Of a DNA stretch of 64,000 nucleotides, positions 1 through 64,000 are shown one piece after another. Location of the stretch: NCBI RefSeq assembly GCF_029846175.1, contig NZ_JARWAC010000038.1, positions 1-64,000 of the forward strand, given 5' to 3'. The notes beneath the pieces were generated by a model. It was not told the DNA's origin and did not search any database. It was given only the letters and a program-made list of their open reading frames with translations. The number at the start of each line of letters is the position of its first letter. Positions within the stretch are counted from its first letter, which is position 1. The stretch is from Sphaerisporangium sp. TRM90804 (lineage in GTDB: Bacteria > Actinomycetota > Actinomycetes > Streptosporangiales > Streptosporangiaceae). The position numbers and the translations under genes were made by a program.

Positions 1-654
1 ATTGCGCAACACCCGATGCCCCACACCGCCCACCGCGCGACCCGCCCCGATCACCGCCACCGAACGCGGAGCGAACACGCCGGACAGCGAGCCGCGTTCC
101 GCCTCGTGCTCACGAGCGTCGATCCTGGCCAGCAACTCAGCGCTGGTCGCCGTGGAGATCTGGAAGCTGACCCATCCGTCGGAGTGACTCCGCCGCAGCT
201 CCAGACCGGAGTCTCTCAGCATCTGGATCACCGGCGTGTTCTCCGCGAGCACGTCCGCCACCAGCTCCTTGATCCCGTCTTCCGCCGCGTTCAGAGCCAG
301 ATGCTCCAGCATCACCGTGCCCAGACCGTGGCCATGGGTCTCGTCGTCGATCAAAATTCCAAGATCAGCCTCCGCGCCCGCGTCGTCGCCGACGTACTCG
401 GCCACGCCGACCAGCCGGCCCCGCACCAGAGCCGCCAGCGCCCGGCCCCGGTAGCCAGGCCCGCTCATACGGTCCATGTAAGCGTGTGCCGTGGCGGTGC
501 CGCCTGCCGCGAACCGCAGGTAGGTGGAACGTTCGGATGACCTGTCGACCAACTGGTGCAGCGCGGCCCGGTCGGAGGCGCGCAGCGGGCGGATGTGGGC
601 GATGCCGCCGTCACGCAGCAGCACGTCGCATTCCTCGGGCAGAGAACTCGTCAT
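1..654 (-). CDS. GNAT acetyltransferase fused to ADP-forming acyl-CoA synthetase (3' end outside window)
   Basis: The reading frame is open from ATG at 654 to the left edge, so 218 residues of the N-terminus are visible. Residues about 15-165 form a GNAT acetyltransferase domain, with a G-x-G acetyl-CoA loop (DDETHGHGLGTVML) and an ENTP motif near 140. A CoA-binding Rossmann start follows at about 198 (SVAVIGAGR), as in ADP-forming acetate-CoA ligase/GNAT fusions. Related two-domain proteins act as protein lysine acetyltransferases or acyl-CoA synthetases; which applies here cannot be seen. A GGAGGAG ribosome site lies about 8 nt before the ATG, and a DosR-like box lies 57-76 bp upstream. Its neighbour is an Acg nitroreductase, which suggests a hypoxia or dormancy role. 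Confidence 0.85.
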   Translation of the reverse strand, partial: MTSSLPEECDVLLRDGGIAHIRPLRASDRAALHQLVDRSSERSTYLRFAAGGTATAHAYMDRMSGPGYRGRALAALVRGRLVGVAEYVGDDAGAEADLGILIDDETHGHGLGTVMLEHLALNAAEDGIKELVADVLAENTPVIQMLRDSGLELRRSHSDGWVSFQISTATSAELLARIDAREHEAERGSLSGVFAPRSVAVIGAGRAVGGVGHRVLRN

Positions 655-710
655 GGGTGGAAGGCTCCTCCAACCACCGCCACCCTCCACAGAGTCCAAC
701 TGCCCCGCGA

Positions 711-730
711 CCGAGGACTCTCGTCCCGGG
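711..730 (-). promoter_or_regulatory. DosR/DevR-like box upstream of the GNAT-acyl-CoA synthetase gene
   Basis: Read on the minus strand, the site has GGGAC, four bases (GAGA), then GTCCT. This matches the spacing of the mycobacterial DosR consensus (GGGAC-N4-GTCCC), and about 13 of 20 positions agree. It ends 57 bp before the start codon at 654 and just overlaps the stop region of the upstream gene. The downstream gene and its Acg-type neighbour belong to families typical of DosR regulons, which supports the call. No DosR gene is in the window. Confidence 0.4.
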
Positions 731-733
731 TGC

Positions 734-1696
734 TCAGACCCGGCCCGTTCCCAGTTCGGCGGGCGGGCGCCGCGGGGCGCGAGGGACCGGCGGGCCGTAC
801 CCCAGCCTGATGATCATCTGCGCGTGTCCCAGGCGGTGATGGGGATCGGTGCGGTGGCGCATGTCTCGCAGGTCGAGTGGCTGGTTCAGGAACGAGGCCG
901 ACACACCGTGGGCGCTCGCCAGGAGCAACACCCTCTGCAGGGCCTGCCCGGCTCGAAGCCAGTCGGCGGGACGGTCACCCCCGGTGGTGAGCACCGCGAT
1001 CTGCGGGTGGCGCTCGAAACGCTCGGCAGGCCGGGCCGTATGCGTGCCGAAGTCACGGATCACGGCCGGGTCGCCGGCGGGGGGCGGGCCGAGGACGCCG
1101 GACGGCAGGCCGTCGGCCCGCGTTCCGCGCGTCGTCCAGGCTCGTAGCTCGGCAAGGTAGCCGGGATCACCGGCCAGCTCGTCCCCGGCCATCGCGACGT
1201 AGTCGAGCAGGTCAGCCGAGGCCTGACCTTCCAGCGGGACCAGGTTGGCGCCCTCTCTGGAGGCGGCGATCCGCAGATCCGCCAGCACCCACGGGGGCAG
1301 CCGCCTTTCGCTGTACGGCTCGCGGTTGGTGCGTCGCGTGGCGATGTTGGCGTACAGCTCCAGCTCGGTCGGAGACGGCGGGCCGAACTCCGGCGTATGG
1401 ACGATCGCCAGCAGATGCGGCTTGGCCTCTGAGCCGGGCATCAACCACGTCAGAGGCTGGAACCCGGCCACGCGGATGGCCAGGCGCAGGTTGAACAACG
1501 CGGCGCCGCAGCTCACGTGCAGGGATCGGCCACGCGGGTCACCGGTTCTGAGCCGCCGGTCCGGATCCGCGAACAGCTCGACAGACCTCGCCGTGATCTG
1601 CAAACGCCACGGTTGGGTGTTGTGGATCGAAGGCGCCTGACCGGCCGCCGCGAGCAGCCGGCGGACCCCTGGGCCTGAGTCTGCGGGAAAAGGCAT
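734..1696 (-). CDS. Acg-family nitroreductase-fold protein
   Basis: This 320-residue protein matches the Acg family (Mycobacterium Acg/Rv2032 type), a two-lobed nitroreductase-fold flavoprotein group. The diagnostic N-terminal motif APSIHNTQPW is at residues 21-30, and ATRRTNREPY follows near 110-120. Family members bind or sequester FMN and are usually induced by hypoxia; enzymatic activity has not generally been shown. ATG at 1696 is preceded by GAAGGAGG. The gene lies upstream of the GNAT-acyl-CoA synthetase gene on the same strand with a 79-bp gap. A 17-bp palindrome lies about 75 bp upstream of its start and could be an operator. Confidence 0.85.
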   Translation of the reverse strand: MPFPADSGPGVRRLLAAAGQAPSIHNTQPWRLQITARSVELFADPDRRLRTGDPRGRSLHVSCGAALFNLRLAIRVAGFQPLTWLMPGSEAKPHLLAIVHTPEFGPPSPTELELYANIATRRTNREPYSERRLPPWVLADLRIAASREGANLVPLEGQASADLLDYVAMAGDELAGDPGYLAELRAWTTRGTRADGLPSGVLGPPPAGDPAVIRDFGTHTARPAERFERHPQIAVLTTGGDRPADWLRAGQALQRVLLLASAHGVSASFLNQPLDLRDMRHRTDPHHRLGHAQMIIRLGYGPPVPRAPRRPPAELGTGRV

Positions 1697-1768
1697 GGCG
1701 CACCTCCTTCATCGACCCTTTGAGGCTCTGACCCCGGCTCCGGAAGCGGCAGAGCAGAAGGTCCCGCA

Positions 1769-1785
1769 TCGGACGGGACGTCCGA
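1769..1785. promoter_or_regulatory. Palindrome between Acg gene and CBS-BON gene
   Basis: TCGGACG and CGTCCGA are perfect inverted arms separated by GGA. A second nested inverted repeat, GTCCCG-N7-CGGGAC, covers 1761-1779. The site is 73-89 bp upstream of the Acg start and on the far side from the CBS gene. It resembles a regulator site, but the spacing does not fit a DosR box. Function is not established. Confidence 0.3.
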
Positions 1786-1952
1786 CCGGCCGGCTCAAGC
1801 GATACGGCACTGCCCGCGGGCGCGGCGGACCGGTGTGATGAGAGCGAACACGACAGTGAGGCCGACGACGAAGGTCCATCGGGCGGAGGACTTCCACCGC
1901 TGACCGAATGCATTCCTCTGAGCCATCGTGAGTAGTGAGAAGGAGGCTCGTC

Positions 1953-2624
1953 ATGACGATGAAAGTCAAAGACGTGATGGGAAGCGTGGCGATCACCGTG
2001 CCACTGGACGCGACGTTCACGATGCTCGTCGACACGATGCGGCGATTCGCCGTGGGCGCCGTCACCGTCGTCGATGCCGACCGTCGCCCCGTCGGAATCG
2101 TGTCGACCGAGGACGCCCTGCTCAAGGAGATCCACCCCCAGTCGGATCGCGGGGCGCTCTTCGAGAGCCGCAGACGGCGTGACGAGAAGCGGAAGGCCGC
2201 CGGCACCACCGCTCAGGAGCTCATGACGAGCCCCGCCATAACGGTGACCGAGGGCACCTCGGTCCGCGAGGCCGCGCGGCTGATGCACACCCAGCACATC
2301 AAGCAGTTGCCCGTGATCAACGTGATGACCGGCCGAGTGGCGGGAACCGTTCACCAGAAGGACCTGCTCAAGGTCTACGCCCGCCCGGCTGCCGACATCG
2401 AGCGCGACGTCTGGCAGGTGATCGAGGACTCGAACGTCGCCGGTGAAGGACTGGGCGTCGCCGTCGAGGGAGGCGTCGTGACGCTGATGGGGCAGACGCC
2501 GCTGCGCTCCGAGGCCGCCAGGCTCGCCACCTCGGCCGAAGCCGTCGACGGCGTCGTCGAAGTCGTCGACGACCTCTCCTTCACCCGGGACGACCAGGCT
2601 TACGTGCCTTCGGTGTACTTCTAG
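1953..2624 (+). CDS. CBS-pair protein with C-terminal BON domain
   Basis: This 223-residue protein has two CBS motifs (about 1-62 and 83-143) followed by a BON domain (about 150-215). CBS pairs bind adenosyl ligands and act as energy or redox sensors; BON domains bind membranes or other macromolecules. Similar CBS-BON proteins are frequent in actinobacterial dormancy regulons. The start is the ATG at 1953 because AAGGAGG lies at 1940-1946; an in-frame GTG at 1935 would overlap that site. It is divergent from the Acg gene and ends before a strong terminator shared with the convergent chrA. Confidence 0.85.
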   Translation: MTMKVKDVMGSVAITVPLDATFTMLVDTMRRFAVGAVTVVDADRRPVGIVSTEDALLKEIHPQSDRGALFESRRRRDEKRKAAGTTAQELMTSPAITVTEGTSVREAARLMHTQHIKQLPVINVMTGRVAGTVHQKDLLKVYARPAADIERDVWQVIEDSNVAGEGLGVAVEGGVVTLMGQTPLRSEAARLATSAEAVDGVVEVVDDLSFTRDDQAYVPSVYF

Positions 2625-2642
2625 AGACGACGATGGGAGACG

Positions 2643-2682
2643 ACGAAGCCCGCCCCGCGCGAAGTCGCGGGACGGGCTTCGT
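2643..2682. terminator. Bidirectional terminator between CBS-BON gene and chrA
   Basis: ACGAAGCCCG and CGGGCTTCGT form perfect 10-bp arms, and the inner GC-rich bases extend the stem around a short loop. It sits between two convergent genes, 18 bp after one stop codon and 11 bp after the other. Confidence 0.8.
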
Positions 2683-2693
2683 CATGCCCGGGG

Positions 2694-4058
2694 TCAGGGA
2701 AGCAGGAGGGAGGCGGCGCCCAGCAGCGCGCAGGCTCCGAGGGTGCGCAGCAGGGGCCAGCGCAGCGCGAAGGTCATGATGAGCGCGGCGGCGGTGAGGG
2801 CCAGGGCGAGCGGGTTGAGGGTGGCCGGTTGGGGGATCTGGGCGTGCAGCGGGCCCCAGGTCCACACGCGGGTGGCGGTGAACAGGGTGTGCTGGGCGAA
2901 GTACAGGGCGAGGTTGGCGATGACCCCGACGACGGCGGCGGTGATGCCGGTCAGCGCGGCGCTGATCGCGGTGTTGTGCCGCAGCCGTTCCACGTGCGGG
3001 GCGCCCAGGAAGATGAACAGGAAGCAGGGGACGAAGGTGACCCAGGTGGTCAGCAGCGCGCCCAGCACGGCGCCGGCCCAGGGGGTCAGGGCGCCGGGGT
3101 CGCGGTAGGCGCCGAGGAAGGCGACGAACTGCACCACCATGATGAGCGGGCCGGGGGTGGTCTCGGCCAGGGCCAGGCCGCGGACCATCTCGGCGGGGGT
3201 GAGCCAGGCGTAGGTCTGGACGGCCTGCTGGGCGACGAAGGCGAGCACGGCGTAGGCGCCGCCGAAGGTGACCAGGGCGGTGCCGGAGAAGAACAGGCCC
3301 TGGGTGGTGAAGACGCTGCCGGTGCCGGTGAGCAGGGCGACGGCGGCGACCGGCAGCCACCAGGCGGCCAGGCCCACGGCCAGGATCCTGCCGGCCGAGC
3401 GCAGGCTGGGGGTGGCGTGGTGCAGGGCGTCGTCGGAGATCAGCGGGGCCGGCCCGCCGTCGCCGCCGTGCCCCGCGCCGGGGGTGAAGGCGCGGGGCGC
3501 CAGCCGGTGCACGCACCATCCGGCCGCGGCGGCCGCGGCGACGACCACGGGGAACGGCACCGCGAACAACGCCAGGGCGGCGAACGCGGCCACCGCGATG
3601 ACGATGAGGGCCGGGTGGGTCAGCGAGCGCCGGGCCACCCGGATCACGGCCTGGGCGACGATGGCCAGCACCGCCGGGGCGATGCCGGCGAACACGGCGG
3701 TGACCAGCGAGGTGTCCTGCCAGAGGACGTAGACGGCCGACAACGCCAGCAGGGCCACCATGCCCGGCAGCACGAACAGGGTGCCCGCCACCAGCCCGCC
3801 CCGGGTGCCGTTGAGCAGCCAGCCGACGTAGATCGCCAACTGCTGCGCCTCCGGCCCTGGCAACAGCATGCAGTAGTTCAGCGCGTGGTTGAACCGCTGC
3901 TGCCCGATCCAGCGCCGCTCCTCCACCAGCGTGCGCTGCATCACCGCGATCTGCCCGGCCGGACCGCCGAACGTCTGCAGGGAGATGCCGAACCAAGCAC
4001 GCACAGCCTGCCCGAAGGGAACCACGTCCACGGGGGGCAGCTTCTGCGGGTTGGTCAT
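2694..4058 (-). CDS. chrA: Chromate transporter, CHR family
   Basis: This 454-residue polytopic membrane protein has the full-length, two-domain ChrA architecture. The family motif FGGPAGQI is at residues 30-37, followed by WIGQQRFNHALNYCMLLPGPEAQQL. The second half repeats the pattern with VTFGGAYAVLAFVAQQAV. ChrA exports chromate using the proton gradient. Its ATG overlaps the TGA of the upstream ArsR-ArsC fusion gene as ATGA, so the two are translationally coupled and probably controlled by the ArsR domain. The 3' end abuts a shared terminator. Confidence 0.9.
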   Translation of the reverse strand: MTNPQKLPPVDVVPFGQAVRAWFGISLQTFGGPAGQIAVMQRTLVEERRWIGQQRFNHALNYCMLLPGPEAQQLAIYVGWLLNGTRGGLVAGTLFVLPGMVALLALSAVYVLWQDTSLVTAVFAGIAPAVLAIVAQAVIRVARRSLTHPALIVIAVAAFAALALFAVPFPVVVAAAAAAGWCVHRLAPRAFTPGAGHGGDGGPAPLISDDALHHATPSLRSAGRILAVGLAAWWLPVAAVALLTGTGSVFTTQGLFFSGTALVTFGGAYAVLAFVAQQAVQTYAWLTPAEMVRGLALAETTPGPLIMVVQFVAFLGAYRDPGALTPWAGAVLGALLTTWVTFVPCFLFIFLGAPHVERLRHNTAISAALTGITAAVVGVIANLALYFAQHTLFTATRVWTWGPLHAQIPQPATLNPLALALTAAALIMTFALRWPLLRTLGACALLGAASLLLP

Positions 4059-4774
4059 GACGGGAGCTCGGGTTCAGCGAGCCGGGGTGCGGCGAACACG
4101 GGGGCGCCGGCCAGGGCCGCCAGCCTGTCGACGCGTTCGGTGAGCTGGGCCAGGACCTCTTCGAAGGCCTCGTCGGTGTCGATCGGGCCGGGATCGGGGA
4201 CCGACCAGTGCACTTGCGGACGGGCGGGGCCGAGTTTCTCGTAGGCCTTGTCGCAGACGGCGACGACCAGGTCGGCGGGCTCGAGTACGTCACGGACGTG
4301 GGCGGTGCCCTGGCGCCCCAGGCGCAGCCCGTGGCGGCGGGCGGTGCTCACGGCTCGCGGGCTGAGGCAGGGGCCGGGGCGGGTGCCGGCGGAGGTGACC
4401 GGAATCGGGCTGCGGGCCGCCCACAGCGCGGCCGCCAGCGGCGAGCGGGCGGCGTTGCGGGTGCACACGAACACCACCCGAGGGGGCACCGGCACGGTTG
4501 TGGTGGCGTTCAACGCATCCAGGGCCGCCGGGATCAGCCGCACATACGCCCGGCGCCGATCGGCGTTGGAGCGGGTGCGGGCGACGAGGCCCGCCTCTAG
4601 CAGCACTCGGAGGTGATGCGCCAGCAGGTTGGAGGTAAGGCCGAGGGCACCGCCGAGCTCCCCGGGCGACAGGTCGCCGACCATCAGGGCATCGACGATC
4701 GTCAGCCGGGCGGGGTCAGCCAGGACGCGGTGCAGGGCCGCCCGCCGCCGCCGGTCGTTTATCTCAATCCCCAT
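4055..4774 (-). CDS. ArsR-type regulator fused to arsenate-reductase-like phosphatase
   Basis: This 239-residue fusion has an ArsR winged-helix at residues 10-85 (GALGLTSNLLAHHLRVLLEAGLV as recognition region, in pieces LTSNLLAHHLRVLL). A low-molecular-weight tyrosine-phosphatase/ArsC domain follows at 98-225. The phosphate loop C-x5-R is C104-TRNAA-R110, and the family Asp-Pro is in SVPDPGP near 170. Such ArsC proteins reduce arsenate using thiols. The start is ATG 4774; upstream in-frame codons run through unrelated sequence. No Shine-Dalgarno sequence is visible and a palindrome overlaps the start, suggesting a short-leader or leaderless transcript. The gene is coupled to chrA by ATGA. Confidence 0.85.
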   Translation of the reverse strand: MGIEINDRRRRAALHRVLADPARLTIVDALMVGDLSPGELGGALGLTSNLLAHHLRVLLEAGLVARTRSNADRRRAYVRLIPAALDALNATTTVPVPPRVVFVCTRNAARSPLAAALWAARSPIPVTSAGTRPGPCLSPRAVSTARRHGLRLGRQGTAHVRDVLEPADLVVAVCDKAYEKLGPARPQVHWSVPDPGPIDTDEAFEEVLAQLTERVDRLAALAGAPVFAAPRLAEPELPS

Positions 4775-4785
4775 TGAGCCAATGG
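4771..4785. promoter_or_regulatory. Putative ArsR operator overlapping the arsR-arsC(-) start codon
   Basis: CCATTG and CAATGG are perfect 6-bp arms around a 3-base spacer. The start codon of the minus-strand fusion gene lies inside the left arm. Autorepression by the fused ArsR domain at this site is an inference from position. Confidence 0.45.
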
Positions 4786-4919
4786 TGGCCGACGCCCTTC
4801 CACGAGTCAATGCCGCCGCAGCCGCGGCCATGCCGGGTGGCCGGCGGAAGAGGGTCACCACGGTCATCACCACCCGGCTGCGCTGAATCGTGGACGGCGA
4901 CAGGCCGGCCCGGCCGGTG

Positions 4920-5045
4920 CGCGTCGGTGCCCGGGCGCACGAACAGGTGCTCGTCGGCGGCCGCGGCGGTGCGGGTGCGGCGCGGGTCGACGACGACGAC
5001 CTTGCCGCCGCGCCGCCGCAGGTCCTTGGCGATGGCGGGAACACG
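4920..5045 (-). pseudogene. Remnant of a molybdopterin oxidoreductase
   Basis: The minus-strand frame reads AIAKDLRRRGGKVVVVDPRR, then TRTAAAADEHLFVRPGTDA. That is the conserved block of MopB-type oxidoreductases (formate dehydrogenase, nitrate reductase and arsenite oxidase relatives) that precedes the molybdopterin-binding segment. Only about 42 codons survive, with no start and no neighbouring partner domains, between two divergent arsR-arsC genes. An arsenite oxidase origin would fit the context but cannot be decided from this fragment. Confidence 0.6.
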
Positions 5046-5061
5046 GCACCGCGGTTGAATC

Positions 5062-5079
5062 CATCGATCTATTTTGATG
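5062..5079. promoter_or_regulatory. Putative ArsR operator/promoter of the plus-strand arsR-arsC gene
   Basis: CATC and GATG are inverted ends of an 18-bp imperfect palindrome in an AT-rich patch within GC-rich surroundings. It overlaps the first start codon of the downstream fusion gene, mirroring the arrangement at 4771-4785. Confidence 0.35.
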
Positions 5080-5877
5080 TATGCTGCGGGCGTGCGCTCC
5101 CCCAGCTCTCCTGAGACACCGGCCACACCGCCCGGTTTTCTCCGCCTGACCGGTCATCCCGTGCGATGGCATCTGCTGAGCGAGCTGGCGCGCAGCGATC
5201 GGCAGGTTCGCGAGCTGACGGCTCTGACCGGCCAGCGGCAGAGTCTGACCTCCTACCATCTCGGCCAGTTGCGCGCAGGTGGGCTGGTGACCATGCGGCG
5301 TAGCTCCGCCGACAGACGTGACACCTACTACAGCCTCGACCTGGCCGCGTGTCGCGCACGTCTGGCTGAAGCCGGCGCCGCGCTTCACCCCGGCCTGCAC
5401 CTGGTCCCGGCCGGGGCGCCGTCGACGGGCGCTCCTGATCGGCGACCGCCCGGGCGACCCGTCCGGGTGCTGTTCCTGTGCACGGGCAACAGCTCTCGTT
5501 CTCAGATGGCCGAGGCGATCCTGGGACAGCTGGGCGGCGCCGGGGTCGAGGCCGTGAGCGCCGGGAGTCAGCCCAAACCGCTGCACCCCGACGCCGTGCG
5601 TGTGATGCGCGAACGCGGCGTCGACATCAGCGGCCGTCGCTCCAAGCATCTGAGCACGTTCGCCGACCAGCGGTTCGATCACGTGATCAGCCTTTGTGAT
5701 CGCGTCCGGGAAGTGTGCCCCGACTTCCCCGGCTCCCCCACGGTGGCTCATTGGAGCCTTCCCGATCCGGCGGTCGAAGCAGCGGCCGGCCAATGCGGTT
5801 ACCACGCCTTCGTCCGCACCGCGGATGAGTTGAGGACACGTATCCAGTTCTTGCTGTACGCGATCGACACACCCTGA
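5077..5877 (+). CDS. Second ArsR-ArsC fusion protein
   Basis: The 266-residue product has an ArsR winged-helix at about 20-95 (SLTSYHLGQLRAGGLV) and an ArsC/LMW-phosphatase domain at about 128-262. The phosphate loop is C135-TGNSS-R141 and the Asp-Pro motif is in WSLPDPAVE. It is the canonical version of the active site, whereas the divergent minus-strand fusion has CTRNAARS. The start could be ATG 5077 or GTG 5092; neither has a clear ribosome site, so a leaderless mRNA is likely. A VOC protein gene follows after 22 bp and is probably co-transcribed. Confidence 0.85.
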   Translation: MYAAGVRSPSSPETPATPPGFLRLTGHPVRWHLLSELARSDRQVRELTALTGQRQSLTSYHLGQLRAGGLVTMRRSSADRRDTYYSLDLAACRARLAEAGAALHPGLHLVPAGAPSTGAPDRRPPGRPVRVLFLCTGNSSRSQMAEAILGQLGGAGVEAVSAGSQPKPLHPDAVRVMRERGVDISGRRSKHLSTFADQRFDHVISLCDRVREVCPDFPGSPTVAHWSLPDPAVEAAAGQCGYHAFVRTADELRTRIQFLLYAIDTP

Positions 5878-5899
5878 AGAGCCCGGAGAGGATCTAGAG

Positions 5900-6292
5900 A
5901 TGCCCGACGACGTGGCGGACCTGGTCAACGTCAGATACATCGTCGACGACGTCGGCACCGCGATCGACTTCTACACCGAACACCTCGGGTTCACCCTCAG
6001 GATGAGCGCGGCGCCGGCGTTCGCCGACGTCGTGCGTGGCAGGCTACGGCTCCTGCTGAGCGGGCCGGCCAGCTCGGCGGGGCGGCCGATGCCAGACGGC
6101 GCCAAGCCGGCACCGGGCGGGTGGAACCGCATCCATCTCATCGTGAGCGACATCGCCGCCGAGGTCGACCGGTTGCGCGCATCAGGCCTGACGTTCCGGA
6201 ACGACATCGTGACCGGCCCTGGCGGTCGGCAGATCCTGCTTGAAGACCCGTCCGGCAACGTGGTGGAGTTGTTCCAGCCCGCCGGCGCCTGA
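5900..6292 (+). CDS. VOC/glyoxalase-fold protein
   Basis: This 130-residue single-domain protein has the vicinal-oxygen-chelate fold pattern: an N-terminal beta-alpha unit (VRYIVDDVGTAIDFYTEHLGF) and the C-terminal ILLEDPSGNVVELFQP motif with the metal-ligand Glu. Its place directly after arsR-arsC recalls ArsI organoarsenical lyases, but the paired cysteines of ArsI are absent; the protein contains no cysteine. A C-As lyase role is therefore unlikely, and its substrate is unknown. AGAGGA precedes the ATG. The next gene is convergent after 8 bp. Confidence 0.8.
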   Translation: MPDDVADLVNVRYIVDDVGTAIDFYTEHLGFTLRMSAAPAFADVVRGRLRLLLSGPASSAGRPMPDGAKPAPGGWNRIHLIVSDIAAEVDRLRASGLTFRNDIVTGPGGRQILLEDPSGNVVELFQPAGA

Positions 6293-6300
6293 CAGCGGGC

Positions 6301-7605
6301 TCAGCCGCACCGCTGGTATGCCAGCAATGCCGAGGCGGCGATCGCGCACGCGATGCTCACCGCGCCCATGACCCACCCGTAGCCCACCGCCTGGGCGAGC
6401 GCGACCGCCCCGAGCGGGGCCAGGGCCTTGTCGGCGACGGAGAAGGCGGCGACCCTGCCGGCCAAGGTGGCGTAGGCGGCCGTGCCGTACCGCTGGACCA
6501 GCAGGTGCGGCAGGGTGATGGAGCCGACGCCGAACCCGAGCCCGAAGCCGAGCACACAACCGATCGCGCCGGGCACCGTCCGCCCGACCACGGGCAGGAG
6601 CAGCGCGGCGACCCCCTGCAGTGTGAAGATCGCCGCCGCGATGAGCGCGGCGGGCAGGCGGGTCTGCAGGCCGGTGGTGATCAGGCGTCCGGTCACCGAC
6701 AGAACGCCCAGCAACCCGGCCAGCGTCGCCGCCAGGACGGGTGGGTGACCAAGGTGGACGAGGTAGGTGACGAGCAGGACGGCCACCACGGCCACCGCGC
6801 CGCCGTTGGCGGTGAAGGCGAGCACGAGCAGCCAGAACGGACGCCGGCGGGTGGCGGCCGTGACGATCCTGGCGCGGTCCGCGGCGGTGGCCGGCGCACG
6901 GTCGGCGTGGGGACGGCGGCGCACGACGAAACCGTGCAGGGGGATCGCCGCCGCGCCATAGATCACAGCCAGGATGACGAGCGCCTGGCGCCAGCCGTGC
7001 CACTCGACGAGCAGACCGGCCAGCGGAAGGAAGATCGAAGAGGCGAACCCGGCCACGACGGTGACCGCGAGCAGGGCGTTCGCCCGGCCGCGCTCGCGAT
7101 CCGGCCCGTCGAACCACGTGACGACGACGGCGAACGCGCTCTCGTACAGCACCATCGCGCTCGCGACCCCGATGGCCGCGAACACCGCGTACAACTGGAG
7201 CAGGCTGTCCACCCGCGACCACGCCAGAACGGCGCCGGTGCCGATGATCGACCCGGCGGTCATCAGGCCTCGGCCGCCATGGGCGTCCAGCCAGCGCCCC
7301 GCCAGTGGCGCGCACAGCGCGGCGACCAGGACGGAGCCGGTCAGGGCCGCGGTGATCTGGGGGGCGCCGGCGCCAAGGTCGGTCGCCATGGGAACGAGCA
7401 GCACGGAGAAGGCGTAGTAGAGCACGCCGTAGCCGACGGTCTGGGTGACGGCCAGAGCGGCGACGATCCGCCAACCGCGCCGGCGGCCCGGCCGGCCGCC
7501 GCCTCCCGCGCGGGAAGCGGCGGTCTGGCCGGTGGAGCTCCGTCCGGCTCGACGGTACAGCCGATCAGCCGGCGCGGTGGGGGTGCCGCGGCAACTGTCG
7601 CTCAT
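6301..7605 (-). CDS. Major facilitator superfamily transporter
   Basis: This 434-residue protein has about 12 hydrophobic segments. The cytoplasmic loop 2-3 signature is present in the form GRWLDAHGGRGLM, and a basic central loop (VVRRRPHADRAPATAADR) separates the two six-helix halves. It belongs to the MFS drug/metabolite or oxalate-formate-like exporters. The neighbouring arsenic genes make metalloid or metabolite export plausible but unproven. ATG 7605 is preceded by GGGGAG, and an in-frame upstream extension would be arginine- and alanine-rich shadow sequence. It is convergent with the VOC gene. Confidence 0.75.
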   Translation of the reverse strand: MSDSCRGTPTAPADRLYRRAGRSSTGQTAASRAGGGGRPGRRRGWRIVAALAVTQTVGYGVLYYAFSVLLVPMATDLGAGAPQITAALTGSVLVAALCAPLAGRWLDAHGGRGLMTAGSIIGTGAVLAWSRVDSLLQLYAVFAAIGVASAMVLYESAFAVVVTWFDGPDRERGRANALLAVTVVAGFASSIFLPLAGLLVEWHGWRQALVILAVIYGAAAIPLHGFVVRRRPHADRAPATAADRARIVTAATRRRPFWLLVLAFTANGGAVAVVAVLLVTYLVHLGHPPVLAATLAGLLGVLSVTGRLITTGLQTRLPAALIAAAIFTLQGVAALLLPVVGRTVPGAIGCVLGFGLGFGVGSITLPHLLVQRYGTAAYATLAGRVAAFSVADKALAPLGAVALAQAVGYGWVMGAVSIACAIAASALLAYQRCG

Positions 7606-7792
7606 GGCTCTCCCCTGATCGATACGGGCTCGGCGAAACCGCAGGACGGAGGTGCACGCGTTCCACGGCGCCGCCCGCGCGGCAGGCGGCGGCGCAGACG
7701 GCGCCGCGCGCCTCGCCGAATGTGACGTCGGCCGGGATCTTCCTGACGCCCCAGAACCGTCACGACGAAGCGCGCAGCACCCATCTGCTGTT

Positions 7793-7806
7793 TCGATGAT
7801 TATCGA
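7793..7806. promoter_or_regulatory. Small palindrome in the gap before the MFS gene
   Basis: TCGAT and ATCGA flank GATT in the most AT-rich part of the 251-bp gap 7606-7856. It is 188 bp upstream of the MFS start. It could be a regulator site, but it is short and unsupported by anything else. The rest of the gap shows nothing recognisable. Confidence 0.2.
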
Positions 7807-7856
7807 CGTGATCGCCGGCCCGCCGGTCACGACTCCCGACTGATCGGGCCCGCGCG

Positions 7857-9179
7857 TCAGTCCTCGGCCTTGCCGGGCGGGCCGGTCGTGTAGACGTCCG
7901 GCACGCCGTCGTGGTCGAAGTCGGCCGTCTCGATCTCGTGGATGCGCCGGTAGGTGCGGTTGCGCAGGCGAAGGATCACCGCCGCGATCAGCGCCGCGGC
8001 CAGCGAGCCGGCCAGCACCGCCACCTTGACGTGCTCGCCGCCTTCGACGCCGAAGGCCAGTTCACCGATCAGCAGCGAGACGGTGAACCCGATCCCCGCC
8101 AGCACCGACACCCCGGCCACGTCCACCCAGGCCAGGCCCTCGTCCAGGTCGGCCCGGGTGAAGCGGGCCGTCAGCCAGGTCGCGGCGAGGATACCGATCG
8201 GCTTACCCGCCACCAGGCCCACCACGACCCCCAGTACGACCGGGTCGCCGAAAGCGCTCACCAGGCCGTCCAGCCCGCCCAGGGCCACTCCGGCGGAGAA
8301 GAACGCGAACACCGGCACGGCCATCCCGGCCGAGATGGGGCGGAATCGGTGCTCGAAGTGCTCGGCCAGGCCGGGCCCGGCGTCCGGGCCGCCGGCCCGC
8401 TCACTGCGGACGACCGGCACCGTGAAGGCCAGCAGCACCCCGGCGACGGTGGCGTGCACGCCCGAGGCGTGCACCAGCGCCCAGACCGCGACCGCCAGCG
8501 GCAGCAGCAGCCACCAGGCGCGCACCCGGCGCTGCACCAGCACGGTGAAGGCCGCCAGCGGCGCCAGCGCCGCGGCCAGCGGGAGCGGCGCCAGGGTGTC
8601 GGTGTAGAACAGCGCGATGATGACGATGGCCACCAGGTCGTCCACCACGGCCAGGGTGAGCAGGAAGGTGCGCAACGCGTTCGGCAGGAACCGGCCGATG
8701 ACCGCGAGCACGGCCAGAGCGAAGGCGATGTCGGTGGCGGTGGGGATCGCCCACCCCTTGCCCGCGCCCGCGACGTCCCGGGTGATGAGCAGGTACAGCG
8801 CCGCGGGGAGGATCACCCCGCCGACCGCGGCCGCGATCGGGACCGCGGCCCGCCGCACGTCGCGCAGGTCACCGGCGACGAACTCGCGTTTGAGCTCCAG
8901 CCCGGCCACGAAGAAGAAGATCGCCAGCAGGCCGTCGCCGGCCCAGCCGGCCAGGGAGAGGTTCAGATGCAGCACCTCGGGCCCGACACGCAGATCGCGC
9001 AGCGACTCGTAGGCTTCGGCCCACGGGGAGTTGGCCCAGATCATCGCCGCCACCGCGGCGACCAGCAGCAACGCCCCTCCGACGGTCTCCTTGCGCAGGA
9101 TGCCGGCGATGCGGCGAGCCTCGCTCCATGATCCCCGGCCAAGCAGGACGGGACGGCGCGGCGGAACAGGGTGCGTCAT
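7857..9179 (-). CDS. nhaA: Na+/H+ antiporter NhaA
   Basis: This 440-residue, 12-helix membrane protein exchanges cytoplasmic Na+ or Li+ for external H+. The discontinuous-helix motif TATDIAFAL is at 147-155 and the paired ion-binding aspartates are in [10 protein letters not shown] (D180, D181). [14 protein letters not shown] at 87-100 is also typical. The C-terminal tail ends with [11 protein letters not shown], which resembles an acidic D-x-D-x-D-G calcium-loop. ATG 9179 is preceded by CGGAGA. It is the first of four different cation exporters in 7 kb, and the only one whose leader lacks a clear copy of the repeated leader element. Confidence 0.95.
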
Positions 9180-9341
9180 GGAGTCTCCGGGTTTCGAGTA
9201 CGGGTCCGAGCGCCGATCACCCGAGGCACACCGCACGGCAGCACAATGATCGAAGGTACCCCGACAAGGCGGCCGGCCTCGGCTGCCACAGCCGCCCGGC
9301 GGGGCGTGACGGCGGCGCTTCCGGTGAGCGGTCGCGGCGCG

Positions 9342-10121
9342 TCATCGGGTGTGGTCGGCGCGGTTCCACCAGACGGCGGTGGTGATGGCGCCGGTGACGC
9401 CGGTGGCCGCGACCAGCGCGAGCCCGGCCAGGCCGGGCGGGTCCTGGCCGGGGCCGGCGATCCCGGCGAACAGGCCGGGCACCGACCAGGGGAAGACGGC
9501 GCCGTAACCGAGTGCGGCGATGACCTGGGAGGTGAACACGATGGCGAACAGGACGCCGACGGCCGCCAGGTAGCCGCGGCCGACGCTGGCGGCCAGGGCC
9601 AGCGGTGCGGCGGTCAGCGCGGCCAGCGCGGCGGCGGCCATGATGCGCCCACTGCCCTGCACCGCGCCCGGCGCCGACCAGCCGGGCAGAGCGAGCAGGG
9701 CGCCGATCAGCAGGCCGAGCCCGGTGAGCAGGAGGGCCAGCAGCAGTGCCCAGATCGCGCCGATGGTGAACTTGGCGGCCACGACGGCGGTGCGGGAGGT
9801 GGGCAGGGCGAGCAGGTCGGTGGCGGTGCGGTCGCTGAACTCGCGGCCGAACAGCCAGACGACGATCAGCCCGTAGACGCCCAGGCCGCCCACCGCGGCG
9901 GCCTGGGCGAGCAGGGCGAGATAGCCGGGCCAGTCGGCGCCGGCACCGGAGATCTCGGCCTTGCCGCCAAGGAGGCCGAAGGCCCGGGCACGGGCGGGGT
10001 CGGCCAGGATGAACATGAACATCCCGCACACCAGCGTGGCCACGCCGAAGGCCAGCGCGGTCACCCAGGGCAGGCGGCTTCGCCGCGCCTTCAGCAGTTC
10101 CGCCCACAGCGCCTCACGCAT
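9342..10121 (-). CDS. ABC-2 type permease of an exporter
   Basis: This 259-residue protein has about six membrane segments and the layout of ABC-2 permeases: an N-terminal cytoplasmic helix (REALWAELLKARRSRLPW), TM1, a lumenal stretch, then paired helices. It pairs with the ATPase encoded just upstream, whose 3' end overlaps this start by 8 bp, so the two are co-translated. The substrate is unknown. Its position among Na+/H+ antiporters and the shared leader element make a NatAB-like cation exporter a reasonable hypothesis; lantibiotic or drug export is the alternative. Confidence 0.8.
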   Translation of the reverse strand: MREALWAELLKARRSRLPWVTALAFGVATLVCGMFMFILADPARARAFGLLGGKAEISGAGADWPGYLALLAQAAAVGGLGVYGLIVVWLFGREFSDRTATDLLALPTSRTAVVAAKFTIGAIWALLLALLLTGLGLLIGALLALPGWSAPGAVQGSGRIMAAAALAALTAAPLALAASVGRGYLAAVGVLFAIVFTSQVIAALGYGAVFPWSVPGLFAGIAGPGQDPPGLAGLALVAATGVTGAITTAVWWNRADHTR

Positions 10122-11112
10122 CCCCGGCCCCCGTCCCAGTGCCTGGGTAGGTCCCCGTGCCGGCTTCGGGGCCGGTCTTCCGGCTCGATCCGACCGTGCG
10201 CAGGAAGAAGGCTTCGAGGTCCTCTTCTTGCAGGTGGAGGTCGGTGGGTGGCACCCCGCCGTGCACGAGCGCGGTGGCGACCCGCTCCGGTTGGGCGAGG
10301 GCGCGCTCGTCGGTGAGCAGCAGGCCGGCCGGCGTGGCAGGTTCGGGGTGGTAGCCGTGTGCGCGGAGCACCGCGTGGGCGGCGGCGTCGTCGTGGGTGG
10401 CCAGGCGCAGGTGGCGGCGACGGTGCCGGTCCAGTTGGCCGGCGTCGTGTTCGCCGACCAGCCGGCCGTCGTGCATGATGCCGATGCGGGTGGCCAGGCG
10501 GGCGACCTCGGCCAGCAGGTGGCTGGACAGGAACACGGTGGTGCCGTGCTGGTGGGCCAGGTCGGCGAGCAGGGCGCGGATCTCGGCGACGCCGGCGGGG
10601 TCCAGGCCGTTGACGGGTTCGTCGAGGACGAGCAGGGCGGGGGTGTGCAGCAGGGCCCTGGCCAGGGCCAGGCGTTGCAGGTTGCCGAGTGACAGGGTGC
10701 GGGCGCGGCGCTCGGCGTAGGGGGTGAGCGCCAGCCGTTCGATGACGTCGTCGGAGGTGCCGGGCAGGCGGCGCAGGCGGCGGGCCACGTCCAGGTTCTC
10801 GCGCACGGTCAGCTCGGGGTAGGCGGCGGCCGCCTCCACCAGGTAGCCCACTCTCCCCCAGGCGGCGCGGTCGCCGGCCGAGACGGCGGCGCCGAGGACG
10901 CGCACCGTCCCCGCGGTGGGTGCGATCATGCCGAGCAGCAGGCGGATCAGGGTCGTCTTGCCTGCGCCGTTGAGGCCGAGCAGGGCGTAGATCTGTCCTG
11001 CCCGAACCTGCAGGGTGACGTCGTCGACGGCCGCCACGTCGCGATAGCGCTTGCCGAGATGGACGATCTCGATGACCGGCATCGCCGCGTCACGGAGCGG
11101 ACGGTTGGTCAT
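10114..11112 (-). CDS. ABC exporter ATP-binding protein
   Basis: With the start at ATG 11112 the product is 332 residues. Walker A (GLNGAGKT) is at 46-53, Walker B is LLVLDEP and the switch His is in VFLSSHLL. The signature loop is LSLGN rather than LSGGQ, which is common in the DrrA/CcmA/NatA group. The start is uncertain: ATG 11082 gives MPVIEIVHL directly at the domain, while ATG 11112 overlaps the stop of a 22-codon leader ORF as ATGA. None has a classical ribosome site, which favours coupled initiation at 11112. The gene is preceded by leader element A. Confidence 0.8.
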   Translation of the reverse strand: MTNRPLRDAAMPVIEIVHLGKRYRDVAAVDDVTLQVRAGQIYALLGLNGAGKTTLIRLLLGMIAPTAGTVRVLGAAVSAGDRAAWGRVGYLVEAAAAYPELTVRENLDVARRLRRLPGTSDDVIERLALTPYAERRARTLSLGNLQRLALARALLHTPALLVLDEPVNGLDPAGVAEIRALLADLAHQHGTTVFLSSHLLAEVARLATRIGIMHDGRLVGEHDAGQLDRHRRRHLRLATHDDAAAHAVLRAHGYHPEPATPAGLLLTDERALAQPERVATALVHGGVPPTDLHLQEEDLEAFFLRTVGSSRKTGPEAGTGTYPGTGTGAGDA

Positions 11113-11177
11113 GACAGGCAGCGCAGGCGCGGATGCGGGATCATCAGGGCCTGGGACTCGGGGTTGCGGGGGCGCAC
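11109..11177 (-). CDS. Possible 22-residue leader ORF coupled to the ABC ATPase
   Basis: GTG 11177 follows AAGGA with a 6-nt gap, and the frame closes at TGA 11111-11109, overlapping ATG 11112 as ATGA. This provides the ribosome site that the ATPase gene itself lacks. The peptide has several Arg and Pro residues and no membrane segment. It may serve only to deliver ribosomes. The AAGGATGTGC string at its start is also found before the CBS gene at 13081. Confidence 0.35.
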   Translation of the reverse strand: MRPRNPESQALMIPHPRLRCLS

Positions 11178-11203
11178 GGCACATCCTTCACTCGACGCGG
11201 AGT

Positions 11204-11240
11204 GGACGTGCCGACCAGGCTTCCCGGCTCACCTGGTGCC
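11204..11240 (-). ncRNA. Leader element A (repeated 5'-UTR element, upstream of ABC exporter)
   Basis: On the minus strand this reads GGTGA then GCCGGGAAGCCTGGTCGGCA (core 11228-11209), one base different from copies B and C. Outer arms ACCAGG and CCTGGT can pair around the GCCGGGAAG segment, while GCCG can pair with the downstream CGGC, so a pseudoknot or alternative hairpins are possible. A TAGGCT -10-like hexamer ends 13 nt upstream (11247-11242), placing the element at the very 5' end of the transcript. It belongs to no RNA family I can name with confidence. Confidence 0.6.
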
Positions 11241-11345
11241 CAGCCTATCCCCATCGGCCTGCGCCGGACAGCGCTTCCGCCTTCTCACACCGCCGTCCCC
11301 GCGGCCGGCACGACATCCCGCGCCGGCCCGGACGGCCGTCCACGG

Positions 11346-12638
11346 TCACAGGAGATAGCGCAGCCACAGGTACGGGGCGACCATCGGGACGGTGACCGCG
11401 GTGACGATCAGGCCGTACTTGGTGAACTGCCAGAAGCTGATCGGGGTGCCGTTACGGGCGGCGATGCCGAGGATGACCACGTTGGCGGCGGCGCCGACGG
11501 CGGTGGCGTTGCCGCCGAGGTCGGCGCCGAAGGCCAGCGCCCACCACAGCACCTGTCCCTGCCCGGCACCGCCGGTGGACTGCACCAGTTGCTCGACGAT
11601 CGGGCTCATCGTGGCGACGTAGGGGATGTTGTCCACGATGGCCGACAGTACGGCGGAGCCTCCCAGCAACCCCATGGTGGTCAGCTCCAGCCGCCCGTCG
11701 GTGCCGGCGACGGCGGCCTGGGACAGCCGGCCGATGACGCCGGTCTCGACCAGGGCGCCGACCATGACGAACAGGCCGGCGAAGAACACCAGCGTGGGCC
11801 ATTCCACCTCGGCGATGGCGTCGGAGGTGGTCACCCTGGTCGCGGCGACCAGCAGGCCCCCGCCCAGCAGAGCGACCACCGACGGCTCGTAGTGCAGCAC
11901 CGGGTGCAGCACGAACGCGGCCATGACGATCACCAGCACGGCCAGCGACTGCCAGAGCAGCCGCCGGTCCTCGATCGCCTCCTTCTCCTCCAGTTCCATG
12001 ATCGACGCGGCCCGTTCCGGGTCGTAGCGGAACGAGCGGCCGAACATCAGCCAGCACAACCCGATGAACACCACCATCAGCACGATGACCATCGGCGCCA
12101 TGTGGATGAGGAAGTCGTTGAAACTCAGCCCGCCCCGGCTGGCGATGATGATGTTGGGTGGGTCGCCGACAAGGGTGGCGGCGCCGCCGATGTTGGAGGC
12201 CAGCGCCTCGGCGATCAGAAACGGCGCGACGTTGACGGCCAGCCGCTCGCACACCAGGAGCGTCACCGGCGCGATCAGGAGCACCGTGGTGACGTTGTCG
12301 AGCAGCGCGGACGCCGCCGCGGTGATGAGCACCAGCAGCACCATCAGCCGGAACGGCCGGCCCCGGGCGCGTTTGGCGGCCCAGATGGCCAGATACTCGA
12401 AGACGCCGGTCTGTTTCAGCACCCCCACGATGATCATCATGCCGAGCAGCAGGAAGATGACGTTCCAGTCGATCCCGGACTGCTCGGAGAAGAACGCCGC
12501 CTGCGCGCCGGTGGCGTGGATCAGCAGCATGATCCCCGCACCGCCCAGCGCGGCCGCGACGCGGTGAACCTTCTCGGTGGCGATCAGCGTGTAGGCGGCC
12601 AGGAACACCGCCACGCTCATCCACGACAGAACGCTCAC
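11346..12638 (-). CDS. ArsB/NhaD-type ion permease
   Basis: This 430-residue membrane protein with about 11-12 helices belongs to the ion transporter superfamily that includes ArsB, NhaD and SLC13. The diagnostic motif ASNIGGAATLVGDPPNIIIAS is in the first half, with ALLDNVTTVLLIAPVT before it. The inverted second half repeats it as SAIVDNIPYVAT and GADLGGNATAVGAAANVV. NhaD members exchange Na+ for H+ and ArsB members export arsenite; the cation island favours the former. GTG 12638 overlaps the TGA of the upstream CBS gene (GTGA), so both are translated together under leader element B. Confidence 0.85.
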   Translation of the reverse strand: MSVLSWMSVAVFLAAYTLIATEKVHRVAAALGGAGIMLLIHATGAQAAFFSEQSGIDWNVIFLLLGMMIIVGVLKQTGVFEYLAIWAAKRARGRPFRLMVLLVLITAAASALLDNVTTVLLIAPVTLLVCERLAVNVAPFLIAEALASNIGGAATLVGDPPNIIIASRGGLSFNDFLIHMAPMVIVLMVVFIGLCWLMFGRSFRYDPERAASIMELEEKEAIEDRRLLWQSLAVLVIVMAAFVLHPVLHYEPSVVALLGGGLLVAATRVTTSDAIAEVEWPTLVFFAGLFVMVGALVETGVIGRLSQAAVAGTDGRLELTTMGLLGGSAVLSAIVDNIPYVATMSPIVEQLVQSTGGAGQGQVLWWALAFGADLGGNATAVGAAANVVILGIAARNGTPISFWQFTKYGLIVTAVTVPMVAPYLWLRYLL

Positions 12639-13081
12639 GTCGCGAGCATCCGGTCCAGCAGCGCCTGCAGCGTGACCGCCCCTGTCAACCGGCGGTCGTC
12701 GCCGAGCACGGCGACCAGCGGGCTGCGTGTGCGGGCCATCAGCGCGGCCAGCTCCAGCACGGTGGCGTCGAGGTCGGTGACCGGCAGCTCGCGCCGCTGC
12801 CGCGGCAGGGCCTCGCGCACGGTGCGGCCGTTCAGGGCGTCCAGGAAGGCGTCGGCGTGCGCCTCGTCCACCACCCTGGCCAGCGCCGGGTCGTCTTGGC
12901 AGTAGGTGGGCACGGCCAGCCGCAGCACCTCGGTGCCGGGCAGGATCGTGAACGGCGAACCGTCGTCCCCGACCACGATGATGCCGGGCAGGTCCTGCTC
13001 GGCCAGCATCCTGGCCGCGTCGATCACCGGCGAGTCGAGACCGACCACGGGAAAGTCGGCAAGCAGGTCACGGGCGCGCAT
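12635..13081 (-). CDS. CBS-domain pair protein
   Basis: This 148-residue protein consists of two CBS motifs (about 5-60 and 85-145) and nothing else. Its coupling to an ion permease suggests a nucleotide- or second-messenger-sensing regulatory subunit of that transporter, as CBS pairs do for many channels and carriers; this is inference. The start is ATG 13081: AAGGA lies 8 nt upstream, whereas an in-frame ATG at 13090 would overlap the ribosome site. Leader element B ends about 32 nt before the start. Confidence 0.8.
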   Translation of the reverse strand: MRARDLLADFPVVGLDSPVIDAARMLAEQDLPGIIVVGDDGSPFTILPGTEVLRLAVPTYCQDDPALARVVDEAHADAFLDALNGRTVREALPRQRRELPVTDLDATVLELAALMARTRSPLVAVLGDDRRLTGAVTLQALLDRMLAT

Positions 13082-13107
13082 AGAGCACATCCTTCGGACG
13101 ATGGGAC

Positions 13108-13140
13108 CAAGGTGCCGACCAGACTTCCCGGCACCTGCGG
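13108..13140 (-). ncRNA. Leader element B (upstream of CBS-permease operon)
   Basis: The core GCCGGGAAGTCTGGTCGGCA (13132-13113, minus) is identical to copy C. Here AGGTGCCG (13136-13129) and CGGCACCT (13117-13110) form a perfect 8-bp stem around an 11-nt loop. A TACAGT -10-like hexamer lies at 13157-13152, so the element begins within roughly 20 nt of the expected transcription start. The short GAAGGATGTGC string downstream is shared with leader A. Confidence 0.6.
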
Positions 13141-13314
13141 ACGACGCGTGGACTGTACGGGGCCGGCCTGCCTCGCACTCGCGGCAGCCCGTTCAGCCTG
13201 CGGCGGAAGGCGCGCGAGCGAGTCTCCCGCCTGCGAGCGGGCAGCCCGCACGATCGGGAGCCCGTGCGCTCGTGCGTTGCCACCGCAGCGCGACCGATGA
13301 GCCGGCGGGCAGGG

Positions 13315-14550
13315 TCACGCCGGGGCATCGGTCGCTCCGCCTCTCAGCCGGGTCCGGATCCGGCGGGCCGCGCCGTGCCAGGCGGGTGTGTCGCGCTCGT
13401 CGTCGAACCAGCGGGCCACCACGACGTCGGTGGAGGAGTGCAGCAGGATCGAGGCCACGATGGTCACGGCGACCAGGGTGAACACCTGTTGGGCCGCGGT
13501 GATGGCGGAGTTGAGCACGATCAGGGCGTAGACGACCGAGGCGAAGCCCTTGGGGCCGAACCACATCACGGCCGCCACCTCCCGTGGGCCGAGCCCGGAG
13601 CGCAGGAAGGACAGCCAGATGGCCAGCGGGCGGGCCAGCACCAGGGCCAGGATCGCGAACAGCCAGCCCCGCCAGCCCACCGAGGCCAGCAGGGCCGGGG
13701 AGATGAGCGCGCCGAAGACCAGCAGGGCGGCCAGTTTGAGCAACTCGGCGATGAGCTCGCCGAACTGTTCGAAGGATTCGCGCTGGCGTTCGCCGAAGGT
13801 CGCCACGGTGATCCCAGCGGAGAAGGCGGCGAGGAACAGGTTGCCGTGGGTGGCCTTGCCCAGGGCCAGCACCAGCAGGCCGATGGCCACGGCGTTGAGC
13901 GGCTCGTAGTGGTGGGAGGCGGAGAACCAGCGGGTGCGCTCCAGCATGATGGCCGCCCACGGCACCGCGACGCCGATCAGCACTCCCAGGCCCAGTTCCA
14001 GGCTCAGCTCGCCCAGGTGCAGGTCGGCCGACCCGGCCGCGACGGCGAGGAACACCATGACGAACGGCAGCGCCAGGCCGTCGTTGACGCCGGACTCCAC
14101 GTTCAGCAGCTGACGCAGCCGAGGGGGCACCCGCTCGTTGCCGACCAGCGCGGCGGCGAACACCGGGTCGGTGGGTGCCAGGATCGCCCCGATGAGCAGC
14201 GACTCGACCCAGCCCAGCCCGATGACATAGTGCGCCGCCAGCGCGGTGATGACCAGGGTGAGCGGCAGACCCCAGCCCAGGGCCCGGCCGGGCAGCCGCC
14301 AGGCGCTGCGCAGGTCGGCCCAGCCGACCCGCATGCCGTCGGTGAACAGCACCGCGAACAGCGCCAGCTCGGCCAGCGTGCCCACCACCGGATCGCCGGG
14401 TGTCAGCGGGATGAGCCCGCTGACACCGTCACCCAGGACGAACCCCGCCAGCAGGAACAGCGCCGCGGTCGACAAAATCGTCCGGTTCGCCAGGCTGGAT
14501 ACCAGGACCGCCAGCAGCAACAACGCGGAGAAGGCGAGCAGCAGGTTCAT
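13315..14550 (-). CDS. CPA1-type Na+/H+ antiporter (NhaP-like)
   Basis: This 411-residue protein has 12-13 membrane segments. ILAPTDPVFAAALV and NVESGVNDGLALPF are the paired ion-binding motifs of CPA1/NhaP antiporters (TDP and ND). It exchanges Na+ or K+ for H+ across the cytoplasmic membrane. ATG 14550 has GGAG 10 nt upstream; an in-frame extension to 14622 would run through leader element C, so the short form is chosen. It is a single-gene unit preceded by element C and followed by a 224-bp gap holding element B. Confidence 0.9.
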   Translation of the reverse strand: MNLLLAFSALLLLAVLVSSLANRTILSTAALFLLAGFVLGDGVSGLIPLTPGDPVVGTLAELALFAVLFTDGMRVGWADLRSAWRLPGRALGWGLPLTLVITALAAHYVIGLGWVESLLIGAILAPTDPVFAAALVGNERVPPRLRQLLNVESGVNDGLALPFVMVFLAVAAGSADLHLGELSLELGLGVLIGVAVPWAAIMLERTRWFSASHHYEPLNAVAIGLLVLALGKATHGNLFLAAFSAGITVATFGERQRESFEQFGELIAELLKLAALLVFGALISPALLASVGWRGWLFAILALVLARPLAIWLSFLRSGLGPREVAAVMWFGPKGFASVVYALIVLNSAITAAQQVFTLVAVTIVASILLHSSTDVVVARWFDDERDTPAWHGAARRIRTRLRGGATDAPA

Positions 14551-14585
14551 CGGCGGGCTCCGGTCCGGTGGCGGGACGTGCGGTA

Positions 14586-14622
14586 AGAACTGCCGACCAG
14601 ACTTCCCGGCGCACCGTCGCAC
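14586..14622 (-). ncRNA. Leader element C (upstream of NhaP-like antiporter)
   Basis: The core (14610-14591, minus) is identical over 20 nt to element B and differs by one base from element A. GGTGC precedes it, as GGTG does in the other copies. GCCG/CGGC can close an 11-nt loop, or CCGG/CTGG can pair around GAAGT. A TAGGGT -10-like hexamer is at 14628-14623, 12 nt upstream. The start codon is 40 nt downstream. Confidence 0.6.
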
Positions 14623-14728
14623 ACCCTAACAACCCCACAGAACCGCCGATACCCGCGCCTATGGGAAAGTCGCCGATCTCCGGACCCCCCGGCCCACGAG
14701 AGATCGGATCCGGCCCGGGTGGGATCGT

Positions 14729-15874
14729 TCAGCGGGGTAGCCGCGGCGGCCTCCAGTCCCATACCGGGGCGAGTGCCCGGGCGGCCAAGGTGGGCCAGCG
14801 CGACGACGGGACCATGCGTACCGCGAGCGTTCGCAGCTGGTACCCGACGGCGTTGCCCGAGGTCGACGCCAGGCCCTTCGCGCGCGCCTGTTCGACGATG
14901 GCCTGGGTGCGGGGGCGTCGTCGCTCGTCATAGCGGGCCAGCGCCTCGGGGACGTCACCGGCCTCGGCGAGGGCGGCGGCGAGCACGACGGCGTCCTCCA
15001 GCGACTGGGCGGCGCCCTGGGCCATGTCGGGGTGCATCGCGTGGGCGGCGTCGCCGAGCAGGACCACCCTTCCGCGCACATAACCGTCCAGCGGGTCCAG
15101 GTCGGTGATGTCGTGGTGCAGGACCGCCTCAGGCGGGGTCGCGTCCAGCAGGCGCTCGATCGGGTCGTGCCAGCGGTGGACGCGGCGGCGCACTTCGGCG
15201 AGCTCGTCCTCGTAGCGCACTCCGGACCGGTCGGCGTGGGCGCCCAGCGCCCAGTACACCCGGCCGCGCCCGACCGGCATGGTCAGGAAGTACCGGCCGC
15301 GGCCCAGGGTCATGCCGGCGTCGACGCCCTCCGCCCGCGCGACGCCCCGCCAGACCGTGTTCCCCCAGAACCGCGGGCCGGGCGCCTCGGGCCACAGCAG
15401 ATGCCTGACCGTGCTGCGCACTCCGTCGGCCGCCACGACCAGATCGGCCGCCCACTCCTCGGCGCCGCAGCTCACCGTGGCCTCGTCCGCGCCCTGCCGC
15501 ACGGCGGTGACCTGCGCGCCGGCGCGCACCCACCCGGCGGGCAACGCGTCCATGAGCACCCGGTGCAGGTCGGCGCGGTGGAAGCCGAGCAGCGGGCTGG
15601 CGGTGCCGGGCAGCGCCCGTGCGATGTGACCGCCTGATGGGGTGCGCAGGTTGAACACGCCGTGAAACGGCACCCCGACTGCCCGCGCCTGATCGGCGAC
15701 GCCGAGCTCGGCCAGGGCGCGCAGGGCGTTGGGCGACTGGGACATGCCGGCGCCGAGCTCCCCGAGTTCGGGAGCGCGCTCCAGGACGGTCGCCGTCCAG
15801 CCGATACGCCGCAACGCGATGGCGGCGGCCAGGCCGCCGATGCCGCCGCCGACCACTACGGCGTTCTTGGGCAT
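14729..15874 (-). CDS. FAD-dependent monooxygenase (salicylate hydroxylase-like)
   Basis: The 381-residue protein opens with the FAD-binding Rossmann motif VVVGGGIGGLAAAIALRRIG (residues 6-25). It has the DG motif (VVAADGVRS) in the middle and GDAAHAMHPDMAQGAAQSLEDA near 280-300, the pattern of class A flavoprotein hydroxylases. These use NAD(P)H and O2 to hydroxylate aromatic substrates; the substrate here is unknown. ATG 15874 follows the stop of the regulator gene by one base, so the two form a tight operon under the palindromic operator at 16382-16401. Confidence 0.9.
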   Translation of the reverse strand: MPKNAVVVGGGIGGLAAAIALRRIGWTATVLERAPELGELGAGMSQSPNALRALAELGVADQARAVGVPFHGVFNLRTPSGGHIARALPGTASPLLGFHRADLHRVLMDALPAGWVRAGAQVTAVRQGADEATVSCGAEEWAADLVVAADGVRSTVRHLLWPEAPGPRFWGNTVWRGVARAEGVDAGMTLGRGRYFLTMPVGRGRVYWALGAHADRSGVRYEDELAEVRRRVHRWHDPIERLLDATPPEAVLHHDITDLDPLDGYVRGRVVLLGDAAHAMHPDMAQGAAQSLEDAVVLAAALAEAGDVPEALARYDERRRPRTQAIVEQARAKGLASTSGNAVGYQLRTLAVRMVPSSRWPTLAARALAPVWDWRPPRLPR

Positions 15875-15875
15875 G

Positions 15876-16352
15876 TCAGGTCTCCTTCGCGGGGGTGGGG
15901 GGCAGTGCGTCGTCGAATACCTTCGCCATCCAGCTGAAGATGTGATGCGCCTCACGGATCCGCGCGGCCCGCGCGGACCGCGGTCCGATCAGGTCCATGC
16001 CGTCACCGGCGACCTCGCGAAACGCGGTCAAGGTCGTGATCTGCCGTCGGACGACCTTCTCCCAGGCACCCTCCTCCACCCGGTAGTAGGCGGTGCGCTC
16101 GCCGGGCCGGGTGCGCCGGCTGACGAATCCCATGGTCAACAGCACCCGCATGTTCGTGGTCAGGGCCGCGCGGCTGGCTCCGATCGCCTGGCTGATCTGC
16201 CCGGCCGACTGCTCGGGCGGGTCGCAGATCATCAGCCAGCCCAGAACGCGTCCCGCGACCGGCGGCAGGCCGTCAGCGGTGAGGAACATCGCCACCCGCT
16301 CGACCCAGAGAAGCACCTCGTCGTGATCCGCCTCACGCTCCACGCCCTTCAT
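15876..16352 (-). CDS. GbsR/MarR-type transcriptional regulator
   Basis: This 158-residue protein has one winged-helix domain. LPPVAGRVLGWLMICDP leads into QISQAIGASRAALTTNMRVLL (helix-turn-helix, about 55-75) and a wing at GERTAYYRV. The layout is that of the GbsR branch of the MarR superfamily. It is the first gene of a two-gene operon with a FAD monooxygenase and probably represses that operon, since a perfect 20-bp palindrome lies 30 bp before its ATG. GGAGCTG precedes the start. Confidence 0.8.
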   Translation of the reverse strand: MKGVEREADHDEVLLWVERVAMFLTADGLPPVAGRVLGWLMICDPPEQSAGQISQAIGASRAALTTNMRVLLTMGFVSRRTRPGERTAYYRVEEGAWEKVVRRQITTLTAFREVAGDGMDLIGPRSARAARIREAHHIFSWMAKVFDDALPPTPAKET

Positions 16353-16381
16353 GTGGCCAGCTCCTTCATTAATGGAAAGCT

Positions 16382-16401
16382 ATTTCACAATATTGTGAAA
16401 T
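16382..16401. promoter_or_regulatory. Perfect 20-bp operator palindrome
   Basis: ATTTCACAATATTGTGAAAT is a perfect palindrome with no spacer in a stretch much richer in A+T than its surroundings. It lies 30 bp upstream of the GbsR/MarR-type gene and about 65 bp upstream of the divergent MBL gene, so it could control both. Confidence 0.75.
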
Positions 16402-16464
16402 CACAGTCAAGGAAAGCCCCGGCGCACGCCGTCATGATCGCCTGAGGGCTGACATCCTGTGCGG

Positions 16465-17223
16465 ATGCGACAGGTAACCGTTCTGGGCAGTTGTGGTGCC
16501 TTTCCAGAGCCGGGGCGGGCCTGTAGTGGGTTCGCGGTGGACTGGGATGGATACCGGTTGCTGCTCGACCTGGGGTACGCCGCGCTGCCGCGGTTGCTCG
16601 CACACTGGCCGGACGGCGCGGTGGACGCCGTCGTCGTCACCCACGAGCACCCCGACCACTGCGTCGACCTGCACGGGCTGTTCCGGATGCGGCTCTACGG
16701 CGACCCCGGCGGGCCGCGGCTGCCGTTGTACTGCCCGCCGGGCGTGCTCGACCGGCTCGGCGGGCTGGAGCCCGATGCCGACCTGCGCGCGGTCTTCGAC
16801 GTGCGTCCGCTGCCCGGCGGTCATCGTGTGGGGCCGTTCACCCTGACCGGAACGTCGCTGCCGCACTACGTGCCCAACGCCGGCATCCGCCTGGAGGCCG
16901 GCGGGGTCGCCCTGGCCTACACCGGCGACACCGGCCCCACCCCCGCGCTGGCCGAACTCGGCCGCGACGCCGACCTGTTCATCGTCGAGGCCACCGACCG
17001 CGACGGCGAGACCGACCGCCCCACCCGCAACCTGCTGACCTCCGCGGAGGCCGGTCACTGGGCCCGCCGCGCGGGCGCCCGCCGGCTGATGCTCACCCAC
17101 TTCTGGCCGGGCAACGACCGTGCCGCCTCCGTGGCCGCCGCCCGCGAGGAGTTCGGCGGTGAAGTGCTGGCGGCCGAGGAAGGACTCCACGTCACGCTGA
17201 GCGACGGGGGGGGCACATACTGA
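16465..17223 (+). CDS. MBL-fold metallohydrolase
   Basis: This 252-residue protein starts with VTVLGSCGAFPEPGRACSGF and carries the zinc-binding H60-E-H62-P-D64-H65 motif, a further GTSLPHYV histidine, AYTGDTGP and a terminal LTHFWPG histidine. That is the RNase Z/phosphodiesterase-like branch of the metallo-beta-lactamase fold, so a phosphodiester substrate is likely. ATG 16465 is chosen over GTG 16459 because family members begin at this strand. It is divergent from the monooxygenase operon. A SpoIIE-type phosphatase gene follows about 200 bp downstream. Confidence 0.85.
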   Translation: MRQVTVLGSCGAFPEPGRACSGFAVDWDGYRLLLDLGYAALPRLLAHWPDGAVDAVVVTHEHPDHCVDLHGLFRMRLYGDPGGPRLPLYCPPGVLDRLGGLEPDADLRAVFDVRPLPGGHRVGPFTLTGTSLPHYVPNAGIRLEAGGVALAYTGDTGPTPALAELGRDADLFIVEATDRDGETDRPTRNLLTSAEAGHWARRAGARRLMLTHFWPGNDRAASVAAAREEFGGEVLAAEEGLHVTLSDGGGTY

Positions 17224-17420
17224 CAAAGAGGGTCGAAGCATGACATAAGCGTCGGCGTGGCTGTACGCAGACCCTTGCCGGGCGTCAACGAGGTCGCGAC
17301 CCGACTTCCGGGGTGTGGCGTGCGGTGATGGCGCACCGACATGGTGTCCCGATAACTTGAGGGGATTGGAGGTTTGCCCTGAACGCTCTGGCGACACACA
17401 TCCCCACCAAATCGCACACA

Positions 17421-18443
17421 GTGCTGAGATCACTGCCGTTCGTCGCCATCGCCGCCGTCGCGTGCGTCGATCTACTGGCCGGTCCCCGACTGGGTTTCCT
17501 GCCATTGCTGACGCTGGGTCCCACGTTCGCATCGGTATCGGGAAGCGTGCGGCGCACTCTGGCCGTGGGCGTGCTCGCGCTCGCGGTCTGCCTGCCTCTG
17601 GCCCACTACAACGGGCTGCTGACGACTCCGCAGAACAATCTCACCATCGCGGCCGTCATCGGCGTCACCGGTGCCAGCGCCCTGGCCAGCCACCTGCGCA
17701 TCAAGCGTGAGCGCGAGCTCGCCAACGTACGCCTGGTGGCGGAGGCGGCCCAACGCGTGCTGTTGCGCCCTGTGCCCCGCCGGGCCGGCGACCTGCGCAT
17801 CGCGCTGTCCTACACCTCCGCGGCGGCGGAGTCGCAGATCGGTGGTGACCTTTACGAGGTCGTCACCACCCCGCGCGGCGTCCGTCTGCTCATCGGCGAC
17901 GTGCAAGGCAAAGGTTTGGAGGCGGTGGAAACGGCCGCCTGGGTGCTCGGCGCGTTCCGCGAGGCCGCCTACGACGAACCCGACCTGTCGGGCGTGGGGC
18001 AGCGCGTGGAGAACAGCCTCACGCGGCATCTGGGCGGCGAGAAGTTCGTCACCGCGATCCTCGCCGAAGTCCATGAGGGTGAGATCTCCCTGCTCAACTT
18101 CGGCCATCCCGCTCCCCTGGTCCTGCGCCGCGACGGATCCAGCGCCTTCGCCGAACCGGCGACGGAATGCCCGCCGCTCGGTCTGGTGGCGCTCGGCCCC
18201 GACAAGCCCCAGCCGCACCGCATACCGTTCCAGGAGGGTGACCAGATCCTCCTGTACACCGACGGCGTGATCGAGGCTCGCGATGAGTCAAGAGCCTTCT
18301 ACCCACTGTCGGAACGAGCGAAGGTGCTGGTCGACCCTGACCCGCAAGCCGCTCTGGACGAACTGCGCGCCGACCTGCTCGACCATGTGGGCGGTCCCCT
18401 CCTGGACGACGTGGCGATGCTTCTCCTGCGCCGGCACGCCTGA
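17421..18443 (+). CDS. Membrane-anchored SpoIIE/PP2C-type protein phosphatase
   Basis: The 340-residue product has three N-terminal hydrophobic segments (about 5-85) and a SpoIIE-type PP2C domain from about 115 to 338. Metal-binding motifs are GGDLYEV, LIGDVQGKGLEA and LLYTDGVIEARDE, with LNFGHPAPLVLRRDG between. Such phosphatases dephosphorylate anti-anti-sigma factors and control alternative sigma factors; no partner gene is adjacent. GTG 17421 lacks a ribosome site. GGAGG at 17368-17372 sits 6 nt before an in-frame CTG (17379), so a 14-residue longer form starting at CTG is possible. Confidence 0.85.
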   Translation: MLRSLPFVAIAAVACVDLLAGPRLGFLPLLTLGPTFASVSGSVRRTLAVGVLALAVCLPLAHYNGLLTTPQNNLTIAAVIGVTGASALASHLRIKRERELANVRLVAEAAQRVLLRPVPRRAGDLRIALSYTSAAAESQIGGDLYEVVTTPRGVRLLIGDVQGKGLEAVETAAWVLGAFREAAYDEPDLSGVGQRVENSLTRHLGGEKFVTAILAEVHEGEISLLNFGHPAPLVLRRDGSSAFAEPATECPPLGLVALGPDKPQPHRIPFQEGDQILLYTDGVIEARDESRAFYPLSERAKVLVDPDPQAALDELRADLLDHVGGPLLDDVAMLLLRRHA

Positions 18444-18653
18444 CCAGCCGTCCCGGCCGTCCCAGGGAAGCGGGATTCTGATGAACGGCTCTCACGGATC
18501 GGCATCGGGATCGGCGCCGCGGCGACCGGGCGACTGCGCACCGCCGCACGCCTTCCGTGGTCGCGGGTTCCTTCTCGCGGGCCCCGATACGGCGCCGGTT
18601 CGGGTGGGGAGACGGCGCATGGTGGGGTGAACAGTCCGGTGGGCTGGCCGGCG

Positions 18654-21326
18654 TTAGGCGAGATGGTCTCTCGCGGCCGCGATGGCGGCCTGGCCGAGGC
18701 TGATGCCGGCGTCGTTGGGGGGGACGCGGGTGTGGGTGAGGACGCGGAAGCCGGCGGCGCGCAGGCGGTGCGTCGTGCGGTCGAGCAGGAGGCGGTTCTG
18801 GAAGACGCCGCCGGACAGGGCGACGGTGTCCAGGCCGGAGGAGTCGCGGACGGCGGCGCAGCAGCGGGCGACGGCGTCGGCCAGGCCGTTGTGGAAGCGC
18901 GCGGCGACGGCCGGCGGGGCGGCGCCGGCCAGCAGGTCGGCGGCGGACGCCCGCACCAGATCGGCGCCGGAGACGACCAGCGGCGAAGGCTCGTGCGGCG
19001 TGCCGCCCGGTGCCGCCGGCACGCGGCCGCCCTCGTCCGTGAACGCTCCCGTGGCCGGGCCGGCCGTGCGGGCTTTCGTGCCCGGGCCGGCGGTGAGGGT
19101 CTCCGTGGCCGGGCCGGCGGTGAGGCTCGGGGCCGAGGGCGTGATGGTCGCGTGGTAGGTGCCGCGTTCGTGAGGGTCCGCGCGCTGTTCCAGTTCGATG
19201 GCGGCCTGGCCCTCGTAGGCGACCGTGTCGCGGAGGCCGAGCAGGGCTGACACGGCGTCGAACAGGCGGCCCGCGCTGGACGTGGGCGGTGCGCCGACGC
19301 CCGAGCGGGCCAGGGTGAGTACGTCGGCCCAGCGGGCGGCGTTACGCCGTGCCACCGCCAGGCCGGGGGGCGGGTGACCGTCGTAGGCGGCGTCGAGGTA
19401 GGCCGCGGCCATGCGCCACGGCTGCCTGACCGCCGTCGGCCCGCCGGGCATCGGCACCGGGGCCAGGTGGCCGGCCCGCTGGAAGGTGAACAGGTCGGCG
19501 AGCAGGAACTCGCCGCCCCACAGGGTGCCGTCGGTGCCGTACCCGAGCCCGTCGAAGGCGACGCCGATCACCGGCCCCCGTTCGCCGTTGTCGGCGAGGC
19601 AGGCGGCGATGTGGGCGTGGTGGTGCTGCACGCCGACGAGCTCGACGCCCGCGATCTCCCGGGCGTGTTTGGCCGACAGGTACTCCGGGTGCAGGTCGTG
19701 CGCGACCACCTCCGGCTCGATGCCGGTCAGGCGGCGCAGGTGCGCGATGCCGCCGGTGAACGATCGCAGGGTCGGGTAGTCCTCCAGGTCGCCGATGTGC
19801 GGGGAGAGGAACGCGCGGGCGCCGCTGGCCAGGCAGAAGGTGTTCTTCAGCTCGGCGCCGCAGGCCAGGATCGGCCGCGGCGCCTCCCGCGGAAGCTCGA
19901 CGGGCTCGGGCACGTACCCCCGGGAGCGGCGCAGCACCATGCCGCCGCCCGGAGACGGGCGGACCACCGAGTCGTCGGCGCGGACGTGGATGGGCCGGTC
20001 GTGGGTGAGGAAGGCGTCGGCGATGCCGGCCAGGCGTTCGAAGGCGTCGGAGTCCACGTGGACGATCGGCTCGTCGGACACGTTGCCGCTGGTCAGCACG
20101 ATCGGCGCCCCTACGGCGGCGAGCAGCAGATGGTGCAGAGGCGTGTAGGGCAGCATGAGGCCGAGCTCCCGGCCGCCCGGAGCCACCTGCGCCGCGACCG
20201 GGCAGGGGGAAAGGCGCGGCAGCAGCACGATCGGCCGCGCCCGGCCGGTCAGCAGGGCTTCGGCCTCCGGGCTCACCTCGCAGAGCAGCCGCGCCTCCGG
20301 CACGCCGGCGGCCATCACGGCGAACGGCTTGTCCTCGCGGTGCTTGCGCCGCCGCAACGCCGACACCGCGGCCTCGTCGCCGGCCAGCGCCGCCAGGTGG
20401 TAGCCGCCCAGCCCCTTGACCGCCAGCACCCGCCCGTCCCGCAGCAACGCGGCGGACGCGGCGACCGGGTCCCCCGGCAGCCCGGCGGACGCGGCGAGCA
20501 GGTCGCCTGGCAGCCCGGCGCCGCCGGGGCCCGCCAGCCGCAGCCGGGGGCCGCAGGCGGGGCAGCAGATGGGCTGGGCGTGGAACCGCCGGTCGCCGGG
20601 GTCGTGGTACTCGGCGGCGCAGGCCCGGCACATGGGGAACCCGGCCATCGTCGTGAGCGGCCGGTCGTACGGCACGTCGCGCACGATGGTGAACCTGGGC
20701 CCGCAGTTGACGCAGTTGACGAACGGGTAGCCGAACCGCCGGTCCGCCGGGTCGGCGAGCTCCCGCAGGCAGTCGTCACAGGTGGCGGTGTCCGGCGAGA
20801 TCAGCGCGCTCGCCCGGCCCGTGACCCCGTCGCCCGGGCGCCGCCGCACGCCGCCGCTCCGGCACGCCGCGCCCACCCCGGCCGTGCCACCCGCCCCCAC
20901 CCGAGAGCCGTCCCCCCGCTCCCCCGCCGTGGCGCCGCCCCAGCCGCCCCCGGAGTCCCCTGCGCCGCCTGCCCGAAGGGCCTCCACGGCGCCGGCGCCG
21001 GCGCGGCTCACATCGGCGTCTCCGACTCCGCGCCGGCCACCGGCGGTGCTCTCGACGATCGTGAAGCCGGTGGCGCCGCCGGGCTTGCCCGCGGCGACGT
21101 GGATCTGGTCGATGGCGGCCAGCGGGGGCGGATCGAGCTCCAGCGCGGTGAGGAACGCCTCGATCTGGCGTCGCGGCCCCTCGACCTCGGCGAACACGCC
21201 GCCCGCGTCGTTGCCCACCCGGCCGTGCAGCCCGAGCCGGGTGGCCAGGGAGTACACGAACGGCCGGAACCCGACCCCCTGGACCACGCCTTCGACCCGC
21301 ACCTCGACCCGTGCCCACTCTCCCAT
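18654..21326 (-). CDS. hypF: HypF carbamoyltransferase for [NiFe]-hydrogenase maturation
   Basis: The 890-residue protein has the full HypF order: acylphosphatase (4-93, VQGVGFRP at 15-22), a zinc-finger region starting with CDDCLREL at 183, a YrdC domain, and a Kae1-like domain with HHHAHIAACLAD. HypF uses carbamoyl phosphate and ATP to transfer the carbamoyl group to HypE, the precursor of the cyanide ligand. Two features are odd. A Gly/Ala-rich insertion of about 75 residues lies between the first two domains (95-172), and three 9-residue TAGP repeats lie near the C-terminus. No other hyp or hydrogenase gene is in the window. ATG 21326 was chosen because the acylphosphatase domain begins there. 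Confidence 0.92.
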   Translation of the reverse strand: MGEWARVEVRVEGVVQGVGFRPFVYSLATRLGLHGRVGNDAGGVFAEVEGPRRQIEAFLTALELDPPPLAAIDQIHVAAGKPGGATGFTIVESTAGGRRGVGDADVSRAGAGAVEALRAGGAGDSGGGWGGATAGERGDGSRVGAGGTAGVGAACRSGGVRRRPGDGVTGRASALISPDTATCDDCLRELADPADRRFGYPFVNCVNCGPRFTIVRDVPYDRPLTTMAGFPMCRACAAEYHDPGDRRFHAQPICCPACGPRLRLAGPGGAGLPGDLLAASAGLPGDPVAASAALLRDGRVLAVKGLGGYHLAALAGDEAAVSALRRRKHREDKPFAVMAAGVPEARLLCEVSPEAEALLTGRARPIVLLPRLSPCPVAAQVAPGGRELGLMLPYTPLHHLLLAAVGAPIVLTSGNVSDEPIVHVDSDAFERLAGIADAFLTHDRPIHVRADDSVVRPSPGGGMVLRRSRGYVPEPVELPREAPRPILACGAELKNTFCLASGARAFLSPHIGDLEDYPTLRSFTGGIAHLRRLTGIEPEVVAHDLHPEYLSAKHAREIAGVELVGVQHHHAHIAACLADNGERGPVIGVAFDGLGYGTDGTLWGGEFLLADLFTFQRAGHLAPVPMPGGPTAVRQPWRMAAAYLDAAYDGHPPPGLAVARRNAARWADVLTLARSGVGAPPTSSAGRLFDAVSALLGLRDTVAYEGQAAIELEQRADPHERGTYHATITPSAPSLTAGPATETLTAGPGTKARTAGPATGAFTDEGGRVPAAPGGTPHEPSPLVVSGADLVRASAADLLAGAAPPAVAARFHNGLADAVARCCAAVRDSSGLDTVALSGGVFQNRLLLDRTTHRLRAAGFRVLTHTRVPPNDAGISLGQAAIAAARDHLA

Positions 21327-21458
21327 CAACCAAGTGTGCACCGTAACCAAGCGGAAACACACCGTGACGACACGACCGTCCTCAGGCGTCGTCCCGCCGG
21401 TCGATAAGGAAAGGGCCGGGCGAAGAGCGGGGCCGCGGGCCCGAGGCCGGCGGTCGTG

Positions 21459-22481
21459 TCAACCGGAGGTGGGGTCGCCGGACGGCTCCGGGTGGCCGGT
21501 CTGGAAGGCGCGGCGGTAGGCGGACGGGGAGGTGCGCATGGTGCGGGTGAAGTGGTGGCGGTAGGTGACGGGGGTGTCGAAGCCGGTGGAGCGGGCGATC
21601 CGCTCGACCGTCATGCCGGTGGTCTCCAGCAGGACGAGGCTGGCCCGGACGCGCTGGGTGATCAGCCAGCGGATCGGCGTGGTGCCGGTGCAGCGGGCGA
21701 AGTGGCGCAGGTAGGTGCGGGCCGACATGTGCGCCTGACGGGCCAGCGCCTCGACGCTGAGCGGGGCGGCCAGGTGCTCCAGCGCCCAGGCCATGCTGCG
21801 CGCCACCCGGTCGTCGTCGGGGGCGGCGGGCATGGGCGCCTCGATGAACTGGGCCTGGCCGCCGTCGCGGTGCGGCTGCACCACCAGCCGCCGGGCCACC
21901 GCGCCGGCGATCGCGGCGCCGAAGTCGAGCCGGACGACGTGCAGGCACAGGTCGAGCCCGGCGGCGCTGCCCGCGCTGGTCAGCACGTCGCCGTCGTCGA
22001 TGTAGAGCACGCGCGGATCGACCCGGACGGCGGGGTACCGGCGGCGCAGCAGGTCGGCGTAGCGCCAGTGGGTGGTGGCGGCGCGGTCGTCGAGCAGGCC
22101 CGCTCCTGCCAGGGCGAACGCGCCGGAGCAGATCGACATGATCCGGGCGCCGCGCCGGTGCGCCCGCCGCAGGGCCGCGACCACGCCCGGCGAGGCGGCG
22201 GCGGTGACGTCCGGCACGCCGGGCACGATCACGGTGTCCGCTTCGGCGAACGCGTCGAGGCCGTGCGGCGTGTACAGGCTCGCGCCGCCGACGACGCCGA
22301 CCGGCCCCGGCCGCTCCGCGCACACGGTCAGCTCGTACCACGGGACGTCGAACTCGGGCCGCGCCAGCCCGAACACCTCGGTGACGATGCCGGTCTCGAA
22401 CACCGACATCCCTTCGTAGGCGAGGACGGACACCGTCGGCCGCCGATCGGCCGCCGGGCCCGGCCGGACCTCTGGGGGCAT
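21459..22481 (-). CDS. GlxA-family transcriptional regulator (DJ-1/PfpI plus AraC HTH)
   Basis: This 340-residue protein has an N-terminal DJ-1/PfpI-like domain (about 15-185; the nucleophile elbow reads MSICSGAFALAGAGLL) and a C-terminal AraC/XylS double helix-turn-helix (about 230-325, ending TYRHHFTRTMRTSPSAYRR). GlxA regulators usually activate genes for catabolism of nitrogen compounds, and the first domain is a sensor rather than a protease. ATG 22481 is the first codon of the conserved region. It is divergent from a rhodanese gene 72 bp away, which may be its target. Confidence 0.9.
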   Translation of the reverse strand: MPPEVRPGPAADRRPTVSVLAYEGMSVFETGIVTEVFGLARPEFDVPWYELTVCAERPGPVGVVGGASLYTPHGLDAFAEADTVIVPGVPDVTAAASPGVVAALRRAHRRGARIMSICSGAFALAGAGLLDDRAATTHWRYADLLRRRYPAVRVDPRVLYIDDGDVLTSAGSAAGLDLCLHVVRLDFGAAIAGAVARRLVVQPHRDGGQAQFIEAPMPAAPDDDRVARSMAWALEHLAAPLSVEALARQAHMSARTYLRHFARCTGTTPIRWLITQRVRASLVLLETTGMTVERIARSTGFDTPVTYRHHFTRTMRTSPSAYRRAFQTGHPEPSGDPTSG

Positions 22482-22553
22482 GGCGGGATGTTAGCGCAAG
22501 GTGTCATGGGCGCCGCTGGCGGGCGTCCGGCGGCCGCCGGGAGGATCGGGGGC

Positions 22554-23012
22554 ATGTCGAACGTGCTGTCCACCCCGCCCGCGGCCCCCGCGCGGGCCGC
22601 CGCCCACTTCGCCGGGCGGCTGAGCTTCGAGACCGACGTCAGCGACGTCCACGCCGACCTGGAGGCCGGCGTGACCGGGCTGGTCGTGGTCGACTCCCGT
22701 GGCGGGCAGGCCTGGGAGCAGGGGCATCTGCCCGGCGCCGTCCACCTGCCCACCGCCGAGATCGCGGCGCGGGCCGCCGAGCTCATCCCGGCCGGCGCCG
22801 TCGTGGTGACCTACTGCTGGGGGCCGGGGTGCAACGGCGCGACCCGGGCCGCGCTGGAGTTCGCCACGCTCGGCTACCGGGTCAAGGAGATGATCGGCGG
22901 CTTCGAGTACTGGGTGCGCGAAGGACTCCCGGTGCGGGCCGGCGACGACCTCACCCGGCGCCCGGTCGACGACCTGACCGCGCCGCGCCAGGCGGTGACG
23001 TGCGACTGCTGA
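22554..23012 (+). CDS. Rhodanese-like domain protein
   Basis: This 152-residue protein carries one rhodanese domain (about 25-130). The active-site loop is YCWGPGCNGATRAA, with two cysteines in place of the usual single Cys loop, and VVDSRGGQAWEQGHLPGAVHLP gives the CH2A-like region. Rhodanese domains transfer sulfane sulfur or act as persulfide carriers. A CDC ending (last three residues Cys-Asp-Cys) adds two more thiols. ATG 22554 is preceded by GGAGGATCGGGGGC. It is divergent from the GlxA regulator. Confidence 0.85.
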   Translation: MSNVLSTPPAAPARAAAHFAGRLSFETDVSDVHADLEAGVTGLVVVDSRGGQAWEQGHLPGAVHLPTAEIAARAAELIPAGAVVVTYCWGPGCNGATRAALEFATLGYRVKEMIGGFEYWVREGLPVRAGDDLTRRPVDDLTAPRQAVTCDC

Positions 23013-23138
23013 GCCGCCGCCCCACACCCACGGCGAGGCACGTCCGGCGCTCGACGGCGCCGGTCGCCGTCCGGGGCCGTGTGGTCGCGGTGTACGCGGC
23101 CCGCGGCAGCGCCGGACGTCAGTGGCCGGGGGTGGGCG

Positions 23139-24293
23139 TCAGGTGGCGTCCTTGGTGAGGGCGCGGCTGATGACCAGGCGCTGGATCTGGTTGGTGCCCT
23201 CGACGATCTGCAGGACCTTGGCCTCGCGCATCAGGCGCTCGACCAGGAAGTCCTCGACGTAGCCATAGCCGCCGAAGACCTGCACGGCGTCCGTGGTGAC
23301 CCTCATGGCCATGTCGGAGGCGAACAGCTTGGCCATCGCCGCCCGGGTGCCGTAGGGCCGTCCGGCGTCGCGCAGCCGCGCGGCGTCCAGGTAGAGGGAC
23401 CGCGCGGCGGCGACCTGGGTCGCCATGTCGGCCAGCATGAAGCCGACGCCCTGGAAGTCGGCGATGCGCGAACCGAACTGGCGGCGTTCGCGGGCATAGG
23501 CGGTGGCGGCGTCCAGCGCCGCCTGGGCTACGCCGACCGCGCAGGCGGCGATGCCCAGGCGCCCGCCGTCCAGCGCGGCCATCGCGATGCGGAACCCCTC
23601 CCCCTCCGCGCCGACCAGGGCGTCCGGGCCCAGGCGCACGCCGTCGAGGCGCACCTGAGCGGTGGGCGAGGAGCGCATGCCCATCTTGCGCTCCGGACGG
23701 CCGAACGACAGCCCCGGGGAGTCGGCGGGCACGTGCAGGCAGGAGATGCCGCGGGCGCCGGCGCCGGAGGTGCGGGCCATGAGCGTGTAGAAGTCGGCCA
23801 CGCCGCCGTGAGTGGTCCAGGCCTTGACGCCGTTCACGACGTAGCCACCCTCGCCGTCGGCGGCGGCCTGCGTGCTCAGCGCGGCGGCGTCCGAGCCCGA
23901 ATGCGGCTCCGACAGGCAGTACGCGCCGAGCGTCTCGCCGCCGATCATGGTGGGTAGCAGCTCCGCCCTGCGCTCCTCGCCGGCGTACGCCGCGACCGGG
24001 AAGCACGACAGGGTGTGCACCGACAGGCCCAGGCCGACGGCGAGGTAGGCCCCGGCCAGCTCCTCCACGACCTGGAGGTACACCTCGTACGGCTGGGCCG
24101 CGCCGCCGTACTCCTCCGGGTAGGGCAGCCCGAGCAGGCCCGATCGTCCCAGGGTGGTGAACACCTCGCGGGGGAAGCGGCCCTCGGCCTCGTCTCCGGC
24201 CGCGCGCGGCGCCACCTCCTTGGCGATCAGGTCGCGGACGAGATCGAGCAGGTCACGGGATTCGGCGGTGGGCAGGACGCGGTCGACCGGCAT
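23139..24293 (-). CDS. Acyl-CoA dehydrogenase
   Basis: The 384-residue protein spans the complete ACAD fold. AYCLSEPHSGSD (about 125) and a WTTHGG strand bind FAD and substrate, RQFGSRIADFQGV lies in the C-terminal helical domain, and QIVEGTNQIQRLVI holds the catalytic Glu position. It oxidises an acyl-CoA to the 2-enoyl-CoA; chain specificity cannot be read from sequence alone. The start at 24293 is 31 bp downstream of the M24 peptidase stop on the same strand, so the two may be co-transcribed. Confidence 0.9.
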   Translation of the reverse strand: MPVDRVLPTAESRDLLDLVRDLIAKEVAPRAAGDEAEGRFPREVFTTLGRSGLLGLPYPEEYGGAAQPYEVYLQVVEELAGAYLAVGLGLSVHTLSCFPVAAYAGEERRAELLPTMIGGETLGAYCLSEPHSGSDAAALSTQAAADGEGGYVVNGVKAWTTHGGVADFYTLMARTSGAGARGISCLHVPADSPGLSFGRPERKMGMRSSPTAQVRLDGVRLGPDALVGAEGEGFRIAMAALDGGRLGIAACAVGVAQAALDAATAYARERRQFGSRIADFQGVGFMLADMATQVAAARSLYLDAARLRDAGRPYGTRAAMAKLFASDMAMRVTTDAVQVFGGYGYVEDFLVERLMREAKVLQIVEGTNQIQRLVISRALTKDAT

Positions 24294-24324
24294 GGCTTGA
24301 CACTCCAGATCACGGGGGGACGAC

Positions 24325-25440
24325 TCAGACCACGACGAGCTCGCGGGGGCGGACGTTGAGACGCTCGGCCCCGGACGGCGTGCACACGACGATGTCCTCG
24401 ATGCGGGCGCCGTGCCTGCCGGGCAGGTAGACCCCGGGCTCGACCGAGAAGGCGTGACCGGGGACGAGGGGCTCGGTGTTGCCCGCGACGATGTAGGGCT
24501 CCTCGTGGGTCTCCAGGCCGATGCCGTGGCCCGTGCGGTGGATGAAGTACTCGCCGTAACCGGCCTCGGTGATCACCTCGCGGGCGGCGGCGTCGACGGA
24601 CTCGCAGGAGACCCCGGGGCGCACGGCGGCGCAGGCGGCGTCCTGGGCGCGGCGCAGGATCTCGTAGTAGGCGGCGAAGTCGGCGGGCGGCTCTCCGACG
24701 GAGTAGGTGCGGGTGGAGTCGGAGCAGTAGCCGCTGGGCATGCGCCCGCCGATGTCGACGACGACCGGGTCACCCGCCTGGATGACCCGCTGGGACAGCT
24801 CGTGGTGCGGGCTGGCGCCGTTCGGGCCGGACGCGACGATCACGAAGTCGACCGTCTCGTGCCCGGCCGCGACGATGGCCTCCGCGATGTCCCGCCCGAC
24901 CTCGCGCTCGGTGCGGCCCGCCTTCAGCAGGCCCGGCACCAGGGCGTGCACGGCGTCGATCGCGGCCCCCGCCTCGCGCAGGGCGTCCACCTCGGCGGGG
25001 CTCTTGGTCATGCGCAGGTCTCTGAGCACCGAGCCGGCGAGCAGCTGGCGGGCCTCGGGCAGGACGTCGCGGAAGCGCAGCGACTGCATGGCCCACATGC
25101 GGTCGGCGAGCCCGACGTCGGCCACCGGGCCGATCCTGCGGGCCACCAGCGCGTACGGGTCGTCGGTCTCGTCCCACGGGACGAACTCCACGCCGAGCCG
25201 CGCGGCCGGCGAATGCTCGGCGGCCGGTAGCTCCAGCCGGGGCACCACCATGAACGCCTCCCCCGCGGCGGGCACCACCAGGCAGGTGAGCCGCTCCAGA
25301 GGGAGCGCCTCGTAGCCGGTCACGTACCGCAGGTCGGGCCCGGGCGTCAGCAGCAGCGCGCCGATTCCCGCGGCAGCGGTCGCCTCTCGCAGCGCCGCCA
25401 GGCGGGTCACGGGGTAAAGGTCCAAGGACGTCGCAGTCAC
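24325..25440 (-). CDS. M24-family metallopeptidase (Xaa-Pro aminopeptidase-like)
   Basis: This 371-residue protein has an N-terminal creatinase-type domain (about 10-135) and a C-terminal pita-bread domain. The five metal ligands are visible: D in VVVDIGG, D in SDSTRTY, H in TGHGIGLETHE, E in FSVEPGVY and E in ARIEDIVV. It should cleave X-Pro dipeptides or act as a related dipeptidase. The start is GTG 25440. It precedes the acyl-CoA dehydrogenase gene by 31 bp, and a 927-bp gene-free stretch with tandem repeats lies upstream. Confidence 0.9.
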   Translation of the reverse strand: MTATSLDLYPVTRLAALREATAAAGIGALLLTPGPDLRYVTGYEALPLERLTCLVVPAAGEAFMVVPRLELPAAEHSPAARLGVEFVPWDETDDPYALVARRIGPVADVGLADRMWAMQSLRFRDVLPEARQLLAGSVLRDLRMTKSPAEVDALREAGAAIDAVHALVPGLLKAGRTEREVGRDIAEAIVAAGHETVDFVIVASGPNGASPHHELSQRVIQAGDPVVVDIGGRMPSGYCSDSTRTYSVGEPPADFAAYYEILRRAQDAACAAVRPGVSCESVDAAAREVITEAGYGEYFIHRTGHGIGLETHEEPYIVAGNTEPLVPGHAFSVEPGVYLPGRHGARIEDIVVCTPSGAERLNVRPRELVVV

Positions 25441-26367
25441 CCCGCCAATGTATCCACCCCCGGGGCACGGCCCTCACCCCGCTCCACCGCGGGCCGCCGC
25501 ACGACGGCGCCGCCTTCGCCGTACCGGGACCCGCCGCATCGGCGCCGGCGGGAGGGTTCCGGACGCGGGACGAGAAGAGGCCCGCCCCAGGGGCGGCACT
25601 CACCCCACCGCCCGGCAGCCGCCCGGCCCCGTCCACCTGCGGAACCCACGACGCCCCGGCCCGAGGCGGCCGGGCAAGAAGGGGGCGAGACGGCGTCCTC
25701 GGCGGGTCCAGAGTCGGGCGGTGCCGTAACGGTCCGGGCATGGGCAGGCGGGGGATGTCGCCGGCCCGGCGCCGAAGCCATGAGCGGGTGTGGGAGTCGG
25801 CCGCGCCGTTCCCAGGTCGGGCGGTGCCGTGCGGTCCGGGCATGGGCGGGCCGGAGATGTCGCCGGTCCCGGCGCGGGAGGTGCGAGCGATGAGCGGGTG
25901 GGAGTCGGCCGCGCCGTTCCAGGGGCTGTTGGTGCCGTGCGGTCCGGGCATGGGGGCCGGGGATGTCGCCGGCCCGGCGCCGAAGCGATGAGCCGGGGGA
26001 GCCAGCCGCGCCGTTCCCAGGTCGGGCGGTGCCGTGCGGTCCGGGCATGGGCGGGCCGGAGATGTCGCCGGCCCCGGCGCCGGAGGTGCGAGCGATGAGC
26101 GGGTGGGAGCCGGCCGCGCCGTTCCAGGGGCGGGCGGTGCCGTGCGGTCCGGGCATCTGCCAGCCGGAGATGGCGCCGGCCCGGCGCCGAAGCGATGAGC
26201 CGGGGGGAGCCGGTCGCGCCGTTCCAGGGGGCGGGCGGTGCCGTGGGGTCGTTCGTGCGCGTGGGCTGTGGCGCCGGGGGTTCGGCGGCTGGGGAGGAGG
26301 GGCGCCTGGGGGTGGGAAGGGGGGTGAGGCGGTGACCTCGGTGGGGGAATGCTGGAAGGATGGGCGC
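25441..26367. other. Gene-free divergent intergenic stretch
   Basis: No gene is supported in these 927 bp. Open frames exist on both strands only because stop codons are rare at this G+C; they are Arg/Pro-rich and shift frame from one repeat copy to the next. The left 265 bp show no recognisable signal beyond whatever promoter serves the M24 gene. The middle is the tandem array described separately. The right end carries the GGAAGGA ribosome site of the exonuclease gene. Confidence 0.6.
25706..26250. repeat. Six-copy, about 103-bp tandem repeat with alternating A/B units
   Basis: The anchor GGTGCCGTGCGGTCCGGGCA recurs (exactly or with small changes) at about 25719, 25822, 25930, 26027, 26135 and 26236, with gaps of 103, 108, 97, 108 and 101 bp. 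Copies alternate: after units 1, 3 and 5 the text runs GGCGCCGAAGC-ATGAGC, after units 2 and 4 it runs GGAGGTGCGAGCGATGAGC. The real period is thus a dimer of about 205-210 bp. The spacings are not multiples of three, so a repeated protein is excluded. Confidence 0.85.
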
Positions 26368-27273
26368 ATGCCACGGCTGATGCTTCTCGACACGCCTTCG
26401 CTGTACTTCCGCGCCTACTTCGGGGTGCCCGAGTCGATGACGGCTCCGGACGGCATGCCGGTGAACGCGGTCAGGGGGCTGATCGACATGATCGCCACGC
26501 TCGTGCGCGCGCATGAGCCCACCGAGCTGGTGGCGTGCATGGACGCCGACTGGCGGCCGGCCTTCCGGGTCGCGGCGATCCCGTCCTACAAGGCCCACCG
26601 CGTGGCCACGGGGCACGAGGAGGAGGTGCCGGACACCCTGGCGCCGCAGGTGCCGGTGATCGAGCAGGTGCTCGACGCTCTGGGCGTCGCCCGCGTGGGG
26701 GTGGACGGCTACGAGGCCGACGACGTGATCGGCACCTACACCGCTCAGGCCACCGGGCCGGTCGACATCGTCACCGGCGACCGCGACCTGTTCCAGCTCG
26801 TGGACGACGAGCGCCGGCGCCGCGTCCTTTACACGGTAAAGGGAATCCGCAACATCCAGGTGATCGACGAGGCCCACGTCACCGCCAAGTACGGCATCCC
26901 CGGGCGCGCCTACGCCGACTACGCCACCCTGCGCGGCGACCCCAGCGACGGCCTGCCCGGCGTTCCCGGGGTCGGCGACAAGACGGCCGCCGCGCTGATC
27001 ACCCGGTTCGGCACCCTGGAGGCCATGATGGCCGCGCTCGACGACGGCGCCTCCACCGGGTTCCCCGCCGGCAGCCGCAACCGGCTCAACGCCGCGCGCG
27101 ACTACCTGGCCGTCGCCCCGGCCGTGGTGAAGGTCGCCCACGACGCCCCGCTGCCCGACGTCGACGTGACGCTGCCCGTGAAGGCGCGCGACCCCGAGGC
27201 CCTGGTCGCGCTGGCCGACCGTTACGGCCTCGACAACCCGCTCAACAGGCTGCTCGCCGTGTTGGCCCCCTAA
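26368..27273 (+). CDS. 5'-3' exonuclease (PolA N-terminal domain family)
   Basis: This 301-residue protein is a stand-alone FEN-type 5' nuclease, like the N-terminal domain of DNA polymerase I. Metal-binding acidic motifs are MLLDTPSLYFRAYF (start), YEADDVIGTY and IVTGDRDLFQLV, followed by the helix-hairpin-helix GVPGVGDKTAAALI near 205. It should remove 5' flaps or RNA primers during replication and repair. ATG 26368 has GGAAGGA 7 nt upstream. The RNB ribonuclease gene starts 11 bp after its stop, so the two nucleases likely form an operon. Confidence 0.9.
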   Translation: MPRLMLLDTPSLYFRAYFGVPESMTAPDGMPVNAVRGLIDMIATLVRAHEPTELVACMDADWRPAFRVAAIPSYKAHRVATGHEEEVPDTLAPQVPVIEQVLDALGVARVGVDGYEADDVIGTYTAQATGPVDIVTGDRDLFQLVDDERRRRVLYTVKGIRNIQVIDEAHVTAKYGIPGRAYADYATLRGDPSDGLPGVPGVGDKTAAALITRFGTLEAMMAALDDGASTGFPAGSRNRLNAARDYLAVAPAVVKVAHDAPLPDVDVTLPVKARDPEALVALADRYGLDNPLNRLLAVLAP

Positions 27274-27284
27274 GATCCTGGATT

Positions 27285-28727
27285 GTGCGCCACACATCAC
27301 CGGTCCACGTACCGGACGCGCCCCGGCTCTCCGGAGCCCCGCGCCTCGCCGACGGCTTCGAACGCGTCCGCGACGAGCTGGAGCTTCCCGAAGAGTTCCC
27401 CCAGCCCGTGCTGGAGGAGGCCGAGCGCGTGGCGGCACCGCCCGCCGTGCCCCGGGCCGACCGCACCGACCTGCCGCTGCTGACCGTCGACCCGCCCGGG
27501 TCGATGGACCTCGACCAGGCGCTGTGCATCGAGCAGCGGCCCAGCGGATTCCGGGTGTGGTACGCCATCGCCGACGTCGGCGCCTTCGTGCGCCCCGGGG
27601 GCGAGATCGACCGCGAGGCGCGGGTGCGGGGCGAGACCGTCTACATGCCCGACACGCGGGTCCCGCTGCACCCGCCCGTGCTGTCGGAGGGCGCCGCGAG
27701 CCTGCTGCCCGGCGTGGTCAGGCCCGCCGCGCTGTGGTGCCTCGACCTGGACGCCGAGGGCCGCACGGTCGGGGCCGACGTGAGCCGGGCGCTGGTGCGC
27801 AGCCGCGAGCGGCTCGACTACGACTACGTGCAGGCCGCCGTCGACACCGGCACCGCCGACGACACCCTGCGGCTGCTGGCGGTGGTCGGCGCGCTGCGCC
27901 TGGAGTTGGAGCGCGAACGCGGCGGCGTCTCGCTGCCGACCCCCGACCAGGAGGTCGTCCCCTTCGGCGACGGTTACCGCCTGGAGTTCCGCACGCCCCT
28001 GCCCGCCGAGACGTGGAACGCCCAGATCTCGCTGATGACCGGCATGGCCGCCGCCGCCATGATGCTCGACGCCGAGATGGGCGTGCTGCGCACCCTGCCC
28101 GCCGCCCCGCCCGACACCCTCGCCACGGTGCGCCGGGTCGCCGCCGCCCTGGGCGTCCCCTGGCCGGACGGCGACGGGTTCGGCGAGGTCGTCCGGGCGC
28201 TGGACCCCAAGGTGCCCGCCAACGCGGCCTTCCTGAAGGAGTCGGCGGCGCTGCTGCGCGGCGCCGGGTACACCGCCTTCAACGGCGAGCCCCCCAAGGA
28301 CGCCTCGCACGCCGCCGTCGCCGCCCCGTACGCCCACGTCACCGCCCCGCTGCGCCGCCTGGTCGACCGCTACGGCACCGAGGTGTGCCTGGCCGTGGCC
28401 GAGGGAGTCCCGGTGCCCGAGCCCGTGCAGGAGGCGCTGGAGGAGCTCCCGGCCCTGATGACGGGGTCCGGGCGCCGCGCCTCGGCCGCCGAGCGGGCCT
28501 GCGTCGACCTGGTGGAGGCGTTCGTGCTGCGCGACCGGGTGGGCCAGACCTTCGACGCCGTCGTGGTCGACGCCGAGCAGGGCCGCCCGGGGGGCGTCGT
28601 CCAGGTCGCCGACCCCGCCGTCATCGCCCGCTGCGACGGCGACGCCCTCCCCCTGGGCGAGAAGGTGCAGGTGCGCCTCACGCGCGCCGACCTCGCCACC
28701 CGGGAGGTCCGCTTCACCCTGGCCTGA
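27285..28727 (+). CDS. RNB-domain ribonuclease (RNase II/R family)
   Basis: The 480-residue protein has the RNB catalytic centre near its start: DPPGSMDLDQAL supplies the magnesium-binding aspartates, followed by AIADVGAFV and TRVPLHPPVLSEGAASLLPG. An HAAVAAPYAHVTAPLRRLVDRY segment ends the catalytic domain. It lacks the cold-shock and S1 domains of RNase II/R, as in the short actinobacterial version. It should degrade RNA 3' to 5'. The start is GTG 27285, 11 bp after the 5'-3' exonuclease stop; no good ribosome site is visible. Confidence 0.88.
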   Translation: MRHTSPVHVPDAPRLSGAPRLADGFERVRDELELPEEFPQPVLEEAERVAAPPAVPRADRTDLPLLTVDPPGSMDLDQALCIEQRPSGFRVWYAIADVGAFVRPGGEIDREARVRGETVYMPDTRVPLHPPVLSEGAASLLPGVVRPAALWCLDLDAEGRTVGADVSRALVRSRERLDYDYVQAAVDTGTADDTLRLLAVVGALRLELERERGGVSLPTPDQEVVPFGDGYRLEFRTPLPAETWNAQISLMTGMAAAAMMLDAEMGVLRTLPAAPPDTLATVRRVAAALGVPWPDGDGFGEVVRALDPKVPANAAFLKESAALLRGAGYTAFNGEPPKDASHAAVAAPYAHVTAPLRRLVDRYGTEVCLAVAEGVPVPEPVQEALEELPALMTGSGRRASAAERACVDLVEAFVLRDRVGQTFDAVVVDAEQGRPGGVVQVADPAVIARCDGDALPLGEKVQVRLTRADLATREVRFTLA

Positions 28728-28754
28728 GCTCCCGGCTCCCCGGGCGAGCCGGCC

Positions 28755-28838
28755 TCAGCCGGCGGGGCCGCCGGTGGCGGGAAGACGGGCCGCCAGACCG
28801 TCCAGGACGCATTCGAGCCCGCCGTCGAAGCTCTGGAG
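28755..28838 (-). pseudogene. C-terminal remnant of a TetR-type regulator
   Basis: The last 27 or so codons of a minus-strand frame read LQSFDGGLECVLDGLAARLP, matching the common C-terminal helix of TetR regulators (FEFGLDRLLDGLEAL pattern). There is no upstream TetR sequence. It abuts the truncated serine hydrolase on the plus strand, suggesting a deletion that fused the ends of two divergent genes. Confidence 0.4.
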
Positions 28839-28850
28839 GCCGCCGGCGCG

Positions 28851-29786
28851 ATCACCATCCGGCGGCTGCTCAGCCACACCCGCGGGTTGACCTGCGACTT
28901 CACCTACAACTCCGGGCGCGGTGACGACTGCGTCGCCGCGTACGTCGCGGCCGCCAAGGACGTGCCGCTCGACTGCCCGCCGGGGACGGCGCTGTCCTAC
29001 AGCAGCCTCGGCTACGCGGTGCTCGGCCGCGTCGTCGGGGTGCTGACCGGCCAGACCTGGGACGCCGCCCTGCGGGACAGGCTCTTCACCCCGCTCGGGC
29101 TGTCGCACTCGATGACGCTGCCGGAGGAGGCGCTGCGGTTCCGCGCGGCCATGGGCCACCTGGGCGCCCCCGGGCACGACCCCGGTCCGGCGCCGGCCTG
29201 GGACCCGATGCCCCGCTCGGCCGGACCGTACGGCAGGGTCATCGTCTCCGGCGACGGCTGGCGCCTGGGCTGGACCCCGTACGACTGGGCGGCGTACCCG
29301 GCTACGGCCACGACGGCAGCGCCGTCAGCCAGCACTCCTTCCTGCGCGTCGTCCCGCACGCGGGCGTGGCCGTCGTCCTGCTGGCCGACGGCGGCGACGT
29401 CAACCGGCTGTACGCCGCCCTGTTCGCCGAGCTGCTGGCGGAACTGGCCGGCGTGCGGATGCCGGACGCCTTCGCGGTGCCCGCCGACCCGCCGCGCATC
29501 GACGTGACCCCCTGGTTGGACCTACCGGCGCGAGGGCGTCGTCACCACCGTCACCCGGGGCGACGACGGCCGCGGCCGCATCCACTCCGACTTCGTCGAC
29601 GGCATGAAGGACCTCTCCCCGCCCCTGGAGGCGGACCTGCTGCCGGTGTCGCGGTCGGCGACCGGGTCGGTGTTCGCCGCGACCGGCCTGCTCGGCGACG
29701 ACCCCGTCCCCGTGGTCTTCGCCACCCTGGCGGACGGCGCCCCCTGCGTGTACATCGGCATGCGGGCCACGCCCAAGACCACGTGA
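28851..29786 (+). pseudogene. Frameshifted, 5'-truncated beta-lactamase-type serine hydrolase
   Basis: The plus strand shows LLSHTRGL, LDCPPGTALSYSSLGYAVLG and GLSHSMTLPEE, then GYGHDGSAVSQHSFL, then TYRREGVVTTVTRG to the end. These are consecutive blocks of class C beta-lactamase/esterase proteins, but they occupy three frame segments: one shift near 29270-29300 and another near 29520. The N-terminal SxxK catalytic motif is missing, and the YxN motif reads YSS. The gene is dead or at best encodes fragments. Confidence 0.75.
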
Positions 29787-29808
29787 CCGGTCCGGCGGCG
29801 CGGCCGGC

Positions 29809-32559
29809 TCAGCCGACCGAGGAGTAGGCGACCACGCCTCGGCGCAGGGCGTCGATGGCGCGGGAGGCGTTCTGCTTCACGCGGCTGCCCTGGGGGGCGG
29901 CCTTGCCCACCTGGTCGAGCAGGTCGAGCAGCTGCTTGACCCAGCGGACGAAGTCGCCCGCGGCGAGGTCGCCGTCGGTGAGCACGGCGTCCAGCGTGTG
30001 GCCCCGGGCCCACCGGTAGGCCGCCCAGGCGAACCCGAAGTCGGGCTCCCTGACGAACGAAAGGCCGTGGTCGCGCTCGACGTTCTCCAGGTCGGCGAAG
30101 ATGCGCACCATCGCGGCCAGCGCGTCCTTCGTGCGCCCGGCCGGGATCTTGGGCTGGCGGGCGTCGTCGGCCTGACGGGACTCGAAGACCAGCGAGGACA
30201 CGCACGCCGCCAGCTCGGCCGGCTCCAGCTCCTCCCAGATGCCGGTGCGCAGGCACTCGGCGGTCAGCAGGTCGAGCTCGGTGTAGAGCTGGGCCAGGCG
30301 GCGGCCCTCGGGCGTGACGGCCTCGTCCTGCAGGTAGCCGAGCTCGTCGAGCACCCCGCACACGCGGTCGAACGTGCGGGCGATGACGTGCGACCTGCTC
30401 TCCATGCGCCGGCGCAGGCCCTCGGTCTCGCGCAGCAGCTTGTGGTAGCGCTCGGCCCAGCGGGCGTGGTCCTCACGCTGGTCGCAGCCGTGGCACGGGT
30501 GGGCGCGCAGCCGGCGCCGCAGCTCGGCGATCTCCCACTCGGGGGTGCCGGGCGCGGCGCCCCGGCCCTCCATGCTGTCGGCGTCGTGGTCGCGGGCGCG
30601 CACCGGGCGGCCCAGATCGCGGTCGCCCAGCCTGGCGTGCAGGGTCGCGACGAGGTTGGCGCGGTCCTTGGGGGCGCGCGGATTGAAGCCCTTGGGGATG
30701 CGCAGGCGCTCCAGCGGCTCGACGGGCACCGGGAAGTCGGCGGCCGACAGGCGCTTGACCTGCTTGCCGCTGGTCAGCACCAGCGGGGAGGGCCCCTCGG
30801 TGCGCATGGTCAGGCCCGGGTCGAGGATCACCGCCAGGCCGGCCCGCCTGCCGCCGGGGACGCGGATGACGTCCCCCGGCTTCAGCGCCTCCAGCGAACG
30901 CAGGGCCTGGGCGCGCCGGGCCGTGCCGCGCTGCCGCGACAGGTCGGCCTCGCGGTCGGACAGCTCCCTGCGCATGCCGGCGTACTCGGGGAAGTCGCCG
31001 AGGTGGCAGGTCATCGCCTCGGAGTAGCCGTCCAGAGCCTCCTCGGCGCGCCGCACCTGCTTGGCGATGCCGACGACCGCGCGGTCGGCCTGGAACTGGG
31101 CGAAGGAGGACTCCAGCAGCGTGCGGGCGCGCTCCCTGCCGACCTGGCCGACCAGGTTGACGGCCATGTTGTACGACGGGCGGAAGCTGGAGCGCAGCGG
31201 GTAGGTGCGGGTGCTGGCGAGCCCGGCGACGGCGACGGGGTCGGTGCCCGGCTGCCAGTTGACGACGGCGTGCCCCTCGACGTCGATGCCGCGCCGCCCG
31301 GCCCGCCCGGTGAGCTGGGTGTACTCCCCCGGGGTGAGGTCGGCGTGGGTCTCGCCGTTCCACTTGTCGAGCTTCTCGATGACCACCGACCGGGCGGGCA
31401 TGTTGATGCCCAGCGCCAGGGTCTCGGTGGCGAACACGGCTTTGACCAGGCCGCGGGTGAACAGCTCCTCGACGACCTCCTTGAACGCCGGAAGCATGCC
31501 GGCGTGGTGGGCGGCCAGGCCGCGCTCCAGGCAGTCGCGCCACTCCAGGTAGCCGAGCACCGCGAGGTCCTCGTCGGGCAGGTGTGCGGTGCGCTCGTCG
31601 ACGATCTGCCGGATCTCGTGGCGCTCGCTGTCGGTGGTGAGCCGGATGCCGGCGTACAGGCACTGCATCACGGCGGCGTCGCACCCGGCCCGCGAGAAGA
31701 TGAAGGTGATCGCCGGCAGCAGCCCCTCGGAGTCGAGCTTCTCGATGGCGTCCGAGCGGCTGACGCCGCCCGCCGACCGGCGCGGGCGCGAGTAGCCCCT
31801 CCTGCCGCGCGCCTGGGCCAGGCGCTGCTCGTCGCGGGAGATGCGCATGAGGTCGGGGTTGATGCGGGGCCGGTTGTCCTCGTCGACGAACAGGTCGTAC
31901 AGGCGGTCGCCCACCAGCATGTGCTGCCACAGCGGGACGGGCCGGTGCTCGTCGACGATGACGGTGGTGTCGCCGCGCACCTCGCCGAGCCACTCGCCGA
32001 ACTCCTCGGCGTTGCTGACCGTCGCCGACAGGGCCACCACCCGCACCGACTCCGGCAGGTGGATGATCACCTCCTCCCAGACCGCGCCGCGGAAGCGGTC
32101 GGCGAGGTAGTGCACCTCGTCCATGACCACGTGGCTGAGCCCGGTGAGCGTGGAGGAGCCCGCGTAGAGCATGTTGCGCAGCACCTCGGTGGTCATGACC
32201 ACGATCGGCGCGTCGCCGTTGACGCTGTTGTCGCCGGTGAGCAGCCCGACCTTCCCGGCGCCGTAGCGGCGCGACAGGTCGTTGAACTTCTGGTTCGACA
32301 GCGCCTTGATCGGCGTGGTGTAGAAGCACTTGCTGCCCTGCGCGAGCGCCAGGTGGACGGCGAACTCGCCCACGACCGTCTTGCCCGAGCCGGTGGGCGC
32401 GGCCACCAGCACGCCGTCGCCGGCCTCCAGGGCCCGGCAGGCGTCCAACTGGAAGTCGTCCAGCTCGAAGTCGTACAACGCGCGGAAGGATGTGAGAGCG
32501 GGCCCGCTGTCGGCGTGCTTCTCCCGGAAGGCGGCGTAGCGCTCCGCAGGCGTCGTCAT
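29809..32559 (-). CDS. helY: SKI2-like DEVH-box RNA helicase HelY
   Basis: The 916-residue protein has Walker A APTGSGKT near 55, TTPIKALSNQKF, the DEVH box (VVMDEVHYLADRFRG), SAT motif (VALSATVSN) and motif VI QLTGRAGRRGID. A long C-terminal DSHCT-type domain follows. This matches mycobacterial HelY, an ATP-dependent 3'-5' RNA helicase of the Ski2/Mtr4 group. The start is ATG 32559. helY ends the tat-paf block in many actinobacteria, and the same order is kept here with a lipid kinase inserted between tatC and helY. Confidence 0.93.
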   Translation of the reverse strand: MTTPAERYAAFREKHADSGPALTSFRALYDFELDDFQLDACRALEAGDGVLVAAPTGSGKTVVGEFAVHLALAQGSKCFYTTPIKALSNQKFNDLSRRYGAGKVGLLTGDNSVNGDAPIVVMTTEVLRNMLYAGSSTLTGLSHVVMDEVHYLADRFRGAVWEEVIIHLPESVRVVALSATVSNAEEFGEWLGEVRGDTTVIVDEHRPVPLWQHMLVGDRLYDLFVDEDNRPRINPDLMRISRDEQRLAQARGRRGYSRPRRSAGGVSRSDAIEKLDSEGLLPAITFIFSRAGCDAAVMQCLYAGIRLTTDSERHEIRQIVDERTAHLPDEDLAVLGYLEWRDCLERGLAAHHAGMLPAFKEVVEELFTRGLVKAVFATETLALGINMPARSVVIEKLDKWNGETHADLTPGEYTQLTGRAGRRGIDVEGHAVVNWQPGTDPVAVAGLASTRTYPLRSSFRPSYNMAVNLVGQVGRERARTLLESSFAQFQADRAVVGIAKQVRRAEEALDGYSEAMTCHLGDFPEYAGMRRELSDREADLSRQRGTARRAQALRSLEALKPGDVIRVPGGRRAGLAVILDPGLTMRTEGPSPLVLTSGKQVKRLSAADFPVPVEPLERLRIPKGFNPRAPKDRANLVATLHARLGDRDLGRPVRARDHDADSMEGRGAAPGTPEWEIAELRRRLRAHPCHGCDQREDHARWAERYHKLLRETEGLRRRMESRSHVIARTFDRVCGVLDELGYLQDEAVTPEGRRLAQLYTELDLLTAECLRTGIWEELEPAELAACVSSLVFESRQADDARQPKIPAGRTKDALAAMVRIFADLENVERDHGLSFVREPDFGFAWAAYRWARGHTLDAVLTDGDLAAGDFVRWVKQLLDLLDQVGKAAPQGSRVKQNASRAIDALRRGVVAYSSVG

Positions 32560-32620
32560 GCAGTTCAGCCTACCGATATCCGCATTCCGGTCCCGTAGAG
32601 CTCCGTCCGCCCGTGGGCCC

Positions 32621-33508
32621 TCAGCGGCCCGCGGGGGCCAGCACGCGCAGCGCGCCGGGCTCGACGGCGCAGGTGAGCGGCAGCGGGCCGACGCGCTCGC
32701 CGTCGGCGTAGGCGACGGTTCCGGGGGCCCGCAGGGTGACCCGGCGGACGCGCCGGACGGTGACGGCGGGGTGGGTGAGATGGGAGCCGCGGTAGACGCG
32801 GGGGAAGGTGCGCAGGAAGGCGCCCGCGGCCATCGGGCCGACGATCACCACGTCCAGCAGCCCGTCGTCGGGCACGGCGTCCGGGCAGACACGCATCCCG
32901 GCGCCGTAGCTGGAGGTGTTGCCGACGGCCACCAGCATGGCCTCCCGTTCGAGCACCTCGCCGTCGGCGATGATCGTGAAGGGCAGGGGGGTGAACGACC
33001 GGAGCTCGGCCAGCGTGGCCAGCAGGTACCTGCCCCGGCCGCCGGGGCCGGCCATCGCGTTGGCGCGCTCGTTCACCCGCGAGTCGAAGCCGCAGGCCAT
33101 CACGCCGGCGAACCACTCCTCCCCGCCGATCCTGGCGGCGTCCACCGTGCGCGTCTTGCCGGCGGCCACGACGTCGGCGGCGGCCACCAGGTCCGCCCGT
33201 GGGATGCCGAGGGCGCGGGCGATGTCGTTGCCGGTGCCGGCCGGGATGACGCCGAGCGGCACGTCGGTGCCGGCGACCGCCTGGACGGCCAGGTGCACCA
33301 GGCCGTCGCCGCCGAAGGCGACCAGCGCCTCGGGGCCCTCGGCGACCGCCGTGCAGGCGCGTTCGAGGGCGTCCTGGCCGGAGGTGCCCACGATCACCGA
33401 CACGGGCAGCCCGGCCTCGCGCAGGCGGCGCACGACGGGGTCGAGCAGTCGCAGGGAGCGGCCACCGCGGGCCGCCGGGTTCACGAGGAGGACCAGCTCA
33501 CCAGCCAC
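32621..33508 (-). CDS. Diacylglycerol/lipid kinase family protein
   Basis: This 295-residue protein has a DAGK catalytic domain: LVNPAARGG near the start, the glycine-rich FGGDGLVHLAVQAV, and IPAGTGNDIARALGIP. The second beta-rich domain ends in YADGERVGPLPL. Members phosphorylate diacylglycerol or related lipids (DgkB/YegS type); the substrate is not resolvable from sequence. The start is GTG 33508. It sits between tatC and helY, as in several actinobacterial genomes, with 61 bp to helY. Confidence 0.9.
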   Translation of the reverse strand: MAGELVLLVNPAARGGRSLRLLDPVVRRLREAGLPVSVIVGTSGQDALERACTAVAEGPEALVAFGGDGLVHLAVQAVAGTDVPLGVIPAGTGNDIARALGIPRADLVAAADVVAAGKTRTVDAARIGGEEWFAGVMACGFDSRVNERANAMAGPGGRGRYLLATLAELRSFTPLPFTIIADGEVLEREAMLVAVGNTSSYGAGMRVCPDAVPDDGLLDVVIVGPMAAGAFLRTFPRVYRGSHLTHPAVTVRRVRRVTLRAPGTVAYADGERVGPLPLTCAVEPGALRVLAPAGR

Positions 33509-33599
33509 AGCCGGAACCTATCCGGGTAACGCCCGGCAATCCAGGGGTTGACCGCTGGAAACACCTGTGTGACAGAACCGGGCGGGGCCCGGCCCCCAC

Positions 33600-34460
33600 T
33601 CAGTCGACGATGCCGGCGCCCGGCCCGTCGAGCTCCTCGGCCAGCTCACGCTGGCGCTCCGCCTCAAGGCGGTCCCTCTTGCGGTCGTGGAAGTACATGA
33701 CCACCTCGGCGATCAGGAACATGCCGACCATGGGAAGCGCGAGCGCCAGCATGGTGAAGGGATCCTGGCTCGGAGTGGCGACGGCCGCGAACAGGAACAT
33801 CAGGAAGATGACCAGCCGCTGGTGCTTCTGGACGACCCGGAACGGCACCACGCCGATGAAGTTGAGGAACACCAGCAGCAGCGGCAGCTCGAAGGACACG
33901 CCGAAGATGACCAGCATGGCCAGCAGGAACCCGACGTACTCCTGCATGGTGATGAGCGCGATCACGTTGCTCGGCGCGAAGCTCAGCAGCAGGCCCAGGC
34001 CCTTGTCCATGGTGAGGTAGGCGAGGGCGGCGCCCGCCGCGAACAGCGGCACCGACAGCCCGAGGAAGGCCAGCGAGTAGCGGCGCTCGTTGCGGTACAG
34101 GCCCGGGGTGACGAAGGCCCAGAGCTGGTAGAGCCAGATCGGGGCGGTGACCACGGCACCGAACATGATGGCGACCTGGAGGTTCACCATGAAGCCCTCG
34201 AACACGCTCTGGACGACGAGCGTGCACTCGCCGGCCTTGAGATCATGCGCGGCGGGGAGGCGGCAGTAGGGCCCCACCATGAAGTTCCAGAGCCGGTCGA
34301 AGAAGATGAACCCGACGGCCGTGCCCACGACGAGGCCGAGGATCGCCTTGACCAGGCGGTTGCGCATCTCACGGAGGTGCTCCATGAGGGGCATGCGGCC
34401 ATCGGGATCGGCCGCGGGCCGGCTCTCGCCGGCCGGGCGTGACCGTTTCAACAATGCCAT
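33600..34460 (-). CDS. tatC: Sec-independent translocase subunit TatC
   Basis: The 286-residue protein has six membrane segments. The conserved N-terminal MPLMEHLREMRNRL, which recognises the twin-arginine signal, is at about 23-36. EGFMVNLQVA and PIWLYQLWAFVTPGLYRNERR follow, then the FGVSFELPLLLVFL segment. TatC forms the receptor complex for folded twin-arginine substrates. ATG 34460 is 51 bp after the tatA stop, so the genes form an operon. The charged C-terminal tail (DRKRDRLEAERQREL) is long, as in other actinobacteria. Confidence 0.95.
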   Translation of the reverse strand: MALLKRSRPAGESRPAADPDGRMPLMEHLREMRNRLVKAILGLVVGTAVGFIFFDRLWNFMVGPYCRLPAAHDLKAGECTLVVQSVFEGFMVNLQVAIMFGAVVTAPIWLYQLWAFVTPGLYRNERRYSLAFLGLSVPLFAAGAALAYLTMDKGLGLLLSFAPSNVIALITMQEYVGFLLAMLVIFGVSFELPLLLVFLNFIGVVPFRVVQKHQRLVIFLMFLFAAVATPSQDPFTMLALALPMVGMFLIAEVVMYFHDRKRDRLEAERQRELAEELDGPGAGIVD

Positions 34461-34511
34461 GCGGACGTCCTGGTCTCGCGAGCGGTCGTGGTCAGGTCGA
34501 CGGGCCCTCGA

Positions 34512-34874
34512 TCAGAGGGAGCCCTGGTCCTTCTGTGCCTGGGTGAGCGGGGTGCCGTTGACTCCGGCCTCGCCCGTGCGGGCCTGGGCGGTGCGCAGCC
34601 TGGCGTTCTCCTCCTCCAGCGCGCGCAGCCGCTCGTCGACCGACGGCGTCGCCGGCGGCAGGGAGGCCTGCGGCGGCGTGACGGGCGGGACTGGCTGGTC
34701 GGCCGTCGCGGCGGCCCTCGCGGCCTCCTCCTGCTCGTCCTTGGCCGTCTCCTTCTTGAAGAGCCTCAGCGACTGGCCGAGCGCCCGCGCGGTGTCGGGA
34801 AGCTTCTTGGCGCCGAAAAGCAGGATGAGGACCAGAAGAATGAGGATCCATTCCATGGGACCGAGTGATGGCAT
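34512..34874 (-). CDS. tatA: Twin-arginine translocase subunit TatA
   Basis: This 120-residue protein has the short TatA transmembrane helix (MEWILILLVLILLFGAKKLP, about 7-26) with the FG-x-KKLPD hinge, an amphipathic helix (TARALGQSLRLFKKE), then a Pro-rich and coiled tail that is longer than average. TatA oligomerises to form the translocation pore. AGGATG lies before the ATG at 34874, and a 9-bp inverted repeat lies 24 bp further upstream. tatC follows at once on the same strand. Confidence 0.93.
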   Translation of the reverse strand: MPSLGPMEWILILLVLILLFGAKKLPDTARALGQSLRLFKKETAKDEQEEAARAAATADQPVPPVTPPQASLPPATPSVDERLRALEEENARLRTAQARTGEAGVNGTPLTQAQKDQGSL

Positions 34875-34897
34875 GAGACATCCTTATTGCCGAGCGA

Positions 34898-34923
34898 CGT
34901 ACGATCTCAAGTTCGATCGTACG
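34898..34923. promoter_or_regulatory. Inverted repeat upstream of tatA
   Basis: CGTACGATC and GATCGTACG are perfect 9-bp arms around an 8-nt AT-rich spacer. The site is 24-49 bp before the tatA start and 19 bp after the stop region of the small membrane-protein gene. On the minus strand TTGAGA lies within it and CAATAA follows 15 nt later, so it may overlap a promoter. Confidence 0.35.
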
Positions 34924-34941
34924 CTGCCGCCGTGACTTCCT

Positions 34942-35130
34942 TCACCCCTCTCGGCGCCTGGATGCGCCGATCACGGCGTCGAGCCGCGCCTGGACGGGCT
35001 CCAGCCGGGAGGTCGCCCGCTCGATTTCATCCGCCAGACGCCGGGCGGCCACCACCACGCGGACGCCGAGCAGCACCAGGGGGACCAGACCGGCGACGGC
35101 CAGCCCCACGCCGGCGTAGACCCAGATCAT
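34942..35130 (-). CDS. Small membrane protein between pafC and tatA
   Basis: The 62-residue product has one N-terminal membrane helix (about 3-26, VYAGVGLAVAGLVPLVLLGV) followed by a charged amphipathic helix (ARRLADEIERATSRLEPVQARLD). Short proteins of this design are often found between pafC and tatA in actinobacteria, where their function is unknown. ATG 35130 is in the gap between pafC (ends 35213) and tatA. The frame has the strong third-position G+C bias of a real gene. Confidence 0.65.
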   Translation of the reverse strand: MIWVYAGVGLAVAGLVPLVLLGVRVVVAARRLADEIERATSRLEPVQARLDAVIGASRRREG

Positions 35131-35212
35131 GGCCCGCGACTTTACCGCAGTCGCGGCTGCTCATCCGGGAATGCGCCTTTCGCCCCTGTAGTCACCCGGA
35201 GAGACCGGGCCC

Positions 35213-36169
35213 TCACCCCACCGACTCGTAGTGGGAGAGCGCCTGGGCGGCCACCTCGCGCACGCGTTCGGCGAGCGAGCCGGGGGACACGACGCGGCCG
35301 CTGTCGCCCAGGCGCAGCGCCAGGCGCACGATCCAGCCCTGGTCGCGGGCGCGCAGGGCCACGCGCAGGCGGCCCTCCCCCAGCTCGGTGACCTCCTCGC
35401 ACGGGTAGTACTCGGCGACCCAGCGTCCGGTGGGGGTGAGCTCCAGCACCACCAGTTCGTCGGTGGGCGAGGGGCGGAAGACCCCGCCGGTGACGTCGAT
35501 CGGCTCGGCCTCGGCGGGCGGGTCGGCGGGCACGCCGAGCACCTCCACCTCCATCACGCGGTCGAGCCGGAACAAGCGCATGCCGTCGGCGCGGTAGCAC
35601 CAGCCTTCGAGGTAGTGGCGGCCGTCGACCATCACCAGCCGCGTGGGGTCGACCTCGCGCGGGGTGACCTCGTCGCGGCCGGGCACGTAGTAACGCAGCG
35701 AGACGCGGCGCCTGGCGCGCAGGGCCTCGCGCACCGTGGCCGTGGCGTCGGGCGCGGCGTCCAGCTCGAACGCCACCTGGCTGCTGACCGCCGCGGCGCC
35801 CTCCCCGGCCGCGCGCTCCAGCTTGGCGATGACCCGGGCCAGCACGTCGCCCTCGCCGAACTCCGGCAGCTCGGCGAGCATGCGCAGCGCGACCAGCAGC
35901 GCGCTGGCCTCGTCGACGCCCAGGCGCAGCGGCCGGGCGATGGTCTCGGCGTTGTCGATGAGGATCTCGCCGCCGTCCCAGGAGACGTCGATGAGGTCGC
36001 CGGGCGTGTGACCGGGCAGGCCGCACATCCAGACGAGCTGCAGGTCGTCGACGAGCTGCTTCTCGGTCAGCCCGAACAGCTTGGCGACCTCGGGCACCTG
36101 GGCACCGGGGTGGGACATGAGGTAGGGCACCAGGGCCAGCAGCCGCGGCAGCCGGTCGGCCGAGCTCAC
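35213..36169 (-). CDS. pafC: WYL-domain transcriptional regulator PafC
   Basis: This 318-residue protein has an N-terminal winged-helix region (RLLALVPYLMSHPG ... VAKLFGLTEKQLVDDL) and a WYL domain (about 150-215, HYLEGWCYRADGMRLFRLDR), ending in the WCX extension. PafC works with PafB as a heterodimeric activator of the LexA-independent DNA-damage response in mycobacteria; the WYL domain senses a nucleic-acid signal. Its GTG start overlaps the pafB stop as GTGA, so the two are translationally coupled. Confidence 0.9.
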   Translation of the reverse strand: MSSADRLPRLLALVPYLMSHPGAQVPEVAKLFGLTEKQLVDDLQLVWMCGLPGHTPGDLIDVSWDGGEILIDNAETIARPLRLGVDEASALLVALRMLAELPEFGEGDVLARVIAKLERAAGEGAAAVSSQVAFELDAAPDATATVREALRARRRVSLRYYVPGRDEVTPREVDPTRLVMVDGRHYLEGWCYRADGMRLFRLDRVMEVEVLGVPADPPAEAEPIDVTGGVFRPSPTDELVVLELTPTGRWVAEYYPCEEVTELGEGRLRVALRARDQGWIVRLALRLGDSGRVVSPGSLAERVREVAAQALSHYESVG

Positions 36170-37110
36170 GCCAGGGCTCCCTTCAGGCGCCGGATGATCG
36201 CGTCGCGGACGTCCGGCGGGTCGAGGACCTCGGCGTCGCCGGCGAAGCCGACGACCCACCCGGCCAGCCACTCGGGGTCGGCGAAGTCGAGCGTGACGAC
36301 GTCCCAGTCGTCCTCGCCCCGCCGCACCGCGCCGGCCTGGCGCAGCCCCTGGCAGGTGCCCGGGCGCACGCGGACGGTGGCGACCCGCTCGCGCACGAGG
36401 CTGTCGCGGGTGCCCACCATCGAGCGGATGTCGACGCCGCCGGGCACGGTGACGGCGCCGGGCCGGCCGGTCGGGGTGACCGGCCCGCTGATCCTGCTCA
36501 GCCGGAACACCCGGGGGGCGTCGCGCTCGCGGTCGTGGCCGACGAGGTACCAGCGCCCGCGGCGGCTGACCACGCCCCACGGCTCCACGGTGCGGGTCAT
36601 CAGGACCTCGCTGGCCGCCGCGCGGTAGTCGAACCGCACCACCCGGCGGTCGCGCACGGCCTCCCACAGACCGGGGAACGCGGGGTCGCGGGTGTCGACC
36701 CGCAGCTCCAGCGGGCCTTCGGCGAGCTCGGCGGTCTCCACCCCCGCGGCCCTCAGCTTCAGCAGCGCACCGCTCGCCGCCTCGGCGAGGTTGGCCCGCT
36801 GCCACACCTGTGCGGCCAGGCCGAGCACCGCCGCCTCGTCGGCCTCCAGGGTGATCTCGGGCAGCTCGTACGCCTGGCGGACGATGCGGTAGCCCGGCTC
36901 GTCCTCCCAGGGGTCTCTGTGCACCTCGACCGGGATGCCGATCTCGCGCAGCTCGGTCTTGTCGCGTTCGAACATGCGCTGGAAGGCCTCGTCGTTGCCG
37001 GAGTCGTAGCCGGGCACGGCGTGACGGATCTGCTCGGCGCTGAGCGGGCGTCGCGTGGCGAGCAGGCAGATGACGAGGTTGAGCAGCCGCTCGGTCTTCC
37101 GCCGGGACAT
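36166..37110 (-). CDS. pafB: WYL-domain transcriptional regulator PafB
   Basis: The 314-residue protein begins with SRRKTERLLNLVICLLATRRP and a helix-turn-helix containing RHAVPGYDSGNDEAFQRMF. The WYL domain follows near 150-205 (RGRWYLVGHDRERDAPRVFRLSRI), and the WCX tail ends ADPEWLAGWVVGFAGDAEVLDPPDVR. PafB and PafC form the DNA-damage-responsive activator pair. ATG 37110 is preceded by GGGAGG. The gene is divergent from the DUF3866 gene, with 37 bp between the starts. Confidence 0.9.
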   Translation of the reverse strand: MSRRKTERLLNLVICLLATRRPLSAEQIRHAVPGYDSGNDEAFQRMFERDKTELREIGIPVEVHRDPWEDEPGYRIVRQAYELPEITLEADEAAVLGLAAQVWQRANLAEAASGALLKLRAAGVETAELAEGPLELRVDTRDPAFPGLWEAVRDRRVVRFDYRAAASEVLMTRTVEPWGVVSRRGRWYLVGHDRERDAPRVFRLSRISGPVTPTGRPGAVTVPGGVDIRSMVGTRDSLVRERVATVRVRPGTCQGLRQAGAVRRGEDDWDVVTLDFADPEWLAGWVVGFAGDAEVLDPPDVRDAIIRRLKGALA

Positions 37111-37147
37111 CGGGCCTCCCTTCCCCTGGTGACGCTACCCTTGCGGC

Positions 37148-38221
37148 GTGATCCGGTGGCGCAAAGGCGAGGTGCTTTCGGTCCGGCGCGAGTGGCCGGG
37201 CGCGGTGGAGCTGGACGTGGCCCTCCCCGAGGGGGAGTGCCGTGCCCTGGCCTACCCGTCTCTGGTGGGCCGCCCCCGGCCCGGCGACATGGTGCTGCTG
37301 AACACCACCGCGCTCGCCATGAACCTCGGTACGGGAGGTTACGCCATGGTAGTGGCCATACCAGACCGTTTACCGGAAGATCCGCAAGGACCCGGCCACC
37401 TGGTCAAGGCGCGGTACACCCCCCTGCAGGCCACGGTGCTGGGCGCCGACGAGCAGGACTCGCCGTTCCACGAGGTGCTGCGGGAGGCCGACTCCCTCGG
37501 CGGCATGCCGGTGGTCGTCGCCGACCTGCACTCGGCGCTGCCCGCGATCCTGTGCGGGCTGTACGGCTCGCGGGCCGGCGGGCGGCCGAGGGTCGCCTAC
37601 GTCATGCTCGACGGCGGCGCGCTTCCCGGCTGGTTCTCGATGTCGGCCGCCCGGCTGCGCGAGATCGGGTGGCTGTGCGGGGTGGTCACCACCGGCCAGT
37701 CGTTCGGCGGCGACGTGGAGGCCGTGACGGTGCACACGGGCCTGCTGGCGGCACGGCACGTGCTGGGCGCCGACGTCGCCGTCGTGACGCAGGGGCCGGG
37801 CAACCTGGGCACGGGCACCCGGTGGGGGTTCTCGGGGGTGTCGGCGGGCGAGGCCGTCAACGCCGCGGCCGTGCTGGAGGGGCGGCCGGTCGGCGCGCTG
37901 CGGGTCAGCGAGGGCGACCTGCGCGAGCGTCACATCGGCGTCTCCCACCACTCGCTGACCGCATACGGCCGGGTGGCTCTCGCGCCCGCGCAGGTGGTGG
38001 TGCCCGGCCTGCCCGGGGAGTTCGGCGAGCGGGTGGCGGCGCAGGCCGCCGGCCTCGCCGCGCGCCACGAGCTGGTGACCGTGCCGGTCGACGGCCTGCG
38101 TGAGCTGCTCGCCGAGAGCCCGGTGAAGCTGTCGACGATGGGGCGCGGCCTCGCGCAGGATCTGGCCGGGTTCCTCGCCTCGGCCGCCGCCGGCCGCCAC
38201 ACCGCCTCGCTCCTGCCCTGA
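37148..38221 (+). CDS. DUF3866 family protein
   Basis: The 357-residue protein matches DUF3866: the N-terminal block RWRKGEVLSVRREWPG, LVGRPRPGDMVLLNTTA, GHLVKARYTPLQ, and VAVVTQGPGNLGTGTRWGFSG with SHHSLTAYGRV near the end. The family is actinobacterial and has no known biochemical role. It often sits next to pafB-pafC, as here. GTG 37148 is the start; divergent initiation with pafB leaves only 37 bp, so their promoters overlap and both transcripts may be nearly leaderless. Confidence 0.85.
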   Translation: MIRWRKGEVLSVRREWPGAVELDVALPEGECRALAYPSLVGRPRPGDMVLLNTTALAMNLGTGGYAMVVAIPDRLPEDPQGPGHLVKARYTPLQATVLGADEQDSPFHEVLREADSLGGMPVVVADLHSALPAILCGLYGSRAGGRPRVAYVMLDGGALPGWFSMSAARLREIGWLCGVVTTGQSFGGDVEAVTVHTGLLAARHVLGADVAVVTQGPGNLGTGTRWGFSGVSAGEAVNAAAVLEGRPVGALRVSEGDLRERHIGVSHHSLTAYGRVALAPAQVVVPGLPGEFGERVAAQAAGLAARHELVTVPVDGLRELLAESPVKLSTMGRGLAQDLAGFLASAAAGRHTASLLP

Positions 38222-38234
38222 CCCCGGCGCGCGG

Positions 38235-38678
38235 TCACGCCGCCGGAGGGTCGTGGAACTCGGCGAAGGTGAAGGCGTCCGGGGACGGCCCCTTGGCGCG
38301 CAGCAGGTCGAGCCGGTCCATGCCCTCGGCCAGGGCGGGGACGTGCCCTTCGGGGATCCACCACATCACGCTGTAGGGCTCGGCCACGCGGTGGAACCAT
38401 TCGCGGCGGCGGCGCAGGACGTCGAGGTGGGCGGTGCGGTACACGAAGTTCCACAGGTCCTCGCGGGACGCCCACACCGAGAAGTTGATCAGGAGCAGGT
38501 CGCCGTAGTCGTGCCGCACGGTGTCGTGGGGGTCCGGCCCGCCCTTCAGCCGCCACACGAAGCCGGGGTGGGAGTCGGACAGGGCGTTGATGGGCTCCAG
38601 CGCGTCGACGAAGTCGGCGAGCTGGGGGGAGTCGACGGGGGCGCGCATGTGCGCGACGTTGAGCTGGGCCAGGTGCAT
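38235..38678 (-). CDS. DUF3291 domain protein
   Basis: This 147-residue protein matches DUF3291: HLAQLNVAHMRAPVDSP at the start, VWRLKGG, LLINFSVWASREDLWNFVYR and FHRVAEPYSVMWWIPEGHVP. The fold is a ferredoxin-like ABM/EthD-type domain; the function is unknown, with heme or small-aromatic binding suggested for the wider clan. It is convergent with DUF3866 (13-bp gap) and lies downstream of a SufR-like regulator. No clear ribosome site precedes ATG 38678. Confidence 0.8.
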   Translation of the reverse strand: MHLAQLNVAHMRAPVDSPQLADFVDALEPINALSDSHPGFVWRLKGGPDPHDTVRHDYGDLLLINFSVWASREDLWNFVYRTAHLDVLRRRREWFHRVAEPYSVMWWIPEGHVPALAEGMDRLDLLRAKGPSPDAFTFAEFHDPPAA

Positions 38679-38711
38679 GCCCCCAAGGGGACCACTCCCG
38701 GCCCTTCTATG

Positions 38712-39350
38712 TCAACGGATATTGTTTTTAGAAGTGAAGGCCACGCAGCACTCCCCCGGCCGGGGGTTGAGGCGCGCGGTGGTGCGGTCGTCGCCGACGG
38801 CCGCCAGCAGGCCTTCGCACAGGGCCAGGTTGATCGAGCAGACCAGCACCGGCCGCTCGTCGGCCAGCACGTGGAAGGGGCAGTTGCGCAGCCGCAGCTC
38901 GCCCTCGGCCTCGTAGGGCTCGTAGCCGCGCTCGAACAGCGCCTCGCGCAGGCCGGCGGCCCTGACCCGCCCGCCCACGCGCCGGGCGGCCTCCTCGGCC
39001 GCCTCGTCGCCGCCCAGCGCGTCGACCGCCTCGGCGAGCACGGCCGCCAGCGTGCGGTAGTCGCGCGGGGGGACGCTCACCTGGCGCTCCTGGGGCGAGC
39101 GGAGGTACACCTTGGCGGGGCGCCCGCCGCCGGGGCCCGAGCGGCCCGACAGGCGCCGGAACGCCGACGCCAGCAGCCCGCCCTCGGCGAGCTTGTCGAG
39201 ATGGAAGGCGGCGAGCGTGCGGCTCACGCCCGCCCCTTCGGCCGCCTCGTCGCGCCCCACCTCGCGGCCCTGGGCCGCCACGTAGTCGTACAGCGCCCGC
39301 CGCACGGGGTCGCGCAGGAGCCCGAGCACCTCGAGGTCGTCGCCGCTCAC
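38712..39350 (-). CDS. SufR-like winged-helix regulator with C-terminal cysteine cluster
   Basis: The 212-residue protein has an ArsR/DeoR-like winged helix (RRALYDYVAAQGREV, then VSRTLAAFHLDKLAEGGLL) and a C-terminal region with cysteines at LRNCPFH, PVLVCSIN, LALCEG and PGECCVAF. This spacing recalls the [2Fe-2S]- or [4Fe-4S]-binding tail of SufR (COG2345). It could sense iron-sulfur or redox status. No suf genes are nearby. The start is GTG 39350, and the final residues (SKNNIR) fall in an AT-rich patch before the stop. Confidence 0.75.
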   Translation of the reverse strand: MSGDDLEVLGLLRDPVRRALYDYVAAQGREVGRDEAAEGAGVSRTLAAFHLDKLAEGGLLASAFRRLSGRSGPGGGRPAKVYLRSPQERQVSVPPRDYRTLAAVLAEAVDALGGDEAAEEAARRVGGRVRAAGLREALFERGYEPYEAEGELRLRNCPFHVLADERPVLVCSINLALCEGLLAAVGDDRTTARLNPRPGECCVAFTSKNNIR

Positions 39351-39417
39351 AGCGGCGAGTCTAGGCGCCGCCGCCGGCGGGACGTCACGCCGGCGGCACG
39401 CGGCCCGCGCCGGGAGC

Positions 39418-40365
39418 TCAGTAGGCGCCGAGGAGGTCGACGACGAAGACGAGGGTGTCGGTGCCCTTGATCTTGTCGCCGGAGCCGGCCTTGCCGTAGC
39501 CGAGGGCCGGCGGGATGGACACCAGGACGCGGCTGCCCACCGGGACGCCGACCAGGCTCTGGTCCCAGCCCTTGATGACCTTGCCGACGCCGATCGGGAA
39601 CATCGCGGGCTCGCCGCGGGCCCAGCTGCTGTCGAACTCGGTGCCGCTGCCCCAGATCTTGCCGGTGTAGTGCACCAGGAGCGTCTGGCCGGACTTGACC
39701 ACCGGGCCGGTGCCGGTGATCACGGTCTTGGAGACGAGGTCCTTGGGCGCCTTGACGTCGGTCTTGGTGGTCAGCTTGGGCGCCTGGTCGCCGCCGGGGT
39801 TCTCCAGGGTGACGCCCTTGACCGCCGGGTCGGCGGCGGTGCCCTGGGCCGCCTTGACGGTGGGCACGCCCATCACGTCGACGACGTAGACGCTGGCGAT
39901 GGAGGTGTCGGCGCCCTGCGACTTGGCCTGCTCGGCCTGGTCGGGGGTGAGGCTGTCCTTGGCGACCACCGCGAGGAACCGGCCGCCCGGCTTGCTGTCC
40001 TGGAAGGCCTTGTGCACGACGCCGGGCAGCTTGGCGTCGACCTTGATCAACTGCGGCGCGCCGTCGTCGTAGGTGGAGCCGGAGGCGGCGTTGGTCTTGC
40101 CGTCCCAGCTGTAGGCGGTCAGGTTGGCCACCACCGAGTCGCCGTCCTTGACGGCGGCGCCGGTGCCCGCGGAGATCGTCTGGGAGGACGACGTGACCGG
40201 CGGCTTGCCCGACGGGAAGGTGACCTGCGGTTTCTTACCGAACGCCCCGCTGACCTTGACACCGGCGGGCGATGCCCCGGTGCTGGCGGTCACCTCGCCG
40301 CCGCCACCGCCGCAGGCGGTGGCGAAGAGCAACGGCAGGGCGGCGAGAACGGCCAGTCGGCGCAT
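39418..40365 (-). CDS. FKBP-type peptidyl-prolyl isomerase lipoprotein
   Basis: The 315-residue precursor has a lipoprotein signal (RRLAVLAALPLLFATAC, Cys at about 18), an N-terminal FKBP-like domain that has lost most active-site residues, and a C-terminal FKBP domain (about 205-315; LLVHYTGKIWGSGTEFDSSW, VIKGWDQSLVGVPVGSRVLVSIPPALGYG). It should act outside the membrane as a proline isomerase/chaperone. ATG 40365 has GAGGGA 6 nt upstream. FKBP genes adjoin pafA in many actinobacteria; here the gap to pafA is 230 bp. Confidence 0.9.
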   Translation of the reverse strand: MRRLAVLAALPLLFATACGGGGGEVTASTGASPAGVKVSGAFGKKPQVTFPSGKPPVTSSSQTISAGTGAAVKDGDSVVANLTAYSWDGKTNAASGSTYDDGAPQLIKVDAKLPGVVHKAFQDSKPGGRFLAVVAKDSLTPDQAEQAKSQGADTSIASVYVVDVMGVPTVKAAQGTAADPAVKGVTLENPGGDQAPKLTTKTDVKAPKDLVSKTVITGTGPVVKSGQTLLVHYTGKIWGSGTEFDSSWARGEPAMFPIGVGKVIKGWDQSLVGVPVGSRVLVSIPPALGYGKAGSGDKIKGTDTLVFVVDLLGAY

Positions 40366-40595
40366 GGGTATCCCTCGGGAAGACATCACGTTCGCGTAAC
40401 ACTACCCGAATGGCGATACCCCTCGAGTCGGCACGCACGCGGTGCTTGCCGAAGCGTGACCTTTCCCTCGAAAGCCTTGCCCGGACGGCCGCGAGCGCCC
40501 GCCCGACGTGCCGTTACGCCGGGCGGGGATCACGGCGGGCGGGCGCCGCGGGCGCGGGCGCCGTGAAACATTCATGATCGCCCGCGGCGGGCCGC

Positions 40596-41954
40596 CTACA
40601 TGCCGGCGATCAGCTTGTCGACCCTCTCGTCCACGCTGCGGAAGGGGTCCTTGCACAGGACCGTGCGCTGGGCCTGGTCGTTCAGCTTCAGGTGCACCCA
40701 GTCGACGGTGAAGTCGCGCCTCTTCTCCTGCGCCTTGCGGATGAACTCGCCGCGCAGCCGGGCGCGGGTCGTCTGCGGCGGCACCGACTTGGCCTCGAAG
40801 ATCTTCAGGTCGGAGGCGACCCGCTCCACCGCGCCGCGCCGCTGCAGCAGGTAGAACAGCCCTCGCTTGCGGTGCACGTCGTGGTAGGCCAGGTCGAGCT
40901 GGGCCACCCGGGGCGAGGACAGCGGCAGGTCGTACTTGTTGCGGTAGCGCTCGATGAGCTGGTACTTGGTGACCCAGTCGATCTCGCGGGACACCAGGTC
41001 GAGGTCGCCGGTCTCCACCGCCCTGAGCGTGCGCTCCCACAGCTCCAGCACGCGGCGCGTGATGTCGTCCCCGCCGCGGCGGTCGACGAAGTCGCGCGCC
41101 TTGGACAGGTACTCCTGCTGGATCTCCAGCGAGGAGGCCTCGCGGCCGTTGGCCAGGCGCACGCGCCTGCGGCCGGTCATGTCGTGGGAGACCTCCCGGA
41201 TGGCTCTTATCGGGTTCTCCAGGCTGAGGTCGCGCATGACCGTGCCGGCCTCGACCATGCGCAGCACGAGGTCGGTGGCGCCGACCTTGAGCAGCATGGT
41301 CGCCTCGCTCATGTTGGAGTCGCCGACGATGACGTGCAGGCGCCGGAAGCGCTCGGCGTCGGCGTGCGGCTCGTCGCGGGTGTTGATGATGGGGCGGGAC
41401 CGGGTGGTGGCGCTGGAGACGCCCTCCCAGATGTGCTCGGCGCGCTGCGACACGCAGTAGACGGCCCCGCGGGGCGTCTGCAGCACCTTGCCCGCCCCGC
41501 AGATGATCTGGCGGGTCACCAGGAAGGGGATCAGGACGTCGGCCAGGCGGCCGAACTCCCCGTGCCTGCCGACCAGATAGTTCTCGTGACAGCCGTAGGA
41601 GTTGCCGGCCGAGTCGGTGTTGTTCTTGAAAAGGTAGATGTCCCCTGCGATGCCCTCCTCGCGAAGGCGCTTCTCGGCGTCGACGAGAAGCCCTTCCAGG
41701 ATGCGCTCGCCCGCCTTGTCGTGGGTGACCAGCTCCACGACGTTGTCACACTCGGGGGTGGCGTACTCGGGGTGGCTGCCGACGTCGAGATAGAGCCGGG
41801 CGCCGTTGCGGAGGAACACGTTGCTCGATCGGCCCCAGGACACGACTCTGCGGAACAGATAGCGCGCGACCTCGTCTGGCGACAGCCTTCGCTGCCCCCG
41901 GAACGTGCAGGTGACGCCGTACTCGTTCTCCAAGCCGAAGATGCGACGATCCAT
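40596..41954 (-). CDS. pafA: Pup-protein ligase PafA
   Basis: The 452-residue protein is a glutamine-synthetase-fold ligase that attaches Pup through its C-terminal Glu to lysines of target proteins. GLENEYG at 7-13 (catalytic Glu9) and [15 protein letters not shown] with D57 mark the active site; the [17 protein letters not shown] block and [13 protein letters not shown] are family signatures. It lacks the Dop-specific loop, which separates it from the paralogue at 54560-56077. ATG 41954 is only a few bases after TAGTGT-like -10 sequence, so a leaderless mRNA is possible. It follows prcA after 208 bp. Confidence 0.96.
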
Positions 41955-42162
41955 CACATCACACTATGCTCCCGAAGCCCCGGACGGGAGGGATCTTCCC
42001 GGCCTTTCGGGGTTGCCCGCCGGGGCTTGACGCCGCCCCGCGCCGGCGGGCGCCGAAGCGCCGACAGGGCCCGCCTCCCGGACCGCCGGAGCGGTCGCGG
42101 GCGCGGGCCCGGAGATCTTCCCAAGCTTGACGGCGCCGGCCTCGCGCGTGCACCGCGCCCGG

Positions 42163-43008
42163 TCAGCCGCCGGAGCCGGTGTCGATGTCGCCGTCGGGCG
42201 CGGTGGCCGCGCCGTCGTCCGCCGAGGCCTGCAGCGGGCCGCCGCCGCCGGGCGTGGGGCCGGTGTCGGGCTGCGCGCCCTCGGCGCCCTCACCGGCCGG
42301 CGGCGTGGGCTCGGGCCCGGAGGAGGCGGCCAGCAGCCGCTCCAGGCGGGGGCCGACCAGCCGCTGGAACTTGCGGTGCTCGCGGGTGCGGTCGAGCACC
42401 GCGACCTCGAGCTGCGACACCGGCGTACGCTCGCCGCCGGGCTCGGTGAGCGCCGCCAGGGCGGCGTCCAGGGCCTCCGCCAGCGTCATGCCCGGACGGT
42501 AACGATCTTTCAGGCGGCCGCTGACGGTCTCGGCCACGCCGCCCATGACGACGTAGCCGTGCTCGTCGGTGACCGAGCCGTCGAAGGTCAGGCGGTAGAT
42601 CTGGTCGTCCTCGGGGGCGTCGCCGACCTCGGTGACCACGAGCTCGACCTCGTACGGCTTGCGCGACTCTGTGAACACCATGCCGAGCGACTGGGCGTAG
42701 AGGTTGGCCAGGCCGCGGGCGGTGACGTCGCTGCGGTCGTAGGTGTAGCCGTTGACGTCGGCGTAGCGGATGCCGCCGAGCCGCAGCGCCTCGAACTCGT
42801 TGTACTTGCCGACGGCCGCGAACCCGATGCGGTCGTAGATCTCACTGATCTTGTGCAGGGCCCGCGAAGCGTTGGGGGCGACGAACAATATGCCGTTCTC
42901 GTACTGCAGCACCACGACGCTGCGGCCGCGCGCGATGCCCTTCCGCGCGAAATCGGCCTTGTCCCGCATCTCCTGTTCGGGGGACACATATCCAAAGGGC
43001 ATGGACAC
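42163..43008 (-). CDS. prcA: Proteasome subunit alpha PrcA
   Basis: The 281-residue protein has the alpha-subunit N-terminal gate segment (SMPFGYVSPEQEMRDKADFARKGIARG), the GILFVAPNAS strand and an acidic Gly/Pro-rich C-terminal tail of about 50 residues that is unusually long. Alpha rings gate the 20S core and dock ARC. GTG 43008 is chosen because family members begin with a short V/M-S-x-P-F segment; ATG 43002 is the alternative. It lies 33 bp downstream of prcB and is co-transcribed with it. Confidence 0.95.
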   Translation of the reverse strand: MSMPFGYVSPEQEMRDKADFARKGIARGRSVVVLQYENGILFVAPNASRALHKISEIYDRIGFAAVGKYNEFEALRLGGIRYADVNGYTYDRSDVTARGLANLYAQSLGMVFTESRKPYEVELVVTEVGDAPEDDQIYRLTFDGSVTDEHGYVVMGGVAETVSGRLKDRYRPGMTLAEALDAALAALTEPGGERTPVSQLEVAVLDRTREHRKFQRLVGPRLERLLAASSGPEPTPPAGEGAEGAQPDTGPTPGGGGPLQASADDGAATAPDGDIDTGSGG

Positions 43009-43041
43009 CGGTGGTGATCCTCTCGTGGCCGTTGATGGTGA

Positions 43042-43878
43042 CTAGCGCAGCGGGGCGGTGGGCCCGTCGGGGTCGGCCATGCGGACGTCGAGCACCCGCC
43101 GCACGTGACCCTCGACCTCCTCCTCGGGCAGCCGGCGGAACCCCTCGTCGGTGATCACGGCGACCGACGGCCAGATGCGGCGGCTGACATCGGGACCACC
43201 GGTCGCCGAGTCGTCGTCCGCCGCGTCGTAGAGCGCGTTGACGCAGGCCAGCACGGTCTCCTCGGCGGAGGCGCCCTCGCGGTAGAGCTTCTTCATCGAG
43301 CCGCGGGCGAACAGCGAGCCCGAGCCGATCGACGCGAAGTTGGTCTGCTCGTACGGGCCGCCGCCGACGTCGTAGGAGAAGATGCGGCCGCCCCCGCGGT
43401 CGGTGTCGTAGGCCACGAACAGCGGCACCACGACCATTCCCTGCATCGCCAGGGGGAGATTGCCCCGGATCATGGTGGACAGCCGGTTCGCCTTGCCCTG
43501 GACCGAGAGCGTGCGGCCTTCACGCTTCTCGTAGTGCTCGAGCTCCACGCAGTAGAGACGGGCCAGCTCGATGCCGGTGCTCGCCGAGCCGGCGATGCCC
43601 ATGCAGGAGTACTCGTCGGTGCGGAAGACCTTCTCCATGTCCTTCTGGGAGATGTAGTTCCCCGCCGTCGCCCGCCGGTCGGCCGCCATGACCACTCCGT
43701 CGGCGAACACGGCCGCGATGATGGTCGTCGCGTGCGGGATCTGATCACCCACCGGAGCCGCCAAGGTCTCGAACCTCCGCGGGAGCAACCCGGGAGCGTG
43801 GGTCCCGACGAACTCGGTGAACGACGTCGATCCCGTGTCCAGGAACAGGTTGTTCATCCAGTCCCGCTGTGCTGCCAC
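43042..43878 (-). CDS. prcB: Proteasome subunit beta PrcB
   Basis: The 278-residue precursor has a propeptide of about 50 residues; cleavage after Ala50 ([25 protein letters not shown] in pieces) exposes catalytic Thr51. Asp and Lys of the catalytic triad follow in MAADRRAT and further on. PrcB is the proteolytic subunit of the 20S core. GTG 43878 is used because GGGAGG lies 7 nt upstream. The usual neighbour pup is not upstream: a divergent ABC-mannosidase operon begins 218 bp away, so prcB needs its own promoter here. Confidence 0.96.
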
Positions 43879-44096
43879 GCGACTCCCTCCCAAGCGCCTC
43901 AAGACTTCTAGGCCGACCCTACTCGTGGTGCTGTCGTGGTTGCACTTCCCACGATCAGCTCAGCGCGAACCACTTTCGCCCATCCCTGCTCATCTTCCAC
44001 AAAATCAATCTTTACCCGAGAGATCGGGCGTGCGATTGTCGAGTTGTCGTGACATGAACACAGGTGCGCCTCCATCATCCCCCCGGGAGGTCTTCC

Positions 44097-45470
44097 GTGA
44101 GACCCGCGCGAGCGCTCGCCGTCCTGATCACCGCGATTCTGCCCCTGGCCGCGTGCGGCTCGGGAGGCCCCTCCGAAGCGGGCGGCGTCACCCTGACGAT
44201 CACCGCCAACGCCATCTCCGGCGGCAAGAACGCCGCGACGGCCGACTGGACCGAGGACTGGCTCATCCCGAAGTTCGAGCAGGCGCAGAAGGCCAAGGGC
44301 AGGGACGTCCGCGTGCTGTTCCAGCCCAACGGCGTGGACGACGAGCAGTACAAGACCAAGATCGCCCTGGACCTGCGGTCGGGCGCCGGCGCCGACGTGA
44401 TCGACCTGGACGGCATCTGGGTCGGGGAGTTCGCACAGGCGGGCTACGTCAAGCCGCTCGCCGAGACGGCCGGGCCCGAGGTCGAGCGATGGGAGGGGTG
44501 GAGCCGCATCCCCCAGGCGGTCCAGGGTCTCGGCATCTTCGACGGGCGCAAGTACGGCCTGCCGCAGGGCACCGACGGCCGCGTGCTGTTCTACAACAAG
44601 ACCCTGTTCGCCAAGGCGGGCCTGCCCGCCGACTGGCAGCCCAAGAGCTGGCAGGAGATCATCCAGGCGGGCCAGGCCCTCAAGAAGGCCGGGGTGCCGA
44701 CCCCGCTGCAGATCAACGCGGGCACGGCCATGGGCGAGGCGACCTCCATGCAGGGCGTGCTGCCGCTGCTGGCGGGCACCGGCTCGGAGATCCTCTCCGG
44801 CGGCAAGTGGGCCGGCGACACCCAGGCGGTCAAGGACGTGCTCGACTTCTACCGGCAGGTGTACACCGGCGGCCTGGGCGACCCCCGGCTGCAGCAGGAG
44901 GCCCAGGGCCGCGACAAGTCCTTCCAGCGGTTCGCCGAGGGCGAGATCGGCGTTCTGCTCGAGGGCGACTACTTCTGGCGCGCCGTCGTCGAGCCCAAGG
45001 CCGGCGTGGCGCCCATGCCCGACCGCGACGAGGTGGTCGGCTACGCGCTGATCCCCGCCAAGGAGCCCGGGTCGGGGGTGCGCGGCCAGGACTTCGTCAG
45101 CATGTCCGGCGGCGCCGTCCGCGCCCTGAACCCCAACGCCGAGAACCCCGGGCTCGCCTGGGAGCTGCTGTCGTTCATGCACTCGGCCGAGGCCACCAAG
45201 GAGAGCCTGGCCGGCGAGGCGCGGATCACCTCGCGCACCGACGTGAACGACGAGGTGCTGAGCGGCGACCCGCTGCTGGGCTTCATCTCCGAGAAGGTGC
45301 TGCCGATCACGGCCTACCGGCCCGGCCTGGCCGTCTACCCCCAGGTCTCGACGGCCCTGCAGGAGGCCACCGCCGCGGTCGTGTCCGGGCAGGGGGTCGA
45401 GGAGGCCGCCGCCGCCTACCGGGGCAAGCTGGAACGCATCGTCGGCGGCGCGGCGAACGTGGCCGGATGA
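44097..45470 (+). CDS. Extracellular sugar-binding lipoprotein of an ABC importer
   Basis: This 457-residue precursor has a lipoprotein signal with Cys20 (ILPLAAC) and the periplasmic-binding type 2 fold of sugar-binding proteins (MalE/UgpB group; GADVIDLDGIWVGEFAQAGYV, FYNKTLFAKAGLPADWQPKSW, LLEGDYFW). It should deliver an oligosaccharide or glycoside to the two permeases encoded next. GTG 44097 has GGAGG 6 nt upstream. It is the first gene of a six-gene operon that ends with an alpha-mannosidase, so mannose-containing ligands are likely. Confidence 0.9.
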   Translation: MRPARALAVLITAILPLAACGSGGPSEAGGVTLTITANAISGGKNAATADWTEDWLIPKFEQAQKAKGRDVRVLFQPNGVDDEQYKTKIALDLRSGAGADVIDLDGIWVGEFAQAGYVKPLAETAGPEVERWEGWSRIPQAVQGLGIFDGRKYGLPQGTDGRVLFYNKTLFAKAGLPADWQPKSWQEIIQAGQALKKAGVPTPLQINAGTAMGEATSMQGVLPLLAGTGSEILSGGKWAGDTQAVKDVLDFYRQVYTGGLGDPRLQQEAQGRDKSFQRFAEGEIGVLLEGDYFWRAVVEPKAGVAPMPDRDEVVGYALIPAKEPGSGVRGQDFVSMSGGAVRALNPNAENPGLAWELLSFMHSAEATKESLAGEARITSRTDVNDEVLSGDPLLGFISEKVLPITAYRPGLAVYPQVSTALQEATAAVVSGQGVEEAAAAYRGKLERIVGGAANVAG

Positions 45471-45523
45471 CCGGCCCGGCGCGGGGCCCGGCGGCCCGCC
45501 CGCCGGCGGAGCGGCGCCGGTGA
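45467..45523 (+). CDS. 18-codon mini-ORF linking binding protein and first permease
   Basis: ATG 45467 overlaps the stop of the binding-protein gene (ATGA), and the stop at 45521-45523 overlaps the GTG start of the permease (GTGA). The peptide is Arg/Pro/Ala-rich and has no recognisable fold. It bridges the 49-bp gap, and could carry terminating ribosomes from one gene to the next. Chance overlap is possible at this G+C. Confidence 0.3.
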   Translation: MTGPARGPAARPPAERRR

Positions 45524-46404
45524 GCACCGACGCGGCCGGGCTGGGCAGGCGCAGGGCGGTCGGGTTCGTGCTGCCCGCCCTGGTGCTGATCGGGGTGTTC
45601 CTGGTCTTCCCCGCGCTGTGGACGGTCTACCTGGGGCTGACCGACTTCCGGCTCACCGGCCTGGCGGCGGCCGACCCGAAGATGGTGGGAGCGGACAACT
45701 ACACCGCGGCGCTGGCCGACGAGCGGTTCCACAGCTCCTTCTGGCTGACCGCGCAGTTCGTGGCCGGCTCGGCGATCGCCGGCCAGGCGGGCCTGGGCTT
45801 CGCCGTCGCCTGGGCGCTGCGCGACCGGCCCGGCCCGGTCAAGCGGGCCGTCGAGGGCGTGGTGCTGCTGGCCTGGATCCTGCCCTCCTCGGTCGTGGCG
45901 TTCCTGTGGCTCGCCCTGCTCGACCGCGACCAGGGGACGCTGAACGCCCTGCTGCACACCCCGGGGTTCGCCTGGCTGCTGGACCACCCCATGCCGTCGA
46001 TCATCGCGTTCAACATCTGGCGGGGCACCGCGTTCTCGATGATGCTCTACGGCGCGGCGCTGGCGAGCGTGCCGCCGTCCCACCTGGAGACGGCCAGGCT
46101 GGCCGGGGCGTCCACCTTCCAGCAGCTGCGCGACGTGGTGTTCCCCCACATCAGAGGGCACATCCTGACGAACCTGCTGCTGATCAGCCTGTGGACGTTC
46201 AACGACTTCACGACGTACCAGATCACGGCGGGCGGCCCGGAGGGGCGCTCGGAGATCCTGCCGGTCTACATCTACAACGTGGCCCTCAGCGGCGGGCAGC
46301 TCGGCTTCGGGGCCGCGGTGTCGTTCCTGGTGCTGCTGGTCAACCTGGTCCTGGCGCTGGTCTACCTGCGCCTGCTGCGCGAGCGGAAGGGGGCCGTCGC
46401 GTGA
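45520..46404 (+). CDS. ABC sugar permease (MalF/UgpA type)
   Basis: This 294-residue protein has six membrane segments and the EAA loop of importer permeases near the end of its cytoplasmic region (ETARLAGASTFQQLRDVVFPHIRG, about residue 190). It pairs with the next permease and the ATPase encoded downstream. GTG 45520 overlaps the stop of an 18-codon mini-ORF. Its stop overlaps the next GTG start (GTGA), so the subunits are co-translated. Confidence 0.9.
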   Translation: MSTDAAGLGRRRAVGFVLPALVLIGVFLVFPALWTVYLGLTDFRLTGLAAADPKMVGADNYTAALADERFHSSFWLTAQFVAGSAIAGQAGLGFAVAWALRDRPGPVKRAVEGVVLLAWILPSSVVAFLWLALLDRDQGTLNALLHTPGFAWLLDHPMPSIIAFNIWRGTAFSMMLYGAALASVPPSHLETARLAGASTFQQLRDVVFPHIRGHILTNLLLISLWTFNDFTTYQITAGGPEGRSEILPVYIYNVALSGGQLGFGAAVSFLVLLVNLVLALVYLRLLRERKGAVA

Positions 46405-47267
46405 CCGCCCGCGACCTGCCGGCCCGCGCCGGCCGCCCGGGGGACGGCCGGGTGCGGCACTCGGTGGCGGCGATCGGGCGGGCGACGTTCCTCGCCGCCG
46501 TGACCGGCTTCTTCGCGCTGCCGATGCTGTGGCTGGCCTCCGCCCCGTTCGACGCCCACCCGACGATCACGACCTCGGTGCCGGAGCTCACGCTGGCCAA
46601 CTTCCGCGCGCTGCTCGCCAACCCCTACCTGCTCAGCTCGCTCGGCAACTCGGTGCTGCAGGCGGCGGCCGGCGCCGTCCTGGTGGTGACGCTGGCGGCG
46701 ACGGCGGCCTACGCCCTGTCGCGCGTCAGGATCCCCGGCAGGGACGCGCTGCTGTACCTGCTGCTCCTGCTGTCCTCGGTGGTCACCGGCACCGCGGCGA
46801 TGGTGCCCATCTTCGAGCTGGCCACCCGGCTGAACCTGATCGACACCCACCTCGGGGTGGTCCTCACGCTGTCGGGCGGGCTGCTGCCCGCCGCGATCTT
46901 CATACTCAAGGACTTCATGGACGGCACGCCCACCTCCTACGAGGAGTCGGCGCGGGTGTTCGGCGCCCGCCCGCTGCAGATCCTGTGGCACATCGTCGTG
47001 CCGGTGATCCGGCCGGGCCTGGCCACCATCGCGGTCTGGACGGTCGCCAGCGTGTGGGGCAGCTTCCTCACCCCGTTCATCCTGCTGCGGGACCCCGCCA
47101 AGGCCCCCGGCGCCGTCATCCTCTACACGCTCTACACCGAGGGCGGCGCGCCCCGCCTGGACCTCATCTCCGCCTTCTCCCTGCTGTACTCGCTCCCGGT
47201 GGTCCTGATGTACCTCTTCGTGAGCCGCAAGTACGGCTTCCGCTTCCACGGAGGGATCAAACGGTGA
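46401..47267 (+). CDS. ABC sugar permease (MalG/UgpE type)
   Basis: The 288-residue protein has six membrane segments, an N-terminal basic region and the EAA loop ESARVFGARPLQILWHIVVPVIRPG at about 185. It starts at GTG 46401, overlapping the preceding stop, and ends overlapping the ATPase start. The C-terminus (SRKYGFRFHGGIKR) has the typical GGIKG-like end of MalG proteins, which interact with the ATPase. Confidence 0.9.
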   Translation: MTARDLPARAGRPGDGRVRHSVAAIGRATFLAAVTGFFALPMLWLASAPFDAHPTITTSVPELTLANFRALLANPYLLSSLGNSVLQAAAGAVLVVTLAATAAYALSRVRIPGRDALLYLLLLLSSVVTGTAAMVPIFELATRLNLIDTHLGVVLTLSGGLLPAAIFILKDFMDGTPTSYEESARVFGARPLQILWHIVVPVIRPGLATIAVWTVASVWGSFLTPFILLRDPAKAPGAVILYTLYTEGGAPRLDLISAFSLLYSLPVVLMYLFVSRKYGFRFHGGIKR

Positions 47268-48352
47268 TCTCCCTGCACGGCCTGACCAAGGTGTTCCCCG
47301 GCGGGGTCCGGGCGCTCGACTCCCTCGACCTGGAGATCGCCGACGGCGAGTTCTTCGCCCTGCTCGGGCCGTCCGGGTGCGGGAAGACGACCCTGCTGCG
47401 CACGATCGCCGGCCTGGAGACCCCCACGTCCGGCACGGTGACGATCGGGGCGGCCGACGTGACGTCCCTGCCTCCCGGCAGGCGGGACGTCGCCATGGTC
47501 TTCCAGGACTACGCGCTGTTCCCGCACATGGACGTCACCGCCAACATCTCCTACCCGCTGCGGATCAAGAAGGTGCCGCGCGCCGAGCGGGAGGCCAGGG
47601 CGGCCGAGGTCGCGGCGCGGCTCGGCCTGGCCGAGCTGCTGGAGCGCCGGCCGGGGCAGCTGTCCGGCGGCCAGCAGCAGCGGGTCGCGCTGGCGCGGGC
47701 CATCGCCTGCCACCCGGCCGCCTTCCTGTTCGACGAGCCGCTGTCCAACCTGGACGCCCGGATGCGCCTGGAGGCCAGGACGTTCCTCAAGCGGCTGCAG
47801 CGGGAGCTCGCGGTGACCACGGTGTTCGTCACCCACGACCAGGGCGAGGCGCTCGCCATGGCCGACCGCGTCGCCGTCATGTCGGCGGGCCGGATCGTCC
47901 AGGTCGGCACCCCGGCGGAGGTCTTCCGGCGGCCGTCCACCACGTTCGTCGCCTCCTTCATCGGCTCGACGCCGATGAACCTGCTGCCGGGCGTGGTGCG
48001 GGACGGCGCGCTCCGGGTGGCCGGCGGCGCGCTGCCGCTGCCCGCCGGCCTGGCCGACGGTGAGGAGGTGGTGTACGGGCTGCGGCCGGAGTACACCGAC
48101 CTGTCACCCTCGCCGCGGCCGGACGCCTTCGCCGGGCAGGTCTCGGTCGTGGAGAACCTGGGCACCTCCTCACTCGTGACGCTGGAGGTGACGTCGCCGG
48201 ACGGCGACCATCTGGTCCAGGCCGTCGTCCCGGAGGACGACGGCCCCGGCCGCGACGCCCCGGCCTGGCCGGTGGCCGGTGGCGCCGCGTGGGCGGTCCC
48301 CCGCCATCCCCGCGCGCTGGTGTACCGCGACGGCGCGCTGGTGACCGCGTGA
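47264..48352 (+). CDS. ABC sugar importer ATPase (MalK/UgpC type)
   Basis: The 362-residue protein has Walker A GPSGCGKTT (about 36-44), the Q-loop VFQDYALFPHM, signature LSGGQQQR and Walker B AFLFDEPLSNLDARM, followed by a C-terminal OB/TOBE regulatory domain (about 240-360). Having its own ATPase is notable, because many actinobacterial sugar importers share the MsiK ATPase encoded elsewhere. GTG 47264 overlaps the preceding stop and TGA overlaps the PHP gene start. Confidence 0.92.
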   Translation: MISLHGLTKVFPGGVRALDSLDLEIADGEFFALLGPSGCGKTTLLRTIAGLETPTSGTVTIGAADVTSLPPGRRDVAMVFQDYALFPHMDVTANISYPLRIKKVPRAEREARAAEVAARLGLAELLERRPGQLSGGQQQRVALARAIACHPAAFLFDEPLSNLDARMRLEARTFLKRLQRELAVTTVFVTHDQGEALAMADRVAVMSAGRIVQVGTPAEVFRRPSTTFVASFIGSTPMNLLPGVVRDGALRVAGGALPLPAGLADGEEVVYGLRPEYTDLSPSPRPDAFAGQVSVVENLGTSSLVTLEVTSPDGDHLVQAVVPEDDGPGRDAPAWPVAGGAAWAVPRHPRALVYRDGALVTA

Positions 48353-49656
48353 GCCCGCGGCGGCTGGGCGGGCGGTGGACGCTCGACGACCGGCTGGCCC
48401 GGCAGGTGCACGCCGTGCCCGTCGAGCTGCCGCCGGGCACGCCGGCCTTCACCGTCGAGCTGGCCTACGACCAATCCGCGGGCGTGCTCGACCTGGGGTG
48501 CGAGGGCCCCGCGGGGTTCCGGGGCTGGTCGGGGGGCGCCCGGTCCCGCTACACGATCGCGCCGGGGTGGGCGACGCCCGGCTACCTGCCCGGCGAGCCC
48601 GAACCCGGCGTCTGGCGGGTGCTGCTCGGCCTCTACCGCGTCCCGCTGGAGGGGCTGGCCTACGAGCTCACCGTCACGCCGCACCGCAGGCCCCCGGCAC
48701 CGCCCGGGGACGGCGCGGCGGCGTCTCCCCCGCCGCCGCCGGTCGTCCCGGCCTCGGTGCGGCGCGGGGTCCCCGCGCTGGACGGGATGCGGTGGCGGGC
48801 CGGGGAGCTGCACGCGCACACCGTGCACTCCGACGGGGCGCTCACCGTGACCGAGCTGGCCCTGCTCGCCCGCGCCGAGGGCCTGGACTTCCTGGCCGTG
48901 ACCGACCACAACACCGTCAGCCACCACGCCGAGCTGCCCGCGGTGTCGGCGGCCGCCGGGATCACGCTGGTGCCCGGCCAGGAGGTGACCACCGACCTCG
49001 GCCACGCCAACGCCTTCGGCCCGATCGGCTGGGTCGACTTCAGGGAGCCCGCCGGCGCCTGGGCGCGGGTCGTGCGGGAACGCGGCGGGCTGCTGTCGGT
49101 CAACCATCCCCTGGGCGCCGACTGCGCGTGGCGGCACCCGCCGGGCGAGCGTCCCCGCACGGTGGAGGTCTGGCACTCGGGCTGGTGGGACCGCACCTGG
49201 GGCGCCCCCCTGTCGTGGGCGCAGGCCTGGCGGGACGACCCGGTCTACGTCGGCGGCGGCGACTACCACGGCCCCGGGGGCGGCCACCCGCCCGGCGCCC
49301 CCGCCACGTGGGTGCTCACCGCCGAGGACCCCGGGCAGGCGTGGGGCCGCGGCGCGGGCGCCTCGGCGCCGGACGGCGCGGGCACTTCGGCCCCGGACGG
49401 CGCCGGCTCCGGCCCGTCACCGGAGGCCGTCGTGGCGGGGATCCGCGCCGGGCGCACCGCCGTGTCGGCGGGGCCCTACGGGCCGCTGCTGCTGCGGCAC
49501 GGGGAGGAGTTCCTGGCGCTGGACGCCGACGGGCTGGTGCTGTGGGGCCCGGACGAGCGGCGGGTGATCCGCGGCGACCGCGTGACGCTGCCCGCCCGGC
49601 CGGGCCCGCACCGCCTGGAGACCACCCGCAACGAGGTCATGGCCCTGTGCACCTGA
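48349..49656 (+). CDS. PHP-domain phosphoesterase (CehA/McbA-like)
   Basis: The 435-residue protein has an N-terminal beta-rich domain (about 1-125) and a PHP metal-dependent phosphoesterase domain from about 150. Metal ligands are visible: H155-A-H157, SDG, D186-H187-N188, SVNHPLG and GGDYHGPG. CehA-like PHP proteins hydrolyse phosphoesters or phosphoglycosides. Coupled translation with the sugar ATPase (GTGA at 48349) and the downstream mannosidase suggests it processes a phosphorylated glycan or glycerophosphoglycoside; this is inference. Confidence 0.8.
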   Translation: MSPRRLGGRWTLDDRLARQVHAVPVELPPGTPAFTVELAYDQSAGVLDLGCEGPAGFRGWSGGARSRYTIAPGWATPGYLPGEPEPGVWRVLLGLYRVPLEGLAYELTVTPHRRPPAPPGDGAAASPPPPPVVPASVRRGVPALDGMRWRAGELHAHTVHSDGALTVTELALLARAEGLDFLAVTDHNTVSHHAELPAVSAAAGITLVPGQEVTTDLGHANAFGPIGWVDFREPAGAWARVVRERGGLLSVNHPLGADCAWRHPPGERPRTVEVWHSGWWDRTWGAPLSWAQAWRDDPVYVGGGDYHGPGGGHPPGAPATWVLTAEDPGQAWGRGAGASAPDGAGTSAPDGAGSGPSPEAVVAGIRAGRTAVSAGPYGPLLLRHGEEFLALDADGLVLWGPDERRVIRGDRVTLPARPGPHRLETTRNEVMALCT

Positions 49657-49678
49657 CCGCCGCCCCCGGCCCTCTTCC

Positions 49679-49745
49679 CGGCCCGCGCCATCCCGGCTCC
49701 GCGGCCCGCGCCATCCCGGCGCCCGGCTCCGCGGCCCGCGCCCCG
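49679..49745 (+). repeat. Short tandem repeats in the PHP-mannosidase gap
   Basis: CGGCCCGCGCCATCCCGG occurs at 49679 and 49702, and a third copy (CGGCCCGCGCCCCG) at 49732. The whole 201-bp gap 49657-49857 is a low-complexity C/G-rich string with no coding frame worth naming, ending in the AGGGAGG ribosome site of the mannosidase gene. Confidence 0.5.
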
Positions 49746-49857
49746 TCCGCCGCGCGCCGGCCGGCCCGGCGCCCGCGCCACCACGGCGCCCGCCCGGCCG
49801 CACTCCCCGGGCCGTCCGCGCCCGTCCGCCCGTCCGCGCCCGACCAGGGAGGCACCC

Positions 49858-52608
49858 GTGTCGACCGAGATCGTCGTCGTCCCGCACACCCACTGGGACC
49901 GCGAGTGGTACCTGCCCTTCCAGCGCTTCCGCATGGGGCTGGTGCGGATGCTCGACGAGGTGCTGGACTTCCTTGAGGCCGACCCGGCCTACCGGTTCAC
50001 CATGGACGGGCAGCTCGCCGCCGTCGAGGACTACCTGGAGATCCGGCCCGAGCGCCGCGCCGACCTCGCGCGCTTCGTCGGCGAGGGCCGGTTCGCCGCG
50101 GGGCCCTGGACGATCCTGTCCGACGAGTTCCTCTGCTCGGGCGAGACGCTGATCCGCAACCTGGAGTTCGGGCTGCGGGGGGCGCGCGAGCTGGGCGGCG
50201 CCATGGAGGTCGGGTACCTGCCCGACCAGTTCGGCCACTGCGCGCAGATGCCGCAGATCCTCGCGCTGGCGGGCCTGCCGGTGGCCTGCCTGTGGCGCGG
50301 GGTCCCCGGGTCGGTCGAACGCGACGTGTTCGCGTGGCGGGGCGCCGACGGCACGGTGATCCGCACCCAGTACCTGCCCGGCGGGTACGGCAACGCGGTC
50401 GCCCTGTTCACCGGCCCCGCCGAGGGGCTCGGCGACCGGCTGGACGCCTTCGCGAGCGCCATGCGCCCCTGGCATCCCGAAGGGCCGCTGCTGGCGATGT
50501 ACGGCGCCGACCACTCCGCCCCGGCGGCCGGCATCTCGGCCGCCGGGCTGCGGCTGGCCACGCTCGGCGAGTACCTGGCCGGGCAGCCGGGCCCCGAGGC
50601 GGCGGACCTGCCGGTGGTGGAGGGCGAGCTGCGCTCGCACGCCCGGGCGAACATCCTGCCGGGCGTCATCTCGGCCCGCGTGCCGCTGAAGCGCGTGATG
50701 GGGCGCGCCGAGCGCGTCCTGACCCGCTACGCCGAGCCGCTGTCGGCGCTGTGGCCCGGCGGGGACCGCGGGGCCGGGCGGCGCCTGACCGAGCTGGCCT
50801 GGCGGGGCGTGGTGGCCTGCAGCGGCCACGACTCGATCACCGGCTGCGGGGCCGACGAGACCGCCCAGCAGGTCGCCGCGCGGATCGCCGAGGCCGAGCA
50901 GACCGCGCAGGCCGTGGTCGACCTGGTGAGCTCCACGCTGGCCGCGACGGCGGGGCGCGACAGGATCGTCGTGGTCAACCCCTCGCCGTTCGCCCGCACC
51001 GCGCTGGTGCTCGCCGACCTGCCCGAGACGCGCGCGGGCCTGGCCGCGCACGACGGCTCCGAGGTGGCCACGCAGCGGCTGGCGAGCGCGCCCACGCTGC
51101 TGGACGAGTCGGAGATGGACGATCTCACCCGGCTCCTGGGACGGGTCCACGAGCGGGAGCTGTTCGGCCACGAGATCGCGTCCTGGTCCGCCGAGGGGAA
51201 CGTGTTCACCGTCGTGGTGGGCCGCCACGCGACCACGCGCTACCGGTACGACGACCTCAGGGCCGCCATCCTGTCGGCGGCGGCGTCCTCCCCGGGGCCC
51301 TGGCGGGTCCGCACGCTGGCCGAGCCCGTCGTGACGGTCGCCGCGCGAGTGGAGGTCCCGGCCCTGGGCCGCGCGGTCCTGACCGCCGTCCCGGCCCGCG
51401 ACGGGGCCGCCGCCGCGCCGGGCGCCGCGGGCGTCCTGGACAACGGCCTGCTGCGCGTGTCGGCGGAGGCGGACGGGACGCTGACGATGGTGACCGCCTC
51501 GGGGCTGCGGGCCGAGGGCGTGGGGCGGATCGTCGAGGGCGGCGACGTCGGGGACACCTACAACCACGCGCCTCCGGCCGCAGACCGGCTGGTCGGTGCG
51601 CCGGAGCGGGTGACGGTCACCGAGGTGTGCTCCGGGCCGCTGGTCTGGGTGCTGGAGGTGGCCGGGAGCTACCGCTGGCCGCTGCGGGCCGACGGGGACG
51701 GGCGCTCGGCGGAGGAGGCCGAGGTGGCGGTGACCACCCGGGTGGAGCTGCGCGCGGGCGAGCCCTACGCGCGCCTGACGGTGACGTTCGACAACCCGTG
51801 CCGCGACCACCGGGTGCGCTGGCACGCGCCGCTGCCGCGCCGGGCCCGCGCGTCGTTCGCCGAGGGCCAGTACGCCGTCGTCCGGCGGGGCCTGACCGGC
51901 GAGGGCGGCTGCGGGGAGGAGCCGCTGCCCACCTACCCCGCCTCGGGGTTCGTGGCCGCCGGGGGGCTGGCGGTGCTGCTGGAGCACGTCACCGAGTACG
52001 AGCTGCCGGTCGGGCCCGGCGGGGACGCGCGGGACGCCGGCACGGCCGGGGAGCTGGCGCTGACCCTGGTGCGGGGGGTGGGGTACCTGTCGCGCAACCG
52101 CAACGCCCTGCGGGACGAGCCGGCGGGGCCGCAGATCGCCACCCCGGACGCCCAGTGCGCGGGGACCGTCACCGCGCGGTTCGCCGTCCACCCGCACGAG
52201 GGGACCTGGGACGAGGCGGGGCTGCCACGCCTGGCCGAGGAGTACCTGCTGGATCTGTTGGCGGTTCCCGGATCCGCGGGGGCGGACGCGGCCGGGACGG
52301 GGCCGGACACGGCCGTCGAGGCCGCGCCCCCGCCGGTCGCCCGGCTGGAGCTGAGCGGCGAGGGGGTCGTGCTGGGTGCCCTGCGCGAACGCGAGGGCTG
52401 GCTTGAGGTCCGCCTGGCGGCCCAGCATCCGGTGGCCACCGAGGCGGTCCTGCGGGGTGACTTCGACGTCGCGCGCCTGGCCGACACGCTGGGCCGGCCG
52501 CTACGCCCGCTGGCCGCCGGGGGCGGAGTCGTGCGGCTGCCGCTCCGCCCCTTCGAGATCGCGACCGTTCACGTCGCCCGACCGGCGTCGGCTCCGGCGG
52601 AGCCGTAA
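49858..52608 (+). CDS. GH38 alpha-mannosidase
   Basis: The 916-residue protein begins directly with VVVPHTHWDREW (His10, His12 and Asp14 bind the zinc ion), the GH38 signature. The predicted nucleophile is D123 in GYLPDQFGHCAQMP. SGHDSITGCGADETAQQVAARI marks the three-helix bundle after the catalytic domain, and beta-rich C-terminal domains follow. It hydrolyses alpha-mannosides with retention. There is no signal peptide, so the enzyme is cytoplasmic and acts on imported sugars. GTG 49858 follows AGGGAGG. It is the last gene of the importer operon. Confidence 0.93.
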   Translation: MSTEIVVVPHTHWDREWYLPFQRFRMGLVRMLDEVLDFLEADPAYRFTMDGQLAAVEDYLEIRPERRADLARFVGEGRFAAGPWTILSDEFLCSGETLIRNLEFGLRGARELGGAMEVGYLPDQFGHCAQMPQILALAGLPVACLWRGVPGSVERDVFAWRGADGTVIRTQYLPGGYGNAVALFTGPAEGLGDRLDAFASAMRPWHPEGPLLAMYGADHSAPAAGISAAGLRLATLGEYLAGQPGPEAADLPVVEGELRSHARANILPGVISARVPLKRVMGRAERVLTRYAEPLSALWPGGDRGAGRRLTELAWRGVVACSGHDSITGCGADETAQQVAARIAEAEQTAQAVVDLVSSTLAATAGRDRIVVVNPSPFARTALVLADLPETRAGLAAHDGSEVATQRLASAPTLLDESEMDDLTRLLGRVHERELFGHEIASWSAEGNVFTVVVGRHATTRYRYDDLRAAILSAAASSPGPWRVRTLAEPVVTVAARVEVPALGRAVLTAVPARDGAAAAPGAAGVLDNGLLRVSAEADGTLTMVTASGLRAEGVGRIVEGGDVGDTYNHAPPAADRLVGAPERVTVTEVCSGPLVWVLEVAGSYRWPLRADGDGRSAEEAEVAVTTRVELRAGEPYARLTVTFDNPCRDHRVRWHAPLPRRARASFAEGQYAVVRRGLTGEGGCGEEPLPTYPASGFVAAGGLAVLLEHVTEYELPVGPGGDARDAGTAGELALTLVRGVGYLSRNRNALRDEPAGPQIATPDAQCAGTVTARFAVHPHEGTWDEAGLPRLAEEYLLDLLAVPGSAGADAAGTGPDTAVEAAPPPVARLELSGEGVVLGALREREGWLEVRLAAQHPVATEAVLRGDFDVARLADTLGRPLRPLAAGGGVVRLPLRPFEIATVHVARPASAPAEP

Positions 52609-52623
52609 CCGGCGGCCTCCGCC

Positions 52624-52833
52624 CTACTGGCCGCCCTTCTGCACGTAGCTGCGGACGAACTCCTCGGCGTTCTCCTCCAGGACCTCGTCGATCTCGTCGA
52701 GGATGGCGTCGACGTCGTCGGTGAGCTTCTCCTGCCGCTCCTGCACATCGGGAGCCGCCTGTGCCTCGGTCTCCTCGACCTCGGTCTCCTGACGGCCGGT
52801 CTGCTTCTGTCCGCCGGTGTCCTTCGTCGCCAT
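52624..52833 (-). CDS. pup: Prokaryotic ubiquitin-like protein Pup
   Basis: This 69-residue protein is intrinsically disordered and acidic, with the conserved coiled segment (DDVDAILDEIDEVLEENAEEF) that binds ARC and the C-terminal end VQKGGQ. The final Gln must be deamidated to Glu by Dop before PafA can ligate it. ATG 52833 has GGAGG 8 nt upstream. Unlike the usual layout, neither dop nor prcB adjoins it: a mannosidase gene ends 15 bp beyond its stop (convergent) and a divergent membrane-protein gene lies 231 bp upstream. Confidence 0.96.
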   Translation of the reverse strand: MATKDTGGQKQTGRQETEVEETEAQAAPDVQERQEKLTDDVDAILDEIDEVLEENAEEFVRSYVQKGGQ

Positions 52834-53009
52834 GTGGTACCTCCGCTTGGGGGACGCATCTGACTCATATCTTCCCCGAACCGGGAGACAATTCGCGCGG
52901 ATCGTCCGGTGATCTACGCGAGCCCGGCTGCAGGTGGACCGTCCCGTTAGACAGCCTCCCCGCATCACCGCGTGGCAAATCAGGCAATTACCCCCTATTC
53001 CACCAACTA

Positions 53010-53048
53010 GACAGTGACCCTATCCAATGATTGGATAGGGTCACTGTC
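53010..53048. promoter_or_regulatory. 39-bp perfect palindrome (operator) upstream of membrane-protein gene
   Basis: Two perfect 19-bp arms flank one central base (53029); the centre reads CCAATGATTGG. It begins 162 bp beyond the pup start and ends 16 bp before the start of the downstream gene, overlapping where its promoter should lie. The size and inner dyad fit a TetR-type dimer or dimer-of-dimers site. No regulator gene is adjacent. Confidence 0.75.
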
Positions 53049-53064
53049 CAACTTTGGAGGCCCG

Positions 53065-53478
53065 ATGTCCCCCGCATCCCTGTCCACGGCGGGCGTGCTG
53101 CTCATCACCGTCCCAGCCGTCGCCTACGGCGGCACCACCCTGCTGTCGGCCGTCAACCGGCGCACGCCCGGATACCTCGACAACCCGGTGCGGCGGGGCC
53201 TGTGGCGGGCCGGTCACGCGCACGCCGGCGTGCTGGTGCTGTTCGCCCTGGTGGCCATGCTGTACGTCGACCAGGCGGCGCTCCCGGACGGCCTCGCCAC
53301 GCTGACGCGCACGCTCTTCGTCGCGGCGCCGATCCTCATGCCGCTCGGCTTCTTCCTCTCGGTGGCCCGGCCCGGCGACACCCATCCGAACAAGCTGATC
53401 CGGCTGACCGTGGCGGGCGGGCTGTGCCTGGCGGCCGGTACGCTGATCCTCGGGATAGGCCTGGTATCCCAGGGGTAA
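53065..53478 (+). CDS. Four-helix membrane protein of unknown function
   Basis: The 137-residue product has four hydrophobic segments (about 5-25, 48-68, 80-100, 112-134) and short charged loops with NRRTPGYLDNPVRRGLWRAGHAHAG. I do not recognise a named family with certainty; actinobacterial small integral proteins with this RRG-x-WRAGHAHAG pattern are conserved hypotheticals. ATG 53065 follows TTGGAGG. It lies immediately behind a 39-bp palindrome, implying strict repression, and separates pup from the kinase gene. Confidence 0.75.
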   Translation: MSPASLSTAGVLLITVPAVAYGGTTLLSAVNRRTPGYLDNPVRRGLWRAGHAHAGVLVLFALVAMLYVDQAALPDGLATLTRTLFVAAPILMPLGFFLSVARPGDTHPNKLIRLTVAGGLCLAAGTLILGIGLVSQG

Positions 53479-53534
53479 ATCAGATTGTTACATCCGGCCA
53501 TATGGCATTCTGTGGTGATCCACCCATGGACATC

Positions 53535-53560
53535 CCGCTTCACACGGGAAAATGAAGCGG
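53535..53560 (+). terminator. Hairpin between membrane-protein and kinase genes
   Basis: CCGCTTCA and TGAAGCGG form a perfect 8-bp stem around a 10-nt loop, 57 bp after the membrane-protein stop. There is no T run, so it may be a weak terminator or part of the kinase leader. Confidence 0.35.
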
Positions 53561-53602
53561 CTGTGGGGGCAGGGGTTGGATGCCGACATGTGAACGGGTG
53601 AA

Positions 53603-54490
53603 ATGAGATCGGACCACGCACAGCAGCTCGGAGATCGCTATCGGCTGATCTCGCCGCTGGGCCAGGGGGGCATGGGGATCGTCTGGCGCGCCCACGACCG
53701 GCGCCTGGCGCGGGACGTCGCGATCAAGGAGCTGCGCCCCACCCGCCACGACGACGAGCACGAGGTGCGCCGCGCCCGGCGGCACGCCCTGCGTGAGGCG
53801 CGCTCGGCCGCGCGGCTGAGCCATCCCGCCATCGTGACCGTGCACGACCTGCTGGAGGAGGACGGCCGGCTCTGGATCGTCATGGAGCTGGTGGAGGCCC
53901 TGACCCTGCAGGCCACCGCGTGGCACCTCGGACGCCTGCCCGTCCACTGGACGGCGTGGATCGGCTTCCACCTGCTCGGCGGGCTGCGCCACGCCCACGC
54001 GGCCGGCGTGCTGCACCGGGACATCAAGCCGGGCAACGTGCTGCTCACCGGCGACCGGGTGGTGCTCAGCGACTTCGGCATCGCGGTGCTGCAGGACGAC
54101 GACACCTCCCACCAGACCAACACCATGCCCATCGTCGGCTCACCCGGCTACATCGCCCCCGAGCGGCTGCGCGGGCATCCGGCGACCCAGGCCGCCGACC
54201 TCTGGTCGTTCGGCGCCACGCTGTACTTCTCGGTCGAGGGACGGCCCCCGGGGTCCGGGGACGGCGACCTGCTGACCGCGCGGCCTCCGGGCGAGGCGCG
54301 CCCGCCGCGCCGGGCGGGGGCCCTCAGGGCGCTGCTGGAGGGGCTGCTGCGGCCCGACCCGGTCGACCGGCTCTCCAGCGACCAGGCCGTGCTGCTGCTG
54401 TCGGAGATCCTGCGCAAGGAGGGCATCGCGGTGCCGCCGATGCGGCTGACCGGCGACGAGATGCTCCCGCCGGGCGCCTTTACAATGTAG
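53603..54490 (+). CDS. Soluble Ser/Thr protein kinase (Hanks type)
   Basis: This 295-residue protein is a nearly bare kinase domain. The Gly loop GQGGMGIVW is at 20-28, Lys42 is in VAIKEL, HRDIKPGN gives the catalytic loop, DFGIAV the metal site and GSPGYIAPERLRG the P+1 region. There is no membrane helix or sensor domain, unlike PknB-type kinases. Its insertion between pup and dop could be fortuitous or could signal phospho-control of the pupylation system. ATG 53603 has a weak AACGGG ribosome site. It is convergent with dop across a strong terminator. Confidence 0.88.
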   Translation: MRSDHAQQLGDRYRLISPLGQGGMGIVWRAHDRRLARDVAIKELRPTRHDDEHEVRRARRHALREARSAARLSHPAIVTVHDLLEEDGRLWIVMELVEALTLQATAWHLGRLPVHWTAWIGFHLLGGLRHAHAAGVLHRDIKPGNVLLTGDRVVLSDFGIAVLQDDDTSHQTNTMPIVGSPGYIAPERLRGHPATQAADLWSFGATLYFSVEGRPPGSGDGDLLTARPPGEARPPRRAGALRALLEGLLRPDPVDRLSSDQAVLLLSEILRKEGIAVPPMRLTGDEMLPPGAFTM

Positions 54491-54508
54491 ATCAGCACTT
54501 TCGCCCCC

Positions 54509-54554
54509 CGCCCGCGCGCGGGCGGGGTCTCCCCCGCCGCCGAGGCGGCGGGGG
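54509..54554. terminator. Double bidirectional terminator between kinase gene and dop
   Basis: Two GC-rich hairpins stand back to back. The first has GCCCGC arms around CGCG-rich sequence at about 54509-54526. The second has perfect 11-bp arms (54531-54541 and 54544-54554) around a GA loop. They separate convergent genes. Confidence 0.75.
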
Positions 54555-54559
54555 GCCGG

Positions 54560-56077
54560 TCAGCGCTCCCCGGTGAGGGCGCTGACCAGCTCGGCGGCGG
54601 TGCGGCAGCGGTCGAGCAGCTCCCCCACGTGCGCCTTGGTGCCGCGCAGCGGCTCCAGGGTGGGCACCCGCTGCAGCGACTCGCGCCCGGGGATGTCGAA
54701 GATCACCGAGTCCCACGAGGCGGCCGCCACCGACTCGCTGTACTGGCGCAGGCACCGGCCGCGGAAGTAGGCCCGGGTGTCGGTGGGCGGCAGCTCGATC
54801 GCCCGCTGGACGTCCTCCTCCGACACCAGGCGCTGCATGCGGTCGCGGGCCACCAGGCGGTTGTACAGGCCGCGGTCGGGCCGGATGTCGGAGTACTGCA
54901 GGTCGACGAGCTGCAGCCTGGGGTGTGACCAGGGCAGGGAGTCGCGGGTGCGGTACCCCTCCAGCAGCTCCAGCTTGGCCACCCAGTCGAGCTCGCGCGA
55001 GAGCTGCATGGGGTCCTCGGCGAGGCGCGTGAGCACCGACTCCCAGCGGTTCAGCACGTCCTTGGTCATGTCGTCCACGGCCGCGCCGAAGCGGTCCTCG
55101 ACGTACTTGCGGGCCTGCTCCAGGTACTCCATCTGGAGCTGCACGGCGGTCATCCTGCGGCCGTCGCGCAGCGCGATCTCGTACTTGCACGTGGGGTCGT
55201 GCGAGACCGCCCGCAGCGCCGCCACGGGGCTCTCCACCGACAGGTCGGCGGTGAGGAAGCCGTCCTCGATCATGGCCAGGACCAGCGCCGTCGTGCCCAG
55301 CTTCAGATAGGTGGAGATCTCCGACATGTTGGCGTCGCCGATGATCACGTGCAGGCGGCGGTACTTCTCGGGGTCGGCGTGCGGCTCGTCACGCGTGTTG
55401 ATGATCGGCCGCTTGAGCGTGGTCTCCAGGCCCACCTCGACCTCGAAGAAGTCGGCCCGCTGGCTGATCTGGAAGCCGTCACCCCGGGAGTCCTGCCCGA
55501 TGCCGACCCGGCCGGCCCCGCACACGACCTGGCGGGAGACGAAGAACGGCGTGAGGTACCTGACGATGTCGGCGAACGGCGTGGCCCGCCGCATGAGGTA
55601 GTTCTCGTGGCAGCCGTAGGAGGCGCCCTTGTTGTCGGTGTTGTTCTTGTAGAGCTGGATCGGGGCGTTGCCGGGCATCGCCGACGCCCGCACCGCGGCG
55701 TCGTGCATCACCCGCTCGCCCGCCTTGTCCCAGATCACCGCGGCCCGGGGATTGGTGCACTCGGGCGTGGAGTACTCGGGATGGGCGTGGTCGACGTACA
55801 GCCGCGCGCCGTTGGTCAAGATGACGTTGGCCAGGCCGAGATCCTCGTCGGTCAGCTGCGTCGGGTCGGCGATCTCGCGGGCCAGGTCGAAGCCACGGGC
55901 GTCCCGCAGCGGATTCTCTTCCTCGAAGTCCCATCTGGCGCGGCGCGCCCGCGCGGCCGAGGCCGCCAGGTAAGCGTTGACCACCTGTGAGGAGGTCACC
56001 ATCGCGTTCGCGCCCGGCTGCCCGGGTACGGAAATGCCGTACTCCGTCTCGATGCCCATCACCCGCCGTACCGTCAC
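54560..56077 (-). CDS. dop: Pup deamidase/depupylase Dop
   Basis: The 505-residue protein is the PafA paralogue that deamidates the Gln end of Pup and removes Pup from substrates. [10 protein letters not shown] (Glu10, Glu12) starts the glutamine-synthetase fold. The Dop-specific loop with [22 protein letters not shown] (about 40-65, in pieces) is present, and [16 protein letters not shown] supplies the nucleophile/base aspartate. GTG 56077 is the start. The usual next gene, pup, is displaced by two plus-strand genes. ARC lies 180 bp upstream on the same strand. Confidence 0.96.
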
Positions 56078-56257
56078 GCTCTCAGCCCTTCATCTGTGCT
56101 GTGCCGCACCTGGACCACCGCCGTCACGTCGCCCGTCACCACCGAGCCTAGACCGTTGTGCGGTCGTAGGGTCTTCCGGTCCGCTGCCCGCACACCGGGT
56201 GGGGAAACAGCGACGGCGCGGCCCCGGGAGGAACCACGCCGTCGCATGCCGCTTCAA

Positions 56258-58021
56258 TTACAGATACTGACCGGTGTTGGCGACCGTGTCGATGGAACGC
56301 CCGGCCTCCGTGCCCTGTTTTCCGGAAACCAGGGTGCGGATGTAGACGATCCGCTCGCCCTTCTTTCCGGAGATGCGGGCCCAGTCGTCGGGGTTGGTGG
56401 TGTTGGGAAGGTCTTCGTTCTCGCTGAACTCGTCCACGCAGGCGGCGAGGAGGTGCGCGATGCGAAGGCCCTTCTGGCCGGTCTCGAGGAACGCCTTGAT
56501 GGCCATTTTTTTGCCCCGGTCCACGATGTTCTGAATCATGGCGCCGGAGTTGAAGTCCTTGAAGTAAAGGACTTCCTTGTCACCGTTGGCGTACGTCACC
56601 TCAAGGAAGCGGTTCTCCTCGGTTTCGGTGTACATGCGCTCGACGACCCGCTGGATCATGCCGCTGACGGTGGCCTCGCGCGAGTCGCTGTGCTCGGAGA
56701 GGTCTTCCCCGTGCAGCGGCAGCTCGGTGGTGATGTACTTCGAGAAGATGTCCTTGGCCGCCTCGGCGTCCGGCCGCTCGATCTTGATCTTGACGTCCAG
56801 GCGGCCGGGCCGCAGGATCGCCGGGTCGATCATGTCCTCGCGGTTGGAGGCGCCGATGACGATGACGTTCTCCAGGCCCTCGACGCCGTCGATCTCCGAC
56901 AGCAGCTGGGGGACGATGGTGTTCTCGACGTCGGAGGAGACGCCCGAGCCACGCGTGCGGAAGATCGAGTCCATCTCGTCGAAGAACACGATCACCGGGG
57001 TGCCCTCGGACGCCTTCTCGCGGGCACGCTGGAAGACCAGGCGGATGTGCCGCTCGGTCTCGCCGACGTACTTGTTGAGAAGCTCGGGGCCCTTGATGTT
57101 GAGGAAGAAGCTCTTGCCGGACTGCCCGGTCTTCTCCGCGACCTGCTTGGCCAGGGAGTTGGCGACGGCCTTGGCGATGAGCGTCTTGCCGCAGCCGGGC
57201 GGGCCGTACAGCAGCACGCCCTTGGGCGGGCGCAGCTTGTGCTCGCGGAACAGGTCGGCGTGCAGGTAGGGCAGCTCGATGGCGTCCCTGATCTGCTCGA
57301 TCTGCCGGGACAGGCCACCGATCTCCTCGTAGGAGATGTCGGGGACCTCCTCGAGCACCAGCTCCTCGACCTCGGACTTGGGGATGCGCTCGTACACGTA
57401 GCCCGAGCGTGGTTCGAGCAGCAGTGAGTCGCCGGCGCGGATCGGCTGCGTGAGCAGCGACTCCGCGAGGCGCACCACACGCTCCTCGTCCGCGTGGGAG
57501 ATCACCAGCGCGCGCTGGCCGTCCTCGAGGAGCTCCTTGAGCATGACGATCTCGCCCACGGTCTCGTAGCCGAGCACCTCGACCACGTTGAGCGCCTCGT
57601 TGAGCATGACCTCCTGGCCGCGGTTCAGCGACTCCACGTCGACCGCGGGGCTGACATTGACCCGGAGCTTGCGTCCTCCGGTGAAGACCTCCACGGTGCC
57701 GTCTTCGCGAGCTTCCAGGAAGACGCCGAACCCGGATGGCGGCTGCGCCAGCCGGTCGACCTCCTCCTTGAGCGCCACGATCTGGTCCCGGGCTTCCTTG
57801 AGCGTGGCGACCAGTCGTTCGTTCTGACCGGTCACCGCGGCCAGATTGGCCTGCAGCTCATGGAGGCGCTCCTCCAGGACCCTGGCTTGACGGGGAGACT
57901 CCGCCACTTTCCGGCGCAACGCGGTGATCTCCTCCTGGAGGAAGGAGACCTGAGTTGTGAGGTCCGCGACCTCTCGTTCGCGCTGGGCCGCTCGTGCCTC
58001 AGCGTCGTCGCGAGCTGCCAC
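56258..58021 (-). CDS. arc: Proteasomal AAA+ ATPase ARC/Mpa
   Basis: This 587-residue protein has an N-terminal coiled coil (about 5-95, binds Pup), an OB domain and one AAA+ module: Walker [14 protein letters not shown], Walker [12 protein letters not shown] and the arginine-finger region [17 protein letters not shown]. The C-terminus ends GQYL; the penultimate Tyr is the key residue for opening the 20S gate. It unfolds pupylated proteins. GTG 58021 has GGAGG 5 nt upstream, better than GTG 58027, which overlaps that site. A 217-bp AT-richer gap with its promoter precedes it. Confidence 0.96.
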
Positions 58022-58131
58022 AGTCACCTCCTTCCCAGTCGAGGGCGACTACTCAAGACCCTACCTATCTCGGCGGCTTCCGTAACCTGGCCGGGGAGTG
58101 TTCGTGTCATTACAACCAGCGTTCAGTATTC

Positions 58132-58150
58132 GAAGCGTTATTCGCGCTTC
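58132..58150 (-). terminator. Weak hairpin between trmI and arc
   Basis: GAAGCG and CGCTTC arms enclose 7 nt in the 217-bp gap 58022-58238, 89 bp after the trmI stop. The gap is clearly richer in A+T than the genes and should hold the arc promoter. The hairpin is short and has no T run. Confidence 0.25.
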
Positions 58151-58238
58151 ATTGCTAGTAAGCAGACGGCCATACGGTTCTGTTCCCCCGGCAGGGACCC
58201 GTGCACGATTGTTACGAAATCGGAGTGGCGACGGCAGC

Positions 58239-60318
<2,080 letters not shown>

Positions 60319-60337
60319 GCGCGGGCCCCGCGGCGGC

Positions 60338-61537
60338 TCAGGCGGTGGGGACGTCCGGGCGCGCCGGCGTGGCCGGCGCGGGCCGGTCGCGCGGGGGGCG
60401 CGGGCCGGCGGCCGGGGGCGCGGCGATGGGGGCGGTGCTCGCGCCGATCACCCGCACGAGGTCCGCCGGGGCGAGTTCGAGCTCCAGGCCGTGGCGGCCG
60501 CTGGCGACGTAGACGGTGCGGTGCCGCAGCACCGCCGCGTCCACGACGGCCGGCACCCGCAGGGGCAGCCCGAGCGGGCTGACCACGTCGGCGCCGAGCC
60601 GGGTGACGTCGCCGGCCGGGGCGAGGCGGGCCGTGCGCCCGCCCGAGGCCGCCGCCAGGGCGTCCAGGTCGACCGCCGCGCCCACGGGCGCGACGGCCAG
60701 CACCACGTGCCCGTCGACGTAGACCACCACCGCCTTCAGCATGCGGTCGTGGCCCACCCCGAGCTCCGCGGCGATCGTCCTCCTGGATTTCCCGTAGGCG
60801 GGGTCATGGGCGTAGTCGTGGCGGGCGAACGGCACGCGCGACCGGCGCAGCGTCTTGACCGCCAGCGTGTCGGGCGTGTTCGGGCGCCGCGGCGCCGGCG
60901 CGGGGGCGCCCGCCGCCGCGCGCCGCTTCTTAAACTCCTGATATTTCGGGCTATATACGTACAAATATTCAAGAAGGGCTTCGGCGAGCACGACCGCGTC
61001 CGCGGCGTCCTCGGGCGCGGTGCGTCCCGCCCGTATGTGCGCCGCCTCGTTGCCGATCAACCGGAGGTCCTCGGCCAGCACCAGCATGGCGGGGTCGACC
61101 AGGCCGCGCCGGCGAAGCTCCCGCAGCGCCTGCGACAGCGGGGCCGCCCGCACCCCGTGGTCGGCGCAGACGCCCTCCAGCAACCGCCGCACCATCACCA
61201 CCGCCGAGGAGTGGGCTCCGGCCCGCAGGCACGCCCTGGCCTCGCGCAGCTCGGCGAGCAGCCGCCCGGGGATCCGCCCGTCGTCGCGCCGCCCCTCCCC
61301 CGGCCAGAGCACCCGGGCCTCGCGCGGCGGGCGGCCGGGCGCGTCCTCGTCGTCCGCCTCATCCGTCGGCTCCGGCGCGAGCAAAAGCACGTGCGAGCAG
61401 ACCTGACATACCGATAATGAATAAGGGGCGAGCAAAGGCGACAGAAACGACCTATGCGGCCCATCGGGTTCGCGTGCGACGGAGCCACGTTCGCAGTGCG
61501 GGCATTCCACCAGGAATGCGGCCCCCCAGCGTTCCAC
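60338..61537 (-). CDS. DUF4145 domain fused to YbaK-type aminoacyl-tRNA deacylase domain
   Basis: With GTG 61537 the product is 399 residues. Residues about 10-60 hold a zinc-ribbon-like pair (CPHCERG, CQVCSH). A DUF4145 helical region follows (LREARACLRAGAHSSAVVMV ... LIGNEAAHIRAGR), then a linker and a YbaK/ProX-like editing domain (about 245-375; RHDYAHDPAYGKSRRTIAAEL, LKAVVVYVDG). DUF4145 occurs in defence-related and regulatory proteins, and YbaK domains hydrolyse mischarged tRNA. GTG 61510 is an alternative start. Two short segments use AT-rich codons including a TTA, unlike the rest. It is divergent from the LAL-type gene with 58 bp between the starts. Confidence 0.7.
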   Translation of the reverse strand: MERWGAAFLVECPHCERGSVAREPDGPHRSFLSPLLAPYSLSVCQVCSHVLLLAPEPTDEADDEDAPGRPPREARVLWPGEGRRDDGRIPGRLLAELREARACLRAGAHSSAVVMVRRLLEGVCADHGVRAAPLSQALRELRRRGLVDPAMLVLAEDLRLIGNEAAHIRAGRTAPEDAADAVVLAEALLEYLYVYSPKYQEFKKRRAAAGAPAPAPRRPNTPDTLAVKTLRRSRVPFARHDYAHDPAYGKSRRTIAAELGVGHDRMLKAVVVYVDGHVVLAVAPVGAAVDLDALAAASGGRTARLAPAGDVTRLGADVVSPLGLPLRVPAVVDAAVLRHRTVYVASGRHGLELELAPADLVRVIGASTAPIAAPPAAGPRPPRDRPAPATPARPDVPTA

Positions 61538-61595
61538 AAACGGACCATAGACGATCCGAAACAGACCGGACAAGAACACGAGGCGGGAGGCGACG

Positions 61596-64000
61596 ATGCC
61601 GATGTGGCCGTTCGCGGGCCGCCAGGACGACCTGGCCCGGCTGATCCGGCTCGCCCACGACGGCGCGGCCCGCGGGATCGTCATCGCGGGGCCGTCCGGG
61701 GTGGGCAAGACGAGGCTGGCCGCCGAGGTGCTGCGCACGTTCCGGCCCACCTCGCACACGGTGATCGCCATCAGGGCCACCAGCGCGGCCGGCGGCATCC
61801 CCTACGGCGCCCTGGCCGGGCTGCTTCCGCCGGAGGCGCCCGCCGGGCTGGCCAACCCGCTGCGCTGGGCGGCCGACGCCGTCCGGTCGCACGCCGCGGG
61901 CCGCAGGCTCGTGCTCGCGGTCGACGACGCCCACCTGCTCGACGGCGCCTCGGCCGCGGCCGTCCACCACCTGGTCGCCGCCGGGGACGCGCTGGTCGTC
62001 GCGACGCTCCGCACGGGCGAGCCCGCGCCCGACAGCGTCACCGCGCTGTGGCGCGACGGGCCGGCCGCGCGCGCCGACGTCGGGCCGCTCAGCCTGGCCG
62101 ACACCGCGGCGATCCTCGCGGCCGCCCTCGGCGGCAGGCCCGACGACGCCACGGTGCGCAGGCTCGGGACGGCCACCGAGGGCAACGCCCTGCTGCTGCA
62201 CGAGGTGGTCGGCGCCGCCCGTGAGGCCGGGACGCTGCGGCAGGTGCGGGGCATGTGGCAGCTCACCGGGGAGCCGCCCATGGCGCCGCGGCTGACCGAG
62301 CTGGTCCGCGAGCGGGTCGGAGCCCTCTCGCCGGAGGCGCGGGCCGTGCTGGAGCTGACGGCCTTCGGCGAGCCGGTCGGGCTGACCGCGCTGCTGGAGC
62401 TGACCGCGCCCGACGCCGTCGAGCAGGCCGAGGACCGCGGGCTGATCCGCCTGTCCAGGGACGGCCGCCGGGTGGCCGTCCGCCTGGGGCACCCGCTGTA
62501 CGGCGAGGTGGCGCGGGCCGGGTGCCCTCCCCTGCGGCGCCGCAACCGGTACGCCGCGCTGGCCGCGGCGCTGGAGCGCGGCGGCGCCCGGCGCAGGGAC
62601 GACCTGCTGCGGCTCACGGTGTGGCGGCTCGAAAGCGGGGCGCAGGCCTCTCCGGGCCCGCTGCTGTCGGCGTGCGGGCTGGCCTGGTCGGCCCACGACT
62701 ACCCCCTGGCCATCCGCCTCGGGCGCGCGGCCCTTGCCGCGGGCGGCGGCGTCGAGGCGGCCGTCCTGCTGGCCACCGTCCTGGACTACGCCCAGTTCCC
62801 CGACGAGGCCCACAGCGTCCTCATCCAGGCCGAGGCCGCTCTCCCGCCCCCCTCGCGGTCCCCCGCCGGCACCGGAGCCGCCGGGACGCCCGGGCCCGCC
62901 CCGGTGGGCGCCCCAGCCGCCGCCGGGGCCGCCGGCGGGTCCGGCGGGGGCGGCCCGGCCGATCCCCCGGCTTGGAGCGGTCCGAAGGATCGGGAGGGTG
63001 AACCCGGGGACGACGGACCCCCGGGCGAGGAGGGTGAACCTGGGAGTGGCGGAGCTGCGGGCGAGGAGGCTGACCCCGGGGACAGCCGGCCCCCGGGCGA
63101 GGAGGACGACCCCGGGGACGGCGGGCCCATGGGCGAGCAGAGGGGACCCGGGGACGACCGGCCCCCGGGCGAGCAGAGGGAACCCGAGGGCGACCGGCCC
63201 CCGGGCGAGGAGGAGCTGAGGACGCGGCTGGCGCTGGCTCGGGCGGGGAACCTGGCGTGGGGGATGAACCGCCTGCGGGAGGCGCTCGACCTGCTCGACC
63301 GCGCCGAGGCCACGCTCACCGACCCGGCGGCCCGGCGGCAGGTGGCGATGCGACGGCTCGACCTCGCGGCCGCCGCGGCCGAGCCCCGCACCGCCCTGCG
63401 CCTGGGCTCGGCGTTGCTGGGCACGCTCCCGGCGGGGCCCGGGCGCACCCAGATCCTGAAGGCCCACGCCCTCGCCCTGTGTTACGCCGGGCGCACCGGC
63501 GAGGCCGTCTCGGTCGCGCGCCAGGCGCTGGCGGACGCCGGGTCGTGGCAGGACGCCATGCCCGCGATGGTGGCCCCCCTGCACTCGGCGTGGGCCATGG
63601 CCGGGCTCTTCGCCGGCGACCTGGCCGAGATGGAGGCCGCGGTGGCCTCCATGGACGCCGCCGTCGCCGCGCAGCGCGGCTGGTCGCTCGGCGAGGGCAG
63701 CCTGGCGCTGGCCAGGGGCCACCTCGCGACCGCCCGGGGACGGGCGGAGACCGCGCTCGGCGTGCTGCACGACGCCGCGCACCACCCGACGGCGCTCACC
63801 GTGGGCGGGTGCATGGGCGCGTACGCCGCCGCCCAGGCGCTGCTCGGGGACGCCGCGGGCTCGCGGTCCACGCTGGAGGAGGCGCTGTCGCGCAACCGCG
63901 CGACCTGGACCGGGTTCACCCGATGGGTGGCGCTGACCCGCGTGTGGATCGCCGCCGCCTACGGCGAGACCGGCATGGCCGTCGAGCTGGCCCTGGCGTT
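61596..64000 (+). CDS. LAL-type AAA ATPase/LuxR-family regulator (3' end outside window)
   Basis: The frame is open from ATG 61596 to the right edge (801 codons). FAGRQDDLARL is followed by Walker A GPSGVGKT (32-39) and Walker B LVLAVDDAHLL (about 105), then winged-helix and TPR-like helical repeats: the plan of MalT/LAL regulators. The LuxR-type DNA-binding domain would lie beyond the window. Residues 470-541 are six 12-residue Pro/Gly/Glu-rich repeats, preceded by an Ala/Gly-rich linker. GGGAGG lies 5 nt before the ATG. It is divergent from the DUF4145-YbaK gene. Confidence 0.85.
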   Translation, partial: MPMWPFAGRQDDLARLIRLAHDGAARGIVIAGPSGVGKTRLAAEVLRTFRPTSHTVIAIRATSAAGGIPYGALAGLLPPEAPAGLANPLRWAADAVRSHAAGRRLVLAVDDAHLLDGASAAAVHHLVAAGDALVVATLRTGEPAPDSVTALWRDGPAARADVGPLSLADTAAILAAALGGRPDDATVRRLGTATEGNALLLHEVVGAAREAGTLRQVRGMWQLTGEPPMAPRLTELVRERVGALSPEARAVLELTAFGEPVGLTALLELTAPDAVEQAEDRGLIRLSRDGRRVAVRLGHPLYGEVARAGCPPLRRRNRYAALAAALERGGARRRDDLLRLTVWRLESGAQASPGPLLSACGLAWSAHDYPLAIRLGRAALAAGGGVEAAVLLATVLDYAQFPDEAHSVLIQAEAALPPPSRSPAGTGAAGTPGPAPVGAPAAAGAAGGSGGGGPADPPAWSGPKDREGEPGDDGPPGEEGEPGSGGAAGEEADPGDSRPPGEEDDPGDGGPMGEQRGPGDDRPPGEQREPEGDRPPGEEELRTRLALARAGNLAWGMNRLREALDLLDRAEATLTDPAARRQVAMRRLDLAAAAAEPRTALRLGSALLGTLPAGPGRTQILKAHALALCYAGRTGEAVSVARQALADAGSWQDAMPAMVAPLHSAWAMAGLFAGDLAEMEAAVASMDAAVAAQRGWSLGEGSLALARGHLATARGRAETALGVLHDAAHHPTALTVGGCMGAYAAAQALLGDAAGSRSTLEEALSRNRATWTGFTRWVALTRVWIAAAYGETGMAVELALA
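63003..63218 (+). repeat. Six in-frame 36-bp repeats inside the LAL-type gene
   Basis: Six 36-bp units encode PGDDGPPGEEGE, PGSGGAAGEEAD, PGDSRPPGEEDD, PGDGGPMGEQRG, PGDDRPPGEQRE and PEGDRPPGEEEL. The P-G-x2-x-P-P-G-E pattern is collagen-like and highly acidic. Units vary at several positions, so copies have diverged after expansion. Confidence 0.9.

Follow-up and report, generated by a model that had tools for sequence, protein, structure and literature searches.

Results

Three copies of a short element precede transporter genes

The window analysed here comprises positions 1 to 64,000 of contig NZ_JARWAC010000038.1 from Sphaerisporangium sp. TRM90804 (Streptosporangiaceae, Actinomycetota). 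Its minus strand carries a gene for an NhaP-like cation/proton antiporter (13315..14550; PF00999, E 3.4e-43), followed by genes for a CBS-domain protein (12635..13090; PF00571; relatives point to the ATG at 13081 as its start codon) and an ArsB/NhaD-like transporter (11346..12638), which has weak to moderate similarity to the MamN, ArsB and NhaD models, all below cut-off. Further along lie an ABC transporter ATP-binding protein gene (10114..11184; PF00005; start codon uncertain) and an overlapping gene for a membrane protein (9342..10121) that had no NCBIfam match and is a presumed permease by virtue of its position.

A 20-nt repeat occurs on the minus strand at 14591-14610, 13113-13132 and 11209-11228 with 0, 0 and 1 mismatches, respectively. 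The chance expectation for this repeat is 0.05, and three matches were reached in 0/100 dinucleotide shuffles. Our scan of the window recovered exactly the three copies, at the same positions, that the original prediction had reported. Copy A (14592..14615), 5' of the NhaP-like gene, reads GGTGC followed by GCCG-GGAAGTCTGGT-CGGC, and copy C (11210..11233), 5' of the ABC genes, reads GGTGA followed by GCCG-GGAAGCCTGGT-CGGC. By letters and by a position rule derived from relatives, each has a -10 box on the minus strand, TAGGGT (14623..14628) 18 nt 5' of the stem in A and TAGGCT (11242..11247) 19 nt 5' of the stem in C. The nucleotides flanking the stem are C.A in copy A (14611 / 14591) and A.A in copy C.

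Copy B (13114..13137, minus strand), 5' of the CBS/NhaD unit, is atypical. It was also the lowest-ranking of the five copies in this genome, with a covariance-model E of 3.8e-4, compared to 1.8e-6 for A and 2.2e-6 for C. GGTG had been said to precede every copy, with a TANNNT hexamer 12-19 nt upstream. A and C have this arrangement, and their 18- and 19-nt spacings to the stem fall within the 17-20 nt of relatives. B departs from it: CAGGT stands where GGNGN is expected (CAGGT-GCC vs GGNGN-GCC), GGTG overlaps the element, and TACAGT (13157-13152) begins 25 nt 5' of the stem. The 8-bp extended stem noted in B is real (AGGTGCCG/CGGCACCT), but it is not the general structure, as the pair outside the 4-bp stem is mostly non-Watson-Crick in relatives. 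The competing pairings, or pseudoknot, proposed for copy A likewise differ from the conserved structure.

The element is widespread in Actinomycetota

The TRM90804 genome contains five copies, i.e. two outside the window, one of which lies 29 nt 5' of an nhaA ATG. With the covariance model, we found the element in 52/61 sampled genomes of Streptosporangiaceae and in 101/396 sampled Actinomycetota genomes. The repeat is thus real and extends far beyond one locus. Outside the phylum, the search covered plasmid, phage and E. coli collections with one 33-nt query.

NhaA genes account for 138 of the 196 downstream genes and rank first, ahead of CBS/NhaD, NhaP, Mrp, DUF2254, ABC, Kup and other genes. 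Na+-type pyrophosphatase and TrkH genes also carry the element, as do STAS, P450, flotillin, NfeD and alpha/beta-hydrolase genes, which are not obvious Na+ genes. Many NhaA genes do without it (41/77 in Streptosporangiaceae, including the NhaA gene in the window). By sequence comparison, the element stands in sense orientation before monovalent-cation/proton transport genes in many Actinomycetota. At locus L003, an NhaP remnant had been suspected by eye after the copy; BLAST in the right frame gave no support for it.

Compensatory changes define a small hairpin

The consensus unit is GGNGN-GYCG-GGAAGNCUGGU-CGRC, a 4-bp hairpin with a nearly invariant loop of 11 nt. Columns outside the element showed no conservation, leaving one conserved stem overall. 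We assessed pair 2-18 in a scan that demanded no pairing there and excluded only C at position 2 and G at position 18. The two positions were paired in 117/121 matches (U-A 108, A-U 7, G-C 2), compared to a mean of 100.6 and a maximum of 108 over 2000 permutations. A -10 box accompanied 110/117 paired matches and 0/4 unpaired ones. Pair 1-19 is U-A in four copies, all of one gene family, and pair 3-17 shows a compensatory change in one copy only, at locus L052. For the stem pattern with a free 3' arm, 3' arms were read at 20 chosen places out of ~150 listed, mostly those with odd 5' arms. Stem variation is confined to three of the four pairs, two of which have few events.

The nucleotides that flank the stem covary as well: they favour the combinations U.G and C.A, and Watson-Crick pairs are avoided. 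Among 269 copies, we counted 133 U.G (84.7 expected) and 68 C.A (27.7 expected), compared to 7 U-A (57.8 expected) and 1 C-G (40.6 expected). Covariation in homologues, which the original prediction had named as a check, was found, and by this pattern of sequence variation, in which changes in one stem arm are compensated in the other, the element is a structured RNA.

The element might also be read as a peptide. Copies that start with GGTGN contain a GTG, and the reading frame from it runs by eye through the core (GTG NNC CGG GAA GNC TGG TCG GC), so that a leaderless upstream peptide might couple its translation to that of the downstream gene. However, the third base is A in 35/269 and C in 33/269 copies, which therefore lack the GTG; codon third positions are nearly constant, and stem changes track pairing. 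With the start codon lost in part of the copies and codon-like variation absent, we rejected this explanation as having next to no chance of being correct.

The element lies at a predicted transcript start in a single orientation

TANNNT is found 17-20 nt 5' of the element in 227/269 copies, compared to 34/2421 background windows. Given this fixed spacing, transcription is predicted to start at the GG. The best TTGACA matches in the spacer window were about equal to those in a control window and gave no indication of a -35 box, and the sole promoter signal that we found lies upstream of the element. These data support the earlier proposal in so far as it placed a small structured RNA before cation transporters, at a transcript 5' end that is predicted from the position of TANNNT.

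A fixed distance to the -10 box would also suit a DNA operator just 3' of the transcription start, to which a dimeric repressor or activator would bind with the paired arms as half-sites, and such a site would give symmetrical arm changes as well. However, the 11 nt between the arms lack symmetry and hardly vary, and the flanks obey the U.G / C.A rule and shun Watson-Crick letters. Orientation is also constant. Relative to NhaA, 36 copies are in sense and 1 opposite-strand copy lies <=250 nt from an NhaA start; a DNA site functional in either orientation, which had been raised as grounds for refutation, is not what we saw. Close opposite-strand copy pairs were divergent in four cases and convergent in none, each divergent pair having one copy per side, and 5/5 opposite-strand pairs at fetched loci were divergent, so that divergent promoters have two copies. 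Finally, the complementary strand in the leader, described below, has no role in DNA. We consider an operator highly unlikely and are confident that the element acts as RNA rather than as a DNA site.

Many leaders contain a strand that could pair with the hairpin

By computation, the strand directly 5' of the Shine-Dalgarno sequence can pair with the hairpin 3' half, with 5.1 pairs compared to 2.55 expected in a partition-function test. At least five such pairs were present in 137/222 leaders and in 45/222 shuffled ones. Because this alternative helix uses the hairpin 3' half, the hairpin stem and the alternative helix are predicted to be mutually exclusive. The alternative pairing is weak or absent in many leaders (CGACC in 34/100), and a longest-complement test gave a weak signal for loop plus 3' arm (6.42 vs 6.05 shuffled) and no excess for the 5' arm. 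When the hairpin was imposed, Shine-Dalgarno access was lowered in 62/222 leaders and raised in 30/222, compared to 27 and 37 for shuffled leaders. This effect is small and its sign uncertain, and the computed direction is at odds with an ON switch.

A plain 5' stabilising hairpin or a promoter-escape sequence, with no sensing, would likewise sit at the predicted 5' end. Such a role seems improbable, however, for an element that is tied to one functional gene group and matched by an anti-strand 5' of the Shine-Dalgarno sequence.

Discussion

Rfam searches at gathering score found no match to a named family in the window, and searches at E up to 10 with the region and two leaders returned weak matches to unrelated families only, in line with the original failure to name an RNA family. 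None of 4227 Rfam families matched, although the Na+-I (DUF1646) and Li+-II (nhaA-II) models may not be among these. The Li+-I / Na+-II model (nhaA-I, RF03057) had no match in the window and matched in 0/11 genomes. The core letters, as DNA and as RNA, were absent from the literature searched, though supplements or subscription journals may mention them.

Guanidine-II (mini-ykkC) riboswitches consist of two very small hairpins with ACGR loops. They resemble the element in their very small size and short conserved loop, but here there is one hairpin with an 11-nt loop. The Na+-I riboswitch (DUF1646 motif) is reported to be a leader RNA of genes for Na+ transport and associated functions, with conserved loop nucleotides and extended stems P1 and P2 in which the P1 base and P2 loop are conserved (PMC9337991). 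We propose a similar way of working here, but the element has one 4-bp stem and occurs in Actinomycetota, whereas Na+-I has two stems and is described there from Firmicutes, Proteobacteria, Acidobacteria and Verrucomicrobia. The tested Na+-I case acts by transcription termination (PMC9337991); the leader of our element appears too short for a terminator. The nhaA-I motif (RF03057) spans 55 model positions with stems P1 and P2, compared to one small hairpin here, and Li+-I, Na+-II variants and Li+-II all resemble the element in lying most often 5' of nhaA (PMC9646797). The dauA motif is reported to be a three-stem junction of which the Shine-Dalgarno sequence forms part, with 57 Streptomyces representatives (PMC11109978). 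It too is an actinobacterial leader before a STAS gene, as some copies of our element are, and the two may share loci.

We propose that the element represents a previously undescribed class of cis-acting leader RNAs, formed by approximately the initial 25 nt of each transcript, in which the hairpin and an alternative helix form a switch driven by an ion signal; we assign this reading as a whole a probability of about 0.6. The transcript would start with GGNGN, then the 4-bp hairpin with its 11-nt loop. Loop and GGNG may form a binding pocket, whose occupancy would select hairpin or alternative helix and so set ribosome initiation. The genes suggest a cytoplasmic alkali cation as the likeliest signal, Na+ first, whose rise would turn the transporter genes up. 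That the element is a cis-acting switch is likely. Direct binding of a ligand, i.e. a riboswitch, is somewhat favoured, and the element, in our judgement a new cis-regulatory RNA class, is probably a minimal ion-linked riboswitch. Na+ or Li+ is a possible but tentative choice of ligand.

A protein could take the place of the ligand. An Actinomycetota RNA-binding protein might recognise the hairpin and control translation or decay, with the signal acting on the protein. A small hairpin with an invariant loop fits a protein site as well as an aptamer, and the broad gene list and the single spacing and orientation would agree with it. The conserved U.G / C.A flank and GGNG suggest a compact fold instead, though a protein could read these as well, and we regard a protein-bound leader as rather unlikely. 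To our knowledge, no Na+ or pH sensor has been described that governs NhaA-type antiporters in actinobacteria, and none was present in the literature searched. A phylum-wide Na+/Li+ riboswitch of ~25 nt, its aptamer being the transcript start itself, could be this missing actinobacterial Na+ sensor, a suggestion that we make more tentatively still than the choice of ligand.

Because the element is so small, motif searches that favour larger structures may have missed it. As a leader RNA common to NhaA, NhaP, Mrp, Na+-type pyrophosphatase, Kup and TrkH genes, the element would mark out a regulon, and a molecule of 25 nt is directly testable. No natural aptamer as small as ~25 nt is known to us; should the element bind an ion without help, it would count as a very small natural aptamer and offer a model of how RNA selects alkali cations.

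A leader element repeated across transporter genes

We confirmed the threefold 20-mer of the original prediction on the minus strand before the NhaP-like gene (copy A), the CBS/ArsB-NhaD unit (copy B) and the ABC genes (copy C), with 0.05 matches expected and three reached in 0 of 100 shuffles. The observation was right, and understated, as the structured leader element is widespread. The genome holds five copies at no more than one mismatch: the fourth (locus L004) precedes an nhaA gene, 29 nt from its ATG, and the next recognisable gene after the fifth (L003) encodes a STAS protein. Two more genomic matches, at L006 and L007, have three mismatches each. In the latter (GCTGGGAACTTTGGTCGGC; L007 1501-1519, C63), possibly a sixth copy that has diverged, a C.A pair flanks the stem, and TANNNT precedes the stem by 17 nt. 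The window's transporter cluster also includes an NhaA gene (7857-9179, minus strand; PF06965) with no element in the 250 nt upstream, in contrast to its L004 paralogue. A 34-bp tandem repeat (L004 1301-1414; 3.4 copies, 95% matches) lies immediately upstream of the nhaA promoter in L004. The window itself carries a tandem array of ~0.5 kb with 205-bp and 108-bp periods (25707-26250) and a 36-bp repeat of 6.1 copies (62993-63213).

The 19-nt core was present at up to two mismatches in 55 of 61 sampled Streptosporangiaceae genomes; because the reversed control pattern matched 18 of the same 61 (counted from the table), these looser matches include noise. Across Actinomycetota, the core pattern was found in 97 of 296 genomes. 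A covariance search, proposed with the original prediction, was run with a model built from 64 seeds. It placed the element in 101 of 396 phylum genomes (E up to 0.01) and in 52 of 61 family genomes (119 matches, E up to 0.001).

Genes downstream of the element

A downstream frame was available for 196 copies, and in 138 of them it encoded NhaA. In a larger set of 307 copies, whose frames were matched to 14 reference proteins, NhaA followed 148, NhaP types 26, CBS 20, NhaD 10, ABC, DUF2254 and MrpA 9 each, Kup 4, P450, P-type ATPase and TrkH 2 each, and HppA and a permease 1 each; sampling in these gene sets was not random, as 120 loci stem from the stem-variant scan described below. The other 64 frames matched none of the 14 references; some are truncated or low-scoring, and others encode STAS, flotillin, NfeD, alpha/beta-hydrolase, DUF6653 and a Na+/Ca2+ exchanger. 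Within the family, NhaA follows 36 of the 119 copies. Of 77 NhaA genes (81 rows minus 4 fragments), 36 have the element upstream on their own strand, at a distance of 66-156 nt. It accompanies 34 of 48 NhaA frames under 590 codons versus 2 of 29 longer ones. We read this length split as two NhaA types, controlled differently.

A 33-nt query matched 44 of 72,556 plasmids and nothing in the phage and E. coli collections. Among the 40 plasmid matches listed, 36 were from Actinomycetota; the other four (Azospirillum, Roseomonas and Variovorax twice) had E about 0.9 and lay within genes. In ten annotated plasmids examined of the 44, the adjacent gene was nhaA in four, an alpha/beta-hydrolase gene in three (once followed by nhaA) and a STAS gene in one, two having no useful annotation. 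The annotated STAS start at position 2004 of plasmid locus L311 (NZ_CP108729.1) falls inside the element; this start codon is probably misplaced, hiding the leader. In five plasmid records, the element is followed after 70-76 nt by a match to CBS, ArsB/NhaD and cation:proton antiporter genes, whose window counterpart is two units with two element copies. On actinobacterial plasmids (L302-L311 and others), the element accompanies nhaA, an alpha/beta-hydrolase gene or a CBS/NhaD/antiporter operon, and the regulated unit therefore travels on mobile DNA.

Anatomy and pairing of the element

Anatomy was assessed in 269 non-redundant copies, from 281 with a script score of at least 28. Of these, 267 carried GG at -5/-4 and 268 carried G at -2. 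The loop GGAAGNCUGGU was nearly invariant, although the search patterns themselves selected for loop letters. A TANNNT starting 17-20 nt upstream of the stem was present in 227 of the 269 copies versus 34 of 2,421 background windows of five positions. When copies were aligned on this -10 box, 72% had a G two nt upstream (an extended -10) and no -35 signal rose above the control window. The usual -10 spacing would make the GG the predicted transcription start.

We then considered the stem, in which positions 1-4 pair with 16-19. A scan of GTDB genomes for stem variants excluded C at position 2 and G at 18 and left this pair otherwise free. Among the 121 matches listed, positions 2 and 18 paired in 117 (U-A 108, A-U 7, G-C 2); permutation of these matches gave a mean of 100.6 and a maximum of 108. 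The -10 box accompanied 110 of the 117 paired and none of the four unpaired matches. Among the 80 record titles listed, 79 named Actinomycetota, and the remaining one, the archaeon Halorientalis, belongs to one of the four unpaired matches. A second scan, of 296 genomes of the class, left the stem free, and 3' arms were read at 22 places (20 fetched, L232 and L290). All six with a -10 box paired Watson-Crick at four positions, as did one without (L323, before NhaA); the remaining 15 did not, although one of them (L327) would if a wobble were allowed. U1-A19 occurred in four of the six boxed copies, which may represent one event because all four precede related ABC proteins. Pair 3-17 was altered in one copy (L052). 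The flanking pair also covaries (n = 269): U.G 133, C.A 68, A.A 29, A.G 20 and others 11, with Watson-Crick pairs rare (U-A 7 versus 57.8 expected; C-G 1 versus 40.6). U.G and C.A are isosteric wobbles, and this rule fits RNA.

A predicted alternative pairing with the leader

TCGACC, between hairpin and gene, was present in 43 of 163 leaders, a redundant set, versus 3.2 in mononucleotide shuffles, and CGACC in 34 of 100 leaders versus 13 of 225 controls. Both are complementary to the hairpin's GGUCG. When stem formation was disallowed, computation gave 5.1 expected pairs between the element's 3' half and the leader versus 2.55 when shuffled, and at least five in 137 of 222 versus 45 of 222. 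This predicted pairing occurs in both stem classes (GCCG 130, GTCG 79), with the partner strand usually located 4-11 nt upstream of the Shine-Dalgarno sequence. In window copies A and C the alternative form folds better by computation, and copy B retains an extended hairpin.

Imposing the hairpin lowered computed Shine-Dalgarno access in 62 of 222 leaders and raised it in 30 (shuffled, 27 and 37), which suggests that the hairpin would be the OFF state. Against this, an alternative helix so near the Shine-Dalgarno site would itself impede ribosomes, and a substrate is expected to turn its exporters on.

Relation to known riboswitches

No Rfam family matches the element, and nhaA-I, which is in the Rfam library, is absent from the 11 genomes here, in agreement with the earlier failure to assign a named RNA family. 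Na+-I (PMC9337991) and Li+-I (PMC9646797) riboswitches serve similar genes but, in the parts of these reports consulted, are larger and of other architecture. The literature searched, with most subscription journals, preprints and supplements outside it, held no account of the element. From the proposed riboswitch-like RNA, the structured, covarying leader stands, and cation sensing stays a candidate reading, with Na+ as the leading signal. In conclusion, the element is most likely a new riboswitch-like class linked to monovalent cation and proton transport.
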